The notes under the pieces are model-generated. The model ran no database searches. It was not told the DNA's origin and saw only the letters and a list, made by a program, of their open reading frames with translations. From the NCBI RefSeq assembly GCF_004341395.1, contig NZ_SLXT01000006.1, forward strand, positions 1-64,000: a stretch of 64,000 nucleotides of DNA, given 5' to 3'. The DNA comes from Heliophilum fasciatum (GTDB taxonomy: Bacteria; Bacillota; Desulfitobacteriia; Heliobacteriales; Heliobacteriaceae). Below are positions 1-64,000 of this stretch, piece by piece (the first letter of the stretch is position 1; every line of letters begins with the position of its first letter). The translations under genes and the position numbers were made by a program.

Positions 1-201
1 CTGCCAAGGGCAGTGCTGGGTAGCTATGTCGGGAGCGGATAAGCACTGAAAGCATCTAAGTGCGAAACCGACCCAAAGATGAGACTTCCCACTACGTTAA
101 GTAGGTAAGACTCCAGAAAGACGATCTGGTCGATCGGCCCGGCATGTACGCACCGCGAGGTGTTTAGTGGACGGGTACGAATCAGTCGAGGTCTTGACCT
201 T
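1..201 (+). rRNA. 23S ribosomal RNA, 3' end (partial)
   Basis: The sequence begins inside the last domain of 23S rRNA. The conserved stretch at 30-50 (TATGTCGGGAGCGGATAAGC), the following CTGAAAGCATCTAAG and the terminal segment ending GTCGAGGTCTTGACC match the 3' end of bacterial large-subunit rRNA. The 5' part lies outside the window. The gene reads toward tRNA-fMet. The exact mature end is set by analogy and may be off by a few bases. Confidence 0.95.
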
Positions 202-204
202 ACA

Positions 205-262
205 GGACGTGAGGTCGTTCGTCGCCGCCTGGATGGCGAAGGCGACGAACTTCCTTACATCC
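205..262 (+). other. Long hairpin in the spacer after 23S rRNA
   Basis: GTTCGTCGCC at 217-226 pairs perfectly with GGCGACGAAC at 241-250, with an inner GCC/GGC stem, and flanking GGACGTGAGG (205-214) pairs almost fully with CCTTACATCC (253-262). No T-run follows, so it is not an obvious terminator. A precursor-rRNA processing stalk is likely. No 5S rRNA is seen between this hairpin and the tRNA at 362. Confidence 0.7.
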
Positions 263-361
263 GCAGGACATTCATCACTCACTAAAATGACTGTGCAGTT
301 TTCAGGGAGCTAAAGTTAGAAGGTAGCTTCAGGCTTATTATCAAGGATAACGAGCCATTGT

Positions 362-437
<76 letters not shown>

Positions 438-448
438 AATGAATAGCT

Positions 449-478
449 AGAGAAGGTCAAAGACCTTCTCTTTTTTAT
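449..478 (+). terminator. Rho-independent terminator of the rRNA/tRNA unit
   Basis: AGAGAAGGTC and GACCTTCTCT form a perfect 10-bp stem around an AAA loop, followed directly by a run of T. It starts 12 nt after tRNA-fMet and closes the rRNA transcription unit. Confidence 0.93.
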
Positions 479-596
479 TTTTCATAACAAGAATCTATTC
501 GTTATAAAAAATAGCGCATGTTAAAAGATAATCCGTAAGTGTATGATATGAGATGTGTATTAAATGAAATGGTATCCAGAGTGAGGGGGTGCCTTG

Positions 597-1805
597 TTGA
601 CAATGGAGCGCTTGTGGACAAAAAATTTTATCCTGATTTGTATGGCCAATTTAATGCTCTTTATCAGTTTTTATTTTTTACTGCCGACACTGCCCATTTT
701 CGTTACGGAAAAGCTTGGCGGTAATAACGATCATGTGGGTTATATCATTGGTATCCTTTCTTTGACGGCCGTGTTGGTTCGCCCAGTTGCCGGTCATCTG
801 TTTGATTCCTTTTCGCGTAAAAAGATTCAAATCGTCGCGTTGATTGCGTTTGCTTTGATCGTCAGTGCCTATCTGGGTGTCACTACCCTGGCGATGCTGT
901 TGTTGTTACGTGTTTTTCACGGGATAAGCTGGGGAATGGTTACGACCGGTTCCGGCACGATGGTTGCCGATATTGTTCCGGCTTCGCGACGCGGTGAAGG
1001 ACTTGGCTACTATGGATTATCGAATACACTGGCGATGGCTTTGGGGCCAAGTTTAGGTCTTTATATTGTGCAGCAGGCGGGATTTCCGGTTTTATTTTTA
1101 GGGAGTTTATTTTTCGCCATCGCAACGCTGGTCGCGGTGGTGATGATTACGGATCGATCTGTAAAGGAAGAACAGCAACATCCCTCGCCGGCATCGCCTG
1201 GCAGTTCGGAAAAGCAGCAACCTTGGTATGCGCCAACCCGTTTTTTTGAACCGAAGGTGCTTGATTTAGCGGGGATCATGCTGTTTATCTCCACCGGTTA
1301 TGGCGGTATTGTGTCCTTTATCACGATTTATGGGCCGCAGATCGGTGTGCACAATGGCGGCTTGTATTTCTTTGTCTACGCGGCGACATTGCTGCTTGTA
1401 CGTCCGATCGCCGGTAAAATTTATGATCGTCAAGGACCGGCCAAGGTGATGTTTTTGGGTTTCAGTGGATTGATCATCGCCTTTTTACTGCTTTATCTTG
1501 CGCAAGGAGCTTTTTTGTTTTTTGCATCGGCTGTGTGGATGGGCATTGGTTTTGGAATTACACAGCCCAATCTCATGGCGATGGCCATTCAACGGGTTTC
1601 GCCGTTTCGACGGGGTAAGGTAAATGGCACCATATTGAGCGCATTGGATTTTGGTATTGGTATCGGCGCCATTTTGTTAGGCATGTTTTCTGCGCGCTAT
1701 GGCCTTGATATGATGTATTTGCTTTGTGCATTGATCACTTTAGTTCCTTTTGGCTGGTTCTACTTGCGGGAAGGGCGATCCAAGCCTCGTGCGCAGCATG
1801 AATGA
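597..1805 (+). CDS. Major facilitator superfamily transporter
   Basis: A 402-residue integral membrane protein with about twelve hydrophobic helices, the usual MFS size. The loop after helix 2 carries GHLFDSFSRKKI, a match to MFS motif A (GxxxDrxGrkk), and the second half repeats it as GKIYDRQGPAK. A central hydrophilic loop around residues 190-215 (SVKEEQQHPSPAS) separates the two six-helix halves. The start is taken as TTG at 597 because AGGGGGT at 584-590 lies 6 nt upstream; TTG at 594 and ATG at 603 are also possible. The substrate cannot be told from sequence; drug or metabolite efflux is the common role for this type. It stands alone between the rRNA terminator and a distant downstream terminator. 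Confidence 0.9.
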   Translation: MTMERLWTKNFILICMANLMLFISFYFLLPTLPIFVTEKLGGNNDHVGYIIGILSLTAVLVRPVAGHLFDSFSRKKIQIVALIAFALIVSAYLGVTTLAMLLLLRVFHGISWGMVTTGSGTMVADIVPASRRGEGLGYYGLSNTLAMALGPSLGLYIVQQAGFPVLFLGSLFFAIATLVAVVMITDRSVKEEQQHPSPASPGSSEKQQPWYAPTRFFEPKVLDLAGIMLFISTGYGGIVSFITIYGPQIGVHNGGLYFFVYAATLLLVRPIAGKIYDRQGPAKVMFLGFSGLIIAFLLLYLAQGAFLFFASAVWMGIGFGITQPNLMAMAIQRVSPFRRGKVNGTILSALDFGIGIGAILLGMFSARYGLDMMYLLCALITLVPFGWFYLREGRSKPRAQHE

Positions 1806-1965
1806 TGATAAATAAAGCAAATCAGAGTATTTATGATTAATCCCAAAAAATAAAGAGATAAACGGTGATATTCGTTTGATAGAATCCCATATGCCTGATG
1901 ACAACCGATATGATTCGGCCTACCATACATTCAGGAAATGATGTTTCTTAAATGTGTTGGCACTG

Positions 1966-2006
1966 ACGCCATTTCAAAGCGAAAGCTTTGGGATGGCGTT
2001 TTTTTG
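1966..2006 (+). terminator. Terminator downstream of the MFS gene
   Basis: ACGCCAT..CAAAGC pairs with GCTTTG..ATGGCGT around a GAAA loop, followed by seven T. It lies about 160 nt after the MFS stop codon. Confidence 0.85.
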
Positions 2007-2211
2007 TTTTATTACGATTCAGAAAAAAGCACAGAACCAACTGCGCGAGGAGGGGGTTTCCCATGGCGATGATCTGTCAAGAGCTTGATCCATCACCTTC
2101 GTTAGAACGAGTTGCTTTTTCGGCGGTCCTTTCGTTGTAAGCCAATAACGGGACAACAACAACGGTGGTTTTTTGTTCGTCCCCTATCCCTACTGGAAAA
2201 ATCAATTATGC

Positions 2212-2240
2212 TTGTCCCTGCGCTGGGAATCGTGTAAAAT
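2212..2240 (+). promoter_or_regulatory. Sigma-A-type promoter of pdxST
   Basis: TTGTCC at 2212-2217 and TAAAAT at 2235-2240 are separated by 17 bp, close to the housekeeping consensus. About 110 nt of leader follow before pdxS. Confidence 0.6.
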
Positions 2241-2353
2241 AATTGGGTAGTCACTGAGCGACTGCGTTTCGCACAAAAAAATCAAAATGATCAGGGCGCC
2301 CCCGGCGCGGGAGGCCTCAAGGGAGCCCGGGAAGCACGGGGAGGATGGATGTA

Positions 2354-3241
2354 ATGACTGCAGAAAAAGGAACTTGGGTAGTTAAAAAAGGGTTGGCCGA
2401 GATGCTCAAAGGCGGCGTGATTATGGATGTAACGACGCCGGAACAGGCCAAGATCGCTGAGGAAGCAGGCGCTTGTGCCGTTATGGCCCTGGAACGCGTT
2501 CCTGCTGATATTCGCGCAACCGGTGGTGTGGCGCGGATGGCTGATCCGACGGTGTTGCTGCGCATTTTGGATGCCGTAACGATTCCGGTCATGGCCAAAG
2601 CACGCATTGGCCACTTTGTGGAAGCGCAAGTGTTGGAATCGCTGGGCGCGGACTACATCGATGAATCGGAAGTATTGACGCCGGCTGATGACCTTTATCA
2701 CATCAATAAAAACGATTTTAAGGTGCCCTTTGTGTGTGGCGCCCGTAACCTTGGCGAAGCACTGCGCCGTATCGGTGAAGGTGCGGCCATGATCCGGACC
2801 AAAGGTGAGCCGGGCACAGGTAACGTCGTCGAAGCGGTGCGTCATGCCCGTCAGGTCTTTGGCGATATCCGCCGTCTGGTTAACCTGCCGAAAGAAGAGC
2901 GCATGAGCTTTGCCAAAGAAATCGGCGCTCCTTATGATCTCGTTTGCCAGGTAGCCGAATTGGGTCGTTTACCGGTCGTTAACTTTGCTGCCGGCGGTAT
3001 CGCTACGCCTTCCGATGCAGCGTTGATGATGCAACTGGGTATGGACGGTGTTTTTGTCGGTTCCGGTATCTTCAAATCGGGTGATCCTGTGCGCCGTGCC
3101 AAAGCGATTGTGGCCGCGACGACGCACTTTAACGATCCCAAGATCATCGCGGAAGTTTCCAAAGATCTCGGTGAACCGATGGTCGGTATTGACATTCCCA
3201 CGATTCCTGCGGACCAACGCATGCAAGAGCGCGGCTGGTAA
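2354..3241 (+). CDS. pdxS: Pyridoxal 5'-phosphate synthase, lyase subunit PdxS
   Basis: PdxS makes pyridoxal 5'-phosphate from ribose 5-phosphate, glyceraldehyde 3-phosphate and ammonia supplied by PdxT. The 295-residue protein has the standard family length. Visible signatures are [10 protein letters not shown] (Asp25), the lysine in [10 protein letters not shown] (Lys82, equivalent to the lysine that binds the sugar), a phosphate-binding [10 protein letters not shown] and the C-terminal [11 protein letters not shown]. The start at 2354 is preferred over ATG 2345 because GGGGAGG (2338-2344) abuts 2345 but is 9 nt from 2354, and 2354 gives the family N-terminus. pdxT follows after 32 nt, forming the usual deoxyxylulose-independent operon. 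Confidence 0.97.
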
Positions 3242-3273
3242 GCCTGGCATCGGACATTAAGAAAGGGACAGCA

Positions 3274-3861
3274 ATGACGGTGACCATTGGAGTCTTGGCG
3301 ATGCAAGGCGCTTTTGCCGAGCATGAAAAAGTGCTACGCCAACTTGGCGTGGAGACGATGCAAGTACGGACCCGGGAGCAATTAGCAGAAGTAGACGGTT
3401 TGATCATTCCGGGCGGTGAAAGCACGACGATCGGCAAACTGCTGATGGCCTTTGAGCTTGACGAACTGTTGATCGCCCGAGCACGGCAAGGGATGCCCGT
3501 CTGGGGTACCTGCGCCGGGATGATTTTGATGGCTAAGAGAATTGAAGGGTATCCCGAGCAGTTTCGCTTAGGTTTGATGGATATGACAGCCGTACGCAAT
3601 GCCTTTGGACGGCAAGTCGATTCCTTTGAAGTGGAATTGCCGGTTATCGGTCTGGATGACCAACCGTTTACGGCTGTTTTTATCCGGGCACCGTATCTTA
3701 AAGATGCCGGAGCCGGTGTACAGATCTTGGCGGAGTACGAAGGCAAAGCGGTACTGGCCCGGCAGGGCAACTGTCTCGCTACGGCTTTTCACCCGGAATT
3801 GACCGCTGATCGGCGGTTGCATGAATACTTTTGTGGTATTGTGAACCGATCAAAGGAGTAG
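3274..3861 (+). CDS. pdxT: Pyridoxal 5'-phosphate synthase, glutaminase subunit PdxT
   Basis: A class I glutamine amidotransferase of 195 residues that hydrolyses glutamine and passes ammonia to PdxS. The nucleophile Cys80 lies in WGTCAGM, the oxyanion segment is PGGESTTIGKL, and the catalytic His-x-Glu pair is in FHPELT near the C-terminus. The length is typical for PdxT. It is co-directional with pdxS and is followed after 2 nt by the hydrolase gene, so the three genes are probably one transcript. Confidence 0.97.
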   Translation: MTVTIGVLAMQGAFAEHEKVLRQLGVETMQVRTREQLAEVDGLIIPGGESTTIGKLLMAFELDELLIARARQGMPVWGTCAGMILMAKRIEGYPEQFRLGLMDMTAVRNAFGRQVDSFEVELPVIGLDDQPFTAVFIRAPYLKDAGAGVQILAEYEGKAVLARQGNCLATAFHPELTADRRLHEYFCGIVNRSKE

Positions 3862-3863
3862 AG

Positions 3864-4727
3864 ATGGCATCCGTTACGGTAAATGGTGTAAACCTCTACT
3901 ATGAAGTCCATGGCCCAGCCGATGCACCGGTGCTGTTGTTTACGCACGGTGCTGGCTGGGATCACCAGCAGTGGGAGCCGCAGGTTGCGGCTTTTTCTGC
4001 TACATATCGAACGATCGTCTGGGATGTGCGTGGCCATGGACAGTCTTCCTGCCCGCTTGGCCCGATGAATCCCGATGATTTTAGCCGTGATCTGATCGCG
4101 CTGCTTGATCATCTGGGTGTAGCCAGAGCGGTGCTGATCGGTCTTTCGATGGGTGGGCACATTTCCTTGCGGGCGGCCGTGCAGTATCCAGAGCGCGTTG
4201 CCGGGTTGATCCTCATGGGCACGCCGGTAACGAGCGCGTACAACTGGATCAAACGCTTACGGCTTGCCTTTTGGAAGCGGTCACTGCGCCGGTTGCTCAT
4301 GGAGATCGTCGATATGTCCCTGCAAGGCCTTTCGTTTATCGCCTATGGCCGATCGATTCGCAAATTTTCGATGGATAAGCTGGCCCAGATGCATGCCCGG
4401 GCGCTAAGCACCTTGGTGCCGGAAAATGCCGACTATTTCTATCGCGTCACGGCTCAGCATCCCAAAGAGCGTTGGGAACGGATCTGGCATGTGGTTTCGC
4501 GCATGGAATTGCTAGAGGGTCTTCCACATGTGGCTTGTCCGACGCTGGTACTGGAAGGCGAAGGCGATTGGATGATGCGTCGCCAGCATCACTTCATTTG
4601 CGAATACATACCGGGCAGCGAGCGCAAGATGGTGTGCCGTGCCGGTCATGCGACCAGTCTCGATAACCCGGAAGAAGTGAATCAATATTTGACGGAGTTT
4701 TTAACGACGAAGCCGTTGGATTTTTAG
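3864..4727 (+). CDS. Alpha/beta-fold hydrolase
   Basis: A 287-residue cytoplasmic hydrolase. It shows the HGAGWDHQQW oxyanion region, the nucleophile elbow GLSMGGH (Ser), the acid region near EGEGDWMM and the catalytic His in GHATSLDNPEEV. The ATG at 3864 is chosen because AAAGGAG lies 5 nt upstream within the end of pdxT; an upstream in-frame extension to 3831 lacks a binding site. Tight coupling to pdxT suggests co-transcription, but a link to vitamin B6 chemistry is unproven. The substrate is unknown; carboxylesterase or lactonase are the usual members. Confidence 0.9.
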   Translation: MASVTVNGVNLYYEVHGPADAPVLLFTHGAGWDHQQWEPQVAAFSATYRTIVWDVRGHGQSSCPLGPMNPDDFSRDLIALLDHLGVARAVLIGLSMGGHISLRAAVQYPERVAGLILMGTPVTSAYNWIKRLRLAFWKRSLRRLLMEIVDMSLQGLSFIAYGRSIRKFSMDKLAQMHARALSTLVPENADYFYRVTAQHPKERWERIWHVVSRMELLEGLPHVACPTLVLEGEGDWMMRRQHHFICEYIPGSERKMVCRAGHATSLDNPEEVNQYLTEFLTTKPLDF

Positions 4728-4796
4728 CCAGATAGCCCCTTGCCAAAAGGAAAAAGCTGTGCTACACTTCGTCTCGAAACCTTACATTTGCAAGTG

Positions 4797-5026
4797 CGAT
4801 GAAGGGGAACAGTAGTGAAAAGGCGTCTCAGAAAGTTGGCGGTTGCTGCGAGCCAATGCGCTGATCATGAATTTCCGCCCCGGATGCAGGTGGTGATGAA
4901 CCACCCGGTCATGTCCGATATGCATGCTGAGTGGGTTTTTGCTTTGGCGAAGACCAATAAGGGTGGCAACGCGGGATCTACCTCTCGTCCCTGATGTGAA
5001 TGAATATCAGATCAGGACGAGGGGTT
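4797..5026 (+). promoter_or_regulatory. T-box riboswitch, probably serine-tRNA responsive
   Basis: The leader contains the T-box motif AAGGGTGGCAACGCGG at 4959-4974. It is followed by a strong terminator (CCTCTCGTCC..CTGAT at 4981-4994 pairing with ATCAGGACGAGGGG at 5011-5024, then T5). Upstream lie an AGTA-type box (GGGGAACAGTAGTGA, 4804-4818), a distal stem I region GGCGGTTGCTGCGAGCC (4838-4854) and a candidate specifier GAATTTCCG, where TCC at 4874-4876 would be a serine codon followed by a purine. Uncharged tRNA would pair with the bulge UGGC and favour the antiterminator. The downstream genes make serine and charge tRNA-Ser, which supports serine specificity. Confidence 0.88.
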
Positions 5027-5038
5027 TTTCTATATCTA

Positions 5039-5081
5039 GAACCGTTGTATACGTTAAACTGTATACACAGAAGCGGTTTTT
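5039..5081 (+). terminator. Second hairpin plus T-run in the serine leader
   Basis: AACCG (5040-5044) and CGGTT pair, enclosing the repeated palindrome GTATAC (5048-5053 and 5061-5066), and TTTTT follows. It sits just after the T-box terminator and before the aminotransferase ribosome-binding site, so it could be a second terminator, a processing site or an operator. Confidence 0.5.
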
Positions 5082-5163
5082 CCCCTCCGCACGACGGTAA
5101 TAGATAGTACACGTTCCCCAAACACTGTTGTTTAGTAGGGGATATCAAAGGAGGAAAAGACCT

Positions 5164-6327
5164 ATGTATGAAAAAGAGTACCTTATGCTTCCCGGGCCAA
5201 CACCGGTGCCACCACGGGTACTGCGTGCCATGTCGGAGCCGCTCGTCAACCACCGGGGACCGAGCTTCAAAAAGTTGATTGAAGAAGTCACTGAAGGCAT
5301 TCAATATGTTTATCAGACGAAAAATGATGTGCTGACGCTGCCCTCGTCCGGTACGGGCGGGTTGGAAGCGGCGATCGTCAACTTCCTGTCACCGGGAGAT
5401 AAGGTTCTCGCTTTGTCCATTGGTGCTTTTGGTGAGCGCTTTGCCACGATCGCCCGCAACTACGGTTGCATCGTGGAACAGATCGATTATGAGTGGGGCA
5501 CGGCGGCCAATCCCGACGATGTACGGACACGGCTGAGCGCCGATACCAAAGGTGAATACAAAGCCGTTTTGGTTACGCATAATGAAACATCGACCGGTGT
5601 GGCCAACGATCTGAAAGCGATCTCGGAAGCGCGGGGCAATCACCCGGCGCTGCTCTTGGTTGACTCGGTCTCTGGTCTCGGCGTGATGGATGCCAAGACC
5701 GATGACTGGCAGTTAGACGTCGTGGTGACGGCCGCCCAAAAAGGCTTTATGATTCCGCCCGGTGTGGCTTTTGTTTCCGTCAGCCCGCGGGCATGGAAAG
5801 CTTATGAGAGCTCCAAAGCACCGAAATTCTACTGGGATCTGGGTACTGCCAAAAAGTACTTAGAAAAAGGGCAAACCTCCTGGACACCGCCCATTCCCCA
5901 GTACACAGCGCTTAAAGAAGCCCTCAAGATCTTCCGGGACAAAGGCATGGATTATATTTTCACCAAGCAGCTATACCTGCGCGATATCACCCGCGCCGGT
6001 GTCAAAGCGATGGGCCTGAAATTAGTGGCTGCCGATGAAGTGGCTTCCGCGGCCGTGACGGCTGTCTGGGCGCCGGAAGGCATTGAAGGCAAGCTGATCA
6101 ACAAAAAGATGCGCGAAGAGTACAACGTGGTCGTCGCCGGCGGCCAGAAGAAAATGGAAAACAAAGCATTCCGGATCGGTCACCTGGGCTATGTGCAACA
6201 TGTGGATATGCTCGTAGTGATTGCGGCCCTCGAAATGTGCTTGCTGGACCTGGGCTATCCCGTCGAATTGGGTAAAGGGGTCAAAGCAGCGCAAGAAGTT
6301 ATCATGTCGAGAAAGGGGATTCTCTAA
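5164..6327 (+). CDS. Class V aminotransferase (alanine/serine-glyoxylate type), likely serine pathway
   Basis: A fold-type I PLP enzyme of 387 residues. It opens with MLPGPTPVPP, typical of the alanine-glyoxylate/serine-glyoxylate family, has the SSGTGGLEA cofactor loop and binds PLP through Lys193 in TAAQKGFMIPPG. The ATG at 5164 follows AAAGGAGG at 5147-5154 with a 9-nt gap; the open frame further upstream lies in the leader. It precedes serA by 3 nt under the T-box. In several anaerobes lacking serC a family member of this type acts as the phosphoserine transaminase, and the operon position makes that the best guess. Glyoxylate transamination remains the alternative. Confidence 0.88.
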   Translation: MYEKEYLMLPGPTPVPPRVLRAMSEPLVNHRGPSFKKLIEEVTEGIQYVYQTKNDVLTLPSSGTGGLEAAIVNFLSPGDKVLALSIGAFGERFATIARNYGCIVEQIDYEWGTAANPDDVRTRLSADTKGEYKAVLVTHNETSTGVANDLKAISEARGNHPALLLVDSVSGLGVMDAKTDDWQLDVVVTAAQKGFMIPPGVAFVSVSPRAWKAYESSKAPKFYWDLGTAKKYLEKGQTSWTPPIPQYTALKEALKIFRDKGMDYIFTKQLYLRDITRAGVKAMGLKLVAADEVASAAVTAVWAPEGIEGKLINKKMREEYNVVVAGGQKKMENKAFRIGHLGYVQHVDMLVVIAALEMCLLDLGYPVELGKGVKAAQEVIMSRKGIL

Positions 6328-6330
6328 ACT

Positions 6331-7911
6331 ATGCGCGTACTCGTCTGCGATAAAGTATCGGAAAAGGGGATCCAAATCCTGCAAAACGCCGGGATCACGG
6401 TGGATGTGAAGCTGAAACAGACGGAAGATGAAATTGTCAACATCGTAGGCGACTACCAAGCGGTCATCGTCCGTTCCGAAACGAAAATCACCAAGCGGAT
6501 CATCGAAGCGGGCAATCAATTAAAAGTTATTGGCCGCGCCGGTGTCGGTGTGGATAATATCGACGTGGAAGCGGCGACGATGAAAGGGATCGTCGTTTGC
6601 AACGCCCCGGAAGGCAACACGATTGCCGCCGCTGAACTGACCATGAGCCACATGTTGGCGCTGGCCCGTAAGATCTACCCGGCCGCTAACGCCCTCAAAG
6701 GCGGCCAATGGGCACGCAGTAAATATACCGGTGTGGAATTAAAAGGCAAGATTCTGGGCATCCTAGGACTGGGCAAAATTGGATCAGAAGTCGCCAAATT
6801 TGCACAAGCCTTCGGTATGACCATCTATGGCTATGACCCCTATGTGACGGAAGAGCGGGCCAAAAACCTCGGCGTCGAAATCAAAAGCCTCGAAGAGATC
6901 TATGCCCATGCGGACTTTATCACCGTCCACATGCCCAAAACCAAAGAAACGTACCGCATGATCAGCACCGAGCAACTGGCGATGATGAAAGACGGCGTTC
7001 GCTTGATCAACTGTGCGCGCGGCGGCATCATCGACGAAGAAGCGCTGTACAATGCGATTGTGTCCGGTAAAGTAGCCGGTGCCGGGATTGACGTTTTTGA
7101 AAAAGAACCGACGACGGAAAGCCCGCTCTTTGGCTTGGAGCAAGTGCTGGTGACGCCGCACCTGGGCGCGTCCACCGAAGAAGCCCAAGTTAATGTGGCC
7201 ATTGATGTGTCCGAAGAGATTGTTCGTGTGCTCCATGGCGAAGTCGTGCGGGCCGCTGTCAACATTCCTTCGGTGAAGCCGGAATTGATGGCGATCTTTG
7301 CGCCTTATCTGGACTTGATCGAACGTCTCGGCCGCTTTATCGGTCAAACCGTCAACGGCAGCATTGAAAAGGTGACGATCAGCTATGCCGGTGATCTGGC
7401 GAAGCATAACCTCAACCCGTTAACGACGAGCTTCCTCAAAGGGATGTTCAAACCTTCGCTGCAAGATTCGGTCAACTTCGTCAATGCACCGCACGTGGCC
7501 AAACAGCGCGGCATTAAAGTGTCCGAAATCAAAACGGGCGATACGGAAGATTATTCGAACTTGATCACGGCTACGGTGGAAACGAGCAAAGGTACGCGGT
7601 CCGTCGCCGGCACTGTCCTGCGCCGCAACCGCGGCCACATCTTGCGGGTTGATGACTACAACCTCAATGTGGAACTGGAAGGCCACATGATCGTTGCGCC
7701 ACACTATGATCGGCCGCGCATCATCGGCGGCATCGGCACCGTGCTGGGTGAGCATGAAATCAACATCGCGCACATGCATGTGGGCCGCAACGTGGTCGGC
7801 GGCGAAGCGATTGCCATCTTGTCGGTTGACGCGGCTGTGCCGACGGAAGCGGTCAAAGAACTGGCCAAAGTTGATGGCGTTCTCGATGTAAAATATGTTG
7901 ATTTGACCTAA
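6331..7911 (+). CDS. serA: D-3-phosphoglycerate dehydrogenase
   Basis: First enzyme of serine synthesis, oxidising 3-phosphoglycerate to 3-phosphohydroxypyruvate. The 526-residue length is that of the long SerA type. Substrate and NAD domains occupy residues 1-310, with nucleotide loop GLGKIGSEVAK, catalytic Arg in NCARGGIIDE, the Glu in DVFEKEP and the His in VTPHLGAS. An allosteric substrate-binding domain follows (about 320-450) and an ACT domain closes the protein (GTVLGEHEINIAHMHVGR), normally the serine feedback site. It starts 3 nt after the aminotransferase and ends in a strong terminator before serS. Confidence 0.97.
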   Translation: MRVLVCDKVSEKGIQILQNAGITVDVKLKQTEDEIVNIVGDYQAVIVRSETKITKRIIEAGNQLKVIGRAGVGVDNIDVEAATMKGIVVCNAPEGNTIAAAELTMSHMLALARKIYPAANALKGGQWARSKYTGVELKGKILGILGLGKIGSEVAKFAQAFGMTIYGYDPYVTEERAKNLGVEIKSLEEIYAHADFITVHMPKTKETYRMISTEQLAMMKDGVRLINCARGGIIDEEALYNAIVSGKVAGAGIDVFEKEPTTESPLFGLEQVLVTPHLGASTEEAQVNVAIDVSEEIVRVLHGEVVRAAVNIPSVKPELMAIFAPYLDLIERLGRFIGQTVNGSIEKVTISYAGDLAKHNLNPLTTSFLKGMFKPSLQDSVNFVNAPHVAKQRGIKVSEIKTGDTEDYSNLITATVETSKGTRSVAGTVLRRNRGHILRVDDYNLNVELEGHMIVAPHYDRPRIIGGIGTVLGEHEINIAHMHVGRNVVGGEAIAILSVDAAVPTEAVKELAKVDGVLDVKYVDLT

Positions 7912-7916
7912 GTGAT

Positions 7917-7969
7917 GGGGGGCTGATGGCCGTCGATATGGCGATCCATCAAGCCCCTTGTTTTTTTTC
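7917..7969 (+). terminator. Terminator between serA and serS
   Basis: GGGGCTGATGG and CCATCAAGCCCC form a stem with a central loop and are followed by TTG and a run of T. It lies in the 82-nt gap between serA and the TTG start of serS, so serS expression should depend on read-through or on its own promoter. Confidence 0.85.
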
Positions 7970-7993
7970 ACCTTGGTAGAGGAGGAAGCCGAT

Positions 7994-9265
7994 TTGCTGG
8001 ATATCAAATTTGTTCGTGCCAATCCGGCGCTGGTGCAAGAAGCGTTGGACAAGCGGGGCGCGAAGATCTCCCTTGATGATTTTTTAGCGATGGATCAAAA
8101 GCGGCGGGCAATACTCGTGGAGGTTGAAGGGCTGAAAGCCGAGCGTAACCGCGTGTCCCAAGAGATTGCCCGGCTGAAAAAAGCCAAGGAAGATGCCGAA
8201 AACCTCGTTGTGGAAATGCGGGCCGTCGGTGATCGGATCAAGGTGCTCGATGAAGAACTGGCGGCGATAGAAGGGGAAATGGAGAATGTTCTCTACTATA
8301 TCCCTAACATCCCCCATGCATCAGTGCCGGTCGGTGTTTCCGAAGCGGACAACCCAGTCGTGCGCACCTGGGGTACGCCGAAGCCAATGGACTTTACACC
8401 GAAGCCGCACTGGGACCTGGGCGAATCGCTCGATATTCTTGATTTTCAACGAGGTGCCAAGATCACCGGTGCGCGCTTTACCATCTATAAAGGCTTAGGT
8501 GCGCGGCTGGAGCGGTCGATCATCAACTTGATGCTCAATACCCATACGGACCGCGGCTACCGGGAGATCTTGCCGCCCTTTATCGTCAATCGGCAATCGA
8601 TGATGGGGACCGGTCAGTTGCCCAAATTTGCCGAGGATATGTTCGGCATCAGCGGCACCGAGTATTTCTTGATTCCCACAGCCGAAGTGCCGGTGACCAA
8701 TATGTATGGCAGTGAGATCCTTGATGGCGATCAACTGCCGATCCACCACTGCGCCTACTCGGCTTGTTTCCGGGCCGAAGCCGGTGCGGCCGGCCGCGAT
8801 ACGCGGGGCCTGATTCGCCAGCACCAGTTTAACAAGGTGGAACTGGTCAAGTTCACGAAGCCGGAAGATTCCTATGCGGAGCTGGAGAAGCTGACGGCTG
8901 ATGCGGAGCATATCCTGCAGCTGCTGGAACTGCCGTACCGGGTAATCACGCTTTGCACTGGCGATATGGGCTTTTCGTCGGCCAAGACTTATGATATTGA
9001 AGTGTGGCTGCCGAGCTTTGAGACGTACCGGGAGATTTCGTCGTGCTCGAACTTTGAAGATTTCCAAGCGCGCCGGGCGGGGATCCGCTACCGGTCCAAT
9101 CCGAAGGCGAAGCCGGAGTTTGTCCACACGTTGAATGGTTCCGGGCTGGCCATTGGCCGTACAGTGGCGGCGGTGCTGGAGAATTATCAACAGGCGGACG
9201 GTTCGGTGATCGTGCCGGAAGCGTTGCGGCCGTATATGGGTGTCGATGTGATCCGGCCGGAGTAA
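7994..9265 (+). CDS. serS: Seryl-tRNA synthetase
   Basis: Class II aminoacyl-tRNA synthetase of 423 residues charging tRNA-Ser. Residues 1-100 form the long antiparallel coiled-coil arm that grips the tRNA variable arm ([17 protein letters not shown]). The catalytic core has motif 2 ([21 protein letters not shown]) with the arginines that hold ATP, and motif 3 near [20 protein letters not shown]. The start is TTG at 7994, with AGGAGG at 7980-7985; no ATG lies nearby in frame, and [11 protein letters not shown] is the expected N-terminus. Its place after serA under one T-box links serine supply with charging. Confidence 0.96.
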
Positions 9266-9367
9266 CGCATTGGTTCAAGGTTGTGCTTAGCGAAAGATAC
9301 CAATAACCATGATTTACGGAAAAGCAGTGATGTATGGATCTCAGTACGTGAATCATGGATCCGATTA

Positions 9368-9399
9368 GGGAGCCTTCCTGCGGGAATGGCTCCTTTTTT
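9368..9399 (+). terminator. Terminator of serS
   Basis: GGGAGCC pairs with GGCTCC around CTTCCTGCGGGAAT, with an inner TTCC/GGAA stem, followed by six T. Confidence 0.9.
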
Positions 9400-9478
9400 G
9401 CTGGGGCGAGAATGAAGGGGTACCTTGAAATTAGAACGTTTTTGTGCTAGAATATAGTTCGGTTGCTGATAAGGTTAC

Positions 9479-9568
9479 GGAGAGATGGCCGAGCGGTTGA
9501 AGGCGGCGGTCTTGAAAACCGTTGAACTCGTGAGGGTTCCGTGGGTTCGAATCCCACTCTCTCCGCCA
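9479..9568 (+). tRNA. tRNA-Ser (UGA)
   Basis: A 90-nt type II tRNA with a long variable arm. The acceptor GGAGAGA pairs with TCTCTCC, followed by discriminator G and an encoded CCA. The anticodon loop CTTGAAA gives anticodon TGA at 9513-9515, reading UCA. The T arm is GGGTTCGAATCCC. Confidence 0.97.
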
Positions 9569-9628
9569 TCTATTTTATGGGGATACAAAGTCAAGGTTTT
9601 GGTTATAAAATTGCATAAAAATAATATA

Positions 9629-9667
9629 CCGCTATCCTTTGATACAGCAAAGGGCAGTGGTTTTTTT
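9629..9667 (+). terminator. Terminator of tRNA-Ser(UGA)
   Basis: CCGCTATCCTTT pairs with AAAGGGCAGTGG (one mismatch, two wobbles), followed by seven T. Confidence 0.85.
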
Positions 9668-9826
9668 ATGGGGTTTTCCATCAATTTTGGTTAGCATGGA
9701 AAAAAGCTTGTTTTGGCATACTGTGAGTGTCGCTGAATATTACGGTTGCTGCGACCGGCATGCCTGGACCAGGTGAGCCAATGGCTAGGACAGTAAAACA
9801 TGCATACAGAAGCGGGAGGATCACTG

Positions 9827-10051
9827 ATGAGCGATAAAACAAGAAAGATTCCCTACGAAATGGTCTCGACCGATGAAAAGGATATCTGGAATAAACGGAG
9901 TGAAGAGCTGTCGGACAAGCTGGCTAACGATGTGGAACAGTATAACGTAAGTGTGGCAGATTACGGTCCTCCGGCCGGACAAGAAAAGTTCATTCAAGGA
10001 ACGAATACCGGCAGCCCCAAACGGATGCATCCTAATAAGAAACCGCTATAA
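9827..10051 (+). CDS. Small hypothetical protein (74 aa)
   Basis: A 74-residue hydrophilic protein beginning MSDKTRKIPYEMVS and ending in the basic KRMHPNKKPL. The ATG at 9827 has GGGAGGA at 9814-9820 with 6-nt spacing, which argues for a real gene. It has no membrane segment and no recognised domain, and is rich in charged residues with a predicted helical middle (DIWNKRSEELSDKLANDV). Function is not recognised. Confidence 0.7.
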   Translation: MSDKTRKIPYEMVSTDEKDIWNKRSEELSDKLANDVEQYNVSVADYGPPAGQEKFIQGTNTGSPKRMHPNKKPL

Positions 10052-10147
10052 TGATGACGGGAGAGTTGCTGGGAGCATGCCCTTTTGTTTTAAGGCATGG
10101 TGAAACCAAAAAAGCTGAGTAAAAGAGCTGCATAAAGGGCCACAAAA

Positions 10148-10194
10148 AAGAAACCGTTCGCCTTATTATTAAGAGCAACGGTTTCATTCTTTTT
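10148..10194. terminator. Bidirectional terminator
   Basis: GAAACCGTT at 10150-10158 pairs with AACGGTTTC at 10177-10185. A-rich sequence on the left and T-rich sequence on the right allow it to act on both strands: for the small gene on the left and for the former minus-strand chemoreceptor gene on the right. Confidence 0.75.
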
Positions 10195-10303
10195 GACCTA
10201 ATTTCTTACTTGGCAGTGACTGCTTAAGCTGGCCGAGCATGTCGAGTACTTCGGTAGACAGTTGCTTGATTTCCACCAACCTGACGAAAATGGCCATGGG
10301 GGA
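10184..10303 (-). pseudogene. Remnant of a chemoreceptor gene 3' end (CZB domain)
   Basis: Reading the minus strand gives HGHFRQV then LVEIKQLSTEVLDMLGQLKQS and a short tail to a stop at 10184. This matches the last part of the intact chemoreceptor at 14570-15970 (GHLDVFRQL ... [20 protein letters not shown]). Compared at DNA level, the copy lacks about 66 bases between the two blocks and 9 more inside the first (LDV missing). Only about 40 codons survive, without methyl-accepting or sensor parts, so it is a relic of a second, paralogous chemoreceptor. Confidence 0.75.
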
Positions 10304-10331
10304 CATCAAAGAAAAAATGGGAGGTATTGAG

Positions 10332-11108
10332 ATGACCAGCAAGACATTAACACAGGATGTCATGAAAGCAGACGTGAGAAAAAAAGCCGATCAAGGGTGT
10401 TATCTTCGCAGTGTTCGGTTCCGGCGAGATGAAGTGCCTTCTTTTTCCGAATATCCCTTTTCGTTGCCGGCGGTTTGCAGGTTAACAGAGATAAGGCTTC
10501 ACCCGAAAGTTACCTTTTTGGTCGGTGAAAACGGCACAGGAAAATCAACGCTCTTGGAGGCGATCGCCGTTGCTGCGGGTTTTAACCCGGAAGGCGGCAC
10601 GAGGAATTTTAATTTTTCGACGAAGGATTCCCATTCGGAGCTGCATCGTTATTTGACGATCGTCCGTACGTATAAAAAGCCAGTTGACGGGTTCTTTTTA
10701 CGGGCGGAGAGCTTTTATAACTTGGCAACGAAGATTGATGAGCTTGCGGTGGCTTCCTCCTATGGCAACCGATCGCTTCATGAGCAATCGCACGGCGAAG
10801 CTTTTTGGGCGACGATGATGAACCGGTGTAAGGGACGTGGCCTTTACCTCCTCGATGAACCGGAAGCGGCCCTTTCGCCCAGTCGTCAGATGGCGATGGT
10901 AGCACGTATTCATGAACTAGTTCAGCAGGATTCTCAATTGGTGATCGCTACCCACTCGCCGATCATCATGGCTTATCCCGATGCGATGATCTTGCAGTTT
11001 TCCGAAGAGGGCGTGGAAGTGGTGGAGTATGAGGAGACGGAACATTACCGGGTAACCCGAGAATTTATGATCAATCGAAAAAAAATGTTGGATATTTTGT
11101 TGGAGTAG
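10332..11108 (+). CDS. AAA family ATPase (predicted, SMC/ABC-like)
   Basis: A 258-residue soluble ATPase of the compact COG3910-like kind. Walker A is GENGTGKSTLLEA (about residue 65), a signature-like region precedes the Walker B GLYLLDEPEAALSP, and the switch histidine is in IATHSPIIMA. The ATG at 10332 has GGGAGG 8 nt upstream. It lacks a coiled coil or nuclease domain and has no partner gene next to it. It lies between a decayed chemoreceptor copy and a dead istB. The cellular role of this family is unclear; some members sit in mobile or defence regions. Confidence 0.85.
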   Translation: MTSKTLTQDVMKADVRKKADQGCYLRSVRFRRDEVPSFSEYPFSLPAVCRLTEIRLHPKVTFLVGENGTGKSTLLEAIAVAAGFNPEGGTRNFNFSTKDSHSELHRYLTIVRTYKKPVDGFFLRAESFYNLATKIDELAVASSYGNRSLHEQSHGEAFWATMMNRCKGRGLYLLDEPEAALSPSRQMAMVARIHELVQQDSQLVIATHSPIIMAYPDAMILQFSEEGVEVVEYEETEHYRVTREFMINRKKMLDILLE

Positions 11109-11270
11109 ATCGCTGGCGTTCTCGAAAGGTGTATGTATGCGCAATTTTCATCATCTGTAAGGGCGGGAAGCAAGGAGATTTGAGGGATTTATAGAATATC
11201 CTATTAATTTACATAAAAGCTAAGTGTTTCGATAATACGCGCTACCCCAAAAGGAAATGGGAACTGAATA

Positions 11271-12145
11271 ATGAACACAAACCGAGAACTGACAAAGTAT
11301 AGCCTCTCCTTCATTGGTGACGGACTCTTTCACCAAGAGTCCGTCACCGTCGCCCGACTGTACTTGGAAACAGCCAATTGGGCCGAGTTCTATCAGCACA
11401 TCCCGAAGGATAACTGTTTACAGGTAAGGACAATGCGCTTTGGGATGATTGTGGATCACGAATGGGGAAAGCGACGCTCCAATAAGTTGAAAAAGCTGAT
11501 CCGAACGGCAGCGTTTCGGTGTCCCAATGCCTGTATGGAGGATATTGAGTACCACGAGGACAGAAAACTGAACAAATCACAGTTATTGCAGTTCTCCACC
11601 TGCCGCTATATCCATGATGGTCATCATCTTATTATTGAGGGGCCATCGGGAAATGGAAAAACCTTCTTGGCTTGTGCCCTTGGTAATGCGGCCTGCCGGA
11701 ACTTCATGACCGTTCGCTATGACGACTTCCGGAACTGCTCAACGACCTTGTTGTTGCAAGAGGTGAGGGCACATATAAAAAGATCATAAAAACCTACTAG
11801 AAGGTTGACCTGCTGATTCTCGATGAATGGCTATTAAAGCCATTAACGACCGATCAGGCCATGGATCTGTTTGAGATCATCGAAGCTCGAACGCGAAAGG
11901 GTGCGATGATTTTCAGTACTCAGTTTGATCCCAGAGGATGGTATGATCGCATCGGAACGCCAGAAGATGGTACTGTATCGGAGGCCATCATTGACCGAAT
12001 TAAGCACAATGCGTATGAAATACTCATCGACGGAAAAGTATCCATGCGTGAGCGCCATGGCTTAAACTCGAATAAGTCGGGAGATAAAGTGACTCTTTCA
12101 CTCCGAAATACTCACATTGAACTCGAAACCTTTTTTGTGAAATAA
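11271..12145 (+). pseudogene. istB: Disrupted IS21-family helper ATPase istB
   Basis: The pieces spell an IstB/DnaC-like helper: RFGMIVDHEW..RRSNKLKKLIR, CPNACMEDIEYHEDRKLNKSQ, Walker A IIEGPSGNGKTFLACALG, then, in another frame, LPELLN..VARGEGTYKKIIK and [13 protein letters not shown], and finally [20 protein letters not shown] one-base loss near 11724 shifts the frame, and TAG at 11798-11800 replaces a codon that is normally Gln or Lys in KTYxKVDLL. The N-terminal 50 residues also deviate from the family. No istA transposase is present. The element is inactive. Confidence 0.9.
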
Positions 12146-12186
12146 ACTGGCCACGATAATGAATCGATATAAGGCGAACCAATAAG

Positions 12187-12227
12187 AAAACGCCTTTGGA
12201 TTCTTATAGAGGATCCAAGGGCGTTTT
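12187..12227. terminator. Terminator after the istB remnant
   Basis: AAAACGCC..TTGGATC pairs with GATCCAA..GGCGTTTT, and both sides are rich in A or T. It may serve the plus-strand istB and the minus-strand TOPRIM-like gene. Confidence 0.7.
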
Positions 12228-12334
12228 GTGGAAATCCGTAACAACAACTTGCCTATTTTTCGGGACCGGAAGTTTAAAGAGATCGTTAATAAGTTTACGA
12301 GGCTTGTCCATTCTTGTTAGATTCATTCAAAAGA

Positions 12335-12943
12335 TTATGTGCATTTTCTGTTATTATCATTGCATTTTACCCCCAAATCCTTGCATAGATTTTTAAGTTC
12401 AGGGCAAATATTATTCATTATTAATTTGATATCTAAAGAGTCTACAAACCCCCTTGTAGAACCTTTAATGTAGACTTTACCACCTTTTTTAAACAAAGTT
12501 TCAATGGTTTTTGTCCCACCGTTTTTAGAAACTTTAGTACCCTTTGACAAATTTAAATAATGGAGTATGCCTCCTTCGTCTAATAAAAACCAATCTTCGA
12601 TTGATCGTTTTGCTTTAATATGGAAGATTTTTTTAGCGCCCCAAGCCTTTAAATCTTTTTCGACCTCTGACCAGTTCACTATTGGCTTGGTAGAATATTC
12701 AAAGACATCCGTGTCGTAACATAAAAATACAGTAAAACTCACACCTGGATTCTGACGAATTATTTCTTGAAAAATCCGTTTTATCGTAGTTTTATAGTTT
12801 CCGATACCTTTAAGATTTTTTAATATCAGAGTGTCAACCTTGAATCTCTGTTGAGGTATATAGGAACGGATTTGATCGCGCAATTTTGCATAGAATTCCA
12901 TTTCCGAATAACCCTCTACGAATATCACGATCCCCCTACTCAT
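12335..12943 (-). CDS. TOPRIM-like protein (RloB/DUF4276-type partner of the ATPase)
   Basis: A 202-residue protein. It opens with IVIFVEGYSEMEFYAKL, the acidic strand-loop of TOPRIM-like nucleases, followed by FLCYDTDVFEY, a plausible DxD strand, and AKRSIEDWFLLD, which resembles the conserved F-E-x-W-L-L segment of RloB-like proteins. The ATG at 12943 overlaps the end of the ATPase gene (CATGAGTAG), so the two are translationally coupled; TTGGAG lies about 9 nt upstream. The gene is much richer in A and T than its surroundings. ATPase plus TOPRIM pairs act in anti-phage defence (OLD, PARIS, RloAB/AbiL). Family assignment is by motif only. Confidence 0.6.
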   Translation of the reverse strand: MSRGIVIFVEGYSEMEFYAKLRDQIRSYIPQQRFKVDTLILKNLKGIGNYKTTIKRIFQEIIRQNPGVSFTVFLCYDTDVFEYSTKPIVNWSEVEKDLKAWGAKKIFHIKAKRSIEDWFLLDEGGILHYLNLSKGTKVSKNGGTKTIETLFKKGGKVYIKGSTRGFVDSLDIKLIMNNICPELKNLCKDLGVKCNDNNRKCT

Positions 12944-14234
12944 GATTTTCAAACTCCAAATACTTCTCAAGTATTTTCATATCATCTTCGGTACCACTAA
13001 TTAATTCAAATAGGTAATCGCCAGTTGACATTTCTAAGTTTGAAGCATCATCAAATAGAAATTTCTGGGCGGATTTGCGTATTTTGGCGAATTGTGCTAC
13101 ACCATAGGGTTTGGGTAATCCAACATAAATGTTTTGCGGCTCAAGATATTGAATAATATAAGGCGAATGACTTGTAATAATTATTTTGGTATCTCCTAGT
13201 AATTGTGAAAGGACCCTTAGATAATTTTGAAGTAAGCTTGGATGAATGGAATTTTCAGGTTCTTCAACTGCAATTAAAGATAGGTTATTCAAATCTGCTA
13301 TTACTATATTCGTTAATAACAAAAAAACACGCTTTGCTCCGTCAGACATGGCTTCGAAGCTAATAGGTTGATTAAGGTTATTATCAATAACATAAAGTGC
13401 ATATATTTTATTGTCTAATTTAAATGGGATATCATCTGGGATTTTGCTTTGAAATTTATTTTGGATATCTATTTCTTCTACGATGAGTTCTGTTATCTGA
13501 GGGAAAAGTTGTGTATATGCGTTTATGAGTAGATTGTATTTTTCGCTATATTGTTTTTTTAGATGGTAGATTACCCTTGGTAAATTATTCACCCCCTCCA
13601 TTTCCAACACATCAATGTCTTTTCTGATGATTGGGTCAGGTGTATATGATTGACTAGCATCGAGATGACGCTCAATATAAACCTTTAAGCTATTAATTCC
13701 TTTTATGACATCATGATAATATAAGTTTTCAAAAGCCTTCAATTTGTTTATAATAAGATCGTTGTTGTCTATCGATATCTTAGTGTTGCATCTTCCTGTT
13801 TCGGAACTGCGATAAAATGCTTTATCTTCATCTCTATTAATTAAAATATTAAACTTCTGATTTTTTCCTTCGATTTTTATTTTTAGCCATTCACCTATGA
13901 TGTTAGCGCCGGTTTCGTCGCTTCTTATCCACCTGAATTGATATCCGTATATTATATTGTATACTTTATTGTTCAAAGAGGTTGTCATTTCAAATTCTAT
14001 ACGAAAGTCTTTGGAAGCAGTGCCCTTGTTCAGAGGAATTCCTTTTGTCCAGGACATCATTTTTTTCTTTGTATTCTCATTACTTGATATAAAGTCAACC
14101 CCAAAGTCAATAGCTTGAAGTAAATTTGATTTACCATAGCTATTTAGAGAAACTAGTGCAACCATTTCGGTGCAAATAACTTTGGACCTTTGTATATTCC
14201 GAAATCCTTCGACGGATACGCTGCAAAGCCTCAT
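12936..14234 (-). CDS. AAA/ABC-type ATPase, RecF/OLD-like, of a two-gene module
   Basis: A 432-residue P-loop ATPase. The N-terminus MRLCSVSVEGFRNIQRSKV is the usual OLD/RecF beginning. The P-loop reads VALVSLNSYGKSNLLQAI: the GKS core is intact but the first Gly of GxxxxGKS is Ser. A signature-like FEAMSDGAKRVFLLL, Walker B LSLIAVEEPENSIHP and switch ITSHSPYI follow. ATG 14234 is preferred because GGAG lies 8 nt upstream and the frame fits; the longer form to 14306 has no better site. It overlaps the TOPRIM-like gene by 8 nt. Low G+C suggests horizontal gain. A sensor/gate ATPase of a defence pair is the likely role. Confidence 0.8.
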   Translation of the reverse strand: MRLCSVSVEGFRNIQRSKVICTEMVALVSLNSYGKSNLLQAIDFGVDFISSNENTKKKMMSWTKGIPLNKGTASKDFRIEFEMTTSLNNKVYNIIYGYQFRWIRSDETGANIIGEWLKIKIEGKNQKFNILINRDEDKAFYRSSETGRCNTKISIDNNDLIINKLKAFENLYYHDVIKGINSLKVYIERHLDASQSYTPDPIIRKDIDVLEMEGVNNLPRVIYHLKKQYSEKYNLLINAYTQLFPQITELIVEEIDIQNKFQSKIPDDIPFKLDNKIYALYVIDNNLNQPISFEAMSDGAKRVFLLLTNIVIADLNNLSLIAVEEPENSIHPSLLQNYLRVLSQLLGDTKIIITSHSPYIIQYLEPQNIYVGLPKPYGVAQFAKIRKSAQKFLFDDASNLEMSTGDYLFELISGTEDDMKILEKYLEFENHE

Positions 14235-14569
14235 GATTCCACTCCGTCCTTTCGCCTGTGGAAGAATTTTTAATATCATCATAGCACTACAACTCCTAAA
14301 GTGCAATTATTTATTTCATTTATATGATATTATTGGCGCGAAAAGACTTTTTTATTTAATGAAACGAAAAAAAATATTTCGTTTCTCCTGGGGGGTCTGC
14401 GTGGACGTTTCAATTTGGTAGGAAGGGTTGAGAGATTAGATACAATTTATCGAAGCACGGTACAAAAAAACCGTTGGCAGCTCTACGCAAGAAGGCCAAC
14501 GGTTTCTTTTTTATGTTCTATATTTTTCAAGTAGTAGCTGCATCGATCGGAGCGAGAAGGCTATGATCC
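14235..14569. other. AT-rich intergenic region
   Basis: It holds the leader and promoter of the ATPase pair and the terminator of the chemoreceptor at 14468-14510. AT-rich sequence at 14300-14390 probably contains the minus-strand promoter, but no clear -35/-10 pair was settled. No gene is seen. Confidence 0.5.
14468..14510 (-). terminator. Terminator of the CZB chemoreceptor gene
   Basis: AAACCGTTGGC at 14468-14478 pairs perfectly with GCCAACGGTTT at 14494-14504; on the minus strand a T-run follows. Its core ACCGTT/AACGGT recurs in the terminator beside the chemoreceptor remnant at 10150-10185. Confidence 0.88.
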
Positions 14570-15970
14570 CTACACTGCCCCTTTAAGCTGATCAAGCATG
14601 GCCAGCACTTCTTTGGACAACCGTTCGATTTCCACCAGTTTTTGCTTGGCTTGCTCATGGTTGCCCTTGCGATAGAGGCCAATCGCTTCATAACAGGCCT
14701 GGTGAAAGCGGGCATGGGGGCCGTCAAGCTGACGAAATACATCGAGATGGCCAAATGTGTTTTGGCCGCTGCTGAAATACCAATTGCCCAGCCGGCAGCT
14801 ATGGTGATCTTTTGCTTTTTCCTCGTCGGGACTCACGATACCCTTGAGCATATAGCCGATGCGGGCCTTCCAAAGCAAGTGATCTGTTTTGGCCAAATCG
14901 ATCACTTCTTGTGGCGTAAAGGGCACCTTATAAGCGCTGATCTGAGCACGTACACCGTCTGCTTCCGCGATAACGTTGTACAGATTTTTATTGCAGGACT
15001 GCATATTTTTATTGATCAGTGCAGCGTCTTGGGAGATTTCGGTGAGGGTAGCGCTCAGTTCTTCAAAGGAAGCCGATTGTTGTTCGGCAATCGGGGCCAG
15101 GTGGCTTACGGATTGATCAATCACCGAAAAAACATCCAGCAGATGATGAACGCTGGTGGTCGCTTGCTCCGAAGCCTGAATACTGCTCGTGGAGGAGCGT
15201 TGCAGGGCCTGAATTCCCTCGCCAATCTGGTCGACTTCCTGGCGTATTGAGGTGACTTGTCCGGTAATCTCAGTGACAGACTCGCGGGTACGGTCGGCCA
15301 GGGCACGCACTTCTTCGGCGACCACACCAAAGCCGCGACCATGCGCACCGGCCCGGGCGGCCTCTATGGCGGCGTTTAAGGCCAGCAAATTGGTTTGATC
15401 GGCCACTTCGCGCACGACGGTAACCAGCCCGCTGATCTTGCCGGTGGCTTGTTCCAACTCGGCCATGCGTTCATGGAGTGTCAATAGCAACTGCTTGGTT
15501 TTTTGATTTTCGCTGGCCACAAGCTGGAGCCGGGTTTCTGTATCGGCCGTCGATTGATAGCCTTCCATCGATTGCGTGGCCGTCGTGCTGGCCGTTTCGG
15601 CAATGCCGGTGACGGAGGTGGCCAGTTCCTGTGTAGCTGCGGAAATCTCTTGAATACCGGCAGTTTGATGGGCAAAACGTCCGGACAACTGATCGAGGTG
15701 CTCACCTTCTTGCAGTGCCGAAGATACCAGGGTGGTCATGTCCACGGAAAGCTTGGCAATTAACTGCGTGGCAAAATCCAAGATCCGGTTGATTGCTCCG
15801 GCGAGCGGGGCAAGTGATGGATCGGCGGGAATCGTTACCCGTGCGGTCATATCGCCGGCGAGGAATTTTTCAATATCTTTTTGCATAGGGGATGTGGCCG
15901 GGCGCACCGTTTCCGTGACGACGACGGGAGCAGCGGGACGTGAATTTTCTCGATTCGAAAAAAAGCCCAT
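14570..15970 (-). CDS. Soluble methyl-accepting chemotaxis protein with C-terminal CZB domain
   Basis: A 466-residue chemoreceptor with no transmembrane helix, so cytoplasmic. After a short N-terminal linker (residues 1-70, HAMP-like region) comes the coiled-coil signalling domain with the conserved tip [30 protein letters not shown] (about 190-235). The C-terminus is a chemoreceptor zinc-binding domain: DHLLWKARI, a Cys in SCRLGNWY, and HARFH provide the 3-His/1-Cys zinc set. ATG 15970 has CGGAGG upstream. CZB receptors respond to zinc and to oxidants such as hypochlorite. A decayed copy of its 3' end lies at 10184-10303. Confidence 0.95.
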
Positions 15971-16002
15971 AAGGATACCTCCGTTTGCTCAGCGAATCGT
16001 TC

Positions 16003-16033
16003 ATTATACACATTCTAGATAGTGATATTGCAA
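16003..16033 (-). promoter_or_regulatory. Candidate promoter of the CZB chemoreceptor
   Basis: On the minus strand a perfect TATAAT (16008-16003) is preceded by TTGCAA (16033-16028) at 19-bp spacing, a little long. It lies 33 nt upstream of the start codon. Confidence 0.45.
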
Positions 16034-16186
16034 ATAATTTCACTTTCGCTTTTATAGTAGCACCTCATAGGGCGTTTGAGTAGTTAAGTTTTTCTTATCT
16101 AGGACAAGGGTAGGGCTAGCGCGGCACGGCATGCTGTCGCGATGATTTGGTTGACTGTTATTAAAACCATGATTACGCTGTGTGCT

Positions 16187-17440
16187 TCATGGCTTTTGTT
16201 TTCGTTTATAGCCCAGTCGCAGGAGCATCAGCAGCATGATGGCTACACCGCAAGCAGTAAAACCGATGCGGGCATTAAAATGTTCCGTAAACATCCCCGC
16301 ATAAAGATTCCCCAACGGTGTTGCACCGACAAAAGCTAACGTATACACACTCATGACCCGGCCGCGATATTCATTGCTGGCATGAAGCTGTAGCGTGGAA
16401 TTGGCGCTGGAGATAAAGGTAATAAAGAAGAATCCGGCGACAGCCAGACTGATTCCGGTCAATAAAAACAGGTTAGTAAACCCGGTAATAATCAAAAAGG
16501 CACCGACGACGAAGGGCCCCAGATAAAGCACGGATTTTTTCGGGCCTGATTGATTGAATGTGGCGATCGCCAATGCCCCTAACAACGATCCGAATCCCAC
16601 AAAGGACATGAGGAGGCCAAAGCCCGTTTCATTTTGGGCCAGGATTTCTTTGGCGAAAACGGGGACCAGCACGTTGAAATTGGTGGCGAACATGCCGACA
16701 ATGGCGACCACCACTAAGGTGTTGAAAATCGTTTCCTGGTGATAGATATAGACAAGTCCCTCTTTGATTTCTCCCCATAGATTCGTCTTTTTGGGGGAGT
16801 GTTTTTGGCTGGACTTTGTTTGGATCGAACTTGTTTGGATGGGCCTTGGCTTGATCAACAACAAGCTGCATAAAACGGCGGCAAAACTGATCGCGTTGAG
16901 AAAAAAGCAAAAGGCGATGCCAAAGTACCCCATGATCAATCCGGCGATGGCAGGGCCGATGATCCGGGCCGTGTTAAAGGCCATCGAGTTCAAGGCAATA
17001 GCGTTCATCAGATCTTCTTTGCCGACCAGTTCGATCACGAACGATTGTCGTGACGGCATGTCAAGGGTATTGACGACACCGAGGGCGAAGGACATCGTCA
17101 GGATGTGCCAATACTGAATTTGTTCTGTCCATACCAACAAGGCCAGGAGCAAGGTAATGATAAGTGAGGCCGATTGCGTATATAAAAGGATGCGCTTTTT
17201 AGGAAATTTATCGATCATGGCCCCGGCAAAGAGTGAAAAAAACAAAATCGGTGTGAATTGCAGGGTGCCGACCAAGCTGAGCAAAAAGGGCGACTTGGTT
17301 AAGCTATAGGCTAGCCATGGTTGGGCGATATTCTGCATCCAGGTGCCAATAAGCGAAACGCACATGCCCAGCCAGTAATATCGGAAATTTTTATGCTTCA
17401 TCGAGGAAAACGGGTTGTTGAATTTATTTTTCACAGACAT
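16187..17440 (-). CDS. MFS transporter (EntS/DUF894-like exporter)
   Basis: A 417-residue, twelve-helix membrane protein. The start MKHKNFRYYWLGMCVSLIGTWMQ and the helix 2-3 loop GAMIDKFPKKRILLYTQ are typical of the EntS/MFS_3 group, members of which export siderophores or drugs. A charged mid-loop (residues about 195-225, SIQTKSSQKHSPKKTN) separates the halves. The ATG at 17440 has no close ribosome-binding site; GGGAGGTGAT lies about 20 nt upstream and no in-frame alternative start exists between them. It is monocistronic as far as can be seen, with the chemoreceptor on the same strand 216 nt downstream. Substrate unknown. Confidence 0.9.
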   Translation of the reverse strand: MSVKNKFNNPFSSMKHKNFRYYWLGMCVSLIGTWMQNIAQPWLAYSLTKSPFLLSLVGTLQFTPILFFSLFAGAMIDKFPKKRILLYTQSASLIITLLLALLVWTEQIQYWHILTMSFALGVVNTLDMPSRQSFVIELVGKEDLMNAIALNSMAFNTARIIGPAIAGLIMGYFGIAFCFFLNAISFAAVLCSLLLIKPRPIQTSSIQTKSSQKHSPKKTNLWGEIKEGLVYIYHQETIFNTLVVVAIVGMFATNFNVLVPVFAKEILAQNETGFGLLMSFVGFGSLLGALAIATFNQSGPKKSVLYLGPFVVGAFLIITGFTNLFLLTGISLAVAGFFFITFISSANSTLQLHASNEYRGRVMSVYTLAFVGATPLGNLYAGMFTEHFNARIGFTACGVAIMLLMLLRLGYKRKQKP

Positions 17441-17845
17441 GGTGGCGTTCGTAGAAGATCACCTCCCATCGTTTTTGTCGAATAGAATCATCGGATAACA
17501 TCATCGGATAGCTTCCTCTGATAACATCGTCGGAAGCATCGTTGGTTAGCATATGCAAAACGAAACCCGCTAACACAAATCGGCTCAGGAACTAAAGATG
17601 ATCGCACTATCGTTAGTATTTGGCAGGCATGGCCATATTCCTTTCGTTGAAAATAAGCCAATCGGCTACAGCGGAAAATTTCGTGGATCATAGCCGCCGA
17701 ATGATAATAATCAAGAGGACAATGGGATATTCTATGCTATAGGTAGAACTAAAAAGGCAGACCCAAGAAGGATTTTTCACTTTGGCATTTAATTTATATA
17801 TAAAATAGTAAACATTCATCGTTGGATGATATGGAGGGACTGTCT
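17441..17845. other. Divergent intergenic region with short repeats and a palindrome
   Basis: Between the minus-strand MFS gene and the plus-strand rubrerythrin gene. Imperfect repeats of ATCATCGGATAAC lie at about 17487-17550. A perfect 12-bp palindrome TTTATATATAAA is at 17793-17804, and TTGGCA at 17782-17787 may be the -35 element of the rubrerythrin promoter. No gene was recognised. Confidence 0.55.
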
Positions 17846-18385
17846 GTGACCGAAAAATTAAAAGGTACCAAAACAGAAGCGAACTTGAAAGCTGCTTTTG
17901 CCGGTGAGTCCATGGCCCGGAACAAGTACACCTTCTATGCCAGTGTGGCCAAAAAAGAAGGATACGAACAAATCGCCGCGAAATTCCAGGACACGGCCGA
18001 TAATGAACAAGCGCACGCTAAAATCTGGTTTAAGTTGCTGCAAGGGATTGGCGATACCAAAACCAACCTCCAGCACGCAGCCCAAGGCGAACATGAAGAG
18101 TGGACCTCCATGTATAAAGAGTTTGCCGAAACAGCCCGTGCCGAAGGATTTGCCGATATTGCCGCATTGTTTGAGCGCGTGGCTGACATCGAAAAAGAGC
18201 ATGAAGAGCGCTATAATGATCTGCTGAAAAATCTTGAAAACGGTACCGTCTTCAAGAAAGAAACAGCCCAGACCTGGCAATGCCGGGTTTGCGGACACCA
18301 CCATGAAGGAGCAGAGGCTCCGAAGGTTTGTCCGACTTGCGCCCATCCCCAAGCCTATTTTGAACTTACTTGCAAAAATTATTAA
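17846..18385 (+). CDS. rbr: Rubrerythrin
   Basis: A 179-residue peroxide-reducing diiron protein of anaerobes. Residues 1-135 form the ferritin-like four-helix bundle with the ligand motifs [28 protein letters not shown] and [11 protein letters not shown]. The C-terminal rubredoxin domain has [20 protein letters not shown], i.e. CxxC-x12-CxxC. GTG at 17846 is the start: GGAGGG at 17833-17838 is 7 nt upstream, whereas the upstream ATG codons lack a site. A strong terminator follows at once. An upstream palindrome could be a PerR/Fur-type operator, which would fit the function but is not shown. Confidence 0.95.
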
Positions 18386-18391
18386 GAAGTA

Positions 18392-18441
18392 AAAGAACAA
18401 GCCATGGGATCCCGCGATGAGGGGTTCCATGGCTTGTTCTT
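18392..18441 (+). terminator. Terminator of rubrerythrin
   Basis: AAGAACAAGCCATGG and CCATGGCTTGTTCTT form a perfect 15-bp stem, followed by T-rich sequence. It is one of the strongest hairpins in the window and is usable on both strands. Confidence 0.93.
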
Positions 18442-18568
18442 TTTTGAATGGCGGTTGCTTGTTTGAATGGATACGAGACGAAGGACATGTGCTGAAAAGG
18501 ATTTTCTCGAACGGTGTTGAATAAAAAACAACAAGGAACAAAGTGGGGAGAAGGGAGGGAAGGTAGGG

Positions 18569-19018
18569 GTGGATTTGACGAAGAAAATCAAAGTTGCTGT
18601 TCTGGCCACCGGCATAACACTGGCCCTGGCCGGCGCAGCAACGGCAACGATGCACGCTGTCACCAAAGATTCGGCCTTTTGTGGAACTTGTCATGTGATG
18701 GACAACTACATGGGGTCCTGGAGCCACTCATCGCATCGCGAAGTCGCCGGATGTAACGACTGTCATACGGACCAGCGCAATTATTTGGCGAAGACCTACT
18801 CTAAAGCTACCGCCGGTGCCCGCCATGCTTATGTCAATATTATCGGACCGCCGGATCACTTGAAGATGATCCCATCCAGCAAAGAGGTGACGCAGCGCAA
18901 CTGTCTCCGTTGCCATGACGATCTTGTAGAAAAAACAAGACTGGCCGAATCAGATGGCAATTACTGTTTTGATTGCCACCGTTCAACCCCCCATGGAAGA
19001 GAACGGCCCAGTACATAA
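18569..19018 (+). CDS. nrfH: Cytochrome c nitrite reductase small subunit NrfH
   Basis: A 149-residue tetraheme quinol dehydrogenase of the NapC/NirT family that passes electrons from menaquinol to NrfA. One N-terminal membrane anchor (residues about 7-28) is followed by four heme-binding motifs: CGTCH (38-42), CNDCH (62-66), CLRCH and CFDCH. The start is GTG at 18569, with AGGGAGG about 10 nt upstream. nrfA follows after about 50 nt. The protein is expected on the outer face of the cytoplasmic membrane as an anchored complex with NrfA. Confidence 0.95.
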   Translation: MDLTKKIKVAVLATGITLALAGAATATMHAVTKDSAFCGTCHVMDNYMGSWSHSSHREVAGCNDCHTDQRNYLAKTYSKATAGARHAYVNIIGPPDHLKMIPSSKEVTQRNCLRCHDDLVEKTRLAESDGNYCFDCHRSTPHGRERPST

Positions 19019-19069
19019 TGGGGGTTGTCCATGCAACGTTTCTTACCGTACAGGAAAGGAGAGAAATCG

Positions 19070-20491
19070 ATGCACCGTAAAAAATGGATACTCGCCGGAT
19101 GTATGCTGCTCGTGATGGCTTTTATGATCATGGCCGTCGGCGGATGCGGCAAGCCGGCAGCCAAGTCGACCGTAGGGACCATCGACACCGGCTTGACGGC
19201 CGATGAAATGGACCTGCAAAAGTTTGCGAACCTCTTCCCCCATCATTACGACTCCTTTATGAAAAACGCCGAGATGAGCTCTTTTGGCACCAAGTATGGT
19301 GGCAATTTGGAGAAGGACAGCCACCTGGAAAAATACCCGTACTTAAGTACCCTCTTTGCCGGTTACCCCTTTTCCTTGGAATATAACGAAGATCGCGGCC
19401 ACGTCTACGCGATGCGCGACATTGCAACCGTCAAACGGGTGACCAGCTTACCGAACGGCAAAAAGCAAGTGGGCTCCTGTTTGACTTGTAAAAGTGCCGA
19501 AGTGCCCGGTATGATTCAAAAAATGGGCCTTGACTATTATTCCACACCGGTGGAAGAGCACCTCAAAAATGTCAATCACGGCATGACCTGCGCCAACTGT
19601 CATGATCCGCAGACGATGAAACTGCGTGTGGTTCAACCGGCCTTTATTGCGGCTATGAAAGAACGTGGCGAAGACGTGACCAAAGCAACGCAAAAACAAC
19701 TGCGTGATTATGTTTGTGCCCAGTGTCATGTGGAATATTACTTTAACCCCAGTCGTCAAGGCGAAGTGACCTTCCCTTGGGAGAAAGGCTTTACTCCCGA
19801 TGCGATCGAGCAATACTACAATGAAGTTGCCGCTACCGAAAATAAATTCGCTCAGGACTGGAAGCATCCCCTGGCGGGAACGCCCATGTTAAAAGCTCAG
19901 CACCCGGAATTTGAAACTTATCAAGGATCCATTCACCAAGTTAATGGTGTTTCTTGTGCTGACTGCCACATGCCCTATATCAAAGAAGGCGGCCAAAAGA
20001 TCTCCAGCCACCAGTGGACGTCACCGCTGAAACAGATGGAGCAATCCTGTGTGGTTTGCCACCGGGAAGACACAGAAACGCTACGCAATTATGTGATTAA
20101 TAAACAGGATCTCACCTTTGAGTTGCTGAACAAAGCCGGTTCGGCGACGGAAGTGGCCGCCAAATCGATTGAAAAAGCGATGCAGGCCGGCGCGACCGAT
20201 GCCGATCTGGAGGCAGCCCGCAAACTTCATCGCTCGGCCCAGTGGCGCTGGGATTTTGTCGCTGCTGAAAACTCGATGGGCTTCCATAACACGCCGCTGA
20301 CCATGAACACACTCGCCAAATCGATCGATCTGGCGAATCAAGCCACAATGGCGGCGGCCAAAGCCGGTAACTTCCACGACATTCCGGCAGCAACGCCCTA
20401 TAGTGAATTTATCAATGAACGGTTAGCTACCAAAGGATGGCCCAAAGACAAAGGGGAGAAGAGGCCCGCCGGTGATCTGAGCTGGAAATAA
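19070..20491 (+). CDS. nrfA: Cytochrome c nitrite reductase catalytic subunit NrfA (ammonia-forming)
   Basis: A pentaheme enzyme that reduces nitrite to ammonia with six electrons. The 473-residue protein has the diagnostic first heme site CLTCK, where lysine replaces histidine as the active-site ligand, then four CxxCH sites: CANCH, CAQCH, CADCH and CVVCH. The QCHVEYYF segment holds the conserved active-site tyrosine region. The signal sequence ends in AVGGC, a lipobox, so a lipid anchor is probable as in other Gram-positive NrfA. ATG 19070 has AAAGGAGAG 8 nt upstream; the upstream in-frame ATG at 19031 lacks a site. With nrfH it forms a two-gene operon ended by a terminator. Confidence 0.97.
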   Translation: MHRKKWILAGCMLLVMAFMIMAVGGCGKPAAKSTVGTIDTGLTADEMDLQKFANLFPHHYDSFMKNAEMSSFGTKYGGNLEKDSHLEKYPYLSTLFAGYPFSLEYNEDRGHVYAMRDIATVKRVTSLPNGKKQVGSCLTCKSAEVPGMIQKMGLDYYSTPVEEHLKNVNHGMTCANCHDPQTMKLRVVQPAFIAAMKERGEDVTKATQKQLRDYVCAQCHVEYYFNPSRQGEVTFPWEKGFTPDAIEQYYNEVAATENKFAQDWKHPLAGTPMLKAQHPEFETYQGSIHQVNGVSCADCHMPYIKEGGQKISSHQWTSPLKQMEQSCVVCHREDTETLRNYVINKQDLTFELLNKAGSATEVAAKSIEKAMQAGATDADLEAARKLHRSAQWRWDFVAAENSMGFHNTPLTMNTLAKSIDLANQATMAAAKAGNFHDIPAATPYSEFINERLATKGWPKDKGEKRPAGDLSWK

Positions 20492-20499
20492 GGCCCCTA

Positions 20500-20559
20500 A
20501 AAACGATCGCCGCCTCCTGTCTGCGGCTATGCAGTCAGGAGCGCGGCGATCGTTTTTTT
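20500..20559. terminator. Terminator of nrfHA, shared with the convergent kinase gene
   Basis: AAAACGATCGCCGC and GCGGCGATCGTTTT form a 14-bp stem with an inner CTCCTG/CAGGAG stem, followed by seven T. The A-run on the other side may also serve the minus-strand kinase gene. Confidence 0.9.
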
Positions 20560-20605
20560 GTATGGCACAGCAACAGCGGTCATTGCGGTGATCGGCTTCG
20601 GTTTT

Positions 20606-22675
20606 TTAGGTAAAGGAACGCGGAAGGCCCTGCGTGAGGATCCCTTTGAAAATCCGGTTGACTTCATCCCACTCTCCTTGAAGTACCTCGTGGTCCGGTG
20701 CTTGATCGAGATGGTTAGCGCGAGCAATGGCTTCGTAATGTGCACAGATAGCGGCCAGTCGCAAGGCACCTAAGGCCGAGGAAGCCGATTTAAGGCTATG
20801 GGCCAGTTTGATGATCGCCGGAATATCGGTAAGTTTCAGGGCGGTGATCAGTTGCGTCAACAGTACGGAGGACTCTTTTAAAAACATTTGAAGCAATTGA
20901 TTAACGAGATTCGGATCATCATCGCCTTCCATGACCTGATATTCCTTGATGGTAAGGAAGTCAACACTGGGGATATGAGCAAAGGCTCGACTGCCGGTTG
21001 GCGGGGCGGGTGCTGTTTTTTGATCTTGAATCCAACGGCTCAACGTTTTTTGGAGAATGGCTTTGCTCACGGGTTTGGAGAGATAGTCGTCCATGCCGGC
21101 ATTGAGACATTTGTCCCGATCGCCATGCATCGCAAAAGCGGTCATGGCAATGATGGGGATATTTTTGCCTTTTTCCGTTTGCCGGATGCGGCGAGTGGCT
21201 TCATAGCCATCCATGAGCGGCATTTGACAATCCATCAGGATGAGAGAATAGTCCCCCTGGGCAACTTGCTCAAGCGCTTCGCGGCCATTGCCCGCCAGGG
21301 TTACGGAATAGCCCAATTTTTGTAACTGCGTGGAAGCGATGGTCACGTTGAGCGGGTTATCTTCGACAAGTAAGATGTTGTGGACGGTGGGCTGTTGATG
21401 GTCAGCGTCATCCAGGGCTTGTACGGAAGCAGGGGGCTGGTTGTCTTGCGCACGTTGCAAGGGAATGGCAAACCACATCAGCAGCCCTTGGCCCTTTGGG
21501 CTTTGGATATGAATCTCGCCGTTCATCGACTGGACGAGCCGCTGGCTGATGGACAAGGCTAACCCGGGGAGATTTAAACGGCGGTCGGTGGTATTATTTT
21601 CTTCGATAAAAGGTTGAAACAATTCCTTTTGTTTTTCTTCCGTGAGGGTGTTCCCGGTGCCTCGAATGGTGAAACAGATCTTTTGTATGGAAGGCCGTTG
21701 ATCCACAACTGTCATCGATATGTCGACATACCCATGATCGGTAAATTTAATCGTATTGCCGATGAGATTTAAAAGAACTTGTTTTAAGTGGGATGGATCA
21801 CCGTGGACCTGCGGTGCGATCGTCGGATCGATACGCAAATTCAAGGACAGGCCTTTTTCGGTGGCCATCGCCACCAGGATATTGGTGGTTTCACGAACCA
21901 ACTGGTGAAGATCAAAATCGACTGGTTCCAACTCAAAGCGCTGGGTTTCCATTTTCGAAAAATTAACGATGTCGTTGATGAGCGTCAGCAATAATTGTGA
22001 AGACTGCATCAGTGACAAACATAACTCCCGTTGATCTTGCGTAAGCGATGTATCGGAAAGGAGTTCAATAATGCCGGTGATGCTGTTCAGCGGTTGTTGA
22101 ATTTCATGATTCAAGGTAGTCAGGAAGTCGCTTTTGGCCTGATCGGCTTTTTCGGCGGCTTCTTTGGCCAGACGCAAGTCGTTTTCCATTCCTTTGCTAT
22201 CGCTCATGTCGGTAACAAAGGCGTAGAAGTACCGTAAGCGGGAGGATGCATCCAGGTGAGCAGATCCGTGAAGGCGAACGGGGACATGATCGCCTGATTT
22301 AGTTTTCATCGTCAGATCATACACGCGCTGGGGTTGGACGGAAAAGAGTTTCAGTTGCTGGGCCACGATATCCACTGATTCTTTGGAAACTAGATCAAAA
22401 ACCAGTTTACCGATCAGTTCATTACGCTCGTAACCCAAAAGGCGGCAAAGGGCCCCGTTGCAGTCGACAATCCGCACATTGCTGTCGATCATCAAGAAGC
22501 CTTCGAAGGATGATGCGATAGCTTCGTAGTAACGCTCGAACTTTTTCTGGGAAGCCGCTTGGGTTGCCCTTGATTGCTGGGCCCTTTCTGCGACTTTTTT
22601 TGCGTCCCGGACAAGGCGGTATGATGCAGGACGTCCGTGAAGGGGCCTCGTCGATAGGTCTTGCGATTTGGCCAT
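20606..22675 (-). CDS. Hybrid histidine kinase (PAS-HisKA-HATPase-REC-HPt) with degenerate ATP site
   Basis: A 689-residue soluble hybrid sensor. A PAS domain (about residues 45-165, FEGFLMIDSNVRIVDCNGALC) is followed by HisKA with phospho-acceptor His in TLNHEIQQPLNS (about 190), a HATPase-like domain with an intact N-box (LLNLIGNTIKFT), a receiver domain (ILLVEDNPLNV, phospho-acceptor Asp in LILMDCQMPLMDG) and an HPt domain with His in LAHSLKSASSALGA. The ATP-binding G1 box reads IRGTGNTL instead of xDTGxGI, and G2 reads NLPGLAL instead of GTGLGL, so autophosphorylation may be impaired. The start has GAAGGAG 9 nt upstream. No response regulator gene is adjacent. Confidence 0.92.
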   Translation of the reverse strand: MAKSQDLSTRPLHGRPASYRLVRDAKKVAERAQQSRATQAASQKKFERYYEAIASSFEGFLMIDSNVRIVDCNGALCRLLGYERNELIGKLVFDLVSKESVDIVAQQLKLFSVQPQRVYDLTMKTKSGDHVPVRLHGSAHLDASSRLRYFYAFVTDMSDSKGMENDLRLAKEAAEKADQAKSDFLTTLNHEIQQPLNSITGIIELLSDTSLTQDQRELCLSLMQSSQLLLTLINDIVNFSKMETQRFELEPVDFDLHQLVRETTNILVAMATEKGLSLNLRIDPTIAPQVHGDPSHLKQVLLNLIGNTIKFTDHGYVDISMTVVDQRPSIQKICFTIRGTGNTLTEEKQKELFQPFIEENNTTDRRLNLPGLALSISQRLVQSMNGEIHIQSPKGQGLLMWFAIPLQRAQDNQPPASVQALDDADHQQPTVHNILLVEDNPLNVTIASTQLQKLGYSVTLAGNGREALEQVAQGDYSLILMDCQMPLMDGYEATRRIRQTEKGKNIPIIAMTAFAMHGDRDKCLNAGMDDYLSKPVSKAILQKTLSRWIQDQKTAPAPPTGSRAFAHIPSVDFLTIKEYQVMEGDDDPNLVNQLLQMFLKESSVLLTQLITALKLTDIPAIIKLAHSLKSASSALGALRLAAICAHYEAIARANHLDQAPDHEVLQGEWDEVNRIFKGILTQGLPRSFT

Positions 22676-22736
22676 GAGAAATGCTCCTTCGCTCTATTGG
22701 ACTGTTATGCATGAATACACGATTATGAATATATTT

Positions 22737-22766
22737 ATTATAACGTACAAAATGTAATTCTGGCAA
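22737..22766 (-). promoter_or_regulatory. Promoter of the PAS hybrid kinase
   Basis: On the minus strand TTGCCA (22766-22761), an 18-bp spacer and TATAAT (22742-22737) match the housekeeping consensus, 62 nt upstream of the start codon. Confidence 0.65.
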
Positions 22767-22796
22767 AAAGATTACTTTTTGTGCTCTTGGCAAGAG

Positions 22797-22824
22797 AAAA
22801 AAAGACGCCCCCTAAGGGGCGCTT
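22797..22824 (-). terminator. Terminator of the small Cys-rich gene
   Basis: GCGCCCC..GGGGGCGT stem on the minus strand, followed by a run of seven T. It lies 20 nt after the stop codon of the 39-residue gene. Confidence 0.88.
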
Positions 22825-22842
22825 TATGTACAATAGCCTTAC

Positions 22843-22962
22843 TTATTCTTCGTCATGAATATCAGCATGAACGTCTTTTTCAAATACACATACTTCCGTT
22901 TCCGCACGGTAGCACTTGGCACGGTGTGCACAAACATGGCAGGGTCCGGTTACGATTTCCAT
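22843..22962 (-). CDS. Small cysteine-rich protein (39 aa)
   Basis: A 39-residue ORF starting MEIVTGPCHVCAHRAKCYR, continuing AETEVCVFEKDVHADIHDEE and then a stop. It has GGGAGGTGA 6 nt before the ATG and its own terminator, so it looks like a genuine single-gene unit. The four cysteines (CxxC, C, C) could bind zinc or an Fe-S cluster; the acidic His/Asp-rich tail is a second possible metal site. No membrane segment is present. It lies between the kinase gene and the divergent ogt gene. The family is not recognised. Confidence 0.75.
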   Translation of the reverse strand: MEIVTGPCHVCAHRAKCYRAETEVCVFEKDVHADIHDEE

Positions 22963-23065
22963 TATGGTTCACCTCCCAAGTAATATTTATAGAACATTAC
23001 GGAAGTTTATTCAAGAGAAAAAGCAAGTCGGGAAAAAAATTTTTAGGGAGCAAGGGGTGAACTCG

Positions 23066-23551
23066 ATGATCTATTATGATGACTTGTCCACCGATATGGG
23101 CACGATTTATGTGGCGCTGCAAGAAAGAGGTGTTTGCAAAGTGGCCCTTCGGGAAGATGATTGGCAAACCTACTTGCAGCGGCACAGTAGCATTCATGAC
23201 CGGCAACGCTGCGCCGGTGTGCGACAGGAATTGCAGGAGTATTTCCGCGGTGAGCGCCGGCAGTTTACCGTGCCGCTCGTGATCGAAGGAACGTACTTTT
23301 ATCGTCAAGTTTGGCAGGCGTTGTTGCAGATTCCCTATGGACAAGTACGAACCTATGAGGATATCGCCCGGGAGATTGGGCGCCCGCGCGCCTACCGGGC
23401 GGTGGGACAAGCCAATTATCATAATCCGTTGCCCATCTTGATTCCCTGTCACCGAGTGATCGGCAAAAACGGCAAGCTGACTGGCTACATGGGAAGCTAC
23501 ACCGGGATGAAGGCGCAGCTATTGCAACTGGAAGGGGCGATGCTATCGTGA
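23066..23551 (+). CDS. ogt: Methylated-DNA-protein cysteine methyltransferase
   Basis: Suicide repair protein that takes the alkyl group from O6-alkylguanine onto its own cysteine. The 161-residue protein has the reactive site ILIPCHRVIGKNGKLTGY and the helix-turn-helix segment YGQVRTYEDIAREIGRPRAYRAVGQA. The ATG at 23066 follows AAGGGGTGA with 5-nt spacing; the longer open frame upstream lacks support. Its stop overlaps the GTG start of the glycosylase gene, giving a coupled alkylation-repair pair. Confidence 0.95.
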   Translation: MIYYDDLSTDMGTIYVALQERGVCKVALREDDWQTYLQRHSSIHDRQRCAGVRQELQEYFRGERRQFTVPLVIEGTYFYRQVWQALLQIPYGQVRTYEDIAREIGRPRAYRAVGQANYHNPLPILIPCHRVIGKNGKLTGYMGSYTGMKAQLLQLEGAMLS

Positions 23552-24465
23552 AAATCATCAGCAATGTTACGGTGGATATCAGTACACCGCCAAGTTTTTC
23601 CTTTGCCGAGCAGCTGCGCTTTATGGCGTTGTTTCCACTGGAATGCCGCTATCAAATTGTTGAGGGAGCGCTTTACCAGGCGATCCGCGGGGATACGCGT
23701 CCGGTGGTACTGCAGGTAACAGCTCCGGCGGCCGGTACATTGCGGGTTTCTTGGGTTGGGCACGATGGCTCCGTTGCAGCGACCGATGCGCAAGCGGCGG
23801 CCGCCCATGTCAAAGCGTGGCTGGATTTGGACCGGGATCTTCGCCCCTTTTACGAGCTGGCCGCCCAGGACGTGGTGCTGAAACCGGCTATCGCAGCCTA
23901 CCGGGGGTTGCATCTGGTCGGCATTCCCGATCTGTTTGAAGCACTGGCGTGGGCGATCATCGGCCAGCAGATCCATATGACCTTTGCCTACCGGCTCAAA
24001 GCGCGCTTGATCCAGGCTTTTGGGGAGTTCATTGATGATGGTGAGCGGCGCCACTGGTTGTTTCCGTTACCGGAAAAGATGGCATCGTTGTCCATTGATG
24101 ATTTATTACCGCTGCAGTTTTCCCGGCAAAAAGCGGCCTACCTGATTGGTGTGGCCCAGGCGATCGTGGACGGGCAGATCAGTAAAGCCCGGTTAGCAAC
24201 GGCAGAAACACCGGCGGCCATGAAGGCGCAGTTGCTCGCGCTGAAAGGAATCGGCCCCTGGACCGCCGACTATGTGCTGATGATCTGCTTGCGACAACCA
24301 ACAGCCTATCCGATCGGCGATGTGGGCTTGCAAAATGCCGTGAAAAAGCAGTTGGGCCTGGCCGCAAAGCCTAGCCCCACAGAACTAATGCGTATCGCCG
24401 AGCTATGGCAAGGGTGGGAGGCCTATGCTACCTTTTATCTTTGGCGTACCGGGGTAGAGTCGTGA
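23548..24465 (+). CDS. alkA: DNA-3-methyladenine glycosylase (AlkA type)
   Basis: A base-excision glycosylase of 305 residues with the HhH-GPD fold. The N-terminal AlkA-like beta domain covers about residues 1-120. The helix-hairpin-helix LLALKGIGPWTADYVLM and the catalytic Asp in YPIGDVGLQN are clear. The GTG start overlaps the ogt stop by 4 nt (GTGA). It removes alkylated purines that Ogt cannot repair directly, so the two genes act on the same class of damage. Confidence 0.93.
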   Translation: MKIISNVTVDISTPPSFSFAEQLRFMALFPLECRYQIVEGALYQAIRGDTRPVVLQVTAPAAGTLRVSWVGHDGSVAATDAQAAAAHVKAWLDLDRDLRPFYELAAQDVVLKPAIAAYRGLHLVGIPDLFEALAWAIIGQQIHMTFAYRLKARLIQAFGEFIDDGERRHWLFPLPEKMASLSIDDLLPLQFSRQKAAYLIGVAQAIVDGQISKARLATAETPAAMKAQLLALKGIGPWTADYVLMICLRQPTAYPIGDVGLQNAVKKQLGLAAKPSPTELMRIAELWQGWEAYATFYLWRTGVES

Positions 24466-24481
24466 TGCCGGCGTCCAAAGA

Positions 24482-24513
24482 AAATGCCGGCGCAGAGGAA
24501 GTGCACCGGCATT
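24482..24513 (-). terminator. Terminator of the HEPN-like gene
   Basis: AATGCCGG and CCGGCATT form an 8-bp stem; on the minus strand a T-rich tail follows. It also lies just past the alkA stop on the plus strand. Confidence 0.7.
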
Positions 24514-24522
24514 CATTGGCGA

Positions 24523-25038
24523 TCAATTGTAGAGCTTACCGTTGCGTGGACCGGTCTTCGGTGAAGAGAAGGGACGTGGGGTGGCGTCGTCCGGCGAAGT
24601 GCCTGTTGGCGTTAATGTCGCCGAGAGCGGCGGCAGTTCTTGGAGGCGATCGACCCAAGCACGCAGTTCCGTCGCCAGCGGGGGCAGGTACTTAAACAGT
24701 TGGTGTAACAGTGCTTCATCATAGCGGTTGGTGGCCTGCGTATAGGCATCGGTGCAGATGCGCAAGTATTTGACCGATTCGACCGCATCCGGGTCTTGTT
24801 GCAGCAGTGTCAGTAACGGCCGTTCCTGCGCCGACGGAGCCTCTTCCCGATCGAGCATGCGCTCAAATATACTCATCAAGGCGATCAGCGCCAACGAAAA
24901 GCGAAAAATGGCAGCATCCCGTTCCACCGTGGACAGTGGCTTGTCTCGGGACAGCAGTTCCTGTAAGGCAACCAAGGCACGCTGCACGTCGTCAAGGGTG
25001 CTCGGACGGGTGAGATCGCTCGTGGGAAAAATGGTCAT
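24523..25038 (-). CDS. Hypothetical protein with possible HEPN/HI0074-like helical fold
   Basis: A 171-residue all-helical protein. The pattern DVQRALVALQELLS..VERDAAIFRFSLALI..ERML and later NRYDEALLHQLFKYLPPLATELR resembles the nucleotidyltransferase-substrate-binding HEPN family (RDxxIQRFEFTFEL ... RNxxxHTYDE..YLPxL). The usual catalytic R-N-x4-H set appears replaced by T-D and T, so nuclease activity is unlikely. No nucleotidyltransferase partner gene is adjacent. The C-terminal 35 residues are Pro/Thr-rich and probably disordered. AAGGATG lies about 12 nt before the ATG. The family assignment is tentative; a plain hypothetical protein is the alternative. Confidence 0.55.
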   Translation of the reverse strand: MTIFPTSDLTRPSTLDDVQRALVALQELLSRDKPLSTVERDAAIFRFSLALIALMSIFERMLDREEAPSAQERPLLTLLQQDPDAVESVKYLRICTDAYTQATNRYDEALLHQLFKYLPPLATELRAWVDRLQELPPLSATLTPTGTSPDDATPRPFSSPKTGPRNGKLYN

Positions 25039-25147
25039 CGTTGATCACATCCTTCAAGACAAGCCCACAGACCGCTGCTTCACCCCTGCGTTAGAGCGCG
25101 GGCGGCGCTCATGGTACTTACACGGCCGGTTGGGTGCAGTCAAGGCA

Positions 25148-25937
25148 TCAGGGATCTTGGAGGGAAAAGGGAGCGGCAGGCTTTAAATTGGGCAGATGGC
25201 TGAGGAAGTAGGGCATTTGAATGCGCCACCAGGGCCAGTCATGATCCACGTCATAGCCCCAGAAGTCTACCCAGGCCGGGATGTTTTTTGACTCCAGGAT
25301 CGCTTGGAGCGCCCTTGTTTCGGGGATGATTTCTTCTTCCCAGCGGCCTTGCCCCGTAGCGATGATGATCTCGCTTTGGCGTAGCGGTTCGAGATAGGCC
25401 GGATCGGTAAGGTTCGGTAAATAAGACAGCGGTGAGTTCATGTAGACGTCTTCGTTCATAAAGTCGCCGACACTGAATTTGGCGCTGTAGGGACCGCTCA
25501 AGGCGATCACCGTGTCAAAGATGTCAGGATGGCGGAAAAAGAAGTTGGCCGCATGGTACGCACCGAGGCTGCACCCGGTGGCCATGAATTTCTGTCCGTG
25601 CCGTCCTTCGCAGGCGAGGCGTGCTCGGACAAGCGGAACAAACTCGTTGGCGATATAGCGATCATAGTCATTGTGGCGCCGGGCACGTGCTTCCGGGGGG
25701 GGCGTCATGGTTGAGCCAAGACTGGCTGTCCACGCTGTCCACGCAGAAAAGCTGGATTTGTCCGCTTTCAAGAAAGGGGCGGCAGACTTCAACCATACCA
25801 AAATCTTCGTACTCATAAAAACGGCCGCCGGAGGTTGGAAAAACGATTACGGGCTTGCCAGCGTGCCCATAGACTTTATACTCCATCACTTGATTGAGGT
25901 GATGGCTGAAAAAGTGGCGGTGGTACTCAATGTTCAT
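25148..25937 (-). pseudogene. Putative esterase (COG4947-like) split by a frameshift in a run of eight G
   Basis: The N-terminal part (MNIEYHRHFFSHHLNQVMEY, ..VIVFPTSGGRFYEYEDFG, ..FCVDSVDSQSWLNHDAPP) runs from ATG 25937, which has GAGG 7 nt upstream. The rest (EARARRHNDYDRYIANEFVP, FMATGCSLGAYHAANFFFRH, Ser nucleophile in GCSLGAYHA) continues in another frame. The break falls in eight G at 25695-25702 (eight C in coding sense); seven would join the frames into about 263 residues. Everything else looks intact, so this is a recent frameshift, a phase-variable switch or a sequencing error. It follows the ATP-grasp gene on the same strand after 33 nt. Confidence 0.8.
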
Positions 25938-25969
25938 GGTCAAACCTCGATTCTTGAAAGATTCCGGAG

Positions 25970-27133
25970 TTAAGACAACTCGTGGATATAGGCAACCGCT
26001 TCATGAATCCGGTGGATATCGGTTGCCCGGATGAGGTACCCAAAGTCGCCGAGAGCGGGACTGAAGATGGAATTAATCGGTTCATGATGAACGATCATAT
26101 AGCCAAGGTGGTCCAGGATCGCTTCGTGACTGTGTGCGTAGGGTTTGGAGGATTTACGCCCGACATAAGCACAGTGATATTTGCGTTCATAGGTCGCCGT
26201 AAAACGATTGTGGACGAGGATCTGGGCCCACTGCTCGTAGATATCAAAATCATTGGCATAGTTAAACATATCGACGGTCAAGCCGCCGGGCGGGCGCATG
26301 TTGACTTCCAGGGCAATGATTTGGCCGTTTTGGCGGGAGCGAAAGAATTCAAAGTGGAAAAAGCGTGAACGCGGATTAAAGGCACGCAGGGTGCGCAGCC
26401 CCATTTCCATCAGATCACCGGGAACTTCCCGCATGGAGTAATAAAAGACATGGCGATCTTCATTGACCGTTTCCATGATGCCGTCGCCGTATTGATGGGC
26501 TGTAATAAATACAGGATTGCCGTCGCTGTCGGTCAGACCGTCAAAGGAGCAGATGTCGCCGTCGATAAATTCTTCGAGAATGTATTCAACGGGCGGCTTT
26601 TCGGCAAAAAAGGTGACCAACTCTTCGTCGCTGTTGATGCGGTACGTATGGGCGGCACCGACACCGATATCGGGTTTGACGACGACCGGATAGCCGATCT
26701 CATCGATCAGGCGGCGGGCGTCTTCAATGGTGGCGATGAGATCGCCCCGTGCCACCGGTACGCCGGCGTTGCGGTACGTTTGCTTCATTCTCGATTTGCG
26801 TTTGATTTGCTCGATATCGGCTTCGTTGATGCCGGGAATGTTAAAGTCGGTACGCAGTTGGGCTTCCAGTTGCAGCCAGTGCTCATTTAAGGAGTCGATG
26901 CGGTCGATCTTGCCGTAGCGATGGGTAAAGTAGCCGCAGGCACGAAGCAGTTGATCGTAGTCTTCCATCGACTCAACGCGATAGTACTCGTTCAACGCTT
27001 CACGCAGTTCCGGGCGCAGTCGGTCAAAGTGTTCGTCGGCAATGCCCAGAACGTTGACGCCAAGCTCGCGCAGGCGCACACAGAACCGATAAAAATTAGG
27101 CGGGAAGTGGGGGGAAAGGAAGATAATGTTCAT
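25970..27133 (-). CDS. ATP-grasp domain protein (carboxylate-amine ligase-like)
   Basis: A 387-residue ATP-grasp enzyme. An N-terminal Rossmann-like domain (MNIIFLSPHFPPNFYRFC) precedes the ATP-grasp fold: IGYPVVVKPDIGVGAAHTY binds nucleotide, EYILEEFIDGD is the second lobe, and the metal-binding FFHFEFFRS..IIALEVNMRPPGG closes the site. AAGGAGG lies 5 nt before ATG 27133. Such enzymes join a carboxylate to an amine or thiol through an acyl phosphate. The linked esterase suggests a small-molecule or peptide-tailoring pair. The product is unknown. Confidence 0.88.
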   Translation of the reverse strand: MNIIFLSPHFPPNFYRFCVRLRELGVNVLGIADEHFDRLRPELREALNEYYRVESMEDYDQLLRACGYFTHRYGKIDRIDSLNEHWLQLEAQLRTDFNIPGINEADIEQIKRKSRMKQTYRNAGVPVARGDLIATIEDARRLIDEIGYPVVVKPDIGVGAAHTYRINSDEELVTFFAEKPPVEYILEEFIDGDICSFDGLTDSDGNPVFITAHQYGDGIMETVNEDRHVFYYSMREVPGDLMEMGLRTLRAFNPRSRFFHFEFFRSRQNGQIIALEVNMRPPGGLTVDMFNYANDFDIYEQWAQILVHNRFTATYERKYHCAYVGRKSSKPYAHSHEAILDHLGYMIVHHEPINSIFSPALGDFGYLIRATDIHRIHEAVAYIHELS

Positions 27134-27405
27134 ATAAGCCTCCTTGCCAAAGTAAGTTGATTTTTTAAATGGTGTTTCTCAAAGGACAGGTAGAAATTCA
27201 TGGTTGAAACACTGCGAATAAGAATCAATTCGCAATGAAACATAGTTATCCCTGCTACAACGTTGTGATTTTTATACATCTTTTAGGATTTTTGAGCGCA
27301 ATGATATTCTTTTTTTCACTTGCTTGCCTTAGCGGCATCGCGTACACTGAGATGAGGATGGAGTCTTTTTGATGGCACGGATCAGAAAAAGTGAGGCGAT
27401 AGAAC
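27134..27405. other. Divergent intergenic region
   Basis: It separates the ATP-grasp gene from the large hybrid kinase gene. It is AT-rich with no strong hairpin. Promoters for both genes must lie here, but no convincing -35/-10 pair was settled. No gene is seen. Confidence 0.5.
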
Positions 27406-30400
27406 TTGCGCAAGGATGCGGCGAACCGGATGAAAAAGCTCCCCTTGTTTCGTTGGATATGGCGCTCGTATTTTAAGACCGCTTTGATACCGATTCTTAC
27501 GATCGAGTTAATTTTTATCGGTATTTATTTTTATTCAAACGAGTGGAGCAAGCAGGAAAATACGATCGTTGTTCGTGAGATGGCCGATGAGGAACTGCGG
27601 CGGATAGCCAATAAAGAAGCGGCGGTGATCGGTCAGCAGACGGAGCGCGTGGCCCGGTTAACGGAGATTTACCGGCAAGAGACGCGACGGGCCATGGATT
27701 TACCGGCCCTGTTGGATCGTACCGATGCTGCGCGTCTGGCCTATACCGATGATGGGGCCTACTACACAACGCATGGCGGTGAAAATCGCTCGGCCGTCTT
27801 TTATAGTGGGTTTTACCCGGTCGGTGCGGCGGAACGCGATAAGGTGGCGCGACTGTTACATTTGCAGCCGTTAATGGCTACGCTCAAGCACAGCGAGCCG
27901 CTGGTGGCGGCACTGTACGTCAATACCTTTGATTCACTCAATGTCATCTATCCCTACTTTGAGGTATTGGATCAGTATCCCAAAAAGACAGACATCACCA
28001 CGTTTAATTTTTACTATGAAGCAGATGCTATACATAATCCTGAACAAAAGGTGCGTTGGACTGACGCTTATCTCGATCCGGCCGGTAACGGTTGGATGGC
28101 GTCATGCATTGCACCGGTGTACAACGGGGACAAGCTGGAAGCCGTTGTCGGTATTGATATGACGATCGACACGATCATCAAGGGGATCTTGAATCTGAAT
28201 ATTCCCTGGAATGGCTATGGCATGCTGGTCGGCAAAGACGGTGCGATTCTGGCGCTACCGGGATCGGGGGAAGACGATTGGGGATTGCAAGAATTAACGA
28301 CCCATCAATATGCCAATGCCGTGGAGCAAAATACCTTCAAACCGGATTTTTTCAACCTTTATAAACGGTCCGATGTGGCGGAATTGGCGATGCAGGTTCG
28401 TGATGCCGACGAGGGACTGTTGCCGTTGTCGATGAACGGCCAAAAGAAATTGGTGTCGTGGTCGACCGTCACGGAAACCGGGTGGAAGCTGCTGGTCTTT
28501 GTCCCGGAAGCCAATATTTACGAAAAAGCGCAAACGTTACGGGATGCGTTGTGGCGTATCGGGGCGTTGATGGTGGGCGGGATGGTGCTTTTCTATGCCG
28601 TGTTTTTCGTGGTGCTTTATCGCCAGTCGAAGCGTGTTTCTCAGGACATCTCGCAGCCGTTGGTGGCGATTGATGAAATGCTCAAACGGATCGGTCAAGG
28701 CGAATATCGCCAACCGGTGCCCAATTTTCCGGTGACGGAATTGCAGGACACGGCCTCCTTGCTGGCCCAGATGGGTGAGCGCCTTGGTGGGGTCACGGAG
28801 GATCTGACGAAAGCGCAAGAGGAAGTGGCGATGCAGGCGGCGGAATTGCGGGCATTGGTCGTGTCCCTTGAGGATTTGATTATCGAAGTCGATGGGGACG
28901 GTCGGTTGCTTCGCCTTTGGTCCCAGGGAGACGACTATTTAATCCGTCCCCGTGATCAGTTGTTGGAACAGTATCTGCATGAGATTATCGGCGGTGAGAA
29001 GGGGCAGCAAGCGCGGCGGATGATCAAGCTCATCGCCGAGTGCAGTGAAGCGCAGACGATGGAGATCTTTTTGCCAACGCTGAGCGGTGAGCGCTGGTTT
29101 GAAATGCGAGCGTCGCTGATTCACAAGGATCAGGGCGCGGGGACGCGGATTTCTATTTTGATTCGCCACATTACGGAACGCAAGCAAATGCAGGACCGAC
29201 TGGTGCAAGCGAAGGAAGAGGCCGAGCAGGCGAGCCGGGCTAAGTCGGAGTTTTTATCCAGTATGAGCCATGAATTGCGAACGCCGATGAATGCGATTCT
29301 TGGTTTTGCTCAAGTATTGGATACGGATGATCTTTCGGAATCCGAACGCGATCATCTTCAGGAGATCCAAAAGGCCGGTAAACACTTGCTGGCGCTGATC
29401 AATGATGTGCTTGATTTGTCGCGGATTGAATCGGGCCGGCTGGAACTGCAAACGGAAACGATCGATATCGATGACGTGATTGATGAATGCCTCACGTTGA
29501 TGCAACCGATGGCGCAAAAAATGGATGTCGATTTGCAGAAGCCGGAAACATCAATGTCAGGTGTATGGATCAAAGGCGACTTGATCCGGGTCAAACAGGT
29601 ACTACTGAATTTGATTTCCAATGCGATCAAATACAATCGAGTGCAAGGAACGGTGCGTGTCGGCTGCCGGAAGCTCGATGAAGCGACGGTAGCGATTGAT
29701 GTGATGGATACGGGGCTGGGAATTGCCCAAGATCAATGGGAATTGATCTTTGAACCGTTTCATCGCAGCCATAGCAAGCAAAAGACCGTCGAGGGGATTG
29801 GTGTGGGTTTGACGGTGACGAAACAGCTGGTGGAGGTCATGGGCGGCCGGATTAAGCTGACCAGTGTGCCGGGCCAAGGCAGCCATTTCTGGATGGAACT
29901 GCCGCTGGTCGCGAAACCCGATACCGATTCGGCAGTGCAACAAGTGCGCCCGCAACGTCCTGAGAAGCGGGAAATGGTGCCGGAAATGGTGACGCCGGTA
30001 ACGCAGGCACCAACGGCGTCGGCAGCATCACCGCCCGCAGCGCAAGCGCCGAAGGTGCGATCGGCAGCATCACCGCCGACGGGCCAAACATCGAAGGCGC
30101 GTTCGACAGCATCGCAACCGAAGGGGCAAGCAGCGAAGACGCGTCCGGGAGCTTGGTCACAGCATGGTCCGGTTGCGACGCCGACCCCGACCGCGGAGCA
30201 ACAAGATGGGTCAGTGTCTGCACAACGGATTTTGCTTGTCGATGATAATAAAGCCAACCAAAAGCTAGCCTGTCTTTTACTTAAGAAGCAGGGTTATATT
30301 GTGGATGTGGCGGTCAATGGTGAGGAAGCCCTGGCGGCATCGGAACGGGAAACCTATGATGTGATTTTGATGGATTGTCAGATGCCCATCATGGATGGTT

Positions 30401-30603
30401 TTGAAGCGACCCGCTTAATTCGCCAACGAGAAGCCATGCAAGGCGGTGAAGCCGTAACGATCATCGCCATGACGGCCAATGCGATGCATGGCGATCGGGA
30501 AAAATGTTTGCAAGCCGGAATGAATGATTATATCAGTAAGCCCATTGACCCGCTCACGATCAAGCGGATGCTGGAACAGTGGTCGGTCCGTAGCGAAGGA
30601 TAG
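27406..30603 (+). CDS. Membrane hybrid histidine kinase (dCache-HAMP-PAS-HisKA-HATPase-REC)
   Basis: A 1065-residue sensor. TM1 (about residues 23-45) and TM2 (about 386-410) bracket an extracellular dCache-like domain (WMASCIAPVYNGDKLEAVVG). A HAMP-like linker and a PAS-like segment follow, then HisKA with His in FLSSMSHELRTPMNA, an intact HATPase (LLNLISNAIKYN; DTGLGIA; GIGVGL) and a receiver domain ending the protein (ILLVDDNKANQ; LMDCQMPIMDG). The linker before the receiver (about 873-925) is Pro/Ala-rich with three 15-residue repeats. The start may be TTG 27406 (GTGAGG 9 nt upstream) or ATG 27430. It has no adjacent response regulator. Ligand unknown. Confidence 0.94.
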   Translation: MRKDAANRMKKLPLFRWIWRSYFKTALIPILTIELIFIGIYFYSNEWSKQENTIVVREMADEELRRIANKEAAVIGQQTERVARLTEIYRQETRRAMDLPALLDRTDAARLAYTDDGAYYTTHGGENRSAVFYSGFYPVGAAERDKVARLLHLQPLMATLKHSEPLVAALYVNTFDSLNVIYPYFEVLDQYPKKTDITTFNFYYEADAIHNPEQKVRWTDAYLDPAGNGWMASCIAPVYNGDKLEAVVGIDMTIDTIIKGILNLNIPWNGYGMLVGKDGAILALPGSGEDDWGLQELTTHQYANAVEQNTFKPDFFNLYKRSDVAELAMQVRDADEGLLPLSMNGQKKLVSWSTVTETGWKLLVFVPEANIYEKAQTLRDALWRIGALMVGGMVLFYAVFFVVLYRQSKRVSQDISQPLVAIDEMLKRIGQGEYRQPVPNFPVTELQDTASLLAQMGERLGGVTEDLTKAQEEVAMQAAELRALVVSLEDLIIEVDGDGRLLRLWSQGDDYLIRPRDQLLEQYLHEIIGGEKGQQARRMIKLIAECSEAQTMEIFLPTLSGERWFEMRASLIHKDQGAGTRISILIRHITERKQMQDRLVQAKEEAEQASRAKSEFLSSMSHELRTPMNAILGFAQVLDTDDLSESERDHLQEIQKAGKHLLALINDVLDLSRIESGRLELQTETIDIDDVIDECLTLMQPMAQKMDVDLQKPETSMSGVWIKGDLIRVKQVLLNLISNAIKYNRVQGTVRVGCRKLDEATVAIDVMDTGLGIAQDQWELIFEPFHRSHSKQKTVEGIGVGLTVTKQLVEVMGGRIKLTSVPGQGSHFWMELPLVAKPDTDSAVQQVRPQRPEKREMVPEMVTPVTQAPTASAASPPAAQAPKVRSAASPPTGQTSKARSTASQPKGQAAKTRPGAWSQHGPVATPTPTAEQQDGSVSAQRILLVDDNKANQKLACLLLKKQGYIVDVAVNGEEALAASERETYDVILMDCQMPIMDGFEATRLIRQREAMQGGEAVTIIAMTANAMHGDREKCLQAGMNDYISKPIDPLTIKRMLEQWSVRSEG

Positions 30604-30635
30604 AGAAGATTGCCGATGGAAGAGGGAATGCAGGA

Positions 30636-31790
30636 TTGTTGTATCGTGCGATGGGGAAAACAGGGGTGCAGGTTTCGAACCTGGGATTTGGTTGCATGCG
30701 GTTGCCGGTCATCGATGGTCAACCGGATCAGATCGATGAAGCCAAGGCCACCGAGATGATCCATTATGCCATTGATCAGGGTGTAAATTATATTGATACG
30801 GCCTATCCGTACCATGGCAAGGGATTTGGCGAGCCAGGCATGAGCGAAGTGTTTGTTGGCAAGGTGCTGCAAGGCGGTTACCGGCAGAAAGTCCACCTCG
30901 CTACCAAATTGCCTTGCTGGATGGTCGGGTCGCGCAGCGATATGGATCGGTTATTGAATGAGCAGTTGCAGCGGTTGCAGACGGACCGGATTGATTTTTA
31001 TCTGCTGCACAGTTTGCAACAGGATACTTGGGCGAAGGTAACGAAGCTTGATGTGTTTTCCTTCTTGGATCAGGCGATTGCCGACGGGCGGATTGGCTAT
31101 GCCGGATTTTCGTTTCATGACGAGTACCCGCTGTTTCCGGAGATCATTGATGCGTACCCATGGTCTTTTTGCCAAATTCAATATAATTACATGGATGTGA
31201 CCTATCAGGCGGGGCTGAAGGGATTGGAGTATGCAGCCCAAAAAGGGATGGGCGTCGTGATTATGGAACCGCTCCGGGGCGGACGGTTAGCGACGCGAAT
31301 CCCGGCGGATATTCAGCAACTGTGGGATCGGGCGGAAGTAAAGCGGACCCCGGCAGGGTGGGCGCTGCAATATGTGTGGAATCATCCTGCGGTCAGCACC
31401 GTGCTCAGTGGCATGAATGAAATGGCACAGGTTGTGGAGAACATTCAAGCGGCCGAACAAGGCTATGCCAACGCAATGACGGCAAAAGAAAAAGACCTGA
31501 TCGCGCAGGTCAAGAAAATCTATGAGTCAAGGACTAAAGTGGACTGTACCAATTGCCGCTACTGCATGCCCTGTCCGTTAGGTGTCGATATTCCGGGAAG
31601 TTTTATACAGCTTAATAATGCGTCTATGTATGATGACATCAAGGGGGCCCGCTGGACCTATCAAACCTTTTTGTCACCGGCGGAACGGGCTTCTGGTTGT
31701 ACCGAATGTGGGCGTTATGAGGAGATCTGTCCGCAGCAACTGCCGATTCGTGAAAGGCTAAAAGAAGTAGTTCGTGAATTGGAAAGCTAG
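30636..31790 (+). CDS. Aldo/keto reductase with C-terminal 4Fe-4S ferredoxin-like domain
   Basis: A 384-residue oxidoreductase. The N-terminal TIM-barrel AKR has MGKTGVQVSNLGFGCMRLP, the catalytic Asp-Tyr region DTAYPYHGKG and the lysine in LATKLP. The C-terminus adds CTNCRYCMPCPLGVDIP and CTECGRYEEICP, typical of the clostridial AKR-ferredoxin fusion group. The start is TTG 30636 or 30639, with AGAGGG upstream. It follows the hybrid kinase by 32 nt and may be co-transcribed. The physiological substrate is unknown. Confidence 0.92.
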   Translation: MLYRAMGKTGVQVSNLGFGCMRLPVIDGQPDQIDEAKATEMIHYAIDQGVNYIDTAYPYHGKGFGEPGMSEVFVGKVLQGGYRQKVHLATKLPCWMVGSRSDMDRLLNEQLQRLQTDRIDFYLLHSLQQDTWAKVTKLDVFSFLDQAIADGRIGYAGFSFHDEYPLFPEIIDAYPWSFCQIQYNYMDVTYQAGLKGLEYAAQKGMGVVIMEPLRGGRLATRIPADIQQLWDRAEVKRTPAGWALQYVWNHPAVSTVLSGMNEMAQVVENIQAAEQGYANAMTAKEKDLIAQVKKIYESRTKVDCTNCRYCMPCPLGVDIPGSFIQLNNASMYDDIKGARWTYQTFLSPAERASGCTECGRYEEICPQQLPIRERLKEVVRELES

Positions 31791-31810
31791 CAAGCAGAAT
31801 ACCATAATCG

Positions 31811-31851
31811 CAAACAGGGTCGGTAAACCGAAGTTTACTGACCCTGTTTGC
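31811..31851. terminator. Bidirectional terminator
   Basis: GCAAACAGGGTC..GTAAAC pairs with GTTTAC..GACCCTGTTTGC around CGAA. It separates the convergent aldo/keto reductase and SLH genes. Confidence 0.85.
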
Positions 31852-31916
31852 TTTACAGGACTTTTTTGTTACATCAAACTTGTGGGTAGGACTGTGTTAC
31901 GATGGGATGCCGGAAG

Positions 31917-33596
31917 TTAGCGGAGGCGAATAAGGGCTTGATTCACTTGATCGCTTGTGTAGAAGTGGGAGATCATACTGTTCGAAAAAGCCCCCAAACC
32001 AGGGTTATAGGCAAGCAAGATCGGCGTCTTGACATTACCCCATTGAATGTCAAGAGAAACCTGGGAGGTCGCCGTTGCCCCGGGAAGTTTGGCTAAAGGA
32101 ATGGTCACCGACCAGTTGGTACCGCTATCGGCAGCGCGTAACCCGAGAAATTCGAGGGTCAACAGGCGCTGCATTTCAAAAGCGTTGGTCGCATTGGTGA
32201 GGGCGATAACGGCGTTGTTGATCTGGGTTTGATTGGCATTGGGATTATTGTAGACGGTATAGGCAACGTTAATTTCGCTTTGTAACAGTAGTCCGGAGCC
32301 GGGTTGGTAGTTACCGACCTGATAGCCCTCTACGGCGTTGTGAAGGCGTGTCTCGGCCACATCAATGGCACCGAGGAGTGCCCGTTTGTTGCCGAGCGGT
32401 TGGGCTACTTTGGACGTTTCGATGAATCGCAGCGTTGTATTTAAGTTATCAACGGCGTTATTCACCTGCGGTTGCGTTGTGGTCAAACTGGCCAGCACGT
32501 CGCGGGCGCTGTTGATGGCAGCTTGAAGCGCATCTTTGGTGCCGCTGATATATTGGCCCGGTTGGGAGCCTTCAATAATGCTGCTTTGTTTGTTCTGGGC
32601 CGTTGTCACCAGCGATTGAAGCACCGATTTATCAACCAGGTTGACGGGGGAGTCGGTAGTGCCAGTGGAGCCCGTAGAGCCAGTGGAGCCGGTAGAGCCG
32701 GTAGAGCCCGTAGAGCCCGTAGAGCCAGTAGAACTGCCCGGTAATGTGGTCGCTGTGGGATTGGTGTAGAAAGGCCCGATTTGCCATACTGTTTGTGGTG
32801 TTGTGCTTCCCGGTGTGCTTGTCCCTTGATTGGCGTTACTGCCGTTTTCATTGGTACCGTTGTTATTCCCGGTTTGGTTTTGCTCATTATTGCCGTCTTC
32901 TTCCGGGGCGTCCTTTTCCGGCACCGTCGGCTTGGGCAGTTCCGGTGTTACCGGTTTGGGCACTGGTTGCTGAACAGTGGGCTGCAGGGCATTCATGGCC
33001 CGGGCAATGGTGACAAGCGCTTCAGCGCGGGTAATAAACTGCTTGGGCTGAAAGCGTCCATCAGGATAGCCTTGCATGATCGATTGCTCTGAGACCGCAA
33101 AGACGCTGGGCTTGGCCCAGGCGCTGATGGCGTAATCATCAGTAAAGTGGGAAATTTGTTCGTTGCCGGGGCTAAAGGCAAGTAAACGAGCAATGATTGC
33201 CGCTGCTTCTTCACGGGTGATCGATTGGTTCGGGCGAAATGTGCGGTCGGGATAGCCGTTGATATACCCGGCATCTTTGCCGGAAGCAACTTGCACATAA
33301 TACCAGTCAGAGGTACGGACATCGATAAAATTGGCCGTGGCATCGGGGTTGAGTTTATCAAAGGCTTGGTTGACCATCGTAACAAATTCAGCGCGCGTTA
33401 CTCGTTTGTCCGGTTGGAAGGTTCCGTCCGGATAACCTTGAATGATCCCGCGATCATACATGGTTTCGATCCAAGCTTGGGCCCAGTGCCCGTCAATGTC
33501 ACGAAACGATGCAGCGAGCGCGGGAAGACAGAAACTGGAGACGAGAAAAAGAGTAATGATGATGCGGCACAGGATGCGGAAATGTTGCGCAAACAT
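31917..33596 (-). CDS. S-layer homology (SLH) domain protein with (Gly-Ser-Thr)n linker
   Basis: A 559-residue secreted surface protein. A signal peptide (residues 1-29, cleaved near PALAA-S) is followed by three SLH domains (about 30-210; FRDIDGHWAQAWIETMYDRG, FIDVRTSDWYY, FTDDYAISAWA) that anchor to pyruvylated cell-wall polymer. A Pro/Glu/Asn-rich linker follows, then a pure Gly-Ser-Thr repeat (about 295-320), then FIVAR-like helical repeats (ALQAAINSARDVL..NNAVDNLNTTL) and a beta-rich C-terminus. AGGTGG lies 10 nt before ATG 33596. Carbohydrate or matrix binding is plausible; partner unknown. Confidence 0.93.
   Translation of the reverse strand: MFAQHFRILCRIIITLFLVSSFCLPALAASFRDIDGHWAQAWIETMYDRGIIQGYPDGTFQPDKRVTRAEFVTMVNQAFDKLNPDATANFIDVRTSDWYYVQVASGKDAGYINGYPDRTFRPNQSITREEAAAIIARLLAFSPGNEQISHFTDDYAISAWAKPSVFAVSEQSIMQGYPDGRFQPKQFITRAEALVTIARAMNALQPTVQQPVPKPVTPELPKPTVPEKDAPEEDGNNEQNQTGNNNGTNENGSNANQGTSTPGSTTPQTVWQIGPFYTNPTATTLPGSSTGSTGSTGSTGSTGSTGSTGSTGTTDSPVNLVDKSVLQSLVTTAQNKQSSIIEGSQPGQYISGTKDALQAAINSARDVLASLTTTQPQVNNAVDNLNTTLRFIETSKVAQPLGNKRALLGAIDVAETRLHNAVEGYQVGNYQPGSGLLLQSEINVAYTVYNNPNANQTQINNAVIALTNATNAFEMQRLLTLEFLGLRAADSGTNWSVTIPLAKLPGATATSQVSLDIQWGNVKTPILLAYNPGLGAFSNSMISHFYTSDQVNQALIRLR
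32643..32742. repeat. 9-bp tandem repeats encoding Gly-Ser-Thr
   Basis: About nine to ten copies of the 9-bp unit GTAGAGCCC/G, with GTGGAGCC variants, encode the (GST)n linker of the SLH protein on the minus strand. Units are in frame, so copy-number change would only lengthen or shorten the linker. Confidence 0.85.
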
Positions 33597-33723
33597 AGAG
33601 CGAAGCCACCTTTCTCATGACTGAGCTGCATACCCCGGTTTTGATAAGCGGGGGTGACTAAAAACAAAAAACACGCAAATATTATAGTATATTTGCAGAC
33701 AATTAGCACTTGAATCAGGCGAT

Positions 33724-33770
33724 AAAAAAAGATGAACTTGCGATCCTTATGAAGATCACAAGTTCATCTT
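33724..33770 (-). terminator. Terminator of the small gene at 33889-34086
   Basis: GATGAACTTG-C-GATC pairs with GATC-A-CAAGTTCATC; on the minus strand a run of seven T follows. Confidence 0.85.
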
Positions 33771-33888
33771 CGTTTAAAGGGCTGTAAATTGCTAGATTGA
33801 CGTTACGTCAACACTCAATGATGAGATTGCCAAAAAGTAAACCGTTCAACCGGCAACATGAAAGGGTCGAAACGATGTATCCGGCGAT

Positions 33889-34086
33889 CTAGTGAACGGA
33901 AATTCGTTTGGTACCGCTATCGGCGATGAGCATTTTCCGACCTAAATCGCCTAAAACAAATTGGCCGATCTTATCGCGGTAGAGACTGCAGCGAATCAAG
34001 CCGCGGTTTCCTTTGTTTTGTCGCAATACTTTTTCTAAATACTGCAGGGATGGGTTGGCGTCCACGTTTTTCTTCACCAAGATCAT
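33889..34086 (-). CDS. Small hypothetical protein (up to 65 aa)
   Basis: A small basic protein (VKKNVDANPSLQYLEKVLRQ, ending GTKRISVH). GAGAGG lies only 2 nt before ATG 34086, so TTG 34080 or GTG 34077 may be the true start. A dedicated terminator lies about 120 nt downstream, which supports expression. No domain or membrane segment is recognised. Confidence 0.55.
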   Translation of the reverse strand: MILVKKNVDANPSLQYLEKVLRQNKGNRGLIRCSLYRDKIGQFVLGDLGRKMLIADSGTKRISVH

Positions 34087-34428
34087 TACCTCTCATAAAA
34101 AAATATTTTTCATAAATTTGTTGCTGGATTTTCAGGTCATTTGTTTCAATGTAGGTTATATGGAAAGAAAAAAAGCTGCAGGGAACATGCCTGAGGGCAG
34201 TATCTCTCAGCTTCCAGTATATCTAGTCAGCTTTATTAATTCCTAGTTATTCAATCCATCTTTATCATTTTAGTGGATTTCCAAGTATTTGTCAATAGCC
34301 GTTTGAATTTAAATTATTTCCATTGATTTCAACCGGAGAGAGGTTGGTTACGGGTAACAAGTAAAAACCGGATTTGATTCAAATAAAAAGAGCTCTGGAA
34401 TAATTCCAAAGCTCATCATTAACAAATA
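34087..34428. other. AT-rich intergenic region
   Basis: It holds the leader of the small minus-strand gene and, at the right end, the tRNA terminator at 34381-34415. An AGCTG..CAGCT inverted repeat lies near 34171-34210. No gene is seen. Confidence 0.5.
34381..34415 (-). terminator. Terminator of the tRNA-Arg/tadA/tRNA-Ser unit
   Basis: GAGCTCTGGAA and TTCCAAAGCTC pair; on the minus strand TTTTTATTT follows, just past tRNA-Ser(CGA). Confidence 0.85.
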
Positions 34429-34522
34429 TGGCGGAGAGACAGGGATTCGAACCCTGGAGACCGTTCATCACGGCCTACCCGATTTCGAGTCGGGCGCCTT
34501 CGACCAGCTCAGCCATCTCTCC
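34429..34522 (-). tRNA. tRNA-Ser (CGA)
   Basis: A 94-nt type II tRNA with encoded CCA. Acceptor GGAGAGA/TCTCTCC, anticodon stem CCCGA/TCGGG and loop CTCGAAA give anticodon CGA, reading UCG. It is the last member of a minus-strand cluster with tadA and two tRNA-Arg genes. Confidence 0.97.
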
Positions 34523-34538
34523 ATAACATGCGATGCCA

Positions 34539-34994
34539 TTATAAATGCCGACGTTCGGCAAAAAAACCTTTGATCAAAGCGCGTGCTTCGTCCTCGCGAA
34601 TACCGGATGTTACGGATACGCGGTGATTTGTCCATGGGCTTTCTAGGATATTAAAGCACGTACCACCGGCACCACCTTTGGGATCCATTACCCCAAAAAC
34701 AACACGGGGAATACGAGCTAAGACAATCGCACCGGCACACATGGGACAAGGCTCGACAGTGACATACAACGTAGTTCCCGCTAAGCGCCAAGCACCGGTA
34801 TGCTGCGCTGCATCGGCAATCGCGACCACTTCGGCGTGCAGGATGGGGCTTTGCTGCGCCTCGCGCAGGTTATGACCACGGCCGATGACACGTCCGTCTT
34901 TAACGATTACGCAACCGATGGGAATTTCACCTTTGGCCAACGCCGCTTGGGCTTCGGCCAGCGCCATGTCCATCCAATGACGGTCATCCAGCAT
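34539..34994 (-). CDS. tadA: tRNA-specific adenosine deaminase
   Basis: TadA converts A34 of tRNA-Arg(ACG) to inosine so that one tRNA reads CGU, CGC and CGA. The 151-residue protein has the zinc-binding deaminase motifs HAEVVAIADA (His and catalytic Glu) and TVEPCPMCAGAI (two Cys). ATG 34994 is chosen over TTG 34997; AAAGGCG lies about 9 nt upstream. It is embedded between tRNA-Ser(CGA) and tRNA-Arg genes, one of which, at 35118-35194, is its expected substrate. Confidence 0.96.
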   Translation of the reverse strand: MLDDRHWMDMALAEAQAALAKGEIPIGCVIVKDGRVIGRGHNLREAQQSPILHAEVVAIADAAQHTGAWRLAGTTLYVTVEPCPMCAGAIVLARIPRVVFGVMDPKGGAGGTCFNILESPWTNHRVSVTSGIREDEARALIKGFFAERRHL

Positions 34995-35024
34995 CAAGCA
35001 AAACGCCTTTCACAGGATTTTACC

Positions 35025-35100
35025 TGGTGCCCCCGGAGAGAATCGAACTCCCGACGCAAGGCTTAGGACGCCCTCGCTCTATCCACTGAGCTACGGAGGC
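35025..35100 (-). tRNA. tRNA-Arg (CCU)
   Basis: A 76-nt cloverleaf. Acceptor GCCTCCG/CGGGGGC, discriminator A and encoded CCA; anticodon stem AGGGC/GCCTT with loop GTCCTAA gives CCT, reading AGG. Confidence 0.95.
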
Positions 35101-35117
35101 TCTCCTGAAAAAAATAA

Positions 35118-35194
35118 TGGCGCGCCCGAAGGGATTCGAACCCCTGACCTCTTGATTCGTAGTCAATTACTCTATCCAGCTGAGCTACGGGCGC
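35118..35194 (-). tRNA. tRNA-Arg (ACG), copy 1
   Basis: A 77-nt tRNA with acceptor GCGCCCG/CGGGCGC, discriminator G and encoded CCA. Anticodon loop CTACGAA gives ACG, expected to become ICG through TadA. It is identical in sequence to copy 2 at 37217-37293. Confidence 0.97.
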
Positions 35195-35352
35195 AAGTTA
35201 TCGGGCACATCATGTGCCGCGAAGGTGATTATAGCAAATGGATGTGCCTCTGTCAATGGCTGTGACCTTGCCAATAAAAATGCAGGGGATGATCGGACCG
35301 AAAAAGGGCAGAAGGATGGTTAGAACACAAACGGTAAGACGCAAAACGCCAG

Positions 35353-37032
35353 TTAAAACGCAAAACGCCGGATCAAACTTAACAAGGCGCCGCTGCTGTT
35401 TTTCATCTGTTGGGCTGAAGATGCAGCGGCTTGGGTCGCCGCACTTTGATGTTGCAGCCCTTTTGCAATTCGTGATGCATCATCGGCGATTACCCGGGCA
35501 TCTTCATGGGCCTCACGTATCGAAACGGCCAGCGTGGCTGCTTCTTGTTCCAGCATGTGGGCCATTTGTCGACTGTTCGTCAAGCGCTCCATGGTCGTCG
35601 TTGTTGCTTGGGCCAATTCATCGACGTAACGAGCGACGCCCTCAATTTTGGAACTACCGGTGGTGACGGCCACATGGTTTTCATGCATCGATCCTACGGC
35701 TTCGGCGATTTGTCCGTTAATCCCTTTAAGAATGGTCATGATCTCACGGGTTGCCCGCGAGGCTTCATCTGCTAAATTATGGACTTCGCCGGCTACAACC
35801 GCAAAGCCGCGACCATGCTCGCCGGCACGCGCCGCCTCGATGGCCGCATTAAAAGCGAGCAACTGCGTTTGCGTCGCGATTCCGGTGACCGTATTGGTGA
35901 TTTGGATGATTTGTGCCGCCTGTTGTTCCAAATGCTCCATGATGGCCAGTGAACGATCGACCGAGCAACGAATCAACTGCATTTGTTCGCGCGCATCACT
36001 GGCCGCTGCTAATCCTTGCTGAACGTCGGCAGTAGCCGCTTGTCCCGCTTGCCAGGCTTCCTCGGCTAATTGGTACATTTGTTTCACCGTAGCGTTAATT
36101 TCATCGGTTCCATCCTTGGCTGCAACAAGGCGGGAACGTTGATGGGCTGTTTGTTCCGCTAGTTCTTCGACGGCCGAGCCGATTTGATCATGGGCAAAGG
36201 CGACTTCTTGGCTTGCCTCCGCTAAGCTGATGGAGGCAGACTCCACATCATGGGCGGCGCCATCGACGATGGAGAGAATTCCTTTCATTCCGATGGAGAT
36301 TTTGTTCATTTCGAGGACGATCTGACCCAGTTCATTGCGTACCGGAGGTTCAACCAGGGTTTGCAATTGTCCGCGATTGATCGCGGTTGTTGCCTGTAAG
36401 GACACCTGTAATAGGGAGCGCAGTTGACTTTGTAAACGCTGCGCCATGGCGATACTCAAGGCCAGTGCGATAAGCCATCCGATGAGGCCCAGCATCATTC
36501 CATAATCACCAACAGACATACCTGTACTGCGTAGAAAAGCGTCCCCCAGTCCGACCAATAGGGCCATCAGTGCCCATGGCGCTACGGTTGCCAACATCAA
36601 CGGTGTGGACATACTGGACATTGGGACTAACCAGCCGATGCGTAAGGTTCCGATGCGTTGGCCCTTTACAGTTACCGGTTCGCAGGCGTCAACGAGCACT
36701 TCGCCGGTATTGCGCCGGTAAACTTGAGTTAATGGAACTGCTGATTGCACCGCTGCTTTGCCAACGGGATCTAAAAAGACCATGCCCTCACGTAGACGAT
36801 TGGTATGTAAAAGACTATGACCTTGTTGATCGACGAGAACCAGATACTCGTTATTGCCCAGATAGCTATCGAAGAGATGGCGAAGTTCCTCCTCGACTGC
36901 TTCCATTGACTGGCTGTCAAGTAAAGTTTCTAACCGGCGGGCCGCCTGCGACACTGCTTGACGCGCTTTATCCACTTCCGGTCTGCTTAGGATCGCACGC
37001 TCATCCTTGTTTGGCGTAATTGGTAAGGCCAC
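35353..37032 (-). CDS. Membrane methyl-accepting chemotaxis protein
   Basis: A 559-residue chemoreceptor. The N-terminal 130 residues form a small alpha/beta, double-PAS/Cache-like sensor (YLVLVDQQGHSLLHTNRLRE) that precedes two hydrophobic helices (about 145-165 and 178-200). A HAMP-like segment and the long signalling coiled coil follow. The tip [35 protein letters not shown] matches the family, although LLAF replaces the usual LLAL. The sensor lies before both helices, which predicts an intracellular sensor unless an N-terminal helix was missed. GTG 37032 is the start, with AAGGGGGC 9 nt upstream. It is flanked by two identical tRNA-Arg genes. Confidence 0.9.
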   Translation of the reverse strand: MALPITPNKDERAILSRPEVDKARQAVSQAARRLETLLDSQSMEAVEEELRHLFDSYLGNNEYLVLVDQQGHSLLHTNRLREGMVFLDPVGKAAVQSAVPLTQVYRRNTGEVLVDACEPVTVKGQRIGTLRIGWLVPMSSMSTPLMLATVAPWALMALLVGLGDAFLRSTGMSVGDYGMMLGLIGWLIALALSIAMAQRLQSQLRSLLQVSLQATTAINRGQLQTLVEPPVRNELGQIVLEMNKISIGMKGILSIVDGAAHDVESASISLAEASQEVAFAHDQIGSAVEELAEQTAHQRSRLVAAKDGTDEINATVKQMYQLAEEAWQAGQAATADVQQGLAAASDAREQMQLIRCSVDRSLAIMEHLEQQAAQIIQITNTVTGIATQTQLLAFNAAIEAARAGEHGRGFAVVAGEVHNLADEASRATREIMTILKGINGQIAEAVGSMHENHVAVTTGSSKIEGVARYVDELAQATTTTMERLTNSRQMAHMLEQEAATLAVSIREAHEDARVIADDASRIAKGLQHQSAATQAAASSAQQMKNSSGALLSLIRRFAF

Positions 37033-37058
37033 GGGTATTCGCCCCCTTCGCTATAGGA

Positions 37059-37086
37059 TTTTGTTATGGGGTTTAGTATAACAAAA
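37059..37086. promoter_or_regulatory. Perfect 9-bp inverted repeat upstream of the chemoreceptor
   Basis: TTTTGTTAT at 37059-37067 and ATAACAAAA at 37078-37086 are exact inverted repeats 10 bp apart, 27-54 nt upstream of the start codon and overlapping a TATACT on the minus strand. Position and symmetry suggest a regulator-binding site over the promoter. Confidence 0.5.
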
Positions 37087-37168
37087 TTCGCAACCTTGAT
37101 AAACAAATTTTATTGAATTGACAAAATATTCGACCAATTATCCAAACAATTAGGTGCAAACCGACGAT

Positions 37169-37204
37169 GAAAAAAAATAAAACTCCTGTGTTCCCACAGG
37201 AGTT
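37169..37204 (-). terminator. Terminator of tRNA-Arg(ACG) copy 2
   Basis: AACTCCTGTG and CACAGGAGTT form a perfect 10-bp stem; on the minus strand the tail is T-rich. Confidence 0.9.
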
Positions 37205-37216
37205 AGATAATTCATA

Positions 37217-37293
37217 TGGCGCGCCCGAAGGGATTCGAACCCCTGACCTCTTGATTCGTAGTCAATTACTCTATCCAGCTGAGCTACGGGCGC
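37217..37293 (-). tRNA. tRNA-Arg (ACG), copy 2
   Basis: Same 77-nt sequence as copy 1, with anticodon ACG. It is followed by its own terminator and preceded by tRNA-Ser(GCU) on the same strand. Confidence 0.97.
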
Positions 37294-37306
37294 ATGATTG
37301 GTTCGG

Positions 37307-37401
37307 TGGCGGAGAGAGCGGGATTCGAACCCGCGACACGAGTTTAAGCCCGTGTAATCGCTTAGCAGGCGACCGCCTTCGACCTACTCGGCCATCTCTC
37401 C
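37307..37401 (-). tRNA. tRNA-Ser (GCU)
   Basis: A 95-nt type II tRNA with acceptor GGAGAGA/TCTCTCC, discriminator G and encoded CCA. The anticodon region CCTGCTAAG gives GCT, reading AGC and AGU. Confidence 0.96.
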
Positions 37402-37549
37402 ACATGACGACAAGCTTGTCTAAGCGGCTATCACCTTGCCGCGAATAACAGTATACTCCGAAAAAGGGGAAAAAGCAAGCAGCATTTTGCTTCCTGCTTT
37501 TGTACGGACTTTGGCATTTTGGATCATTTTAACCTGTTTCCGATTTGAT

Positions 37550-38137
37550 TCATGCTTGTTGCTGTTCCGTGTAGCGCAGTTCCAGTTCTACGATTTGAAT
37601 AATTTTTTCCCGTTGTGCCGGTGTCAAACGCCCCTCTAAACAATAATCCAAGGCATAGCGCGGATTTTTCAGTAATCGTAGTTTTTCCTCCAAGTGCTGC
37701 AGTTGACTCAGCAATTGGAGGAGGTTTTCCTCTAAACGGTGTAGTGGGTTATTGCTGGAGGATAGTTGTTCTCGGGAGAGGACTCCTTCCGGTTTGACTG
37801 TAGGCGAATTAGTAAAAGCAGCAAATGAATTTATCGACCTCTCTGGTGGATGCAAAGGCATCACGGTGGTTTGTCGATGGGGGATAGGCGATATCGGTTG
37901 TGTTTCTTTGGAACGGGGTTCTTGGGTATCAAAGAAACCGGCCCGTGTATAAAGCATTTCCAGTGAGAGATCAAACTCCAGCGCGATCTTTTGAAGCAAG
38001 CTAACCGTCAATTTGCGTTCGCTTTTGGCGATGCGTGAAATTAAACTCGTAGAGACGCCGAGGCGTTTGGCCATCTCCACCTGGGTCAATCCGGTGTCTT
38101 GTAATAGCCAATGAATAAGCTCGCTGTGATTATTCAT
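37550..38137 (-). CDS. XRE-family transcriptional regulator
   Basis: A 195-residue DNA-binding protein. The N-terminal helix-turn-helix (residues about 8-60, LTQVEMAKRLGVSTSLISRI then LTVSLLQKIALEFDLSL) is of the Cro/C1 type. The middle is Pro/Ser-rich. The C-terminus contains a leucine-rich helix (LEENLLQLLSQLQHLEEKLR), likely a coiled-coil dimer element, then LTPAQREKIIQIVELELRY. ATG 38137 is chosen because the HTH starts there and GGAAGGA lies about 12 nt upstream. A nearby target is not evident. Confidence 0.85.
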   Translation of the reverse strand: MNNHSELIHWLLQDTGLTQVEMAKRLGVSTSLISRIAKSERKLTVSLLQKIALEFDLSLEMLYTRAGFFDTQEPRSKETQPISPIPHRQTTVMPLHPPERSINSFAAFTNSPTVKPEGVLSREQLSSSNNPLHRLEENLLQLLSQLQHLEEKLRLLKNPRYALDYCLEGRLTPAQREKIIQIVELELRYTEQQQA

Positions 38138-38556
38138 AGTGATTGCGGATCCTTCCATAGTCAGTTTGTGGCGGCGATTTTCTTCTTGTGGTAGGGCTTC
38201 ATGCCTTGATTTTAGTCTAATCTTCGGTTTACCCGATGTCAATCCAGTCTGACGGATACGTATCTTTTTTTGAGCGTGGTCTTTTTGACAAAAAGTAAAA
38301 ACCACTATACGTTATGACGATTTGTCGATTTGCTGGAGCTTTAAAGATAATACAGAGATTTCGTAACGATACTAAATACACTATATTTAATATTAGAAGT
38401 AGATGTTCATTGATTAATAAATTTGGTCCTGTATCTGAGCAAAGAAGTGTTCAATAAGGACACTGGAATTGACATCCAATTGGTAATTGGCTAAAATAAT
38501 CGTATTGATGGAGAGTATATCCTGTAAATATAGCAAAAAATAAAATACAAACACTA
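38138..38556. other. Intergenic region upstream of the XRE regulator
   Basis: It holds the perfect palindrome GATACGTATC at 38254-38263 and the symmetric CTTTTTGACAAAAAG at 38281-38295, which includes a consensus TTGACA. Both are candidate operator or promoter elements of the regulator. Sequence to 38556 is AT-rich with no supported gene; an open frame at 38451-38753 overlaps the next gene and has no ribosome-binding site. Confidence 0.5.
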
Positions 38557-38952
38557 TCAACGGCGTTGCTTCGATGAATTCCTTTTGCGTGGTAAGTCAA
38601 GTGCTTCAAGTATGCAATAAAAAGCGACAACTGTAAGGCCCCAATCGCGATAAATATAGGCATCGGAACAACGCGCTCTCCATTTATTGAGGTAGGAGCG
38701 TTGTTGTATTGTGTCCATTTTATCAAATTCGTCAAATGAGGCCATGGAATCATTTAAATAGTAAACACTGACGGGGCTGGGGCGTTTATATTTGCGACGT
38801 TCTTCTTTGGATAATAGATCCAGGGGTGTGCGCATGGACCGAACCCGGCCGGTCCTACTGGCACGGCACATCACGCCACGACCGGCTTTGCGCTTTTCTG
38901 AATGATCTTTTAATAAAAGCTGCTCAATCCAATGACTGGATTTGTGACTCAT
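38557..38952 (-). CDS. Hypothetical protein (131 aa)
   Basis: A basic 131-residue protein. GGAGG lies 8 nt before ATG 38952, a strong site that supports the gene. The first half is rich in Arg and Lys (KDHSEKRKAGRGVMCRASRT), and the second half (VYYLNDSMASFDEFDKMDTI..RSYLNKWRARCSDAYIYRDWG) looks globular and partly helical. No family is recognised. It is isolated, with long flanking intergenic regions. Confidence 0.7.
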   Translation of the reverse strand: MSHKSSHWIEQLLLKDHSEKRKAGRGVMCRASRTGRVRSMRTPLDLLSKEERRKYKRPSPVSVYYLNDSMASFDEFDKMDTIQQRSYLNKWRARCSDAYIYRDWGLTVVAFYCILEALDLPRKRNSSKQRR

Positions 38953-39411
38953 AGGGACGCCTCCAAATTGATAGATTAACAAGAGTAATCCTGCGAAAAA
39001 CAAGGGTTGAAATACATAAAAAGAGAATAGGTAATAAACAAAGAACTTAAAGATTAGGTTCTAGACCGTAAGATAAATTCTATTTAAAAATTGATTGGGC
39101 TTGTATCCTTGATAAGGGAGAACGTATAATAATTATATGTTTAATTGCCAAAATTATACCTGCTTTTTAGATGCATAGGTTGTGGTTTGCCCAGTTTGTG
39201 CTCTTGCAATAAATAGTAATTAACCAGGTGTAGGAATCGATAGAATCACTAGGATGCGGGGGGAGGTATGTGGAACGATTGATTCAGTTAAAAACGCGCC
39301 TGGGTTAGGAATGTTTTCGATATTTACGAAATGAAGCTGAGCGTCTTGTCCACAATATATAATGATGTTCCTTGTCCTGGGTGCAGGTCAAAAATTTTCA
39401 GGAGGTGTTGA
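38953..39411. other. Long leader region upstream of the giant SLH protein
   Basis: No supported gene is seen. TATAAT at 39358-39363 may be a -10 element, but its -35 is poor. A GGGGGAGG at about 39258-39265 precedes GTG and a 12-codon open frame (VERLIQLKTRLG), which could be a leader peptide or chance. Confidence 0.4.
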
Positions 39412-42400
39412 ATGTTGGTATCCCGTTTCCTGCAAAAACGGATTCGGCAAAGGAATCGTTTCATCCAAGTCTTCGTAGCTAGTTTGTTTATATTTCTGAC
39501 GGCAATTGCCGGAGCTACTAATTATGCGTACGCTGAAGGTAGTAAGGAGTTAAACCAGTATGGAGGGAATCGGCCATTTATCGAATGGACATCTCAAAAA
39601 TTAGCTGGAACTGAAATTACGCGACAGACGACCTTCAATGTCTATGCGAAGGCGGGGGAAACCATATATTTGGGTTCCAGTGTTTCCGATTCCAGCGACT
39701 CAAAAGATATTGTGGTAACGAGTCCGACGAATACAACCCACGTCTTTGATGTTATCAATAACGGTACTGGATTTATCGGAACTCTTGCACAGGAGCAAAA
39801 TGGCCCCTTGCCTAATCCCGGCGGGTACAATCCCCATAAGATTGAAGTAACAGAAACGGGATGGTGGAAGGTTGAGTTTCATGCAAAAGGTACAGGAAGC
39901 CCGCCTAAAACAGAACACAATGCATTCCCTGATTTAGCATCTCAAGGATCGGGAATCGCGGCTTGGGATATAACGGTTCGAGATAGCGCAGGAACTACAA
40001 AACCGGGGCGTACCTTTGCTTGGTATATCGCCATTAACATGGGCAAGGCAGGTTCTAAACTTAACTCGAAGGTTTATGTGCTAACGAAAGACGGCTATCA
40101 ATATCTAACAGATTTAAACGGTATCGATCCCCAAGTGTTTATCTTTTATTCAAATAACCGTGGTTACATAGACAAGACCAATGGTGCGACCCTGTACCAC
40201 TCGAGGATAATAAGCGAGGATAATTATAATCCCAGCGATAATCTCGATTTTTTATATCCGAGTGATAAGGATATAGCGCCGAATATTACCCATCGCGTAT
40301 TTCTTAATAAACCGAGTAATGATTTGCCGCTCGATGTCCCGACAACAGCAACACCGCCGCCTACATCGTCGAATCTCACTTTTGTTAACGATCAGGCACT
40401 TGCAGAACCGGCCATTGTCGGTAAAGGCGGAGTGTTTCAATTCGAAACAAAAAGCGAGACAGAAAATAGTTCAGGGACATATCAATTAATTATCGATACT
40501 ACTGATAGCGCAGGCACTGGTGGGCCTGACGGTAAGTTTGACGCAACAAGAGATGTAGTGTTGGAAAACTACTCCTTATTGGGGACAACCGTCGTCCCGT
40601 GGAACGGCAAAGATAAAAATCGAAAGAATGTTCCTTCCGGAACCTATCAAGCCCGCTTGGTCATACGGGGCGGAGAATACCATTTTCCCATGCTCGATGT
40701 GGAAAACGCAGAAAATGGCATTAAAATTTCATTAGAAAACGCTCCAAAGTCTTACCCAGAGGGGTATTCAGCAACAACGATCTATTATAATGACGAATTT
40801 TATTATACAGCTAACGGCACCCCCATTGACCTTTCCGGAGGCGGGACAGCCCCCGTACCATTGAATGCCGCCAATGGTGTAGATAGCAGCAATGGTGCGC
40901 ACGCCTTTTCCGGCGGATTCGGTGATAATGTAGGCATTGATTCATGGACCAATTTCCCCGGCGAACCGCTGTTTCTAACGATTACGATTGTCAATAAAGT
41001 AACCGGTAATCTCTTTATTGACGCTAACGGAGACGGGAAACAAGATCCTTCTGAAGAGGGCTTACCTGGAATTGAGATCACCATTACGGACGCCGACGGT
41101 CCCAAGACGGTAACGACTGATGCAGAAGGTAATTATTCGGTCACAGTCGTTCCCGGCCCGGTGGAAGTTAAAGTCGGCGATGTCAGTTCCAACTATACCC
41201 GGACAACCGGTGATCTTACGCAGACACTGAACATCCCCAACAATGACAACGGCCAAGCTGCCGCAGTCGGCTTTCAACCTTCCAAAATGATCAGCACAGC
41301 ACCGGCGGCAATAACGGTGCCTAATGGAACACCCATCGATACGGCAAAAACAAAACTGGGCACAACGGTAAAAGTCACCTTATCGAATGGCAGCACGATC
41401 GATGTACCCATCACCTGGAGTGCCGATTCCAAGCCAGCCTATAACGGCACAGTGGCGGGCGATTATGTCTTTGACGGTACCTTCGGAACCTTGCCGGATG
41501 GTGTCATCAATACCGATAATGTACCTGCACCGCCAGGAACGGTGACAGTCGACAGGCGCCCGGAAGCGACGTTCAATCCGCTGGATGACTCGACTGATGT
41601 CAGCGTAGATACGAATCTGGTTATGACCTTTGACAAAGCAGTCAATGCCGTGAGCGGCAAGACCATAGCAATCTACAAAGCATCCAATGACGAACTCTTA
41701 GAAAGCATTACGTTGGAAGATGCACGTGTCACCGTCAACGACAAGGTCGTGACGATTAACCCGGACAATACGATGGAAGACCTGACCGAATACTATGTAA
41801 AGATTGAAGCCGGGGCATTTATTGACGGAGCGAACAACCCTTATGGCGGCATCGCCGATAAAACAAGCTGGAATTTTACGACAGGTGACGAAAACGCTCC
41901 AACGGCAACCTTTACGCCGGCGGATAACTCAACCGGTGTCAGTGTAACGACCAAATTGGTCATGACGTTTAATGAAGCAGTGACAGCCAAACCCGATAAG
42001 ACGATCAACATCTACAAAGCATCCAATGACGATTTGGTGGAAAGTATCCATGCTGATGACAGTCAGGTTGTCATCAGCGATAACGGAACAATCGTGACCA
42101 TCACCCTAACAGATCCATTACGCAGTTTGACCGAATACTACGTGCAGGTTGACGCTGACGCTTTTGCGGACAGGGCTAACAACCCCTATAGCGGCATTAA
42201 TGACAAAACGAGTTGGAGTTTTACCACGGCCGATGTAAACGCCCCGACGGCAACCTTCACACCGGCTGATGACGCAACTGATGTACCTGTGACGACCGAT
42301 CTGGTCATCACCTTCAATGAAGCAGTAACAACCGTACCCAACAAGACCATTAAGATCTATCAAGCATCCAATAACAACCTAGTGGAAAGCATTTCTGTGA

Positions 42401-45400
42401 ATGACAGTCAAGTTGCCATTGACGATACTAAAACGAAAGTAACCGTTACCCTGAGTGACCCGCTGAACAGCTTTACGGAATATTATGTGCAGATTGAAGC
42501 GGGCGCTTTTGAAGATGACTCGAACAATCCCTACAGCGGCATCGCTGATAACACCAGTTGGAGCTTTACCACCGGCGACGGGGCGGCTCCGACGGCGACG
42601 TTCAGTCCAGAAGATAACTCGACCGGCGTCAGTGTAACGACGGACTTGAACATCACCTTTAATGAAGCAGTAACGGCCGTACCTAACAAGACCATCAAGA
42701 TCTATCAATCATCTAATGACAAATTAGTGGAAAGCATTCCTGTGAATGACGATCAAGTTGTCATTAGTGATGACAAAACGAAGGTAACCGTTAAACTGAG
42801 TGACCCGCTGAATAGCTCTACGGAATATTATGTGCAGATTGAAGCGGGTGCTTTTGAAGACGACTCAAACAATTCCTACATCGGCATTAATGACAAAACG
42901 AGTTGGAGTTTTACCACGGCCGATGTGGGTGCCCCAACCGCAACCTTCACGCCGGTCGATGAATCGACCAATGTGCCTGTGACGACCGACCTGGTCATGA
43001 CGTTTAATGAAGCAGTAACGGCCGTACCCAATAAGACCATCAAGATCTATCAAGCATCCAATGACGACCTAGCGGAAAGCATTTTTGTAGACAGCAGCCA
43101 AGTCGTTATCAGTGATAACGAAACGAAGTTCACCGTCACTTTAAGTAACCCGCTTGATAGCTTAACGAGATACTATGTGCAAGTAGAAGCTGGTGCTTTT
43201 GTCGACGGGGCCAATAACCCTTACAGCGGTATTGATGACAAAACTACATGGAATTTTACTACAGCCGATAGCAAGGCTCCGACGCCAGAATTCAGCCCGC
43301 CCGATAACGCAACCAATGTCAGTGTAACGACCGATTTGGTTATCACTTTCAATGAAGCGGTGACAGCCGAACCCGGCAAGACGATCGCGATTTATAAGCA
43401 GGATGATGGCAGCTTATTTGAAAGTATCTCTGTAGATGACAACAAGCGGGTCAGCATCAGCCCTAACGGTACGCAAGTGACGATTAACCCGAATGGAAAT
43501 CTGGAAGGGTTGACCAAATACTACGTGCAGATTGATGCAGGAGCCTTTGTTGACGATGCGGGCAATGCCTATGCTGGAATCGCTGATAATACCAGTTGGA
43601 ATTTTACTACCGCTGACACATCAGCACTGACAGCAACATTCACTCCCGTTGATAATGCCACCGATGTTAGCATGGACACGAACTTGACGATGACCTTTAA
43701 TCGACCGGTAACGGCAGTGAACGGGAACATCGAAATCTATGCTGCGTCTAGTGACTCCCTTTTTGAAAGTATTCCGATAGGTGACCCACGGGTCAGTATT
43801 GATGGCGGGGGCAAGCAGGTCACAGTTAATCCAAATGGAATACTAAAACCCTTAACTGAATATTATGTGCACATTGCAGCCGGTGCTTTTGTTGACGGAT
43901 TAAACAATTCCTACGCAGGGATTACCGATAATGAAAGCTGGAGCTTTACAACAACCGGCGCGAAAATGACACTCAGTGCAAACCCTCCGGAAATTGTTGG
44001 TGATGGCGTATCAACATCTACGTTGAAGGCAATCGTAAAAACACAAGCTGGAGTCCCGTTAGAGAATATTAAAGTAACATTCGCGCTTACAGATCTTTCC
44101 CTCGCTACGTTAGGTAGCACGGAAGCCATTACCGATGCAAATGGCGAAGTCGAAATCACATTGACGGCTAAGGATCGCAGCGGTACTACTGATCCTGTTC
44201 TAGGTGAAATTGTTGTAACGGCTGCCGATCCGAGCAACAGCGCTTATGCCCAAGAAAGCGTCTTTGTAAAGTTCTATCCACCGTCGGTTCGGGGTAGTGT
44301 TCGCGATAATAATAAAGGAACAATCGTACCAAATGCGACAGTAATTGTCAGTACAGATGGATTCCAAAAAACCGTACAAACAGACGGAAATGGCAATTAC
44401 TACGTGGTCGTACCTTGGAGCAACACTGATTATGATGTGACTGTTCGATACACGCAACACATAACCCAAGATGGCAATATAATCCCGGTGGACGTGGAAA
44501 CTAATCAAATTGCACCGGTTGGTAAAATCACAGGGGCTAAAAATGAGATATTCACCGCGACGAAAAGACTAAGCTTCCAACTGTATCAAATGGATAAAGG
44601 ATCCACCACCTCAGCTAGAAAGATTACCAATACCTCGGGATTCACGCTGAAAATTTTGAATGGGCAAGAAGAGAAAAAGACTGCTACACGTGATGAAAGA
44701 GGTAACTTCCTGGTGGATGTGGATGACCTCGCGCCAGGAACCTATGACGCTATCTTAACCTTTCAATCGGGCGATCAAACACTAGCTGGACAAAAAATGA
44801 AAATAACTGTCACAGAAGTAGATGGAGAATTAGCGGTCCAGACGATACTCATCGACCCCTTTGGAACTGTGAGGGATCGCAAAACAAAACAAGTTATCCC
44901 GGGCGTTCAGCTCAAATTGCATTGGGCGGCTACCCCGCTTAACGGTTTATCTGGTCGCATGCCTGGGGAACTTCCTCAATTCCCCGATCATCCATGGGCC
45001 ACCAACGATAACCAAAACCCACAATCCACAGATAACGCAGGCTACTATGCGTGGATGGTCTTCCCTAACGGAGATTACTACATCACCGCTACTAAAGACG
45101 GTTACGAAAACTACGACAGCCGTAAAGAAGGACGCAATGTAGGTAATCTAACCGATGACAGTTACATTCAAAATGGAATCATTCATATTGGTAATACCAT
45201 TATGAATTATGATTTCGAAATGACCCCGATAACCAATAGCGGCGGCGACGGCGGTGGCGGCGACCCCTGGGGAATGGATGAGATCCGCATTCCGGCAGCG
45301 GAAGTGGACAATGTAACCATACCCAAGCAGCCCGAGTGGGATATCGTTCCCGTGATCAATGCTCCGCAAGGGTACCCTGTTCAAGTCACCATCGACAAAA

Positions 45401-46617
45401 CCACCGGTGATATTATTATCGTCAAAGCGCCGAACGGCGTACTGGAAATCGAGATCAACGCCAAAGGAAGCAATGGTGAAACCGTACCCGGTCCCATCAT
45501 TCATGTGACCATCGAGAACAAAGATTATAGCTCCATCGAAATGTTCTATCCTCATGGTCGTGTCAAAGATGCCAATACCAAGGCGCTGCTCGCTGATGCT
45601 ACTGTTAGCCTGTACTGGGCCAACACAAGCCGTAATCAAACGAACAATCGACCGATCGATCAAAAAGTAGAACTGCCTGTTCTGACCAACTTCCGCGTCG
45701 ATCAAAGCAATCCCCAAACAACCAAAGTTGACGGCTTATACGGATGGTTCGTCTTTGCGAACTCCGACTACTACGTAGTAGCTGAAAAAGACGGCTATGT
45801 GGTCTATGACAGCCGCAACGAAAAAACCACCTGGAATTCTTTGGTCGGTGACAGCGTCTTTGAAAACGGCATCTTACGAACCGGCAAAACAATGGCACAG
45901 TTTGCTGACTTGCTGCTCATACGAAAAGGCAGTCTGCAACCGACGGGAGTTAACCAACCAACCACAACGGAGTCGGGCCAATCGGCAGAATTGGGACACT
46001 ATTTGTATATCCGTGGTTATGAAGACGGAACATTCCGTGCCGATCGTTCCATCACCCGAGCCGAAGTCGCCGGCATGCTCGCCCGCTTGATTCAGGCGGA
46101 TAATCCCAAGCTCCCTGTTGTTTCCTATCAAGATGTCGCGGCGGACCATTGGGCCGCCCAATACATCGAGTTGCTACGAGACAAGGGCATCATGGAAGGC
46201 TATGAAACCGGAAACTTTGGGCCAGAACGACCGATAACACGAGCCGAAATGGCCACAACGCTGGTACGGTACAAACAAATACCGGCAACTACCAATGAGA
46301 CGGTGCAGTTTTCCGATACCCAGGGGCATTGGGCAGAAGGCTATATTGAAAGCGCTTATCGCTCCAACTATTTAATGGGTTACCCCGATGGCAGTTACCG
46401 TCCGGATCAACCGATTACACGCTCCGAAACAGTGGCGATCATCAACCGTGTCATGGAGCGGGGCCCCCTGTTTAATGTTCCTGCATACCGATGGGATGAC
46501 GTGCCCGCGAATCACTGGGCGATTAATCACATCGAAGAAGCTTCGCAAAGTCATATTTCCGTGCGGAGTGATTCAGGAGAAGAATGGAAGCGCTACATTA
46601 CGAGAGATACGTGGTAA
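39412..46617 (+). CDS. Giant multidomain S-layer/adhesin-like protein with C-terminal SLH domains
   Basis: A 2401-residue secreted protein. A signal peptide ends near NYAYA-E (about residue 42). After a beta-rich N-terminal region comes an SdrD B-like segment (NLFIDANGDGKQDPSEEGLP, about 530-620), then seven Ig-like (Big_5/SbsA type) repeats of about 115 residues (about 717-1518), an invasin-like Big_1 domain (about 1520-1620), carboxypeptidase-regulatory-like domains (about 1625-1710, 1817-1937, 2047-2168) and SLH repeats (about 2197-2384; SITRAEVAGMLARLI, DVAADHWAAQYIE, FSDTQGHWAEGY). The SLH set begins with a half repeat and ends with another half. AGGAGGTG lies 7 nt before the ATG. It probably forms a surface fibre. 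Confidence 0.94.
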   Translation: MLVSRFLQKRIRQRNRFIQVFVASLFIFLTAIAGATNYAYAEGSKELNQYGGNRPFIEWTSQKLAGTEITRQTTFNVYAKAGETIYLGSSVSDSSDSKDIVVTSPTNTTHVFDVINNGTGFIGTLAQEQNGPLPNPGGYNPHKIEVTETGWWKVEFHAKGTGSPPKTEHNAFPDLASQGSGIAAWDITVRDSAGTTKPGRTFAWYIAINMGKAGSKLNSKVYVLTKDGYQYLTDLNGIDPQVFIFYSNNRGYIDKTNGATLYHSRIISEDNYNPSDNLDFLYPSDKDIAPNITHRVFLNKPSNDLPLDVPTTATPPPTSSNLTFVNDQALAEPAIVGKGGVFQFETKSETENSSGTYQLIIDTTDSAGTGGPDGKFDATRDVVLENYSLLGTTVVPWNGKDKNRKNVPSGTYQARLVIRGGEYHFPMLDVENAENGIKISLENAPKSYPEGYSATTIYYNDEFYYTANGTPIDLSGGGTAPVPLNAANGVDSSNGAHAFSGGFGDNVGIDSWTNFPGEPLFLTITIVNKVTGNLFIDANGDGKQDPSEEGLPGIEITITDADGPKTVTTDAEGNYSVTVVPGPVEVKVGDVSSNYTRTTGDLTQTLNIPNNDNGQAAAVGFQPSKMISTAPAAITVPNGTPIDTAKTKLGTTVKVTLSNGSTIDVPITWSADSKPAYNGTVAGDYVFDGTFGTLPDGVINTDNVPAPPGTVTVDRRPEATFNPLDDSTDVSVDTNLVMTFDKAVNAVSGKTIAIYKASNDELLESITLEDARVTVNDKVVTINPDNTMEDLTEYYVKIEAGAFIDGANNPYGGIADKTSWNFTTGDENAPTATFTPADNSTGVSVTTKLVMTFNEAVTAKPDKTINIYKASNDDLVESIHADDSQVVISDNGTIVTITLTDPLRSLTEYYVQVDADAFADRANNPYSGINDKTSWSFTTADVNAPTATFTPADDATDVPVTTDLVITFNEAVTTVPNKTIKIYQASNNNLVESISVNDSQVAIDDTKTKVTVTLSDPLNSFTEYYVQIEAGAFEDDSNNPYSGIADNTSWSFTTGDGAAPTATFSPEDNSTGVSVTTDLNITFNEAVTAVPNKTIKIYQSSNDKLVESIPVNDDQVVISDDKTKVTVKLSDPLNSSTEYYVQIEAGAFEDDSNNSYIGINDKTSWSFTTADVGAPTATFTPVDESTNVPVTTDLVMTFNEAVTAVPNKTIKIYQASNDDLAESIFVDSSQVVISDNETKFTVTLSNPLDSLTRYYVQVEAGAFVDGANNPYSGIDDKTTWNFTTADSKAPTPEFSPPDNATNVSVTTDLVITFNEAVTAEPGKTIAIYKQDDGSLFESISVDDNKRVSISPNGTQVTINPNGNLEGLTKYYVQIDAGAFVDDAGNAYAGIADNTSWNFTTADTSALTATFTPVDNATDVSMDTNLTMTFNRPVTAVNGNIEIYAASSDSLFESIPIGDPRVSIDGGGKQVTVNPNGILKPLTEYYVHIAAGAFVDGLNNSYAGITDNESWSFTTTGAKMTLSANPPEIVGDGVSTSTLKAIVKTQAGVPLENIKVTFALTDLSLATLGSTEAITDANGEVEITLTAKDRSGTTDPVLGEIVVTAADPSNSAYAQESVFVKFYPPSVRGSVRDNNKGTIVPNATVIVSTDGFQKTVQTDGNGNYYVVVPWSNTDYDVTVRYTQHITQDGNIIPVDVETNQIAPVGKITGAKNEIFTATKRLSFQLYQMDKGSTTSARKITNTSGFTLKILNGQEEKKTATRDERGNFLVDVDDLAPGTYDAILTFQSGDQTLAGQKMKITVTEVDGELAVQTILIDPFGTVRDRKTKQVIPGVQLKLHWAATPLNGLSGRMPGELPQFPDHPWATNDNQNPQSTDNAGYYAWMVFPNGDYYITATKDGYENYDSRKEGRNVGNLTDDSYIQNGIIHIGNTIMNYDFEMTPITNSGGDGGGGDPWGMDEIRIPAAEVDNVTIPKQPEWDIVPVINAPQGYPVQVTIDKTTGDIIIVKAPNGVLEIEINAKGSNGETVPGPIIHVTIENKDYSSIEMFYPHGRVKDANTKALLADATVSLYWANTSRNQTNNRPIDQKVELPVLTNFRVDQSNPQTTKVDGLYGWFVFANSDYYVVAEKDGYVVYDSRNEKTTWNSLVGDSVFENGILRTGKTMAQFADLLLIRKGSLQPTGVNQPTTTESGQSAELGHYLYIRGYEDGTFRADRSITRAEVAGMLARLIQADNPKLPVVSYQDVAADHWAAQYIELLRDKGIMEGYETGNFGPERPITRAEMATTLVRYKQIPATTNETVQFSDTQGHWAEGYIESAYRSNYLMGYPDGSYRPDQPITRSETVAIINRVMERGPLFNVPAYRWDDVPANHWAINHIEEASQSHISVRSDSGEEWKRYITRDTW
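41560..43965 (+). repeat. Seven tandem repeats of about 345 bp (Ig-like modules)
   Basis: Each unit reads APTATFxPxDxxTxVSVTTD..., then FNEAVTAVPNKTIKIYQAS..., then EYYVQIEAGAFxD and ends SWSFTT. Units begin near 41560, 41897, 42241, 42586, 42931, 43276 and 43624. Units 3 to 5 are nearly identical at DNA level, which points to recent duplication or gene conversion; units 1, 6 and 7 are more diverged. Confidence 0.92.
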
Positions 46618-46645
46618 ACAATGCGCTTTCCGGGATGAATCAATG

Positions 46646-46684
46646 AAAAAAAGCGATCGGGAGATTTCTTCCGGTCGCTTTTTT
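46646..46684 (+). terminator. Terminator of the giant SLH gene
   Basis: AAAGCGATCGG and CCGGTCGCTTT pair (one wobble) with a T-run following. Confidence 0.8.
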
Positions 46685-46813
46685 CTACCGTTTATACCCT
46701 ACCGTTAGTACAAAAAACCACCGTTCACATAAAACCATCATGAAACATAAATAAGAAACCCCAGCGCTATGTGCAAATTTTAGCTTGATGCAGAGAATAC
46801 TGGCTTAGTACAA

Positions 46814-46868
46814 CAAAAAAGCCGAAGCCCAAAAACCGAAGTCCAAAGAACCGAAGCCAAAAGAACCA
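46814..46868 (+). repeat. Short degenerate repeats before msrAB
   Basis: Three to four imperfect copies of AAAAACCGAAGYCC with a period of about 15 bp lie just before the msrAB ribosome-binding site. The last copy merges into AAAGGAGG. Function unknown. Confidence 0.6.
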
Positions 46869-46883
46869 AAGGAGGAGTTAAGC

Positions 46884-47852
46884 ATGACGCCAACAACAGA
46901 ACTAGCCACCTTTGCCGGCGGATGTTTCTGGTGCATGGTCGCCCCGTTTGAAAAAACATCAGGCATCATCAAGGTCGTCTCCGGCTACACTGGTGGACAT
47001 ACCGAAAACCCCACCTATCAAGAAGTTTGTTCTGATACAACCGGCCATTTCGAAGCCGTCCAAATCACGTTCAATCCCGCTATCTATTCTTATCAACAGC
47101 TGCTTGATCTTTTCTGGCAACAAATCGACCCCACCGATCCAGGCGGCCAGTTCCACGACCGCGGTGATTCCTATCGCACCGCCATCTTTTATCACACGGA
47201 AGAGCAGCGAAAACTCGCAGAAGCCTCGAAAAAGGCGCTGGAAGCCAGCGGGCGCTTTGACAAACCCATCGTAACCCTTATCGTGCCGGCAGGGCCTTTT
47301 TACCCCGCCGAAGAGTATCACCAACAGTTTTATCAAAAAAATAAGCTCCACTACAGCCGTTACCGGCAAGGCTCCGGTCGAGACGCTTTTTTGGAGCATC
47401 ACTGGCGCCGGCGTCCATCGGTGCCCGATAAAAAACGGCTCAAAGAGACACTCACCAAGATGCAGTATGAAGTCACGCAAAACAACGGCACCGAGCCGCC
47501 TTTTGCCAATGCCTATTGGGATCATCTTGCCGAAGGGATCTACGTCGATATCGTTTCCGGAGAGCCCCTGTTTACCTCTCATGACAAATTCGATTCCGGC
47601 TGTGGCTGGCCCAGTTTTAGTCAGCCCTTAGAACCGGAGAATATCAAAACCAAACGGGATTTCAGTCATTTCATGATTCGTACCGAAGTGCGCAGCCGTG
47701 CCGGCGATTCCCATCTCGGTCATGTCTTTGATGATGGACCGGCGCCGACTGGCAAGCGCTATTGCATTAACTCGGCGGCATTGCGCTTCATTCCGAAAGA
47801 GGACTTGGAAAAAGAGGGGTACCGTGAGTATCTGCGCTTGTTTTCCAAGTAA
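46884..47852 (+). CDS. msrAB: Bifunctional methionine sulfoxide reductase MsrA-MsrB
   Basis: A 322-residue fusion that repairs both epimers of methionine sulfoxide. The MsrA half (about 1-160) has the catalytic Cys in [11 protein letters not shown] and the conserved [14 protein letters not shown]. The MsrB half (about 185-315) has [27 protein letters not shown] and the catalytic Cys in [12 protein letters not shown]. MsrB here lacks the two CxxC zinc pairs found in some homologues. AAAGGAGGAG precedes the ATG by 8 nt. It is followed by a peroxidase gene on the same strand, in keeping with an oxidative-stress cluster. Confidence 0.96.
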
Positions 47853-47938
47853 AAAATCAGCAAGCGCAGTCGGCGATAGTAAAATTTGCGATTTTGCACT
47901 TACAAAAAAGAGGAAAAAGACTATTTTTATTGAATAAT

Positions 47939-48076
47939 AGTCCTAGGACTTTTCATGTTGTTAGTAAACAAGAACATCGTGGTGAAAATCGTAGTAAAAC
48001 AATCTTGATGAAACATCGTAGTGTAATAATTGTGACGAAACATCGTAGTGTATAATCATGACAAACATCATGGTGA
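47939..48076 (+). repeat. Palindrome and four iterated ACATCRTRGTG boxes upstream of gpx
   Basis: The perfect palindrome AGTCCTAGGACT lies at 47939-47950. ACATCGTGGTG (47974-47984), ACATCGTAGTG (48013-48023), ACATCGTAGTG (48040-48050) and ACATCATGGTG (48066-48076) follow, with spacings of 39, 27 and 26 bp. TATAAT at 48051-48056 lies inside the array, so the boxes overlap the likely gpx promoter. Confidence 0.75.
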
Positions 48077-48104
48077 AACAACTTAGTTGGCAAGGAGGAA
48101 ACGA

Positions 48105-48581
48105 ATGAGCGTCTATGATTTCACAGCAAAAACCATAGCCGGTAAGGAAAAGCCCCTAGCAGACTATCGTGGCAAGGTGTTAATCATTGTGAATACGGCC
48201 AGTCATTGCGGTTTTACATCACAGTACAAAGGGCTACAGAAACTCTATGAGCAATACAACGAAGCCGGTTTCGAGATTTTAGGATTTCCCTGTAATCAGT
48301 TCATGAATCAAGAACCGGGGACGAACGACGAAATCGAAAGCTTCTGCCAAATCAACTTTGGCGTCACTTTCCAACTGTTCGATAAAATCGACGTAAATGG
48401 TCCTGACGCCCATCCACTTTATAAGTATTTGGTCAAAGAAGCACCGGGCTTTTTGCAAACGGAAGCCATCAAGTGGAACTTCACCAAGTTTATGGTTGAC
48501 CGTCAAGGGCGTGTGGTCAAACGTTTTGCTCCTACGGTGACCCCGGAAGAAATGGAAGCCGAGATCAAAGCATTGCTGTAA
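48105..48581 (+). CDS. Glutathione peroxidase family protein (thioredoxin-dependent type)
   Basis: A 158-residue thiol peroxidase. The peroxidatic Cys is in NTASHCGFTSQYKGLQ, and the conserved Gln/Trp/Asn set is in GFPCNQFMNQEPG and KWNFTKFMVD. Cys replaces selenocysteine, and the second Cys in PCNQF is the usual resolving residue of thioredoxin-dependent members. ATG 48105 is chosen because AAGGAGG lies 7 nt upstream; the open frame to 48087 lacks a site. It follows msrAB, separated by about 250 nt containing repeated boxes. Confidence 0.95.
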   Translation: MSVYDFTAKTIAGKEKPLADYRGKVLIIVNTASHCGFTSQYKGLQKLYEQYNEAGFEILGFPCNQFMNQEPGTNDEIESFCQINFGVTFQLFDKIDVNGPDAHPLYKYLVKEAPGFLQTEAIKWNFTKFMVDRQGRVVKRFAPTVTPEEMEAEIKALL

Positions 48582-48645
48582 GCTGCTTTGTGATTTGCAA
48601 AATGGCGATCAAAAGATAAGAAAACTGTTTGCTTGTTCTCAAAAT

Positions 48646-48671
48646 CTGCTGTTGATGCAGCAGTTTTTTTA
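48646..48671 (+). terminator. Terminator of gpx
   Basis: CTGCTG and CAGCAG pair around TTGATG, followed by seven T. The stem is short but GC-rich. Confidence 0.75.
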
Positions 48672-48914
48672 TATAATAAATCCATTTGTGAAGGAAAGAA
48701 GGTTCTTCGCTGGTGATTATCGAAGAAATATAGCGAAGATTTGAATATTTTTGAAAAACTAGCGAAGGTGAGGTGCCCTTATCAGTGAAACACTGCCAAC
48801 GCAAATGGGGGAACTGCATCGATTAGCGCATGGATGTATAGATAGATCACAATTGAAGCATTGTGAGTAGTACTAACGAAGCTACACAAGATCGTGCGGG
48901 CGGGGGTATGGCAA
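48672..48914. other. Intergenic region before the AlbA-like gene
   Basis: Inverted copies of TTCGCT/AGCGAA occur at about 48712-48741 and a third AGCGAAGG near 48762. It probably carries the promoter of the following gene. No supported gene was seen. Confidence 0.45.
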
Positions 48915-50600
48915 ATGGAATTGTCCATGAACCTCCATCCACCCTTCGAAAAGCAGTTCCTCACGGAGGCTGACAATCAAAGCTTTACGATGCAATCAGC
49001 AGCCCTATCTGAACTTGAACTGGCCGATACCATGATGGGAATGGCCAATGCTGGCGGAGGAACCATCGTAGTTGGGATCAAGGATGGTCAATACGAAGGA
49101 TTCAAAGGTCAAGACGCTGCGCAGATGGAAGCTTGGCTGGAAAAAAGCATAAGCTGTTGCTTTCCACCGGTTCAGGCTCAAACGCACTGGGTAAGGATCG
49201 ATCAAAGCATCGAAAGTATCGAAAGCACCGAAAGCACCGAAAGCATCGAAAGTGCCGAAAGCATCGATAGCCCCGAACAGGTGTTACAGATCCACGTGGC
49301 GGGAGCAACCGAAATTCACCGCAACCAAGCAGGGCTTGTTTTTTTGCGGGTGGGTGCACAAAACATTGCATTAACGGAAGAGCAACAATCGCGCCTTGCT
49401 AAAGACATCGTCGAACGGGCCAGGATGGCCCAAGGGTGTCCGGAATGCAGAGAAGAAGATCTCGATCCAAACATCGTGGCGCGTTTGCAACATGCGCTGG
49501 ATGAGTTAGCCAAAGCGTCGCTTGCATCACATGATCAGCAGGCAAGCGATGAAACCGATGGCCCTAAGGACGGATTTGACGACTCCTTGGATGAGATTTA
49601 TAGGTGGATGGCTACTGAAGGCACGAAGTCCTTCGGGAGTCAGCCGGAAAACGGAGAAATCCGTTCCAAGCCCGAACCCGAAGCCGAGTTGCCGGAAGTC
49701 CATCTCGTTGAGCAGTTATGCCGTTGTGGTGTTGCCCATGCAACACCGGAAGGCTGGGAACTTAACTATACCGGTGTACTTTTACTGGCGAAAAATCCGC
49801 AAAAGTATCACTCCGGTCCGGTTATCGTGTTTCGCCAGTATAGCAGCAAGCGGGAAGACGATGAAGCGCTGCCGGTATATGAACAGCAGATCCATGGTTC
49901 TTTACCGCATGTGCTGGATACGACGGTAGAACTTATTCGTGACCGATTGCGCGTATTTTGTGCAATTCATCCCATCAAAGGGCGCTTTATTACGGTGCCC
50001 GAATATCCGCATACGGCCTATGTGGCACTCGTCACTAATGCCTTGCAGCACGCAGCGTATCAACAGAGGGAGCCTATTTACGTAAGTATGTACAGCGATG
50101 CCATGACGATCATCAGCCCCGGCCTTTTTCCCGGGATTGTGGATGAAGCGAATCTTTATGAGACGCAAAGCTGGCGCAATCCGGCGTTGGCCCATACCTT
50201 AAAACTGGTTATGCGAGCGATCCTTCCTAAAGCATCGCTCAAACGCGTCCGGCTGGAAATGGAACAGGCGATCCTGCCTGCACCGACTTTTGAAGTTAAA
50301 GAAGGCCGAGTGGAAGTCCGCTTGCAAAATTACGCGGAGCAGCGTCGCAACCGGCATCAAGAACGCATGAAGCTGATGATTCGTTCGGAATGGAGCAGCA
50401 TGACCTTCGATGAACGAAGAGCCCTGGAGATGATCTATAACCGCAAAAGCCTTACGCCGCAAGAACTGGCCGATCGCATGAAGCGCACCGTGAATCATGC
50501 GCGGCAGCTACTCAACACACTGCAGGCGCGGGGATTGGTCGACCGGATTGTGCTTCGACGGAATGACGTGAACCAAGTATATAAATTATTGGATATCTAA
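48915..50600 (+). CDS. AlbA_2/Schlafen-type putative transcriptional regulator
   Basis: A 561-residue cytoplasmic protein. The N-terminal AlbA_2 domain has ADTMMGMANAGGGTIVVGIKDG (split here only for length: ADTMMGMANAGGG and TIVVGIKDG). A Ser-Ile/Thr-Glu repeat interrupts it (about 98-118). The C-terminal half has HATPase-like ALVTNALQHAAYQQREPI and a winged-helix tail (LTPQELADRMKRTVNHARQL). ATG 48915 is preferred because GGGGGTATGG lies upstream. Members of this group (COG2865) are regulators of uncertain target; some occur in defence islands. Confidence 0.8.
   Translation: MELSMNLHPPFEKQFLTEADNQSFTMQSAALSELELADTMMGMANAGGGTIVVGIKDGQYEGFKGQDAAQMEAWLEKSISCCFPPVQAQTHWVRIDQSIESIESTESTESIESAESIDSPEQVLQIHVAGATEIHRNQAGLVFLRVGAQNIALTEEQQSRLAKDIVERARMAQGCPECREEDLDPNIVARLQHALDELAKASLASHDQQASDETDGPKDGFDDSLDEIYRWMATEGTKSFGSQPENGEIRSKPEPEAELPEVHLVEQLCRCGVAHATPEGWELNYTGVLLLAKNPQKYHSGPVIVFRQYSSKREDDEALPVYEQQIHGSLPHVLDTTVELIRDRLRVFCAIHPIKGRFITVPEYPHTAYVALVTNALQHAAYQQREPIYVSMYSDAMTIISPGLFPGIVDEANLYETQSWRNPALAHTLKLVMRAILPKASLKRVRLEMEQAILPAPTFEVKEGRVEVRLQNYAEQRRNRHQERMKLMIRSEWSSMTFDERRALEMIYNRKSLTPQELADRMKRTVNHARQLLNTLQARGLVDRIVLRRNDVNQVYKLLDI
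49206..49268 (+). repeat. Seven 9-bp tandem repeats inside the AlbA-like gene
   Basis: Seven units of AGCATCGAA with variants AGTATCGAA, AGCACCGAA and AGTGCCGAA encode the Ser-Ile/Thr-Glu run. Units are in frame. Copy-number slippage would change protein length without a frameshift. Confidence 0.93.
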
Positions 50601-50632
50601 ACGCCCCGGCAACTGGTGCCAGGGCGTTTTTG
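50599..50632. terminator. Terminator between convergent genes
   Basis: AACGCCC-C-GGCA and TGCC-A-GGGCGTT pair around ACTGG, followed by five T on the plus strand. Confidence 0.85.
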
Positions 50633-50639
50633 TTCAACC

Positions 50640-50828
50640 TTAACCTTTGACAACACCATGTTGATCCCGGGCCTTAACCCCTTCAATTTGGGTCACCGGC
50701 GTCGCGTGCGCATGTTCGGGATGTTGGTTCGGATCGGGATGATCGGGCGTTGGGATCAGCGGATCCTTGCTGGGATGGGAAATCACGTTATGGGCTCCTT
50801 TGACGGTCACGCCTTTTCCTTTGGTCAT
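50640..50828 (-). CDS. Small His/Pro-rich hypothetical protein (62 aa)
   Basis: A 62-residue protein with several His and Pro residues in the middle (PTPDHPDPNQHPEHAHATP) and basic ends. AAAGGAGGGG lies 7 nt before ATG 50828, which is strong support for translation. The His-rich centre could bind metal. No family is recognised. Confidence 0.7.
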   Translation of the reverse strand: MTKGKGVTVKGAHNVISHPSKDPLIPTPDHPDPNQHPEHAHATPVTQIEGVKARDQHGVVKG

Positions 50829-50999
50829 TGATACCCCTCCTTTCCAAGCTAACAGTAGTGTTACTCACCCGGTTCGTGATCATGCAGGCACGTATAAAAA
50901 ACAACCGCAGCGGGTGATTGTTGGTTGGAAGCAAGATTGTGCAGTATAATGTTGCTAGGAAAGATTGATGAAAGACATGGAAGAGAGCGAGGTTAAGGC

Positions 51000-51770
51000 A
51001 TGTTATTTGATACCCATATTCATACCCGTTATTCCACCGATTCCCGCATGACGATCGAAGAAGCGAGCGCGCAAGCACGGGCGCAACAAATAGGGCTGAT
51101 ATTGACGGAGCACTTGGATTTGAAATTTCCGGAAGCCGATGCATTTTTGCTCGATGTGGACAGTTACTTTACCGATTACCTTCCCTGGCGCAGTGATACG
51201 CTGCTGCTCGGGGTGGAGGTGGGACTGCGTGAGGATGTCGATGTGGAAAACCGCGAATGTGTCGAGCGCTATCCTTTTGATTATGTGATTGGCTCGATCC
51301 ACGTAGTCGATAATATCGATCTTTACACGGAAGGGTACTATCGCGGTCGCTCGAAAGAAGAAGCCTATGGTGCTTATTTTAATGCGATGATCGCTTGTTT
51401 GCGTGCCAGTGACTACATTGACAGCTTGGGCCACATTGACTATATTGCACGCTATGCCCGGGTCGACAACCCGGAGATCGAATACGAGGCCTTTCGCGAG
51501 CAGATTGACGGGGTGTTACGCTTGCTGATTGAACGCAACATTATCTTGGAACTGAACACGCGGCGGCTGGAACGCAAAGCGGCCATCGATGCGCTGCGGC
51601 CCATCTTGCAGCGCTATCGTGAGCTGGGCGGGCGCTGTGTGACGATCGGTTCCGATGCCCATGTTCCGGCTGCTATCGGTTCGCAAATGGCCACCGCCGT
51701 AGCCTTGGCCGATGCCTGTCAACTTCGTCCGGTGTACTTTAAACAGCGGCGCATGGAGTACTGCACGTGA
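51000..51770 (+). CDS. PHP-domain phosphatase (histidinol-phosphatase HisK-like)
   Basis: A 256-residue metal-dependent phosphoesterase. The metal-binding motifs FDTHIHTRYSTDSRM, LTEHLDLKF, GVEVGL, GSIHVVD, SLGHIDYI and GSDAHVP follow the PHP order. GAGG lies 9 nt before the ATG. Its length is that of HisJ/HisK-type histidinol phosphatase, but no his genes are nearby, so a different phosphomonoester is possible. Confidence 0.88.
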   Translation: MLFDTHIHTRYSTDSRMTIEEASAQARAQQIGLILTEHLDLKFPEADAFLLDVDSYFTDYLPWRSDTLLLGVEVGLREDVDVENRECVERYPFDYVIGSIHVVDNIDLYTEGYYRGRSKEEAYGAYFNAMIACLRASDYIDSLGHIDYIARYARVDNPEIEYEAFREQIDGVLRLLIERNIILELNTRRLERKAAIDALRPILQRYRELGGRCVTIGSDAHVPAAIGSQMATAVALADACQLRPVYFKQRRMEYCT

Positions 51771-51784
51771 GCCTCCAATAAAAA

Positions 51785-51811
51785 AAGCTTCGTTTTCAGG
51801 AACGAAGCTTG
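51785..51811 (-). terminator. Terminator of the small membrane protein gene
   Basis: AAGCTTCGTT and AACGAAGCTT form a perfect 10-bp stem; the minus-strand tail is a T-run. Confidence 0.88.
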
Positions 51812-51873
51812 AGGAGTACGGTATGAGTGGGGGATTAGTGAGGTGTTGGGGCGAACCGATCAGAAGTAATTGA

Positions 51874-52143
51874 TTATTGCTGGGGTGCCGGAGCAGTTTG
51901 AGCGGGGGCTTGCGTGAGGGCTTGCGTGTTGGTGGCAGCGAGCGCTTTGTGCTCTTGTTCAAGCGTTTGAATCGTCTGGGTATTGGCTTGGATGGCGCGC
52001 GTATTGGCGCCAATCAATGAGGCGAGGTTCAGCATATTAATCAATGCAAAAATAAAAATAAAAGAAAAGATCAGTTCAGCCATAAGAATCTTTTTCCGGC
52101 TGACGACAACCATGTCGGCGTCGTGCAGATTTTCTTTTTCCAT
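51874..52143 (-). CDS. Small single-pass membrane protein (89 aa)
   Basis: A short polar N-terminus (MEKENLHDADMVVVSRKK) is followed by one transmembrane helix (about residues 20-42, ELIFSFIFIFALINMLNLAS) and a polar tail of repeated Asn-Thr/Gln (NTRAIQANTQTIQTLEQEH) likely forming a short coiled coil, then a Pro/Ala/Gln-rich end. AGGAGG lies 6 nt before ATG 52143. A hairpin with a T-rich tail at 52206-52237 upstream may attenuate it. Function unknown. Confidence 0.75.
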   Translation of the reverse strand: MEKENLHDADMVVVSRKKILMAELIFSFIFIFALINMLNLASLIGANTRAIQANTQTIQTLEQEHKALAATNTQALTQAPAQTAPAPQQ

Positions 52144-52455
52144 CCAAATCCTCCTGCTCTTTTGGGGATAGGCGACATCGGTCGCTTGGGTAAAGAAAAA
52201 TCCAAGGGGCGCAAAACCGTGTTGTCGCGGGCGCCCCAACACCTCCTCAACCAATGACAGGCAGCTACGGGGTTGTGCAAAAAATCAAAAAAGTGTGAAC
52301 AAAGACATACAGAATTTTTTTCGGCAGGATCCATCGAACTCCTGCTGGATAAAAATATTTTTCCGCAGTTTTCCCTGCAACGTGGGTATGGACGCAGGAA
52401 AGTTTCTCGTTATACTGAAGAAAGTGAATGGTTTGAATATCGAGGAGGAACGGAC
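52144..52455. other. Divergent intergenic region between two small membrane-protein genes
   Basis: A GGGGCGC/GCGCCCC hairpin at 52206-52237 reads as a terminator or attenuator for the minus strand. On the right, TTTCCcTGC (52370-52378) and GCAGGAAA form an inverted repeat next to TATACT near 52413, a candidate promoter of the plus-strand gene. Confidence 0.5.
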
Positions 52456-52827
52456 GTGGCGAATCGCAACCAAACGAAGCCGGAACCGGCAGAAATGCAT
52501 GAATTGGACAAGCCGATTTGGAAGTACTCAGGGATCGCTTTTGGAGCCGTTGTTGCTTTTTTTGCCGGGTCACTGGTGGAAAGCGGTGGAGGTATCCCTT
52601 ATGTACGCTATTATTTACCGGGATTGTTTTTGCTGATCGTCGGTTTATACATGTATCGTTATCGTAATAAGCCCGCCGATGGGTCTGCGGTAAAAGCGCC
52701 CAAGCGGGGTGGGACAAAAACCAAAGCGTCCGCAGAAAGCAAAGCCGCCGCGGAAAGCAAGTCGGCCACGAATAGCAAGCCAGCCGCCCGTAATCAGGGA
52801 AAGTCCAATTCCAAGCGCCGCCGCTAG
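52456..52827 (+). CDS. Small membrane protein with basic tail (123 aa)
   Basis: A 123-residue protein with two predicted membrane helices (about 28-50, SGIAFGAVVAFFAGS; and 55-75, YYLPGLFLLIVGLYMY). They are followed by a long Lys/Ala/Ser-rich tail (TKASAESKAAAESKSATNSK) ending in KRRR. GTG 52456 is chosen because AGGAGG lies 7 nt upstream and in-frame upstream sequence has no site. The tail could contact nucleic acid or acidic surfaces. Family not recognised. Confidence 0.75.
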   Translation: MANRNQTKPEPAEMHELDKPIWKYSGIAFGAVVAFFAGSLVESGGGIPYVRYYLPGLFLLIVGLYMYRYRNKPADGSAVKAPKRGGTKTKASAESKAAAESKSATNSKPAARNQGKSNSKRRR

Positions 52828-52894
52828 ATCAACTACAGGGCGCGGTGGTAACGTAGGCGCTGGGCAGCGTCGTGGGGCGCTGCCATCGTGATCG

Positions 52895-52935
52895 AAAAAA
52901 GGTGCCGCTTCATCATAAGAAGCAGCACCTTTTTT
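52895..52935. terminator. Bidirectional terminator
   Basis: AAAAAAGGTGCCGCTTC and GAAGCAGCACCTTTTTT pair with one mismatch. It serves the convergent membrane-protein and glycosyltransferase genes. Confidence 0.92.
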
Positions 52936-52941
52936 GTGTAT

Positions 52942-54285
52942 TCAGCTATCACTGTCGGAAAGACGGTCGACAACGCGTGCATTGGTCAGCCAACCCGGTG
53001 CCAAGCGCTGCAACCTACGTGCCGCGTAGGTGAGGCCGTAGGCGGCTGTGACGGCAAGCGCGCCGGTCCAGATGATCAACAAGGGCATCATCGGAAAAGC
53101 ATAGCGATCCATCGAATAATAGACGGCATGAATCAAGGTGAAATAGAGGGGAATTACGGCAACCACGGCGATCGCCGTCCGCCGCCCCTTGGCGATGACC
53201 AGCTGCAGGAGCAGACCGGCCAAGGATAAAAGCAAGAGGCCGTAATGAATGAAAAGCTGATCATTCCAGTTGAGATAAGGCAGCGGGATCGGCTTCCAAT
53301 AATAGGGCGTGCTCCACAGCATGGATGGTTTGGTCACCAGGTAGTGATAGGCAAAGCTGGCCGGGTCATCCTGGATAAACTGAAGTATCCGTGCTTTGGC
53401 GTAGGCAGCCTCAAACTTATCGGTGGCATATTGATCAACAAAGCCGTTCGCATCCACCTCCGGGTAGACCCAGTTCGGATCAGGCTCAATGGTGGTACCT
53501 GGAGGCATCGTGCCCAGAAGTAAGGGATTGCCGCTGGAAACGGCCAGGGGAATAAAGGTCTCATAAGCCAGATAATTGCGGATCCACCAAGGGGAAAGTA
53601 CCAAGCAAAAAAGGGCGACCATGGCCGCCAAGCGGCGCCAAGGAAACTGCCAGGAAAGTAGCTCACGCCAGAATAGAATCGGCAAGATGGCCACAGGCAG
53701 CAGCGCCAAGGTGGGGCGCACGTAGGTGCCTAAGGCCCAGATCAGCCCCAACAGTAGCCAGTCACCCATGCTTTTTAAGTGCAGGCTGCGCCAGATGAAG
53801 GCCAGAAAAAAAACTTGAAATAAGGGCTCTGTCAGAATTAAGCCGGTCGCCACCAGGTTCGGTGGGTAGACGGCCATGACCAGGGCGGCCAGTAACCCCG
53901 TCTTTTGCCCAAAGAGATCGCGGCCGATCAAGTAGGTGAGCAGTACGCTGAGCGTGGTGAGCACGGCCTGCACGAGGCGCACTGTTTGCACATCACCGCC
54001 GGCAGCAAAGACGGCCGCCAAGAGCGCCGGAAAGCCCGGTGTAATAAAGACGGTAGGCTGCATGGGGTTGCGGTAGGTGAACATGCCCGTATTGAGCCAA
54101 TGGTAGGCCGTATTGATGTAGTTTTGATCATCGCTGTGGAGATACAGTGTTTCTCCGTACGTGAGCACATAAAGTACCCGAAGGCCCAAGGCCACAAGGA
54201 CAATCAGGGAAAGCAATACCGGGGCCGAGGCGATATTGCGCTCAGCCGTATGTAGCCAGTAGGAAAGATGCTGACGCACCGTCAA
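52942..54285 (-). CDS. GT39/ArnT-like polytopic glycosyltransferase
   Basis: A 447-residue membrane protein with about ten to eleven helices. The first extracytoplasmic loop carries HSDDQNYINTAYHW, with the acidic pair expected for polyprenyl-phosphate sugar transferases, and FITPGFPALLA is the conserved P-G-x-P segment. ARG-rich loops follow. The start is TTG 54285 or GTG 54279, with GAGGAGG just upstream. Such enzymes move a sugar from a lipid carrier to a lipid or protein on the outer face; decoration of S-layer proteins is possible here but unproven. Confidence 0.85.
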   Translation of the reverse strand: MTVRQHLSYWLHTAERNIASAPVLLSLIVLVALGLRVLYVLTYGETLYLHSDDQNYINTAYHWLNTGMFTYRNPMQPTVFITPGFPALLAAVFAAGGDVQTVRLVQAVLTTLSVLLTYLIGRDLFGQKTGLLAALVMAVYPPNLVATGLILTEPLFQVFFLAFIWRSLHLKSMGDWLLLGLIWALGTYVRPTLALLPVAILPILFWRELLSWQFPWRRLAAMVALFCLVLSPWWIRNYLAYETFIPLAVSSGNPLLLGTMPPGTTIEPDPNWVYPEVDANGFVDQYATDKFEAAYAKARILQFIQDDPASFAYHYLVTKPSMLWSTPYYWKPIPLPYLNWNDQLFIHYGLLLLSLAGLLLQLVIAKGRRTAIAVVAVIPLYFTLIHAVYYSMDRYAFPMMPLLIIWTGALAVTAAYGLTYAARRLQRLAPGWLTNARVVDRLSDSDS

Positions 54286-54420
54286 AAAACCTCCTCATTT
54301 TTGTGCTGGGCGCCGGAGACAAAACATCTGCGGCCAATGATTATGATAAGAGTACCATAAATAAAAGGAAACTGTTAGTATTTTCAATGGCTTTTGGCTG
54401 TGCATGACGGGAATAAAAGC

Positions 54421-54537
54421 GCTGATATCGGGGCGCAGATTAGACGGGGGAACCAAAACACCGATCCGAGGGCGCAGATTAGATATGGGGAACCCAAACG
54501 CTGATCCAAGCTTCAGATTAGACAGAGAAACCCAAGG
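54421..54537. repeat. Three degenerate direct repeats of 38-40 bp
   Basis: Units at 54421-54460, 54461-54499 and 54500-54537 share a GATC-like start, the core CAGATTAGA and an end GAACCCAAAR. A fragment GCCGATCTC follows. Repeats are contiguous, without unique spacers, and lie in the 368-bp gap before the pxp operon, which holds no supported gene. Confidence 0.8.
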
Positions 54538-54653
54538 GCCGATCTCACGGTGCCAAGGAGCATGGAAAGGAAGGGGAGCACGGAAAAAGGATCTTATCAC
54601 ACGGTGTCGAAGGAAAAAATGGGCTGACGACGATGCGTAGAGGAGGAAAGGCG

Positions 54654-55058
54654 TTGCAAGTAACCATTGAGGATGGCAGTCTCGTTTATATTTATTTGCG
54701 GCGGGGCAATGCCGGTGACTATATGATTCCCGAATTGCGCTGTGAATTGCTTTTTGATGCGGAGGAGCAGTGGTTGGGCCTTAGGGTGTACGGGGAAACC
54801 TTGGATGACGGCTTGCCGGTGGAGTTGCCCCGGATCAGTGCCTTGACGGAGATCCCACCGGGGGTGTCCTTGACACGCCAAGACAACCAAGTGGAGTTGC
54901 TTTTTGATCAGCACCGGCCCATAGCCCGGAAGGTTGTTGTCGACGGCAGCATTGATGCCTACCATGAACGCTTAAATGGGATTGAGTTGATCTTGCCGCT
55001 GGGGTATTTGCAGGGAAAAACCGCACGGGTGGAGCCTTTTTGTGAATCCATCGATTGA
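54654..55058 (+). CDS. DUF2283-like hypothetical protein, first gene of the pxp operon
   Basis: A 134-residue protein. The opening VTIEDGSLVYIYLRRG and later LLFDAEEQWLGLRVYG resemble DUF2283-type small proteins that read DxxxDALYIxL...GLE. The TTG at 54654 is preferred, with AGAGGAGG at 54639-54646. Its end overlaps the GTG start of pxpB by 17 nt, so it is transcribed and probably coupled with the 5-oxoprolinase genes. Function unknown. Confidence 0.7.
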   Translation: MQVTIEDGSLVYIYLRRGNAGDYMIPELRCELLFDAEEQWLGLRVYGETLDDGLPVELPRISALTEIPPGVSLTRQDNQVELLFDQHRPIARKVVVDGSIDAYHERLNGIELILPLGYLQGKTARVEPFCESID

Positions 55059-55779
55059 GGCCATCGTTCCCTGTGGCGACAGTGCCTTGCTGCTGGTACT
55101 TGGAGCGAAAGCAGACAAAGCGACTACCGACAAAGCGACCACCGACAAGGTGGCGCGAATCACGCAGGTGCTACGTACCCATCCTTTTCCGGGATGGATC
55201 GAGTGTGTGCCTGCCTATGTGTCGATTATGATCCATTATGATCCATTGCAAGTGTATGCGCAGTGCCCGCCGGGGGTGACGCCTTTGACGCAGATCCGTC
55301 GCTGGATCGATGATGCGCTGGCCCGCGGCGAAGCAGCGCAGGCGCCCGTAAACCGGCAGGTGCAGATTCCTGTTTGCTATGACCAGGACTTTGCGCCGGA
55401 TCTATCGGGGCTTGCGCAGGCGCACGGCATCAGCGAAGCCGAAGTGGTGGCGCGGCATACCGGGCGAGATTACTGGGTGGCCATGATCGGATTTTTGCCG
55501 GGTTTCGCTTATCTTGGGGGCCTTGATCCGGTGTTGGCTACGCCGCGCCATCGACAACCGCGCTTGCAGGTGCCGGCCGGCTCCGTCGGTATTGCCGGTG
55601 AGCAAACGGGAATTTATTCGCTGGCTTCGCCCGGGGGATGGCAGATCATCGGCAGAACACCGGTGGCGATGTTTTCCCCCGGTGAAAAAATACCTGGCCG
55701 TTTGCAACCCGGTGATCAGGTGCGTTTTTATGCGATTGACCGCAAGACGTTCTTGACTTGGGGGGAGGGGCACCGATGA
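55042..55779 (+). CDS. pxpB: 5-oxoprolinase subunit PxpB
   Basis: A 245-residue subunit of the ATP-dependent 5-oxoprolinase that opens pyroglutamate to glutamate (formerly KipI). Signatures are PCGDSALLLV near the start and the C-terminal YWVAMIGFLPGFAYLGGLD and GEQTGIYSLASPGGWQIIG. A short insertion ADKATTDKATTDK (about 24-36) derives from a duplicated 15-bp segment at about 55114-55145 and is unusual. The GTG start overlaps the previous gene; its stop overlaps the pxpC ATG. Confidence 0.94.
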   Translation: MNPSIEAIVPCGDSALLLVLGAKADKATTDKATTDKVARITQVLRTHPFPGWIECVPAYVSIMIHYDPLQVYAQCPPGVTPLTQIRRWIDDALARGEAAQAPVNRQVQIPVCYDQDFAPDLSGLAQAHGISEAEVVARHTGRDYWVAMIGFLPGFAYLGGLDPVLATPRHRQPRLQVPAGSVGIAGEQTGIYSLASPGGWQIIGRTPVAMFSPGEKIPGRLQPGDQVRFYAIDRKTFLTWGEGHR

Positions 55780-56789
55780 TCGAAGTGATGCACCCGGGGA
55801 TGATGACGACCGTACAAGATCAGGGACGGTCGGGCTATCGCTGCTGGGGGATCCCCCTGGGTGGCGCCATGGATCCGGTCGCCTTGCAGTTAGCCAATTG
55901 GCTGGTGGGCAATGACGGTGCTTTGGCTGGACTGGAAATGACCTTGCGCGGTCCGCGGTTACGCTTCACGGTAGATACGCTGATCGCCTTGACCGGGGCC
56001 GATCTGGAAGCGATGTTGGACGGCTTGCCGCTGTCCAATGGCCGGGCGATCGGCGTGAAGGCGGGACAAGTGCTTTCTTTTGGCCGTTGTCGCCGAGGGT
56101 GCCGAGGCTATCTGGCGGTTGCCGGCGGCATCACGGTGCCACTTGTTTGGGACAGTCGCAGCACCGATGTGCGTGCCCATCTGGGCGGATTCGCCGGACG
56201 GGCTTTGCAGGCCGGCGATCAGGTGCCGATTGACGCCATCGCCGATTCTATCAGGGAGCGCTGGAAACGAGCTTGTCCTCGTTGTGACGGCAGCGGTGGC
56301 CTAACGTGGTATGTGACGGAAAGCGCGCCTGCAACGAAAACCACGGGAACTATTGTGACCGTGCGGGCGCTCCGTGGTCGCTGGTTTTCTCGCTTGACGC
56401 CGGCGGCCCAAGGGCGATGCTGGGAACAAGCTTGGCAGATCACGGCGGCGGCCGATCGCATGGGTTACCGTTTGCAGGGCGAAGCCTTGGCCTGGCGTGA
56501 GCCCGTGGAGATGATTTCGGAAGGGGTAGCTGTTGGCGCGATGCAAGTGCCGCCCGATGGGCAGCCGATCGTTCTGCTGGCCGACAGCCAAACGACCGGT
56601 GGCTATCCGGTGGTGGCGAATGTGGCGACCATTGATCGTTCCAAGCTGGCCCAATGCAAGCCCGGTGACGTAGTCCAACTGCAGGAAGTGACCTTGGAAG
56701 AAGCCCAAGCCGCCTATCGACAGCAGGCCCAAAAACTGGCCTTGCTGAAACAAGCGATAGGTTGGCGATGGGCCAATGAGCGGAGGTGA
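55776..56789 (+). CDS. pxpC: 5-oxoprolinase subunit PxpC
   Basis: A 337-residue partner of PxpB (formerly KipA; biotin-dependent carboxyltransferase-like fold). It begins IEVMHPGMMTTVQDQGRSGY and holds IPLGGAMDPVALQLAN, then SEGVAVGAMQVPPDGQPIVL and DSQTTGGYPVVANV, all standard. The ATG at 55776 overlaps the pxpB stop (ATGA) with GGGGAGGGG upstream. A CPRCDGSG segment at about residue 168 is a variable loop insertion. Confidence 0.95.
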   Translation: MIEVMHPGMMTTVQDQGRSGYRCWGIPLGGAMDPVALQLANWLVGNDGALAGLEMTLRGPRLRFTVDTLIALTGADLEAMLDGLPLSNGRAIGVKAGQVLSFGRCRRGCRGYLAVAGGITVPLVWDSRSTDVRAHLGGFAGRALQAGDQVPIDAIADSIRERWKRACPRCDGSGGLTWYVTESAPATKTTGTIVTVRALRGRWFSRLTPAAQGRCWEQAWQITAAADRMGYRLQGEALAWREPVEMISEGVAVGAMQVPPDGQPIVLLADSQTTGGYPVVANVATIDRSKLAQCKPGDVVQLQEVTLEEAQAAYRQQAQKLALLKQAIGWRWANERR

Positions 56790-56794
56790 CCACA

Positions 56795-57604
56795 ATGGCC
56801 GAACGCGTGATGACCCTCGATTTGAACTGTGACATGGGCGAAGGATTCGGCATCTACCGGCTGGGTGATGATTCGGCCTTGCTGGAGCAGATCACCTCGG
56901 CGAATATTGCTTGCGGCTGGCATGGCGGCGACCCGCGGATCATGCGGCGAACAGTAGCCCAGGCCCTGGCCCGGGGAGTCGCCGTCGGTGCCCATCCGGG
57001 GCTGCCTGACCGGGAAGGGTTCGGTCGCCGGGACATGAACCTGTCTGCGCAGGAAGTCTACGATCTGGTGCTTTACCAGATGGGCGCACTGGAAGCTTTT
57101 TTACGGCCCCAAGGCGGCAAACTGCACCATGTCAAGCCTCATGGCGCGTTATACAATCAAGCGGCCCAGCGAGCCGATTGGGCCGGAGCGATCGCCCAGG
57201 CTGTGGCTGATTTTGACCAGAACGTGGTGCTTGTCGGGCTCGCCGGCAGCCTGCTCTGTGCAGCGGGCCGGCGTGTGGGTTTAACGGTGGCCGAGGAGGT
57301 CTTTGCCGATCGAACCTATCAAGCCGATGGCTCCTTAACGCCCCGTCATCAAGCCGATGCGCTGTTGACCGACGTGCATCAGGCGCTTGAGCAAGTGCTC
57401 ACGATGGTGCGAACGGGCACAGTAGTGGCACGTACGGGCGAGCATGTGCCCATCAAAGCCGATACCATTTGCATACACGGTGATCATCCCGGGGCGGCTC
57501 AATTTGCCGAACGTTTGCGGCAGGGGTTAAGGGCCGAAGGAATAACGATTAGGGCGCTCAACCAACCAGCGCGCATCGGTGACGATGCCGAAAGAAAGTG
57601 CTGA
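56795..57604 (+). CDS. pxpA: 5-oxoprolinase subunit PxpA (LamB/YcsF family)
   Basis: A 269-residue subunit. DLNCDMGEGFGIYRLGDDSA, SANIACGWHGGDP, VAVGAHPGLPDREGFGRR and HHVKPHGALYNQ are the hallmark motifs of the family. ATG 56795 has GGAGGTGACC 8 nt upstream, inside the end of pxpC. With pxpB and pxpC it forms the complete enzyme that recycles pyroglutamate, a spontaneous damage product of glutamine and glutamate. Confidence 0.96.
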   Translation: MAERVMTLDLNCDMGEGFGIYRLGDDSALLEQITSANIACGWHGGDPRIMRRTVAQALARGVAVGAHPGLPDREGFGRRDMNLSAQEVYDLVLYQMGALEAFLRPQGGKLHHVKPHGALYNQAAQRADWAGAIAQAVADFDQNVVLVGLAGSLLCAAGRRVGLTVAEEVFADRTYQADGSLTPRHQADALLTDVHQALEQVLTMVRTGTVVARTGEHVPIKADTICIHGDHPGAAQFAERLRQGLRAEGITIRALNQPARIGDDAERKC

Positions 57605-57685
57605 ATTTGTCGAAATTATCGGTGGAAGCAGGATGTAGATAAAAGCAATGCTGTGCTACAATGGTGAGCAAAGGGGGAATCAGAG

Positions 57686-57973
57686 ATGGCGGATAAGCCC
57701 AAAAATGTGCTCGAACCGGTCAAAGCGGGTTCGAAGTTTTACCGGATTTCCGACGCTTGTGTCGGATGCAAATTTTGCTTGGATATTTGCACGTGGAATG
57801 CGCTGGAGGAACCGGTTCGCCAGGGCGATCAGGAGGTCTATGTCATCGAAGAAGCCTCCTGCCCCGGTTGTGGCTGTTGTGCAGCCTGTTGCCCTGTCGG
57901 TGCGATTGAAGCCTGCGAACCGGTGCCCGCGTCGAAAGCAAAAGCGTCAGAACCGTTAGCGGCAAAAAAATAA
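57686..57973 (+). CDS. 2[4Fe-4S] ferredoxin
   Basis: A 95-residue electron carrier. Two cluster motifs are visible: CVGCKFCLDIC and CPGCGCCAACCP, both CxxCxxCxxxC, with proline after the last Cys of the second. A 15-residue insertion separates them, and extra tails flank both ends. AAAGGGGG lies 8 nt before the ATG. It is probably a single-gene unit ended by a strong terminator. The redox partner is unknown. Confidence 0.92.
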   Translation: MADKPKNVLEPVKAGSKFYRISDACVGCKFCLDICTWNALEEPVRQGDQEVYVIEEASCPGCGCCAACCPVGAIEACEPVPASKAKASEPLAAKK

Positions 57974-57977
57974 ATAC

Positions 57978-58018
57978 AAAAAAGGAAGCTCCCGCATTCT
58001 GACGGGAGCTTCCTTTTT
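57978..58018. terminator. Bidirectional terminator
   Basis: AAAAAGGAAGCTCCCG and CGGGAGCTTCCTTTTT form a perfect stem around CATTCTGA between the convergent ferredoxin and abrB genes. Confidence 0.94.
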
Positions 58019-58054
58019 GCTTATGTTCGGGATGGTTAACGGTGGTGTTCAGTA

Positions 58055-58306
58055 TTAACCGGCTGCGTTTTGAGCCATAGTCATGGCGCATTCTTTACAA
58101 ACAATTTTGTTGCGGAAGTTCTGGACTTGCGAAGCGCTGCCGCAGAATACGCAAGCAGGTTCATACTTTTTCAGGATGATTTTTTCAGCATCAACGTAGA
58201 TTTCCAGGGGATCTTTTTCATCAATACCCATGGTGCGGCGCAGTTCAATGGGAATGACAACGCGGCCCAATTCATCAACTTTGCGAACAATACCTGTAGA
58301 TTTCAT
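58055..58306 (-). CDS. AbrB/SpoVT-family transition-state regulator
   Basis: An 83-residue DNA-binding protein. Residues 1-50 (STGIVRKVDELGRVVIPIEL, RRTMGIDEKDPLEIYVD) match the AbrB swapped-hairpin domain almost residue for residue. The C-terminus instead carries CVFCGSAS..FRNKIVCKEC, two CxxC pairs suggesting a zinc ribbon, as in many clostridial members. ATG 58306 has AAGGAG 10 nt upstream. It likely controls growth-phase genes; the targets are unknown. Confidence 0.94.
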   Translation of the reverse strand: MKSTGIVRKVDELGRVVIPIELRRTMGIDEKDPLEIYVDAEKIILKKYEPACVFCGSASQVQNFRNKIVCKECAMTMAQNAAG

Positions 58307-58515
58307 ATGTGGTCTCTCCTTCAGCATTTTTCGACACCGTTCTACATAGATAGTACAAATTTATCCCAAATAAGTCAAGAACAAATTTCGATTGTGATAA
58401 AAAAACTTACATTTACAACAGAAGCTTGGATTCAAAGCAAGCGGTGGTAAGTGAGCAGGGGTAAGCAAGCAGGGATGGATACCGAAAACGAAGGAGGGCA
58501 TTGGTTTGCTGGGGA

Positions 58516-58578
58516 GCAACTACCGTTAACCGGGAAGCAACGACAGTCATCTGAAAAGCAACTACGGTCAACGGGGAA
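58516..58578. repeat. Three 21-bp direct repeats at the 3' end of the HAD gene
   Basis: Units at 58516-58536, 58537-58557 and 58558-58578 begin GCAAC, share a CGGTYAACSGGGAA-type core and are partly diverged. The last unit runs into the final codons of the phosphatase gene. A plus-strand open frame across them has no ribosome-binding site. Confidence 0.7.
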
Positions 58579-59227
58579 GCAGTTGCAGCAGTTCCAGAGG
58601 ATGATCGATAAGATGGCGGGCGCCGTAGCGCTTTAGTTCTTCGGCCGGGCGAAAGCCCCAGGTGACGCCGACGGCCACCATGCCGGACGTTGTGGCCGTT
58701 TCCATATCGGTACGGGTATCGCCGAGGTAGAGAAACTGCTCCGGCGGAATTTGTAAGCGATCAGCGATTTCCAGCGCGCCGGACGGATCGGGTTTGCGGG
58801 GGACGTGAGCTCGTTCACCAAAGATCAGCGAGAACGTGCCGGGGGCAAAGTAGTGGCTGGCCATCTGTTGGGTCCATTCGTCGATTTTATTCGACAAGAT
58901 GGTCAGGATCAAGCCACGCTGTTGCAATTCGGCAATTAATTCGGGAATACCGGGATAGGGCTTGGTTTGATCCGGCCAGCACCGGCTGTATTCGCGCTGC
59001 ATGGCGTCGAAGCACTGGGCAAAGGTGGTGTCATCGCGCGCTTCCGGGGGCAGGGCTGACCAGACGGTGTTGCGCAGGCCGTTGCCGACAAAATAGCGAT
59101 AGCTGGAGCGATCATGCGTCGGATAGCCGCTGCGAGCGAGAACCCTGTTCATGGCATCGGCCAGGCCGTCCAGGGTATCGAGCAACGTACCGTCAAGATC
59201 GAAGAGAACTGCACGATAGGGCATCAT
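58568..59227 (-). CDS. HAD-family hydrolase, phosphoglycolate phosphatase-like
   Basis: A 219-residue HAD phosphatase. Motif I is VLFDLDGTLLDT (nucleophile Asp), motif II is ILSNK, motif III is the Lys in RKPDP, and motif IV is YLGDTRTDMETA. The helical cap lies between about residues 18 and 95. AAGGAGG lies 7 nt before ATG 59227; an alternative ATG is at 59224. Phosphoglycolate or pyrophosphate hydrolysis is typical of the group. It is divergent from the Sel1 gene. Confidence 0.93.
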   Translation of the reverse strand: MMPYRAVLFDLDGTLLDTLDGLADAMNRVLARSGYPTHDRSSYRYFVGNGLRNTVWSALPPEARDDTTFAQCFDAMQREYSRCWPDQTKPYPGIPELIAELQQRGLILTILSNKIDEWTQQMASHYFAPGTFSLIFGERAHVPRKPDPSGALEIADRLQIPPEQFLYLGDTRTDMETATTSGMVAVGVTWGFRPAEELKRYGARHLIDHPLELLQLLPR

Positions 59228-59342
59228 AAGCGCACCTCCTTGAAACGTGATAAGTGAGAGCCAATGATAATTTTCCATGGCGGCCGGGCAAAATCCTGTT
59301 ATGATGAGCAGTGTGAACAAGGATGCGAAGGAGGATGTACCG

Positions 59343-59996
59343 TTGGACAAGAAACAACAAGAAGCGGCCCAAGCGGCTACGTGGCGCAGTGCTGCTGAAC
59401 AAGGTGAGCCGGAGGCCCAATATCACTACGGTCGTTGCTGTGAAGAGGGCCGTGGTGTGGCCCAAAGTTATAAAGAGGCCAAGTCCTGGTATGAACAGGC
59501 TGCGGCCCAGGGGCACTCTGGCGCCCAGTATGCACTAGGCCTTTTGTATGAAGAAGGATGGGGTGTTTCCCCCAGTGACGAGCAGGCGGTGCACTGGTAC
59601 AAGCTGGCGGCAGCCCAAGGCGACAGTGAGGCGCAGTATGCGCTGGGCTGTCTAACGGCAGAAGGGCGCGGTGTACCGCGCAGTGATGAAGCCGCGCTGG
59701 CCTGTTACCGGCAGGCAGCAGAGCAGAATCATGCCGATGCCCAATTCAACCTGGGGCTGATGCTGCAGCTTGGACAAGGCACCGATAAGGATGATCAAGC
59801 GGCGGCACTGTGGTTTCGCCGTGCCGCCGAACAGGGCCATGTGGACGCACAGTTTAACTTGGGCTTTCTTTATGAAGAGGGGCAAGGCGTAACGGCGGAC
59901 CCCGTGGAAGCACTGCAATGGTATGAAAAAGCGGCAGCCCAAGGCGATGAAGATGCCCGCAAAAAGCTGCCGCTGCTGCGCAAAAAAAAGCGATAG
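59343..59996 (+). CDS. Sel1-repeat (TPR-like) protein
   Basis: A 217-residue protein made almost wholly of five Sel1-like repeats of 36 residues (AAEQGEPEAQYHYGRCCEEG, AAAQGHSGAQYALGLLYEEG and so on), which stack as a helical solenoid for protein binding. No signal peptide is seen. TTG 59343 is chosen because AAGGAGG lies 8 nt upstream; earlier in-frame starts are unsupported. The C-terminus is KKKR. Partner unknown. Confidence 0.9.
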   Translation: MDKKQQEAAQAATWRSAAEQGEPEAQYHYGRCCEEGRGVAQSYKEAKSWYEQAAAQGHSGAQYALGLLYEEGWGVSPSDEQAVHWYKLAAAQGDSEAQYALGCLTAEGRGVPRSDEAALACYRQAAEQNHADAQFNLGLMLQLGQGTDKDDQAAALWFRRAAEQGHVDAQFNLGFLYEEGQGVTADPVEALQWYEKAAAQGDEDARKKLPLLRKKKR

Positions 59997-60084
59997 CATC
60001 GCTGGAAGAAGCACCCTCTTGCGGCGTGGGGCATACATTGGAGCGACCGTAAGGTTCGAACAAAGCAAGAGGTGGTTTTCTTTT

Positions 60085-60447
60085 ATGTGTTGTGAAAAAG
60101 GGCGCAGTACCTATATGATGTGCGATCATTTGCGACAGATGGTGGGGCAAACATTCAAGGCCGAAGTGCGTACGCCGCAAGGTGAAACGCGGGAATATCA
60201 GGGCCGTTTGGTGGCCGTCGGCGACGATTTCATCGAATTGGAAACCGAATCACCAACGCCGGCCCAAGGCGAAGATGTGGAGATCAAGCAGTTTGGCCGC
60301 GGCTTTGGTCGCGTGATTTTGCCGACGTTGCTCTTGACGTCACTCCTCCCCTACACGCTGGGGGGCTATGGGGGACCGTTTTTCTATCCCTATCCCTATG
60401 CTTACCCCTACCCCTATTCCTATCCGGGGTACCGTCGCCGGCGGTAA
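60085..60447 (+). CDS. Hypothetical protein with Tyr-Pro-rich tail (120 aa)
   Basis: A 120-residue protein. The N-terminal 70 residues (MVGQTFKAEVRTPQGETREY, GRLVAVGDDFIELETESP) look like a small beta barrel. A short hydrophobic stretch follows, then a tail of Tyr-Pro dipeptides (PYPYAYPYPYSYPGY) ending RRRR. Such tails occur in spore-coat-like and surface proteins. AGAGGTGG lies about 10 nt before ATG 60085. The family is not recognised. Confidence 0.72.
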   Translation: MCCEKGRSTYMMCDHLRQMVGQTFKAEVRTPQGETREYQGRLVAVGDDFIELETESPTPAQGEDVEIKQFGRGFGRVILPTLLLTSLLPYTLGGYGGPFFYPYPYAYPYPYSYPGYRRRR

Positions 60448-60448
60448 T

Positions 60449-60497
60449 AAAAAGACGATTCGCATTCCCGATTCGGGGATGCAGAATCGTCTTTTTT
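60449..60497. terminator. Bidirectional terminator before thiE
   Basis: AAAAGACGATTC and GAATCGTCTTTT pair with inner GCAT..ATGC. It serves both the plus-strand hypothetical gene and the minus-strand thiamine operon. Confidence 0.92.
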
Positions 60498-60499
60498 GG

Positions 60500-61144
60500 T
60501 TACGCCACAGGGAACGCTTTTTGCCGGAGACGGTACACTTGGGCAGTGATGTCATCGGCACCGACAATTTCGGTGACCATGGCGATGGAAGAAGCGCCGC
60601 GCCCGGCCACTTCGGCGATGTTATGTTCCTTGATGCCGCCGATGGCCACAAAGGGGATCGTGACATGGCGGACCGCATCATCGAGGTAGGCGAGACCGAC
60701 GGGGGCGCAAACGTCTTTTTTGGTTTGGGTGGCGTAGATCGGCCCGACGCCGATGTAATCGGCACCGCGGGCCATGGCATCGCTCGCTTGTTCCAGTGAG
60801 TGCGTAGAAAGGCCGATAATCTTGCCGGGGCCGAGCAGTTGACGAACCGCTTCGATCGGCAAGTCGTCCTGGCCGATATGGACACCGTCGGCGTCGACCA
60901 AGCGGGCCAATTCGATGTAATCGTTGATAATTAAGGTTACGCCGGCATCGCGGGTCAGCTGGCGGATGGCCAAGCACTCGGCGTACTGCTGACCGAGGGG
61001 TTTGTCTTTTTCGCGGTATTGAATCGTCTTAATGCCACCGGCGATCATCTGGCGGACCACATCGATATTGCTTCTTCCTCGGGAATGGGCTTCCGCCGTA
61101 AGGCCGTAGATGCCGCGAAAATTGGCGCGCCAGTCAAGAGGCAT
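60500..61144 (-). CDS. thiE: Thiamine-phosphate synthase
   Basis: Joins the thiazole and pyrimidine halves into thiamine phosphate. The 214-residue TIM barrel has TIQYREKDKPLGQ, LIINDYIELARLVDADGVHIGQ (read as LIINDYIELA and DADGVHIGQDDLP), GLSTHSLEQA, YIGVGPIYATQTKKD and VAIGGIKEHNIAEV. GAAAGGAG lies 8 nt before ATG 61144. It is the last gene of the thi operon. Confidence 0.96.
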   Translation of the reverse strand: MPLDWRANFRGIYGLTAEAHSRGRSNIDVVRQMIAGGIKTIQYREKDKPLGQQYAECLAIRQLTRDAGVTLIINDYIELARLVDADGVHIGQDDLPIEAVRQLLGPGKIIGLSTHSLEQASDAMARGADYIGVGPIYATQTKKDVCAPVGLAYLDDAVRHVTIPFVAIGGIKEHNIAEVAGRGASSIAMVTEIVGADDITAQVYRLRQKAFPVA

Positions 61145-61178
61145 GGGGGGAACTCCTTTCGAAATCAGAATGGCAAGG

Positions 61179-61793
61179 CTAATCCGCGACGGTTAAGACA
61201 TAGTTGAGGATGACATTGGCTTGCTTGGCCGCGGCAATCTGGACGCGCGGTGACAGCGGCGGGCGGCCGGGACCGATCGCCGTCTGAAGATCGCCGATGA
61301 GGTAAAACTTTTCGCCCAGCTTATGGGTTTGAATCGCATCGCTGTTTTGCCAGCCGGCCAGACCGGAAGCGGCCACCAGCAACTTACCGGAACAGCTCAG
61401 TTCTTCGATCAGCAGTTGTTTGGCGCCCACTTGGTCAAAGGCTTCCACGACAATCGCACACTCGGCAAACAAAGTGTGGATGTTTTCCCGGGTAATCAAG
61501 ACAGGGTGAAGCGTCAGTTCCAGGTTATCGTTGATGGCGCGCAAGTTGTCGGCCAAGGCCTGCACTTTGGGCTGATCGATTTGATGGGCAAAGAAAAACT
61601 GCCGGTTTAAGTTGCTCGGCGCAACCGTGTCGAAGTCGGCAATGACCAAGCGGCGAAAGCCGCTGCGCACCAGGTTAACGGCGCAGTTGGAGCCCAGACC
61701 GCCGGCGCCGGCAATGCCGATGCGGACGTTTTGGATTTTCTCGAGTTGTTCCGGTTGCAGGTACGTCAGCAACCCTTGTTCAAAAGCATTCAC
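61179..61793 (-). CDS. thiF: ThiF-family adenylyltransferase
   Basis: Adenylates the C-terminal Gly-Gly of ThiS before sulfur transfer. The 204-residue protein has the nucleotide loop IAGAGGLGSNCAVNLVRSG, the Asp in VIADFDTVAPSNLNRQ and LPPLSPRVQIAAAKQANVI. It is shorter than E. coli ThiF and lacks the CxxC zinc pairs, as in the clostridial ThiF type. GTG 61793 overlaps the thiH stop codon. Confidence 0.92.
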   Translation of the reverse strand: MNAFEQGLLTYLQPEQLEKIQNVRIGIAGAGGLGSNCAVNLVRSGFRRLVIADFDTVAPSNLNRQFFFAHQIDQPKVQALADNLRAINDNLELTLHPVLITRENIHTLFAECAIVVEAFDQVGAKQLLIEELSCSGKLLVAASGLAGWQNSDAIQTHKLGEKFYLIGDLQTAIGPGRPPLSPRVQIAAAKQANVILNYVLTVAD

Positions 61794-62899
61794 GGTTCGA
61801 ACACCTGCCAATCTTTAAACACCGGTTGGTAGCCCAAGCCGGTGATGGCCGCGGCCATGGTCGATACGTCGCGCGGATCAGCGATTTCAAATTGGCCTTC
61901 GCCGTCACCGGGTTCACCATGTCCGCCGACGGACGTTGAGACGCCAGCGGACATCTTGGTGACGCCGAGCGGCACGATGTGATTACGAAATTGCGCCGTT
62001 TCGCGGGTGGAGATGGTGATGCCGGCACGGGGCATCCAAAGGCGCAGGGCCGTCATCAACTGGACCATTTGCTTGTCCGTGACCAAGCAAGCCGGTGCAA
62101 AGGCGCCTTTATGGGGGCGGATGCGGGGCAGCGAAAAACTGATTTCGGCGGACGGGTAGCGTTCTTGCAGATAAAGACCGTGCAGCGCTGTAAAAAAAGC
62201 GTCCCGCTGCCATTCGGCCAAGCCGAGCAAAGCGCCGATATTGACATTGCGCATGCCAGCGCGGCAGGCCGCTTCCGGGGCATCCAAGCGGAAACGAAAG
62301 TCTTTTTTGGGACCCCATAAGTGCAATTGATCGTACCGGGCTTCGTCATAGGTTTCCTGATACAAGGTCATTTGATCGACGCCGGCGGCAATCAAGCGGC
62401 GGTAGCCCGCTTCGTCGAGGGCGTAGAGTTCCACACCGATGCAAGTAAAATATTTTTTGATGATGGCGATGGCGTCAGCAAGATAGTCAAGCGAAGCGAT
62501 CTCTGGCGCATCGCCGGTCAGCAGCAAGATATGTTTGAGGCCGCTGGCGGCAATCAGCGCTGCTTCCCGCTCCACTTCGTCCAGGCGCAGTTGTTTGCGT
62601 TGCAGGCGGTTGTGGGCGGCAAAGGAGCAGTAGACGCAGCGGTTGCTGCAGTAATTGGAAAGGTAAAGCGGTGTGTACAGCAAGATGGTGCGGCCGAAAT
62701 GTTGTTTCGTCAACTGATGGGCTTTTTGCGCCATCGCTTCGAGGAACGGTTCGGCGGCCGGTGCGAGCAACGCCAAAAAATCAAGCGGTGACAGTTGATC
62801 TTTTTGCAGCGCTCGGGCCACTTGGTTTGGCGTCACATCGGCGCAGTAGGCGGCAACATCGAATTCCCGATAGGCATGAAGCTGATCATAAAAGGACAA
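61790..62899 (-). CDS. thiH: 2-iminoacetate synthase ThiH (radical SAM)
   Basis: Cleaves tyrosine with a SAM radical to give dehydroglycine for the thiazole ring. The CxxxCxxC cluster motif is in SNYCSNRCVYCSF. The 369-residue form starting at TTG 62899 matches the family size (E. coli 377), and AAGGTG lies about 7 nt upstream. The open frame continues to 63019, but that extension is Pro/Arg-rich and lacks a homologous look. ThiH rather than the oxygen-dependent ThiO fits an anaerobe. Confidence 0.95.
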   Translation of the reverse strand: MSFYDQLHAYREFDVAAYCADVTPNQVARALQKDQLSPLDFLALLAPAAEPFLEAMAQKAHQLTKQHFGRTILLYTPLYLSNYCSNRCVYCSFAAHNRLQRKQLRLDEVEREAALIAASGLKHILLLTGDAPEIASLDYLADAIAIIKKYFTCIGVELYALDEAGYRRLIAAGVDQMTLYQETYDEARYDQLHLWGPKKDFRFRLDAPEAACRAGMRNVNIGALLGLAEWQRDAFFTALHGLYLQERYPSAEISFSLPRIRPHKGAFAPACLVTDKQMVQLMTALRLWMPRAGITISTRETAQFRNHIVPLGVTKMSAGVSTSVGGHGEPGDGEGQFEIADPRDVSTMAAAITGLGYQPVFKDWQVFEP

Positions 62900-63033
62900 T
62901 GAACGCACCTTCTCCGTGGGCCGCCATCGAGGCGGCAGATTCTCCTGGGCACAAGGGTTGGCCTGGAGCGGGTTTCGGCGATATACGCGGTAGGGGGCGG
63001 TAGGGCGCGGTAACCGCACTGGCTCATCGAGGC

Positions 63034-63816
63034 TTAGCTGTGGAGAAAGCCCGTCAGCGGTGAAGAGGCCTGGGCAAGCTGGGAAATGGGGCCTACGCCG
63101 GCGCGATAAGCCTGGCGACCGGCGGCGACGGCATCGCCGAAGGCTTTGGCCATGGCGACGGGATCGTTGGCGGAGGCGATGGCCGTGTTGACCAAGCAGG
63201 CGGCGGCGCCCATTTCCATGGCTTCGCAGGCCTCAGAAGGACGGCCGATGCCGGCATCGACGATCACCGGCAGGGCGATTTCGGCGATCAAAATGCGGAG
63301 CAGTTCTTTGGTTTGGAGGCCGCGGTTGGAGCCAATCGGTGCACCGAGGGGCATGACGGCGGCGGCACCGGCATCGACGAGCGCCTTGGCCACCATCAGA
63401 TCGGGACTGATGTAGGGCAGGACAACAAAGTCTTCCCGGGCCAAAATCTCCGTGGCTTTGACGGTTTCGTACCCGTCGGGCAAAAGATACTTGTTGTCGG
63501 CGATCACTTCGATTTTAATCCAGTTGCCACAGCCGGCAGCGCGGGCCAGGCGCGCGATGCGGACGGCCTCTTCGGCGGTTCGTGCTCCGGAGGTGTTCGG
63601 CAGTAACTGCACGGTTTTCGGAATGTGCCGCATCACATTATCGGTGGATGCGGCAAAATCAACGCGCCGCAACGCGACGGTGATTACTTCGGAACCGGAC
63701 TGGGCAAGTACGTCCGGAATCAAGTGGTCCGAAGCGTATTTACCGGTGCCGACAAAGAGGCGGCTGGTCAGGGTCCGGCCACCCAGGACGAAGGGATCAA
63801 GGTGATATTCGGCCAT
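63034..63816 (-). CDS. thiG: Thiazole synthase
   Basis: Builds the thiazole phosphate ring from deoxyxylulose 5-phosphate, dehydroglycine and ThiS thiocarboxylate. The 260-residue TIM barrel has [12 protein letters not shown], the Schiff-base lysine in [30 protein letters not shown] and [16 protein letters not shown] 63816 has GGGAGGGGG 8 nt upstream; the start lies 2 nt after the thiS stop. Confidence 0.96.
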
Positions 63817-63818
63817 GG

Positions 63819-64000
63819 TCAGCCCCCTCCCACAAAACGCAGTACTTCCAGGTTGTCCTTTTCCTGGAGTGTGATCGTGGCCCACTGATCCTGTTTGATG
63901 ATCTGTCCGTTGTATTCCACGATGATGCCGGACAGATCGTCCATTTTTTTGGTCAGATAGGCCGATAAAGTTTGGGTGCCGGTCAGTTCTGCCGGCTGGC
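63819..64000 (-). CDS. thiS: Sulfur-carrier protein ThiS (partial, 5' end beyond window)
   Basis: The last 60 or so codons read [45 protein letters not shown] and then a stop. This is the ubiquitin-like ThiS fold with the required C-terminal Gly-Gly (here GGG). It accepts sulfur as a thiocarboxylate for ThiG. The start codon and any TPP riboswitch lie past the right edge. Confidence 0.92.

Follow-up and report, generated by a model that had tools for sequence, protein, structure and literature searches.

In PARIS, an assembly of the ATPase AriA sequesters the TOPRIM protein AriB until a phage protein frees it, and the released AriB dimerises and cuts tRNA, probably by a two-metal mechanism (PMC12409363, PMC11455837). 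TOPRIM_OLD proteins with AAA partners, including an RloB-type pair from Clostridium algidicarnis, act as toxins that are neutralised by their ATPase (PMC10440598). This RloB-type NetFlax pair was tested as toxin and neutraliser, and a role in defence was merely proposed (PMC10440598). Class 5 OLD proteins illustrate that the ATPase family can also have non-defence roles (PMC12796447). Further pairs of an ATPase with a small TOPRIM-type protein are known as AbiL (AbiLi/AbiLii) of Lactococcus, as RloAB, as HEC-01, a candidate system in PADLOC, and as DUF4276 (PF14103) pairs; our literature search found no paper mentioning DUF4276.

The gene pair described here lies in a window of 64 kb, the whole stretch of DNA that was analysed, and comprises the following features:

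12936-14234, minus strand: gene for an OLD/RecF-type ABC ATPase (P0002), 432 aa, starting with ATG at 14234
12335-12943, minus strand: gene for a small RloB/DUF4276-type TOPRIM protein (P0001), the proposed nuclease effector, 202 aa, starting with ATG
12936-12943, minus strand: overlap of the two genes, 8 nt (ATGAGTAG), indicative of translational coupling

Both open reading frames are present and overlap as the sequence-only reading had described, and the translational coupling that it proposed gains support from conservation of exactly the same 8-nt overlap in 26 of the 41 relative loci checked. The end of the ATPase gene had to be corrected, as 14306 is merely the first start codon (TTG) in the open frame; the ATG at 14234 is the conserved start, at which the homologues begin too. 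The G+C profile of the window, which averages 50.6%, reaches practically its minimum over 1.9 kb at the pair (33.2%), in agreement with the AT-richness noted at first inspection. Promoter and terminator scans at the pair yielded nothing above chance.

On its own, the small protein reaches no curated family cut-off. It scored 12.4 bits (E 0.18) against RloB (PF13707), for which the curated cut-off is 31.5 bits, and some of its relatives reach 2e-6. Among the PADLOC profiles it matched HEC-01B with E 0.026 and AbiLii with 4e-4, and a search with the single sequence gave no match to DUF4276. Among 46 relatives, profile matches at E<=0.1 were obtained to DUF4276 in 36, to OLD-like_TOPRIM in 34 and to RloB in 12 cases, the best at about 1e-5 to 1e-6, and HEC-01B was matched by relatives down to 1e-6. 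In comparisons by hhalign, the small-protein family aligned with DUF4276 over 169 columns (94.6%, E 7e-8) and with RloB at 77% (E 2e-5); the comparison with DUF4435 was negative (0.2%, E 0.29, 12 columns), as was the SerRS control. Of the three families that the sequence-only reading had named, the protein thus groups with DUF4276 and RloB and not with DUF4435.

The FVEG and YDTD motifs that had first suggested a TOPRIM-type protein are present, and E10, D77 and D79, together with E116, D117, D122 and K160, are invariant in 46/46 relatives. The segment SIEDWFLLD is likewise present, but its earlier interpretation as an anomaly does not hold, because IEDWFLLD aligns with a motif shared in the superfamily, LESWFFGD in DUF4276 and FELWFLLHF in RloB. 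The AF2 model of the small protein (pLDDT 87.4, pTM 0.84) has the element order β1-α-β2-α-β3-α-β4-α with E10 after β1 and the DxD after β3, in accordance with the strand order and acidic positions of TOPRIM domains. When the model was used in Foldseek searches of PDB and BFVD, which were run without a positive control, no TOPRIM structure was recovered among the top matches; the best of these weak non-TOPRIM hits, which were left out of the functional argument, had an E of 0.016. The expected TOPRIM core is therefore reflected in element order and acidic residues and not in a structural match, and the fold assignment rests on profiles, strand order and invariant residues. On these grounds, the small protein can be assigned to the TOPRIM-type RloB/DUF4276 superfamily.

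The larger protein was confirmed as an OLD/RecF-like ATPase by profile matches to AAA_21 (1.4e-19) and AAA_15 (9e-17) and by its AF2 model (pLDDT 87.6), for which the top solved structures in Foldseek were retron/Septu PtuA, Rad50 and SMC heads. Its closest PADLOC profiles are HEC-01A (5e-27), AbiLi (3e-24) and AriA (4e-21). Walker A (SLNSYGKSN), signature (MSDGAKR), Walker B (VEEPEN) and switch (TSHSPY) motifs are all recognisable, and 33/33 aligned ATPases keep GK[ST]N of Walker A, the S-x-G signature, the H-S switch and, in Walker B, E-E-x-E. At the first glycine position of Walker A (residue 29), however, 30 of these 33 proteins have Ser or Ala instead.

The adjacent arrangement of an ATPase gene followed by a gene for a small TOPRIM-type partner is the layout of HEC-01 and AbiL. 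The window pair shares with the HEC-01/DUF4276 pairs also the overlapping starts, whereas its small protein has invariants of its own (IEDWFLxD and YxKG). It resembles AbiL and RloAB in combining an ATPase with an RloB-type partner, but the small protein stays below the curated cut-off for RloB and carries IEDWFLxD in place of FELWxLLHF. The NetFlax pair AAA(D29):TOPRIM_OLD/RloB(D44) from Clostridium algidicarnis (PMC10440598) is similar by its description as a clostridial RloB-type TOPRIM toxin neutralised by an ATPase. PARIS likewise has separate ATPase and TOPRIM genes, and the AriA-type profile matches the ATPase; however, the small protein has 202 aa compared to approximately 290 aa in the DUF4435 relatives found here. 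Membership in PARIS was rejected, since the hhalign comparison with DUF4435 (AriB) was negative and the AriB profile matched 1/46 members, at 0.028. PtuA of Septu and retrons and GajA of Gabija share the ATPase superfamily and gave the best Foldseek and PDB sequence matches. PtuA has an HNH partner protein, whereas the partner in the window is a separate small TOPRIM-type protein; Septu was rejected because this partner is of RloB/DUF4276 type without a match to an HNH family. In GajA the TOPRIM is fused to the ATPase and the partner is a helicase, unlike the window, where the TOPRIM-type protein is encoded by a separate gene; OLD classes 1 and 2 (Gabija) were rejected because in the window, as in every paired relative, ATPase and small protein are two gene products and not one polypeptide. 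The originally proposed match to known ATPase/TOPRIM defence systems therefore stands for AbiL and RloAB and fails for PARIS, and the suspected distinct subtype is borne out at the level of a subfamily. In the best reading, the pair represents a divergent branch of an already known type of system, similar to AbiL, HEC-01 and RloAB, and does not found a new type.

Relatives were found in 7/398 genomes of a phylum sample and at 53 loci, mostly from Clostridia, in an alignment-based scan of genomes partly shared with that sample; further loci were from Ruminobacter, Chitinophaga and one viral contig. The 53 loci were obtained only with the alignment, as scanning the genome contigs with the single small-protein sequence gave nothing, and tblastn of the small protein against plasmid and phage records was negative as well. 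The ATPase gene is located directly upstream of the small gene in 57/60 relative loci, the three unpaired ones being two contig ends and one divergent Chitinophaga protein, and independently found DUF4276 loci have the same order, ATPase first and small gene second. In one genus, 3/12 genomes have the pair, of which one is cut short and one is split by a transposase gene. The nearest relatives are only about 60-72% identical to the window pair, which remains open. The distribution is patchy and partly mobile, and the pair is a real, intact and horizontally spread two-gene module.

Decay was counted where neither gene runs off the contig. In seven loci (L013, L015, L063, L065, L068, L069, L153) the small gene is broken while the ATPase gene is intact, and in an eighth (L056) the small gene is truncated late. 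Both genes are broken in two loci (L054, L062), and we found none in which the ATPase gene alone is broken. Random single hits would favour the ATPase gene because it is about 2x longer. Counting the two cases from one genus once, decay was one-sided in 6/6 cases, which has a chance of about 0.001 in a post hoc estimate; part of the frameshifts seen in metagenome assemblies may be artefacts, and the bias from seeding the search on the small protein opposes this result. If the small protein is a costly effector and the ATPase is harmless or neutralises it, decay would be expected to take this one-sided form. In L153 (2915-5443), a transposase gene, IS110-type as judged by sequence, splits the small gene between codons ~88 and ~92 and leaves the ATPase frame open; in genome G211 (L015) the small gene is cut near this split point. 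Purifying selection is indicated by dN/dS values of about 0.24 and 0.16 between L017 and L070, the only comparison used because dS is saturated when the window pair is compared with its nearest relatives.

The pair is probably an ATPase-TOPRIM abortive-infection module of the AbiL/HEC-01/RloAB kind. In the mechanism that we infer, comprising complex, trigger, nuclease activity, substrate and phage protection, translation of the ATPase would be followed by that of the small protein, which initiates at the overlapping start codon, and an assembly of the ATPase would probably keep the small protein inactive. A phage signal may then alter the ATPase so that the small protein is released or activated as a putative two-metal TOPRIM nuclease. 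This nuclease would cut an essential nucleic acid, for which tRNA, by analogy to PARIS AriB, is the likeliest single guess, and the cleavage would abort the infection.

A separate ATPase-TOPRIM immunity subtype that differs in trigger and nucleic-acid target, and is in one lineage under two-component control or sensing, is conceivable, but we regard it as rather doubtful. In another genus (two genomes, G316 and G359; L003/L011 and L004/L059), the pair is directly followed by a response regulator gene of OmpR type and then by an ORF of the size expected for a kinase. A response regulator 3' of the pair is confined to this genus and represents a steadier context, which counts against a defence function. 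The genes in these loci adjoin each other or overlap by 4 nt, and the ATPases are shorter (362-364 aa).

Alternatively, the pair could be a toxin-antitoxin or addiction pair of mobile elements, in which the ATPase neutralises a TOPRIM nuclease, cells that lose the element die and anti-phage activity is absent or incidental. One-sided decay of the small gene would be compatible with such a function, as would the location of one relative on a plasmid (L053) and of another in a prophage setting, behind a phage endolysin gene (L070), and it was indeed as a toxin with its neutraliser that the NetFlax RloB-type pair was discovered and tested (PMC10440598). However, the ABC ATPase is large, its signature, Walker B and switch motifs are intact, and it resembles a sensor and not a simple antitoxin; PARIS and AbiL, to which the pair is related, are genuine defence systems, and some of the neighbours are defence genes, so that we consider an addiction pair unlikely. 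The 199 neighbour genes of the relatives, a raw list without matched background, include type I RM, AbiE, Thoeris, CBASS, AbiLi, integrases and transposases; the majority are non-defence genes, and a search of this list for a conserved third gene gave no candidate. In L017, an amidase gene is found upstream of the pair. The neighbours vary between patchy sites that are partly mobile or rich in defence genes, which agrees with the variable-island setting that had been anticipated. L028 (1792-3710) carries, ~5 kb away from the pair and on the opposite strand, a second, distantly similar ATPase gene whose partner ORF encodes 212 aa.

In the window, the pair is part of a variable island with the following features:

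9479-9568, plus strand: tRNA-Ser(UGA), directly after serS, at the left edge of the island
10239-11108, strand opposite to the pair: further ATPase ORF upstream, left outside the module
11271-11432, plus strand: N-terminal stub of BrxA (BREX; PF08849, E 3.1e-7), in frame with the istB relic
11433-12145, plus strand: disrupted IS21 istB helper, split between the C-terminal part of the ORF 11271-11789 and a second ORF, 11861-12145
14570-15970: chemotaxis gene bounding the island on the right

An Rfam scan found the tRNA alone. The dead IS21 helper reported beside the pair was confirmed, with istB broken into 11271-11789 and 11861-12145, and the first of these ORFs turned out to be a chimera, of which the first ~54 codons encode the BrxA N-terminus and the remainder istB from profile position 32. 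The match of the stub to PF08849 exceeds the curated cut-off. Membership in BREX was rejected, since a search of the genome found neither a second BrxA nor PglZ, and for the same reason the brxA stub counts as a relic that does not act together with the pair. The island formerly housed a defence gene, as the stub shows. A second copy of 14480-14640, consisting of the 3' tail of the chemotaxis gene (~20 codons, 70% identical) and the terminator region, is present at 10141-10282; the duplicated tail thus flanks the island at its opposite end, which looks like the loss of a paralogue or the insertion of the island beside it.

In seven loci from sister genera, the serS side is conserved and neither the pair nor other island genes follow downstream, with some of these regions being short or at contig edges. 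Absence of the AT-rich island from sister loci argues, like the rarity and patchiness of the pair in the phylum and, with two of three copies broken, in the genus surveyed, against a DNA repair or housekeeping ATPase-TOPRIM complex (RecF/RecR-like or Cran1-like) unrelated to phages. We consider such a complex very improbable, despite the resemblance of the ATPase to RecF, Rad50 and SMC and the fixed two-component neighbour in one genus. Least probable of all is a decayed, non-functional remnant like the adjoining brxA-istB relic, which the relic neighbours and the chance-level promoter and terminator scans might suggest, because neither frame is truncated, every family-invariant residue is in place, and both frames are open at such a distance from their nearest relatives.

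ATPase-TOPRIM pairs other than PARIS and Gabija have been catalogued, and experimental work on them is sparse. The subfamily to which the window pair belongs is spread through gut and sediment Clostridia, and its small subunit can be missed in annotation because it scores under the curated profile cut-offs. One-sided decay provides a pointer, obtained from sequence alone, to the small gene as the toxic effector.
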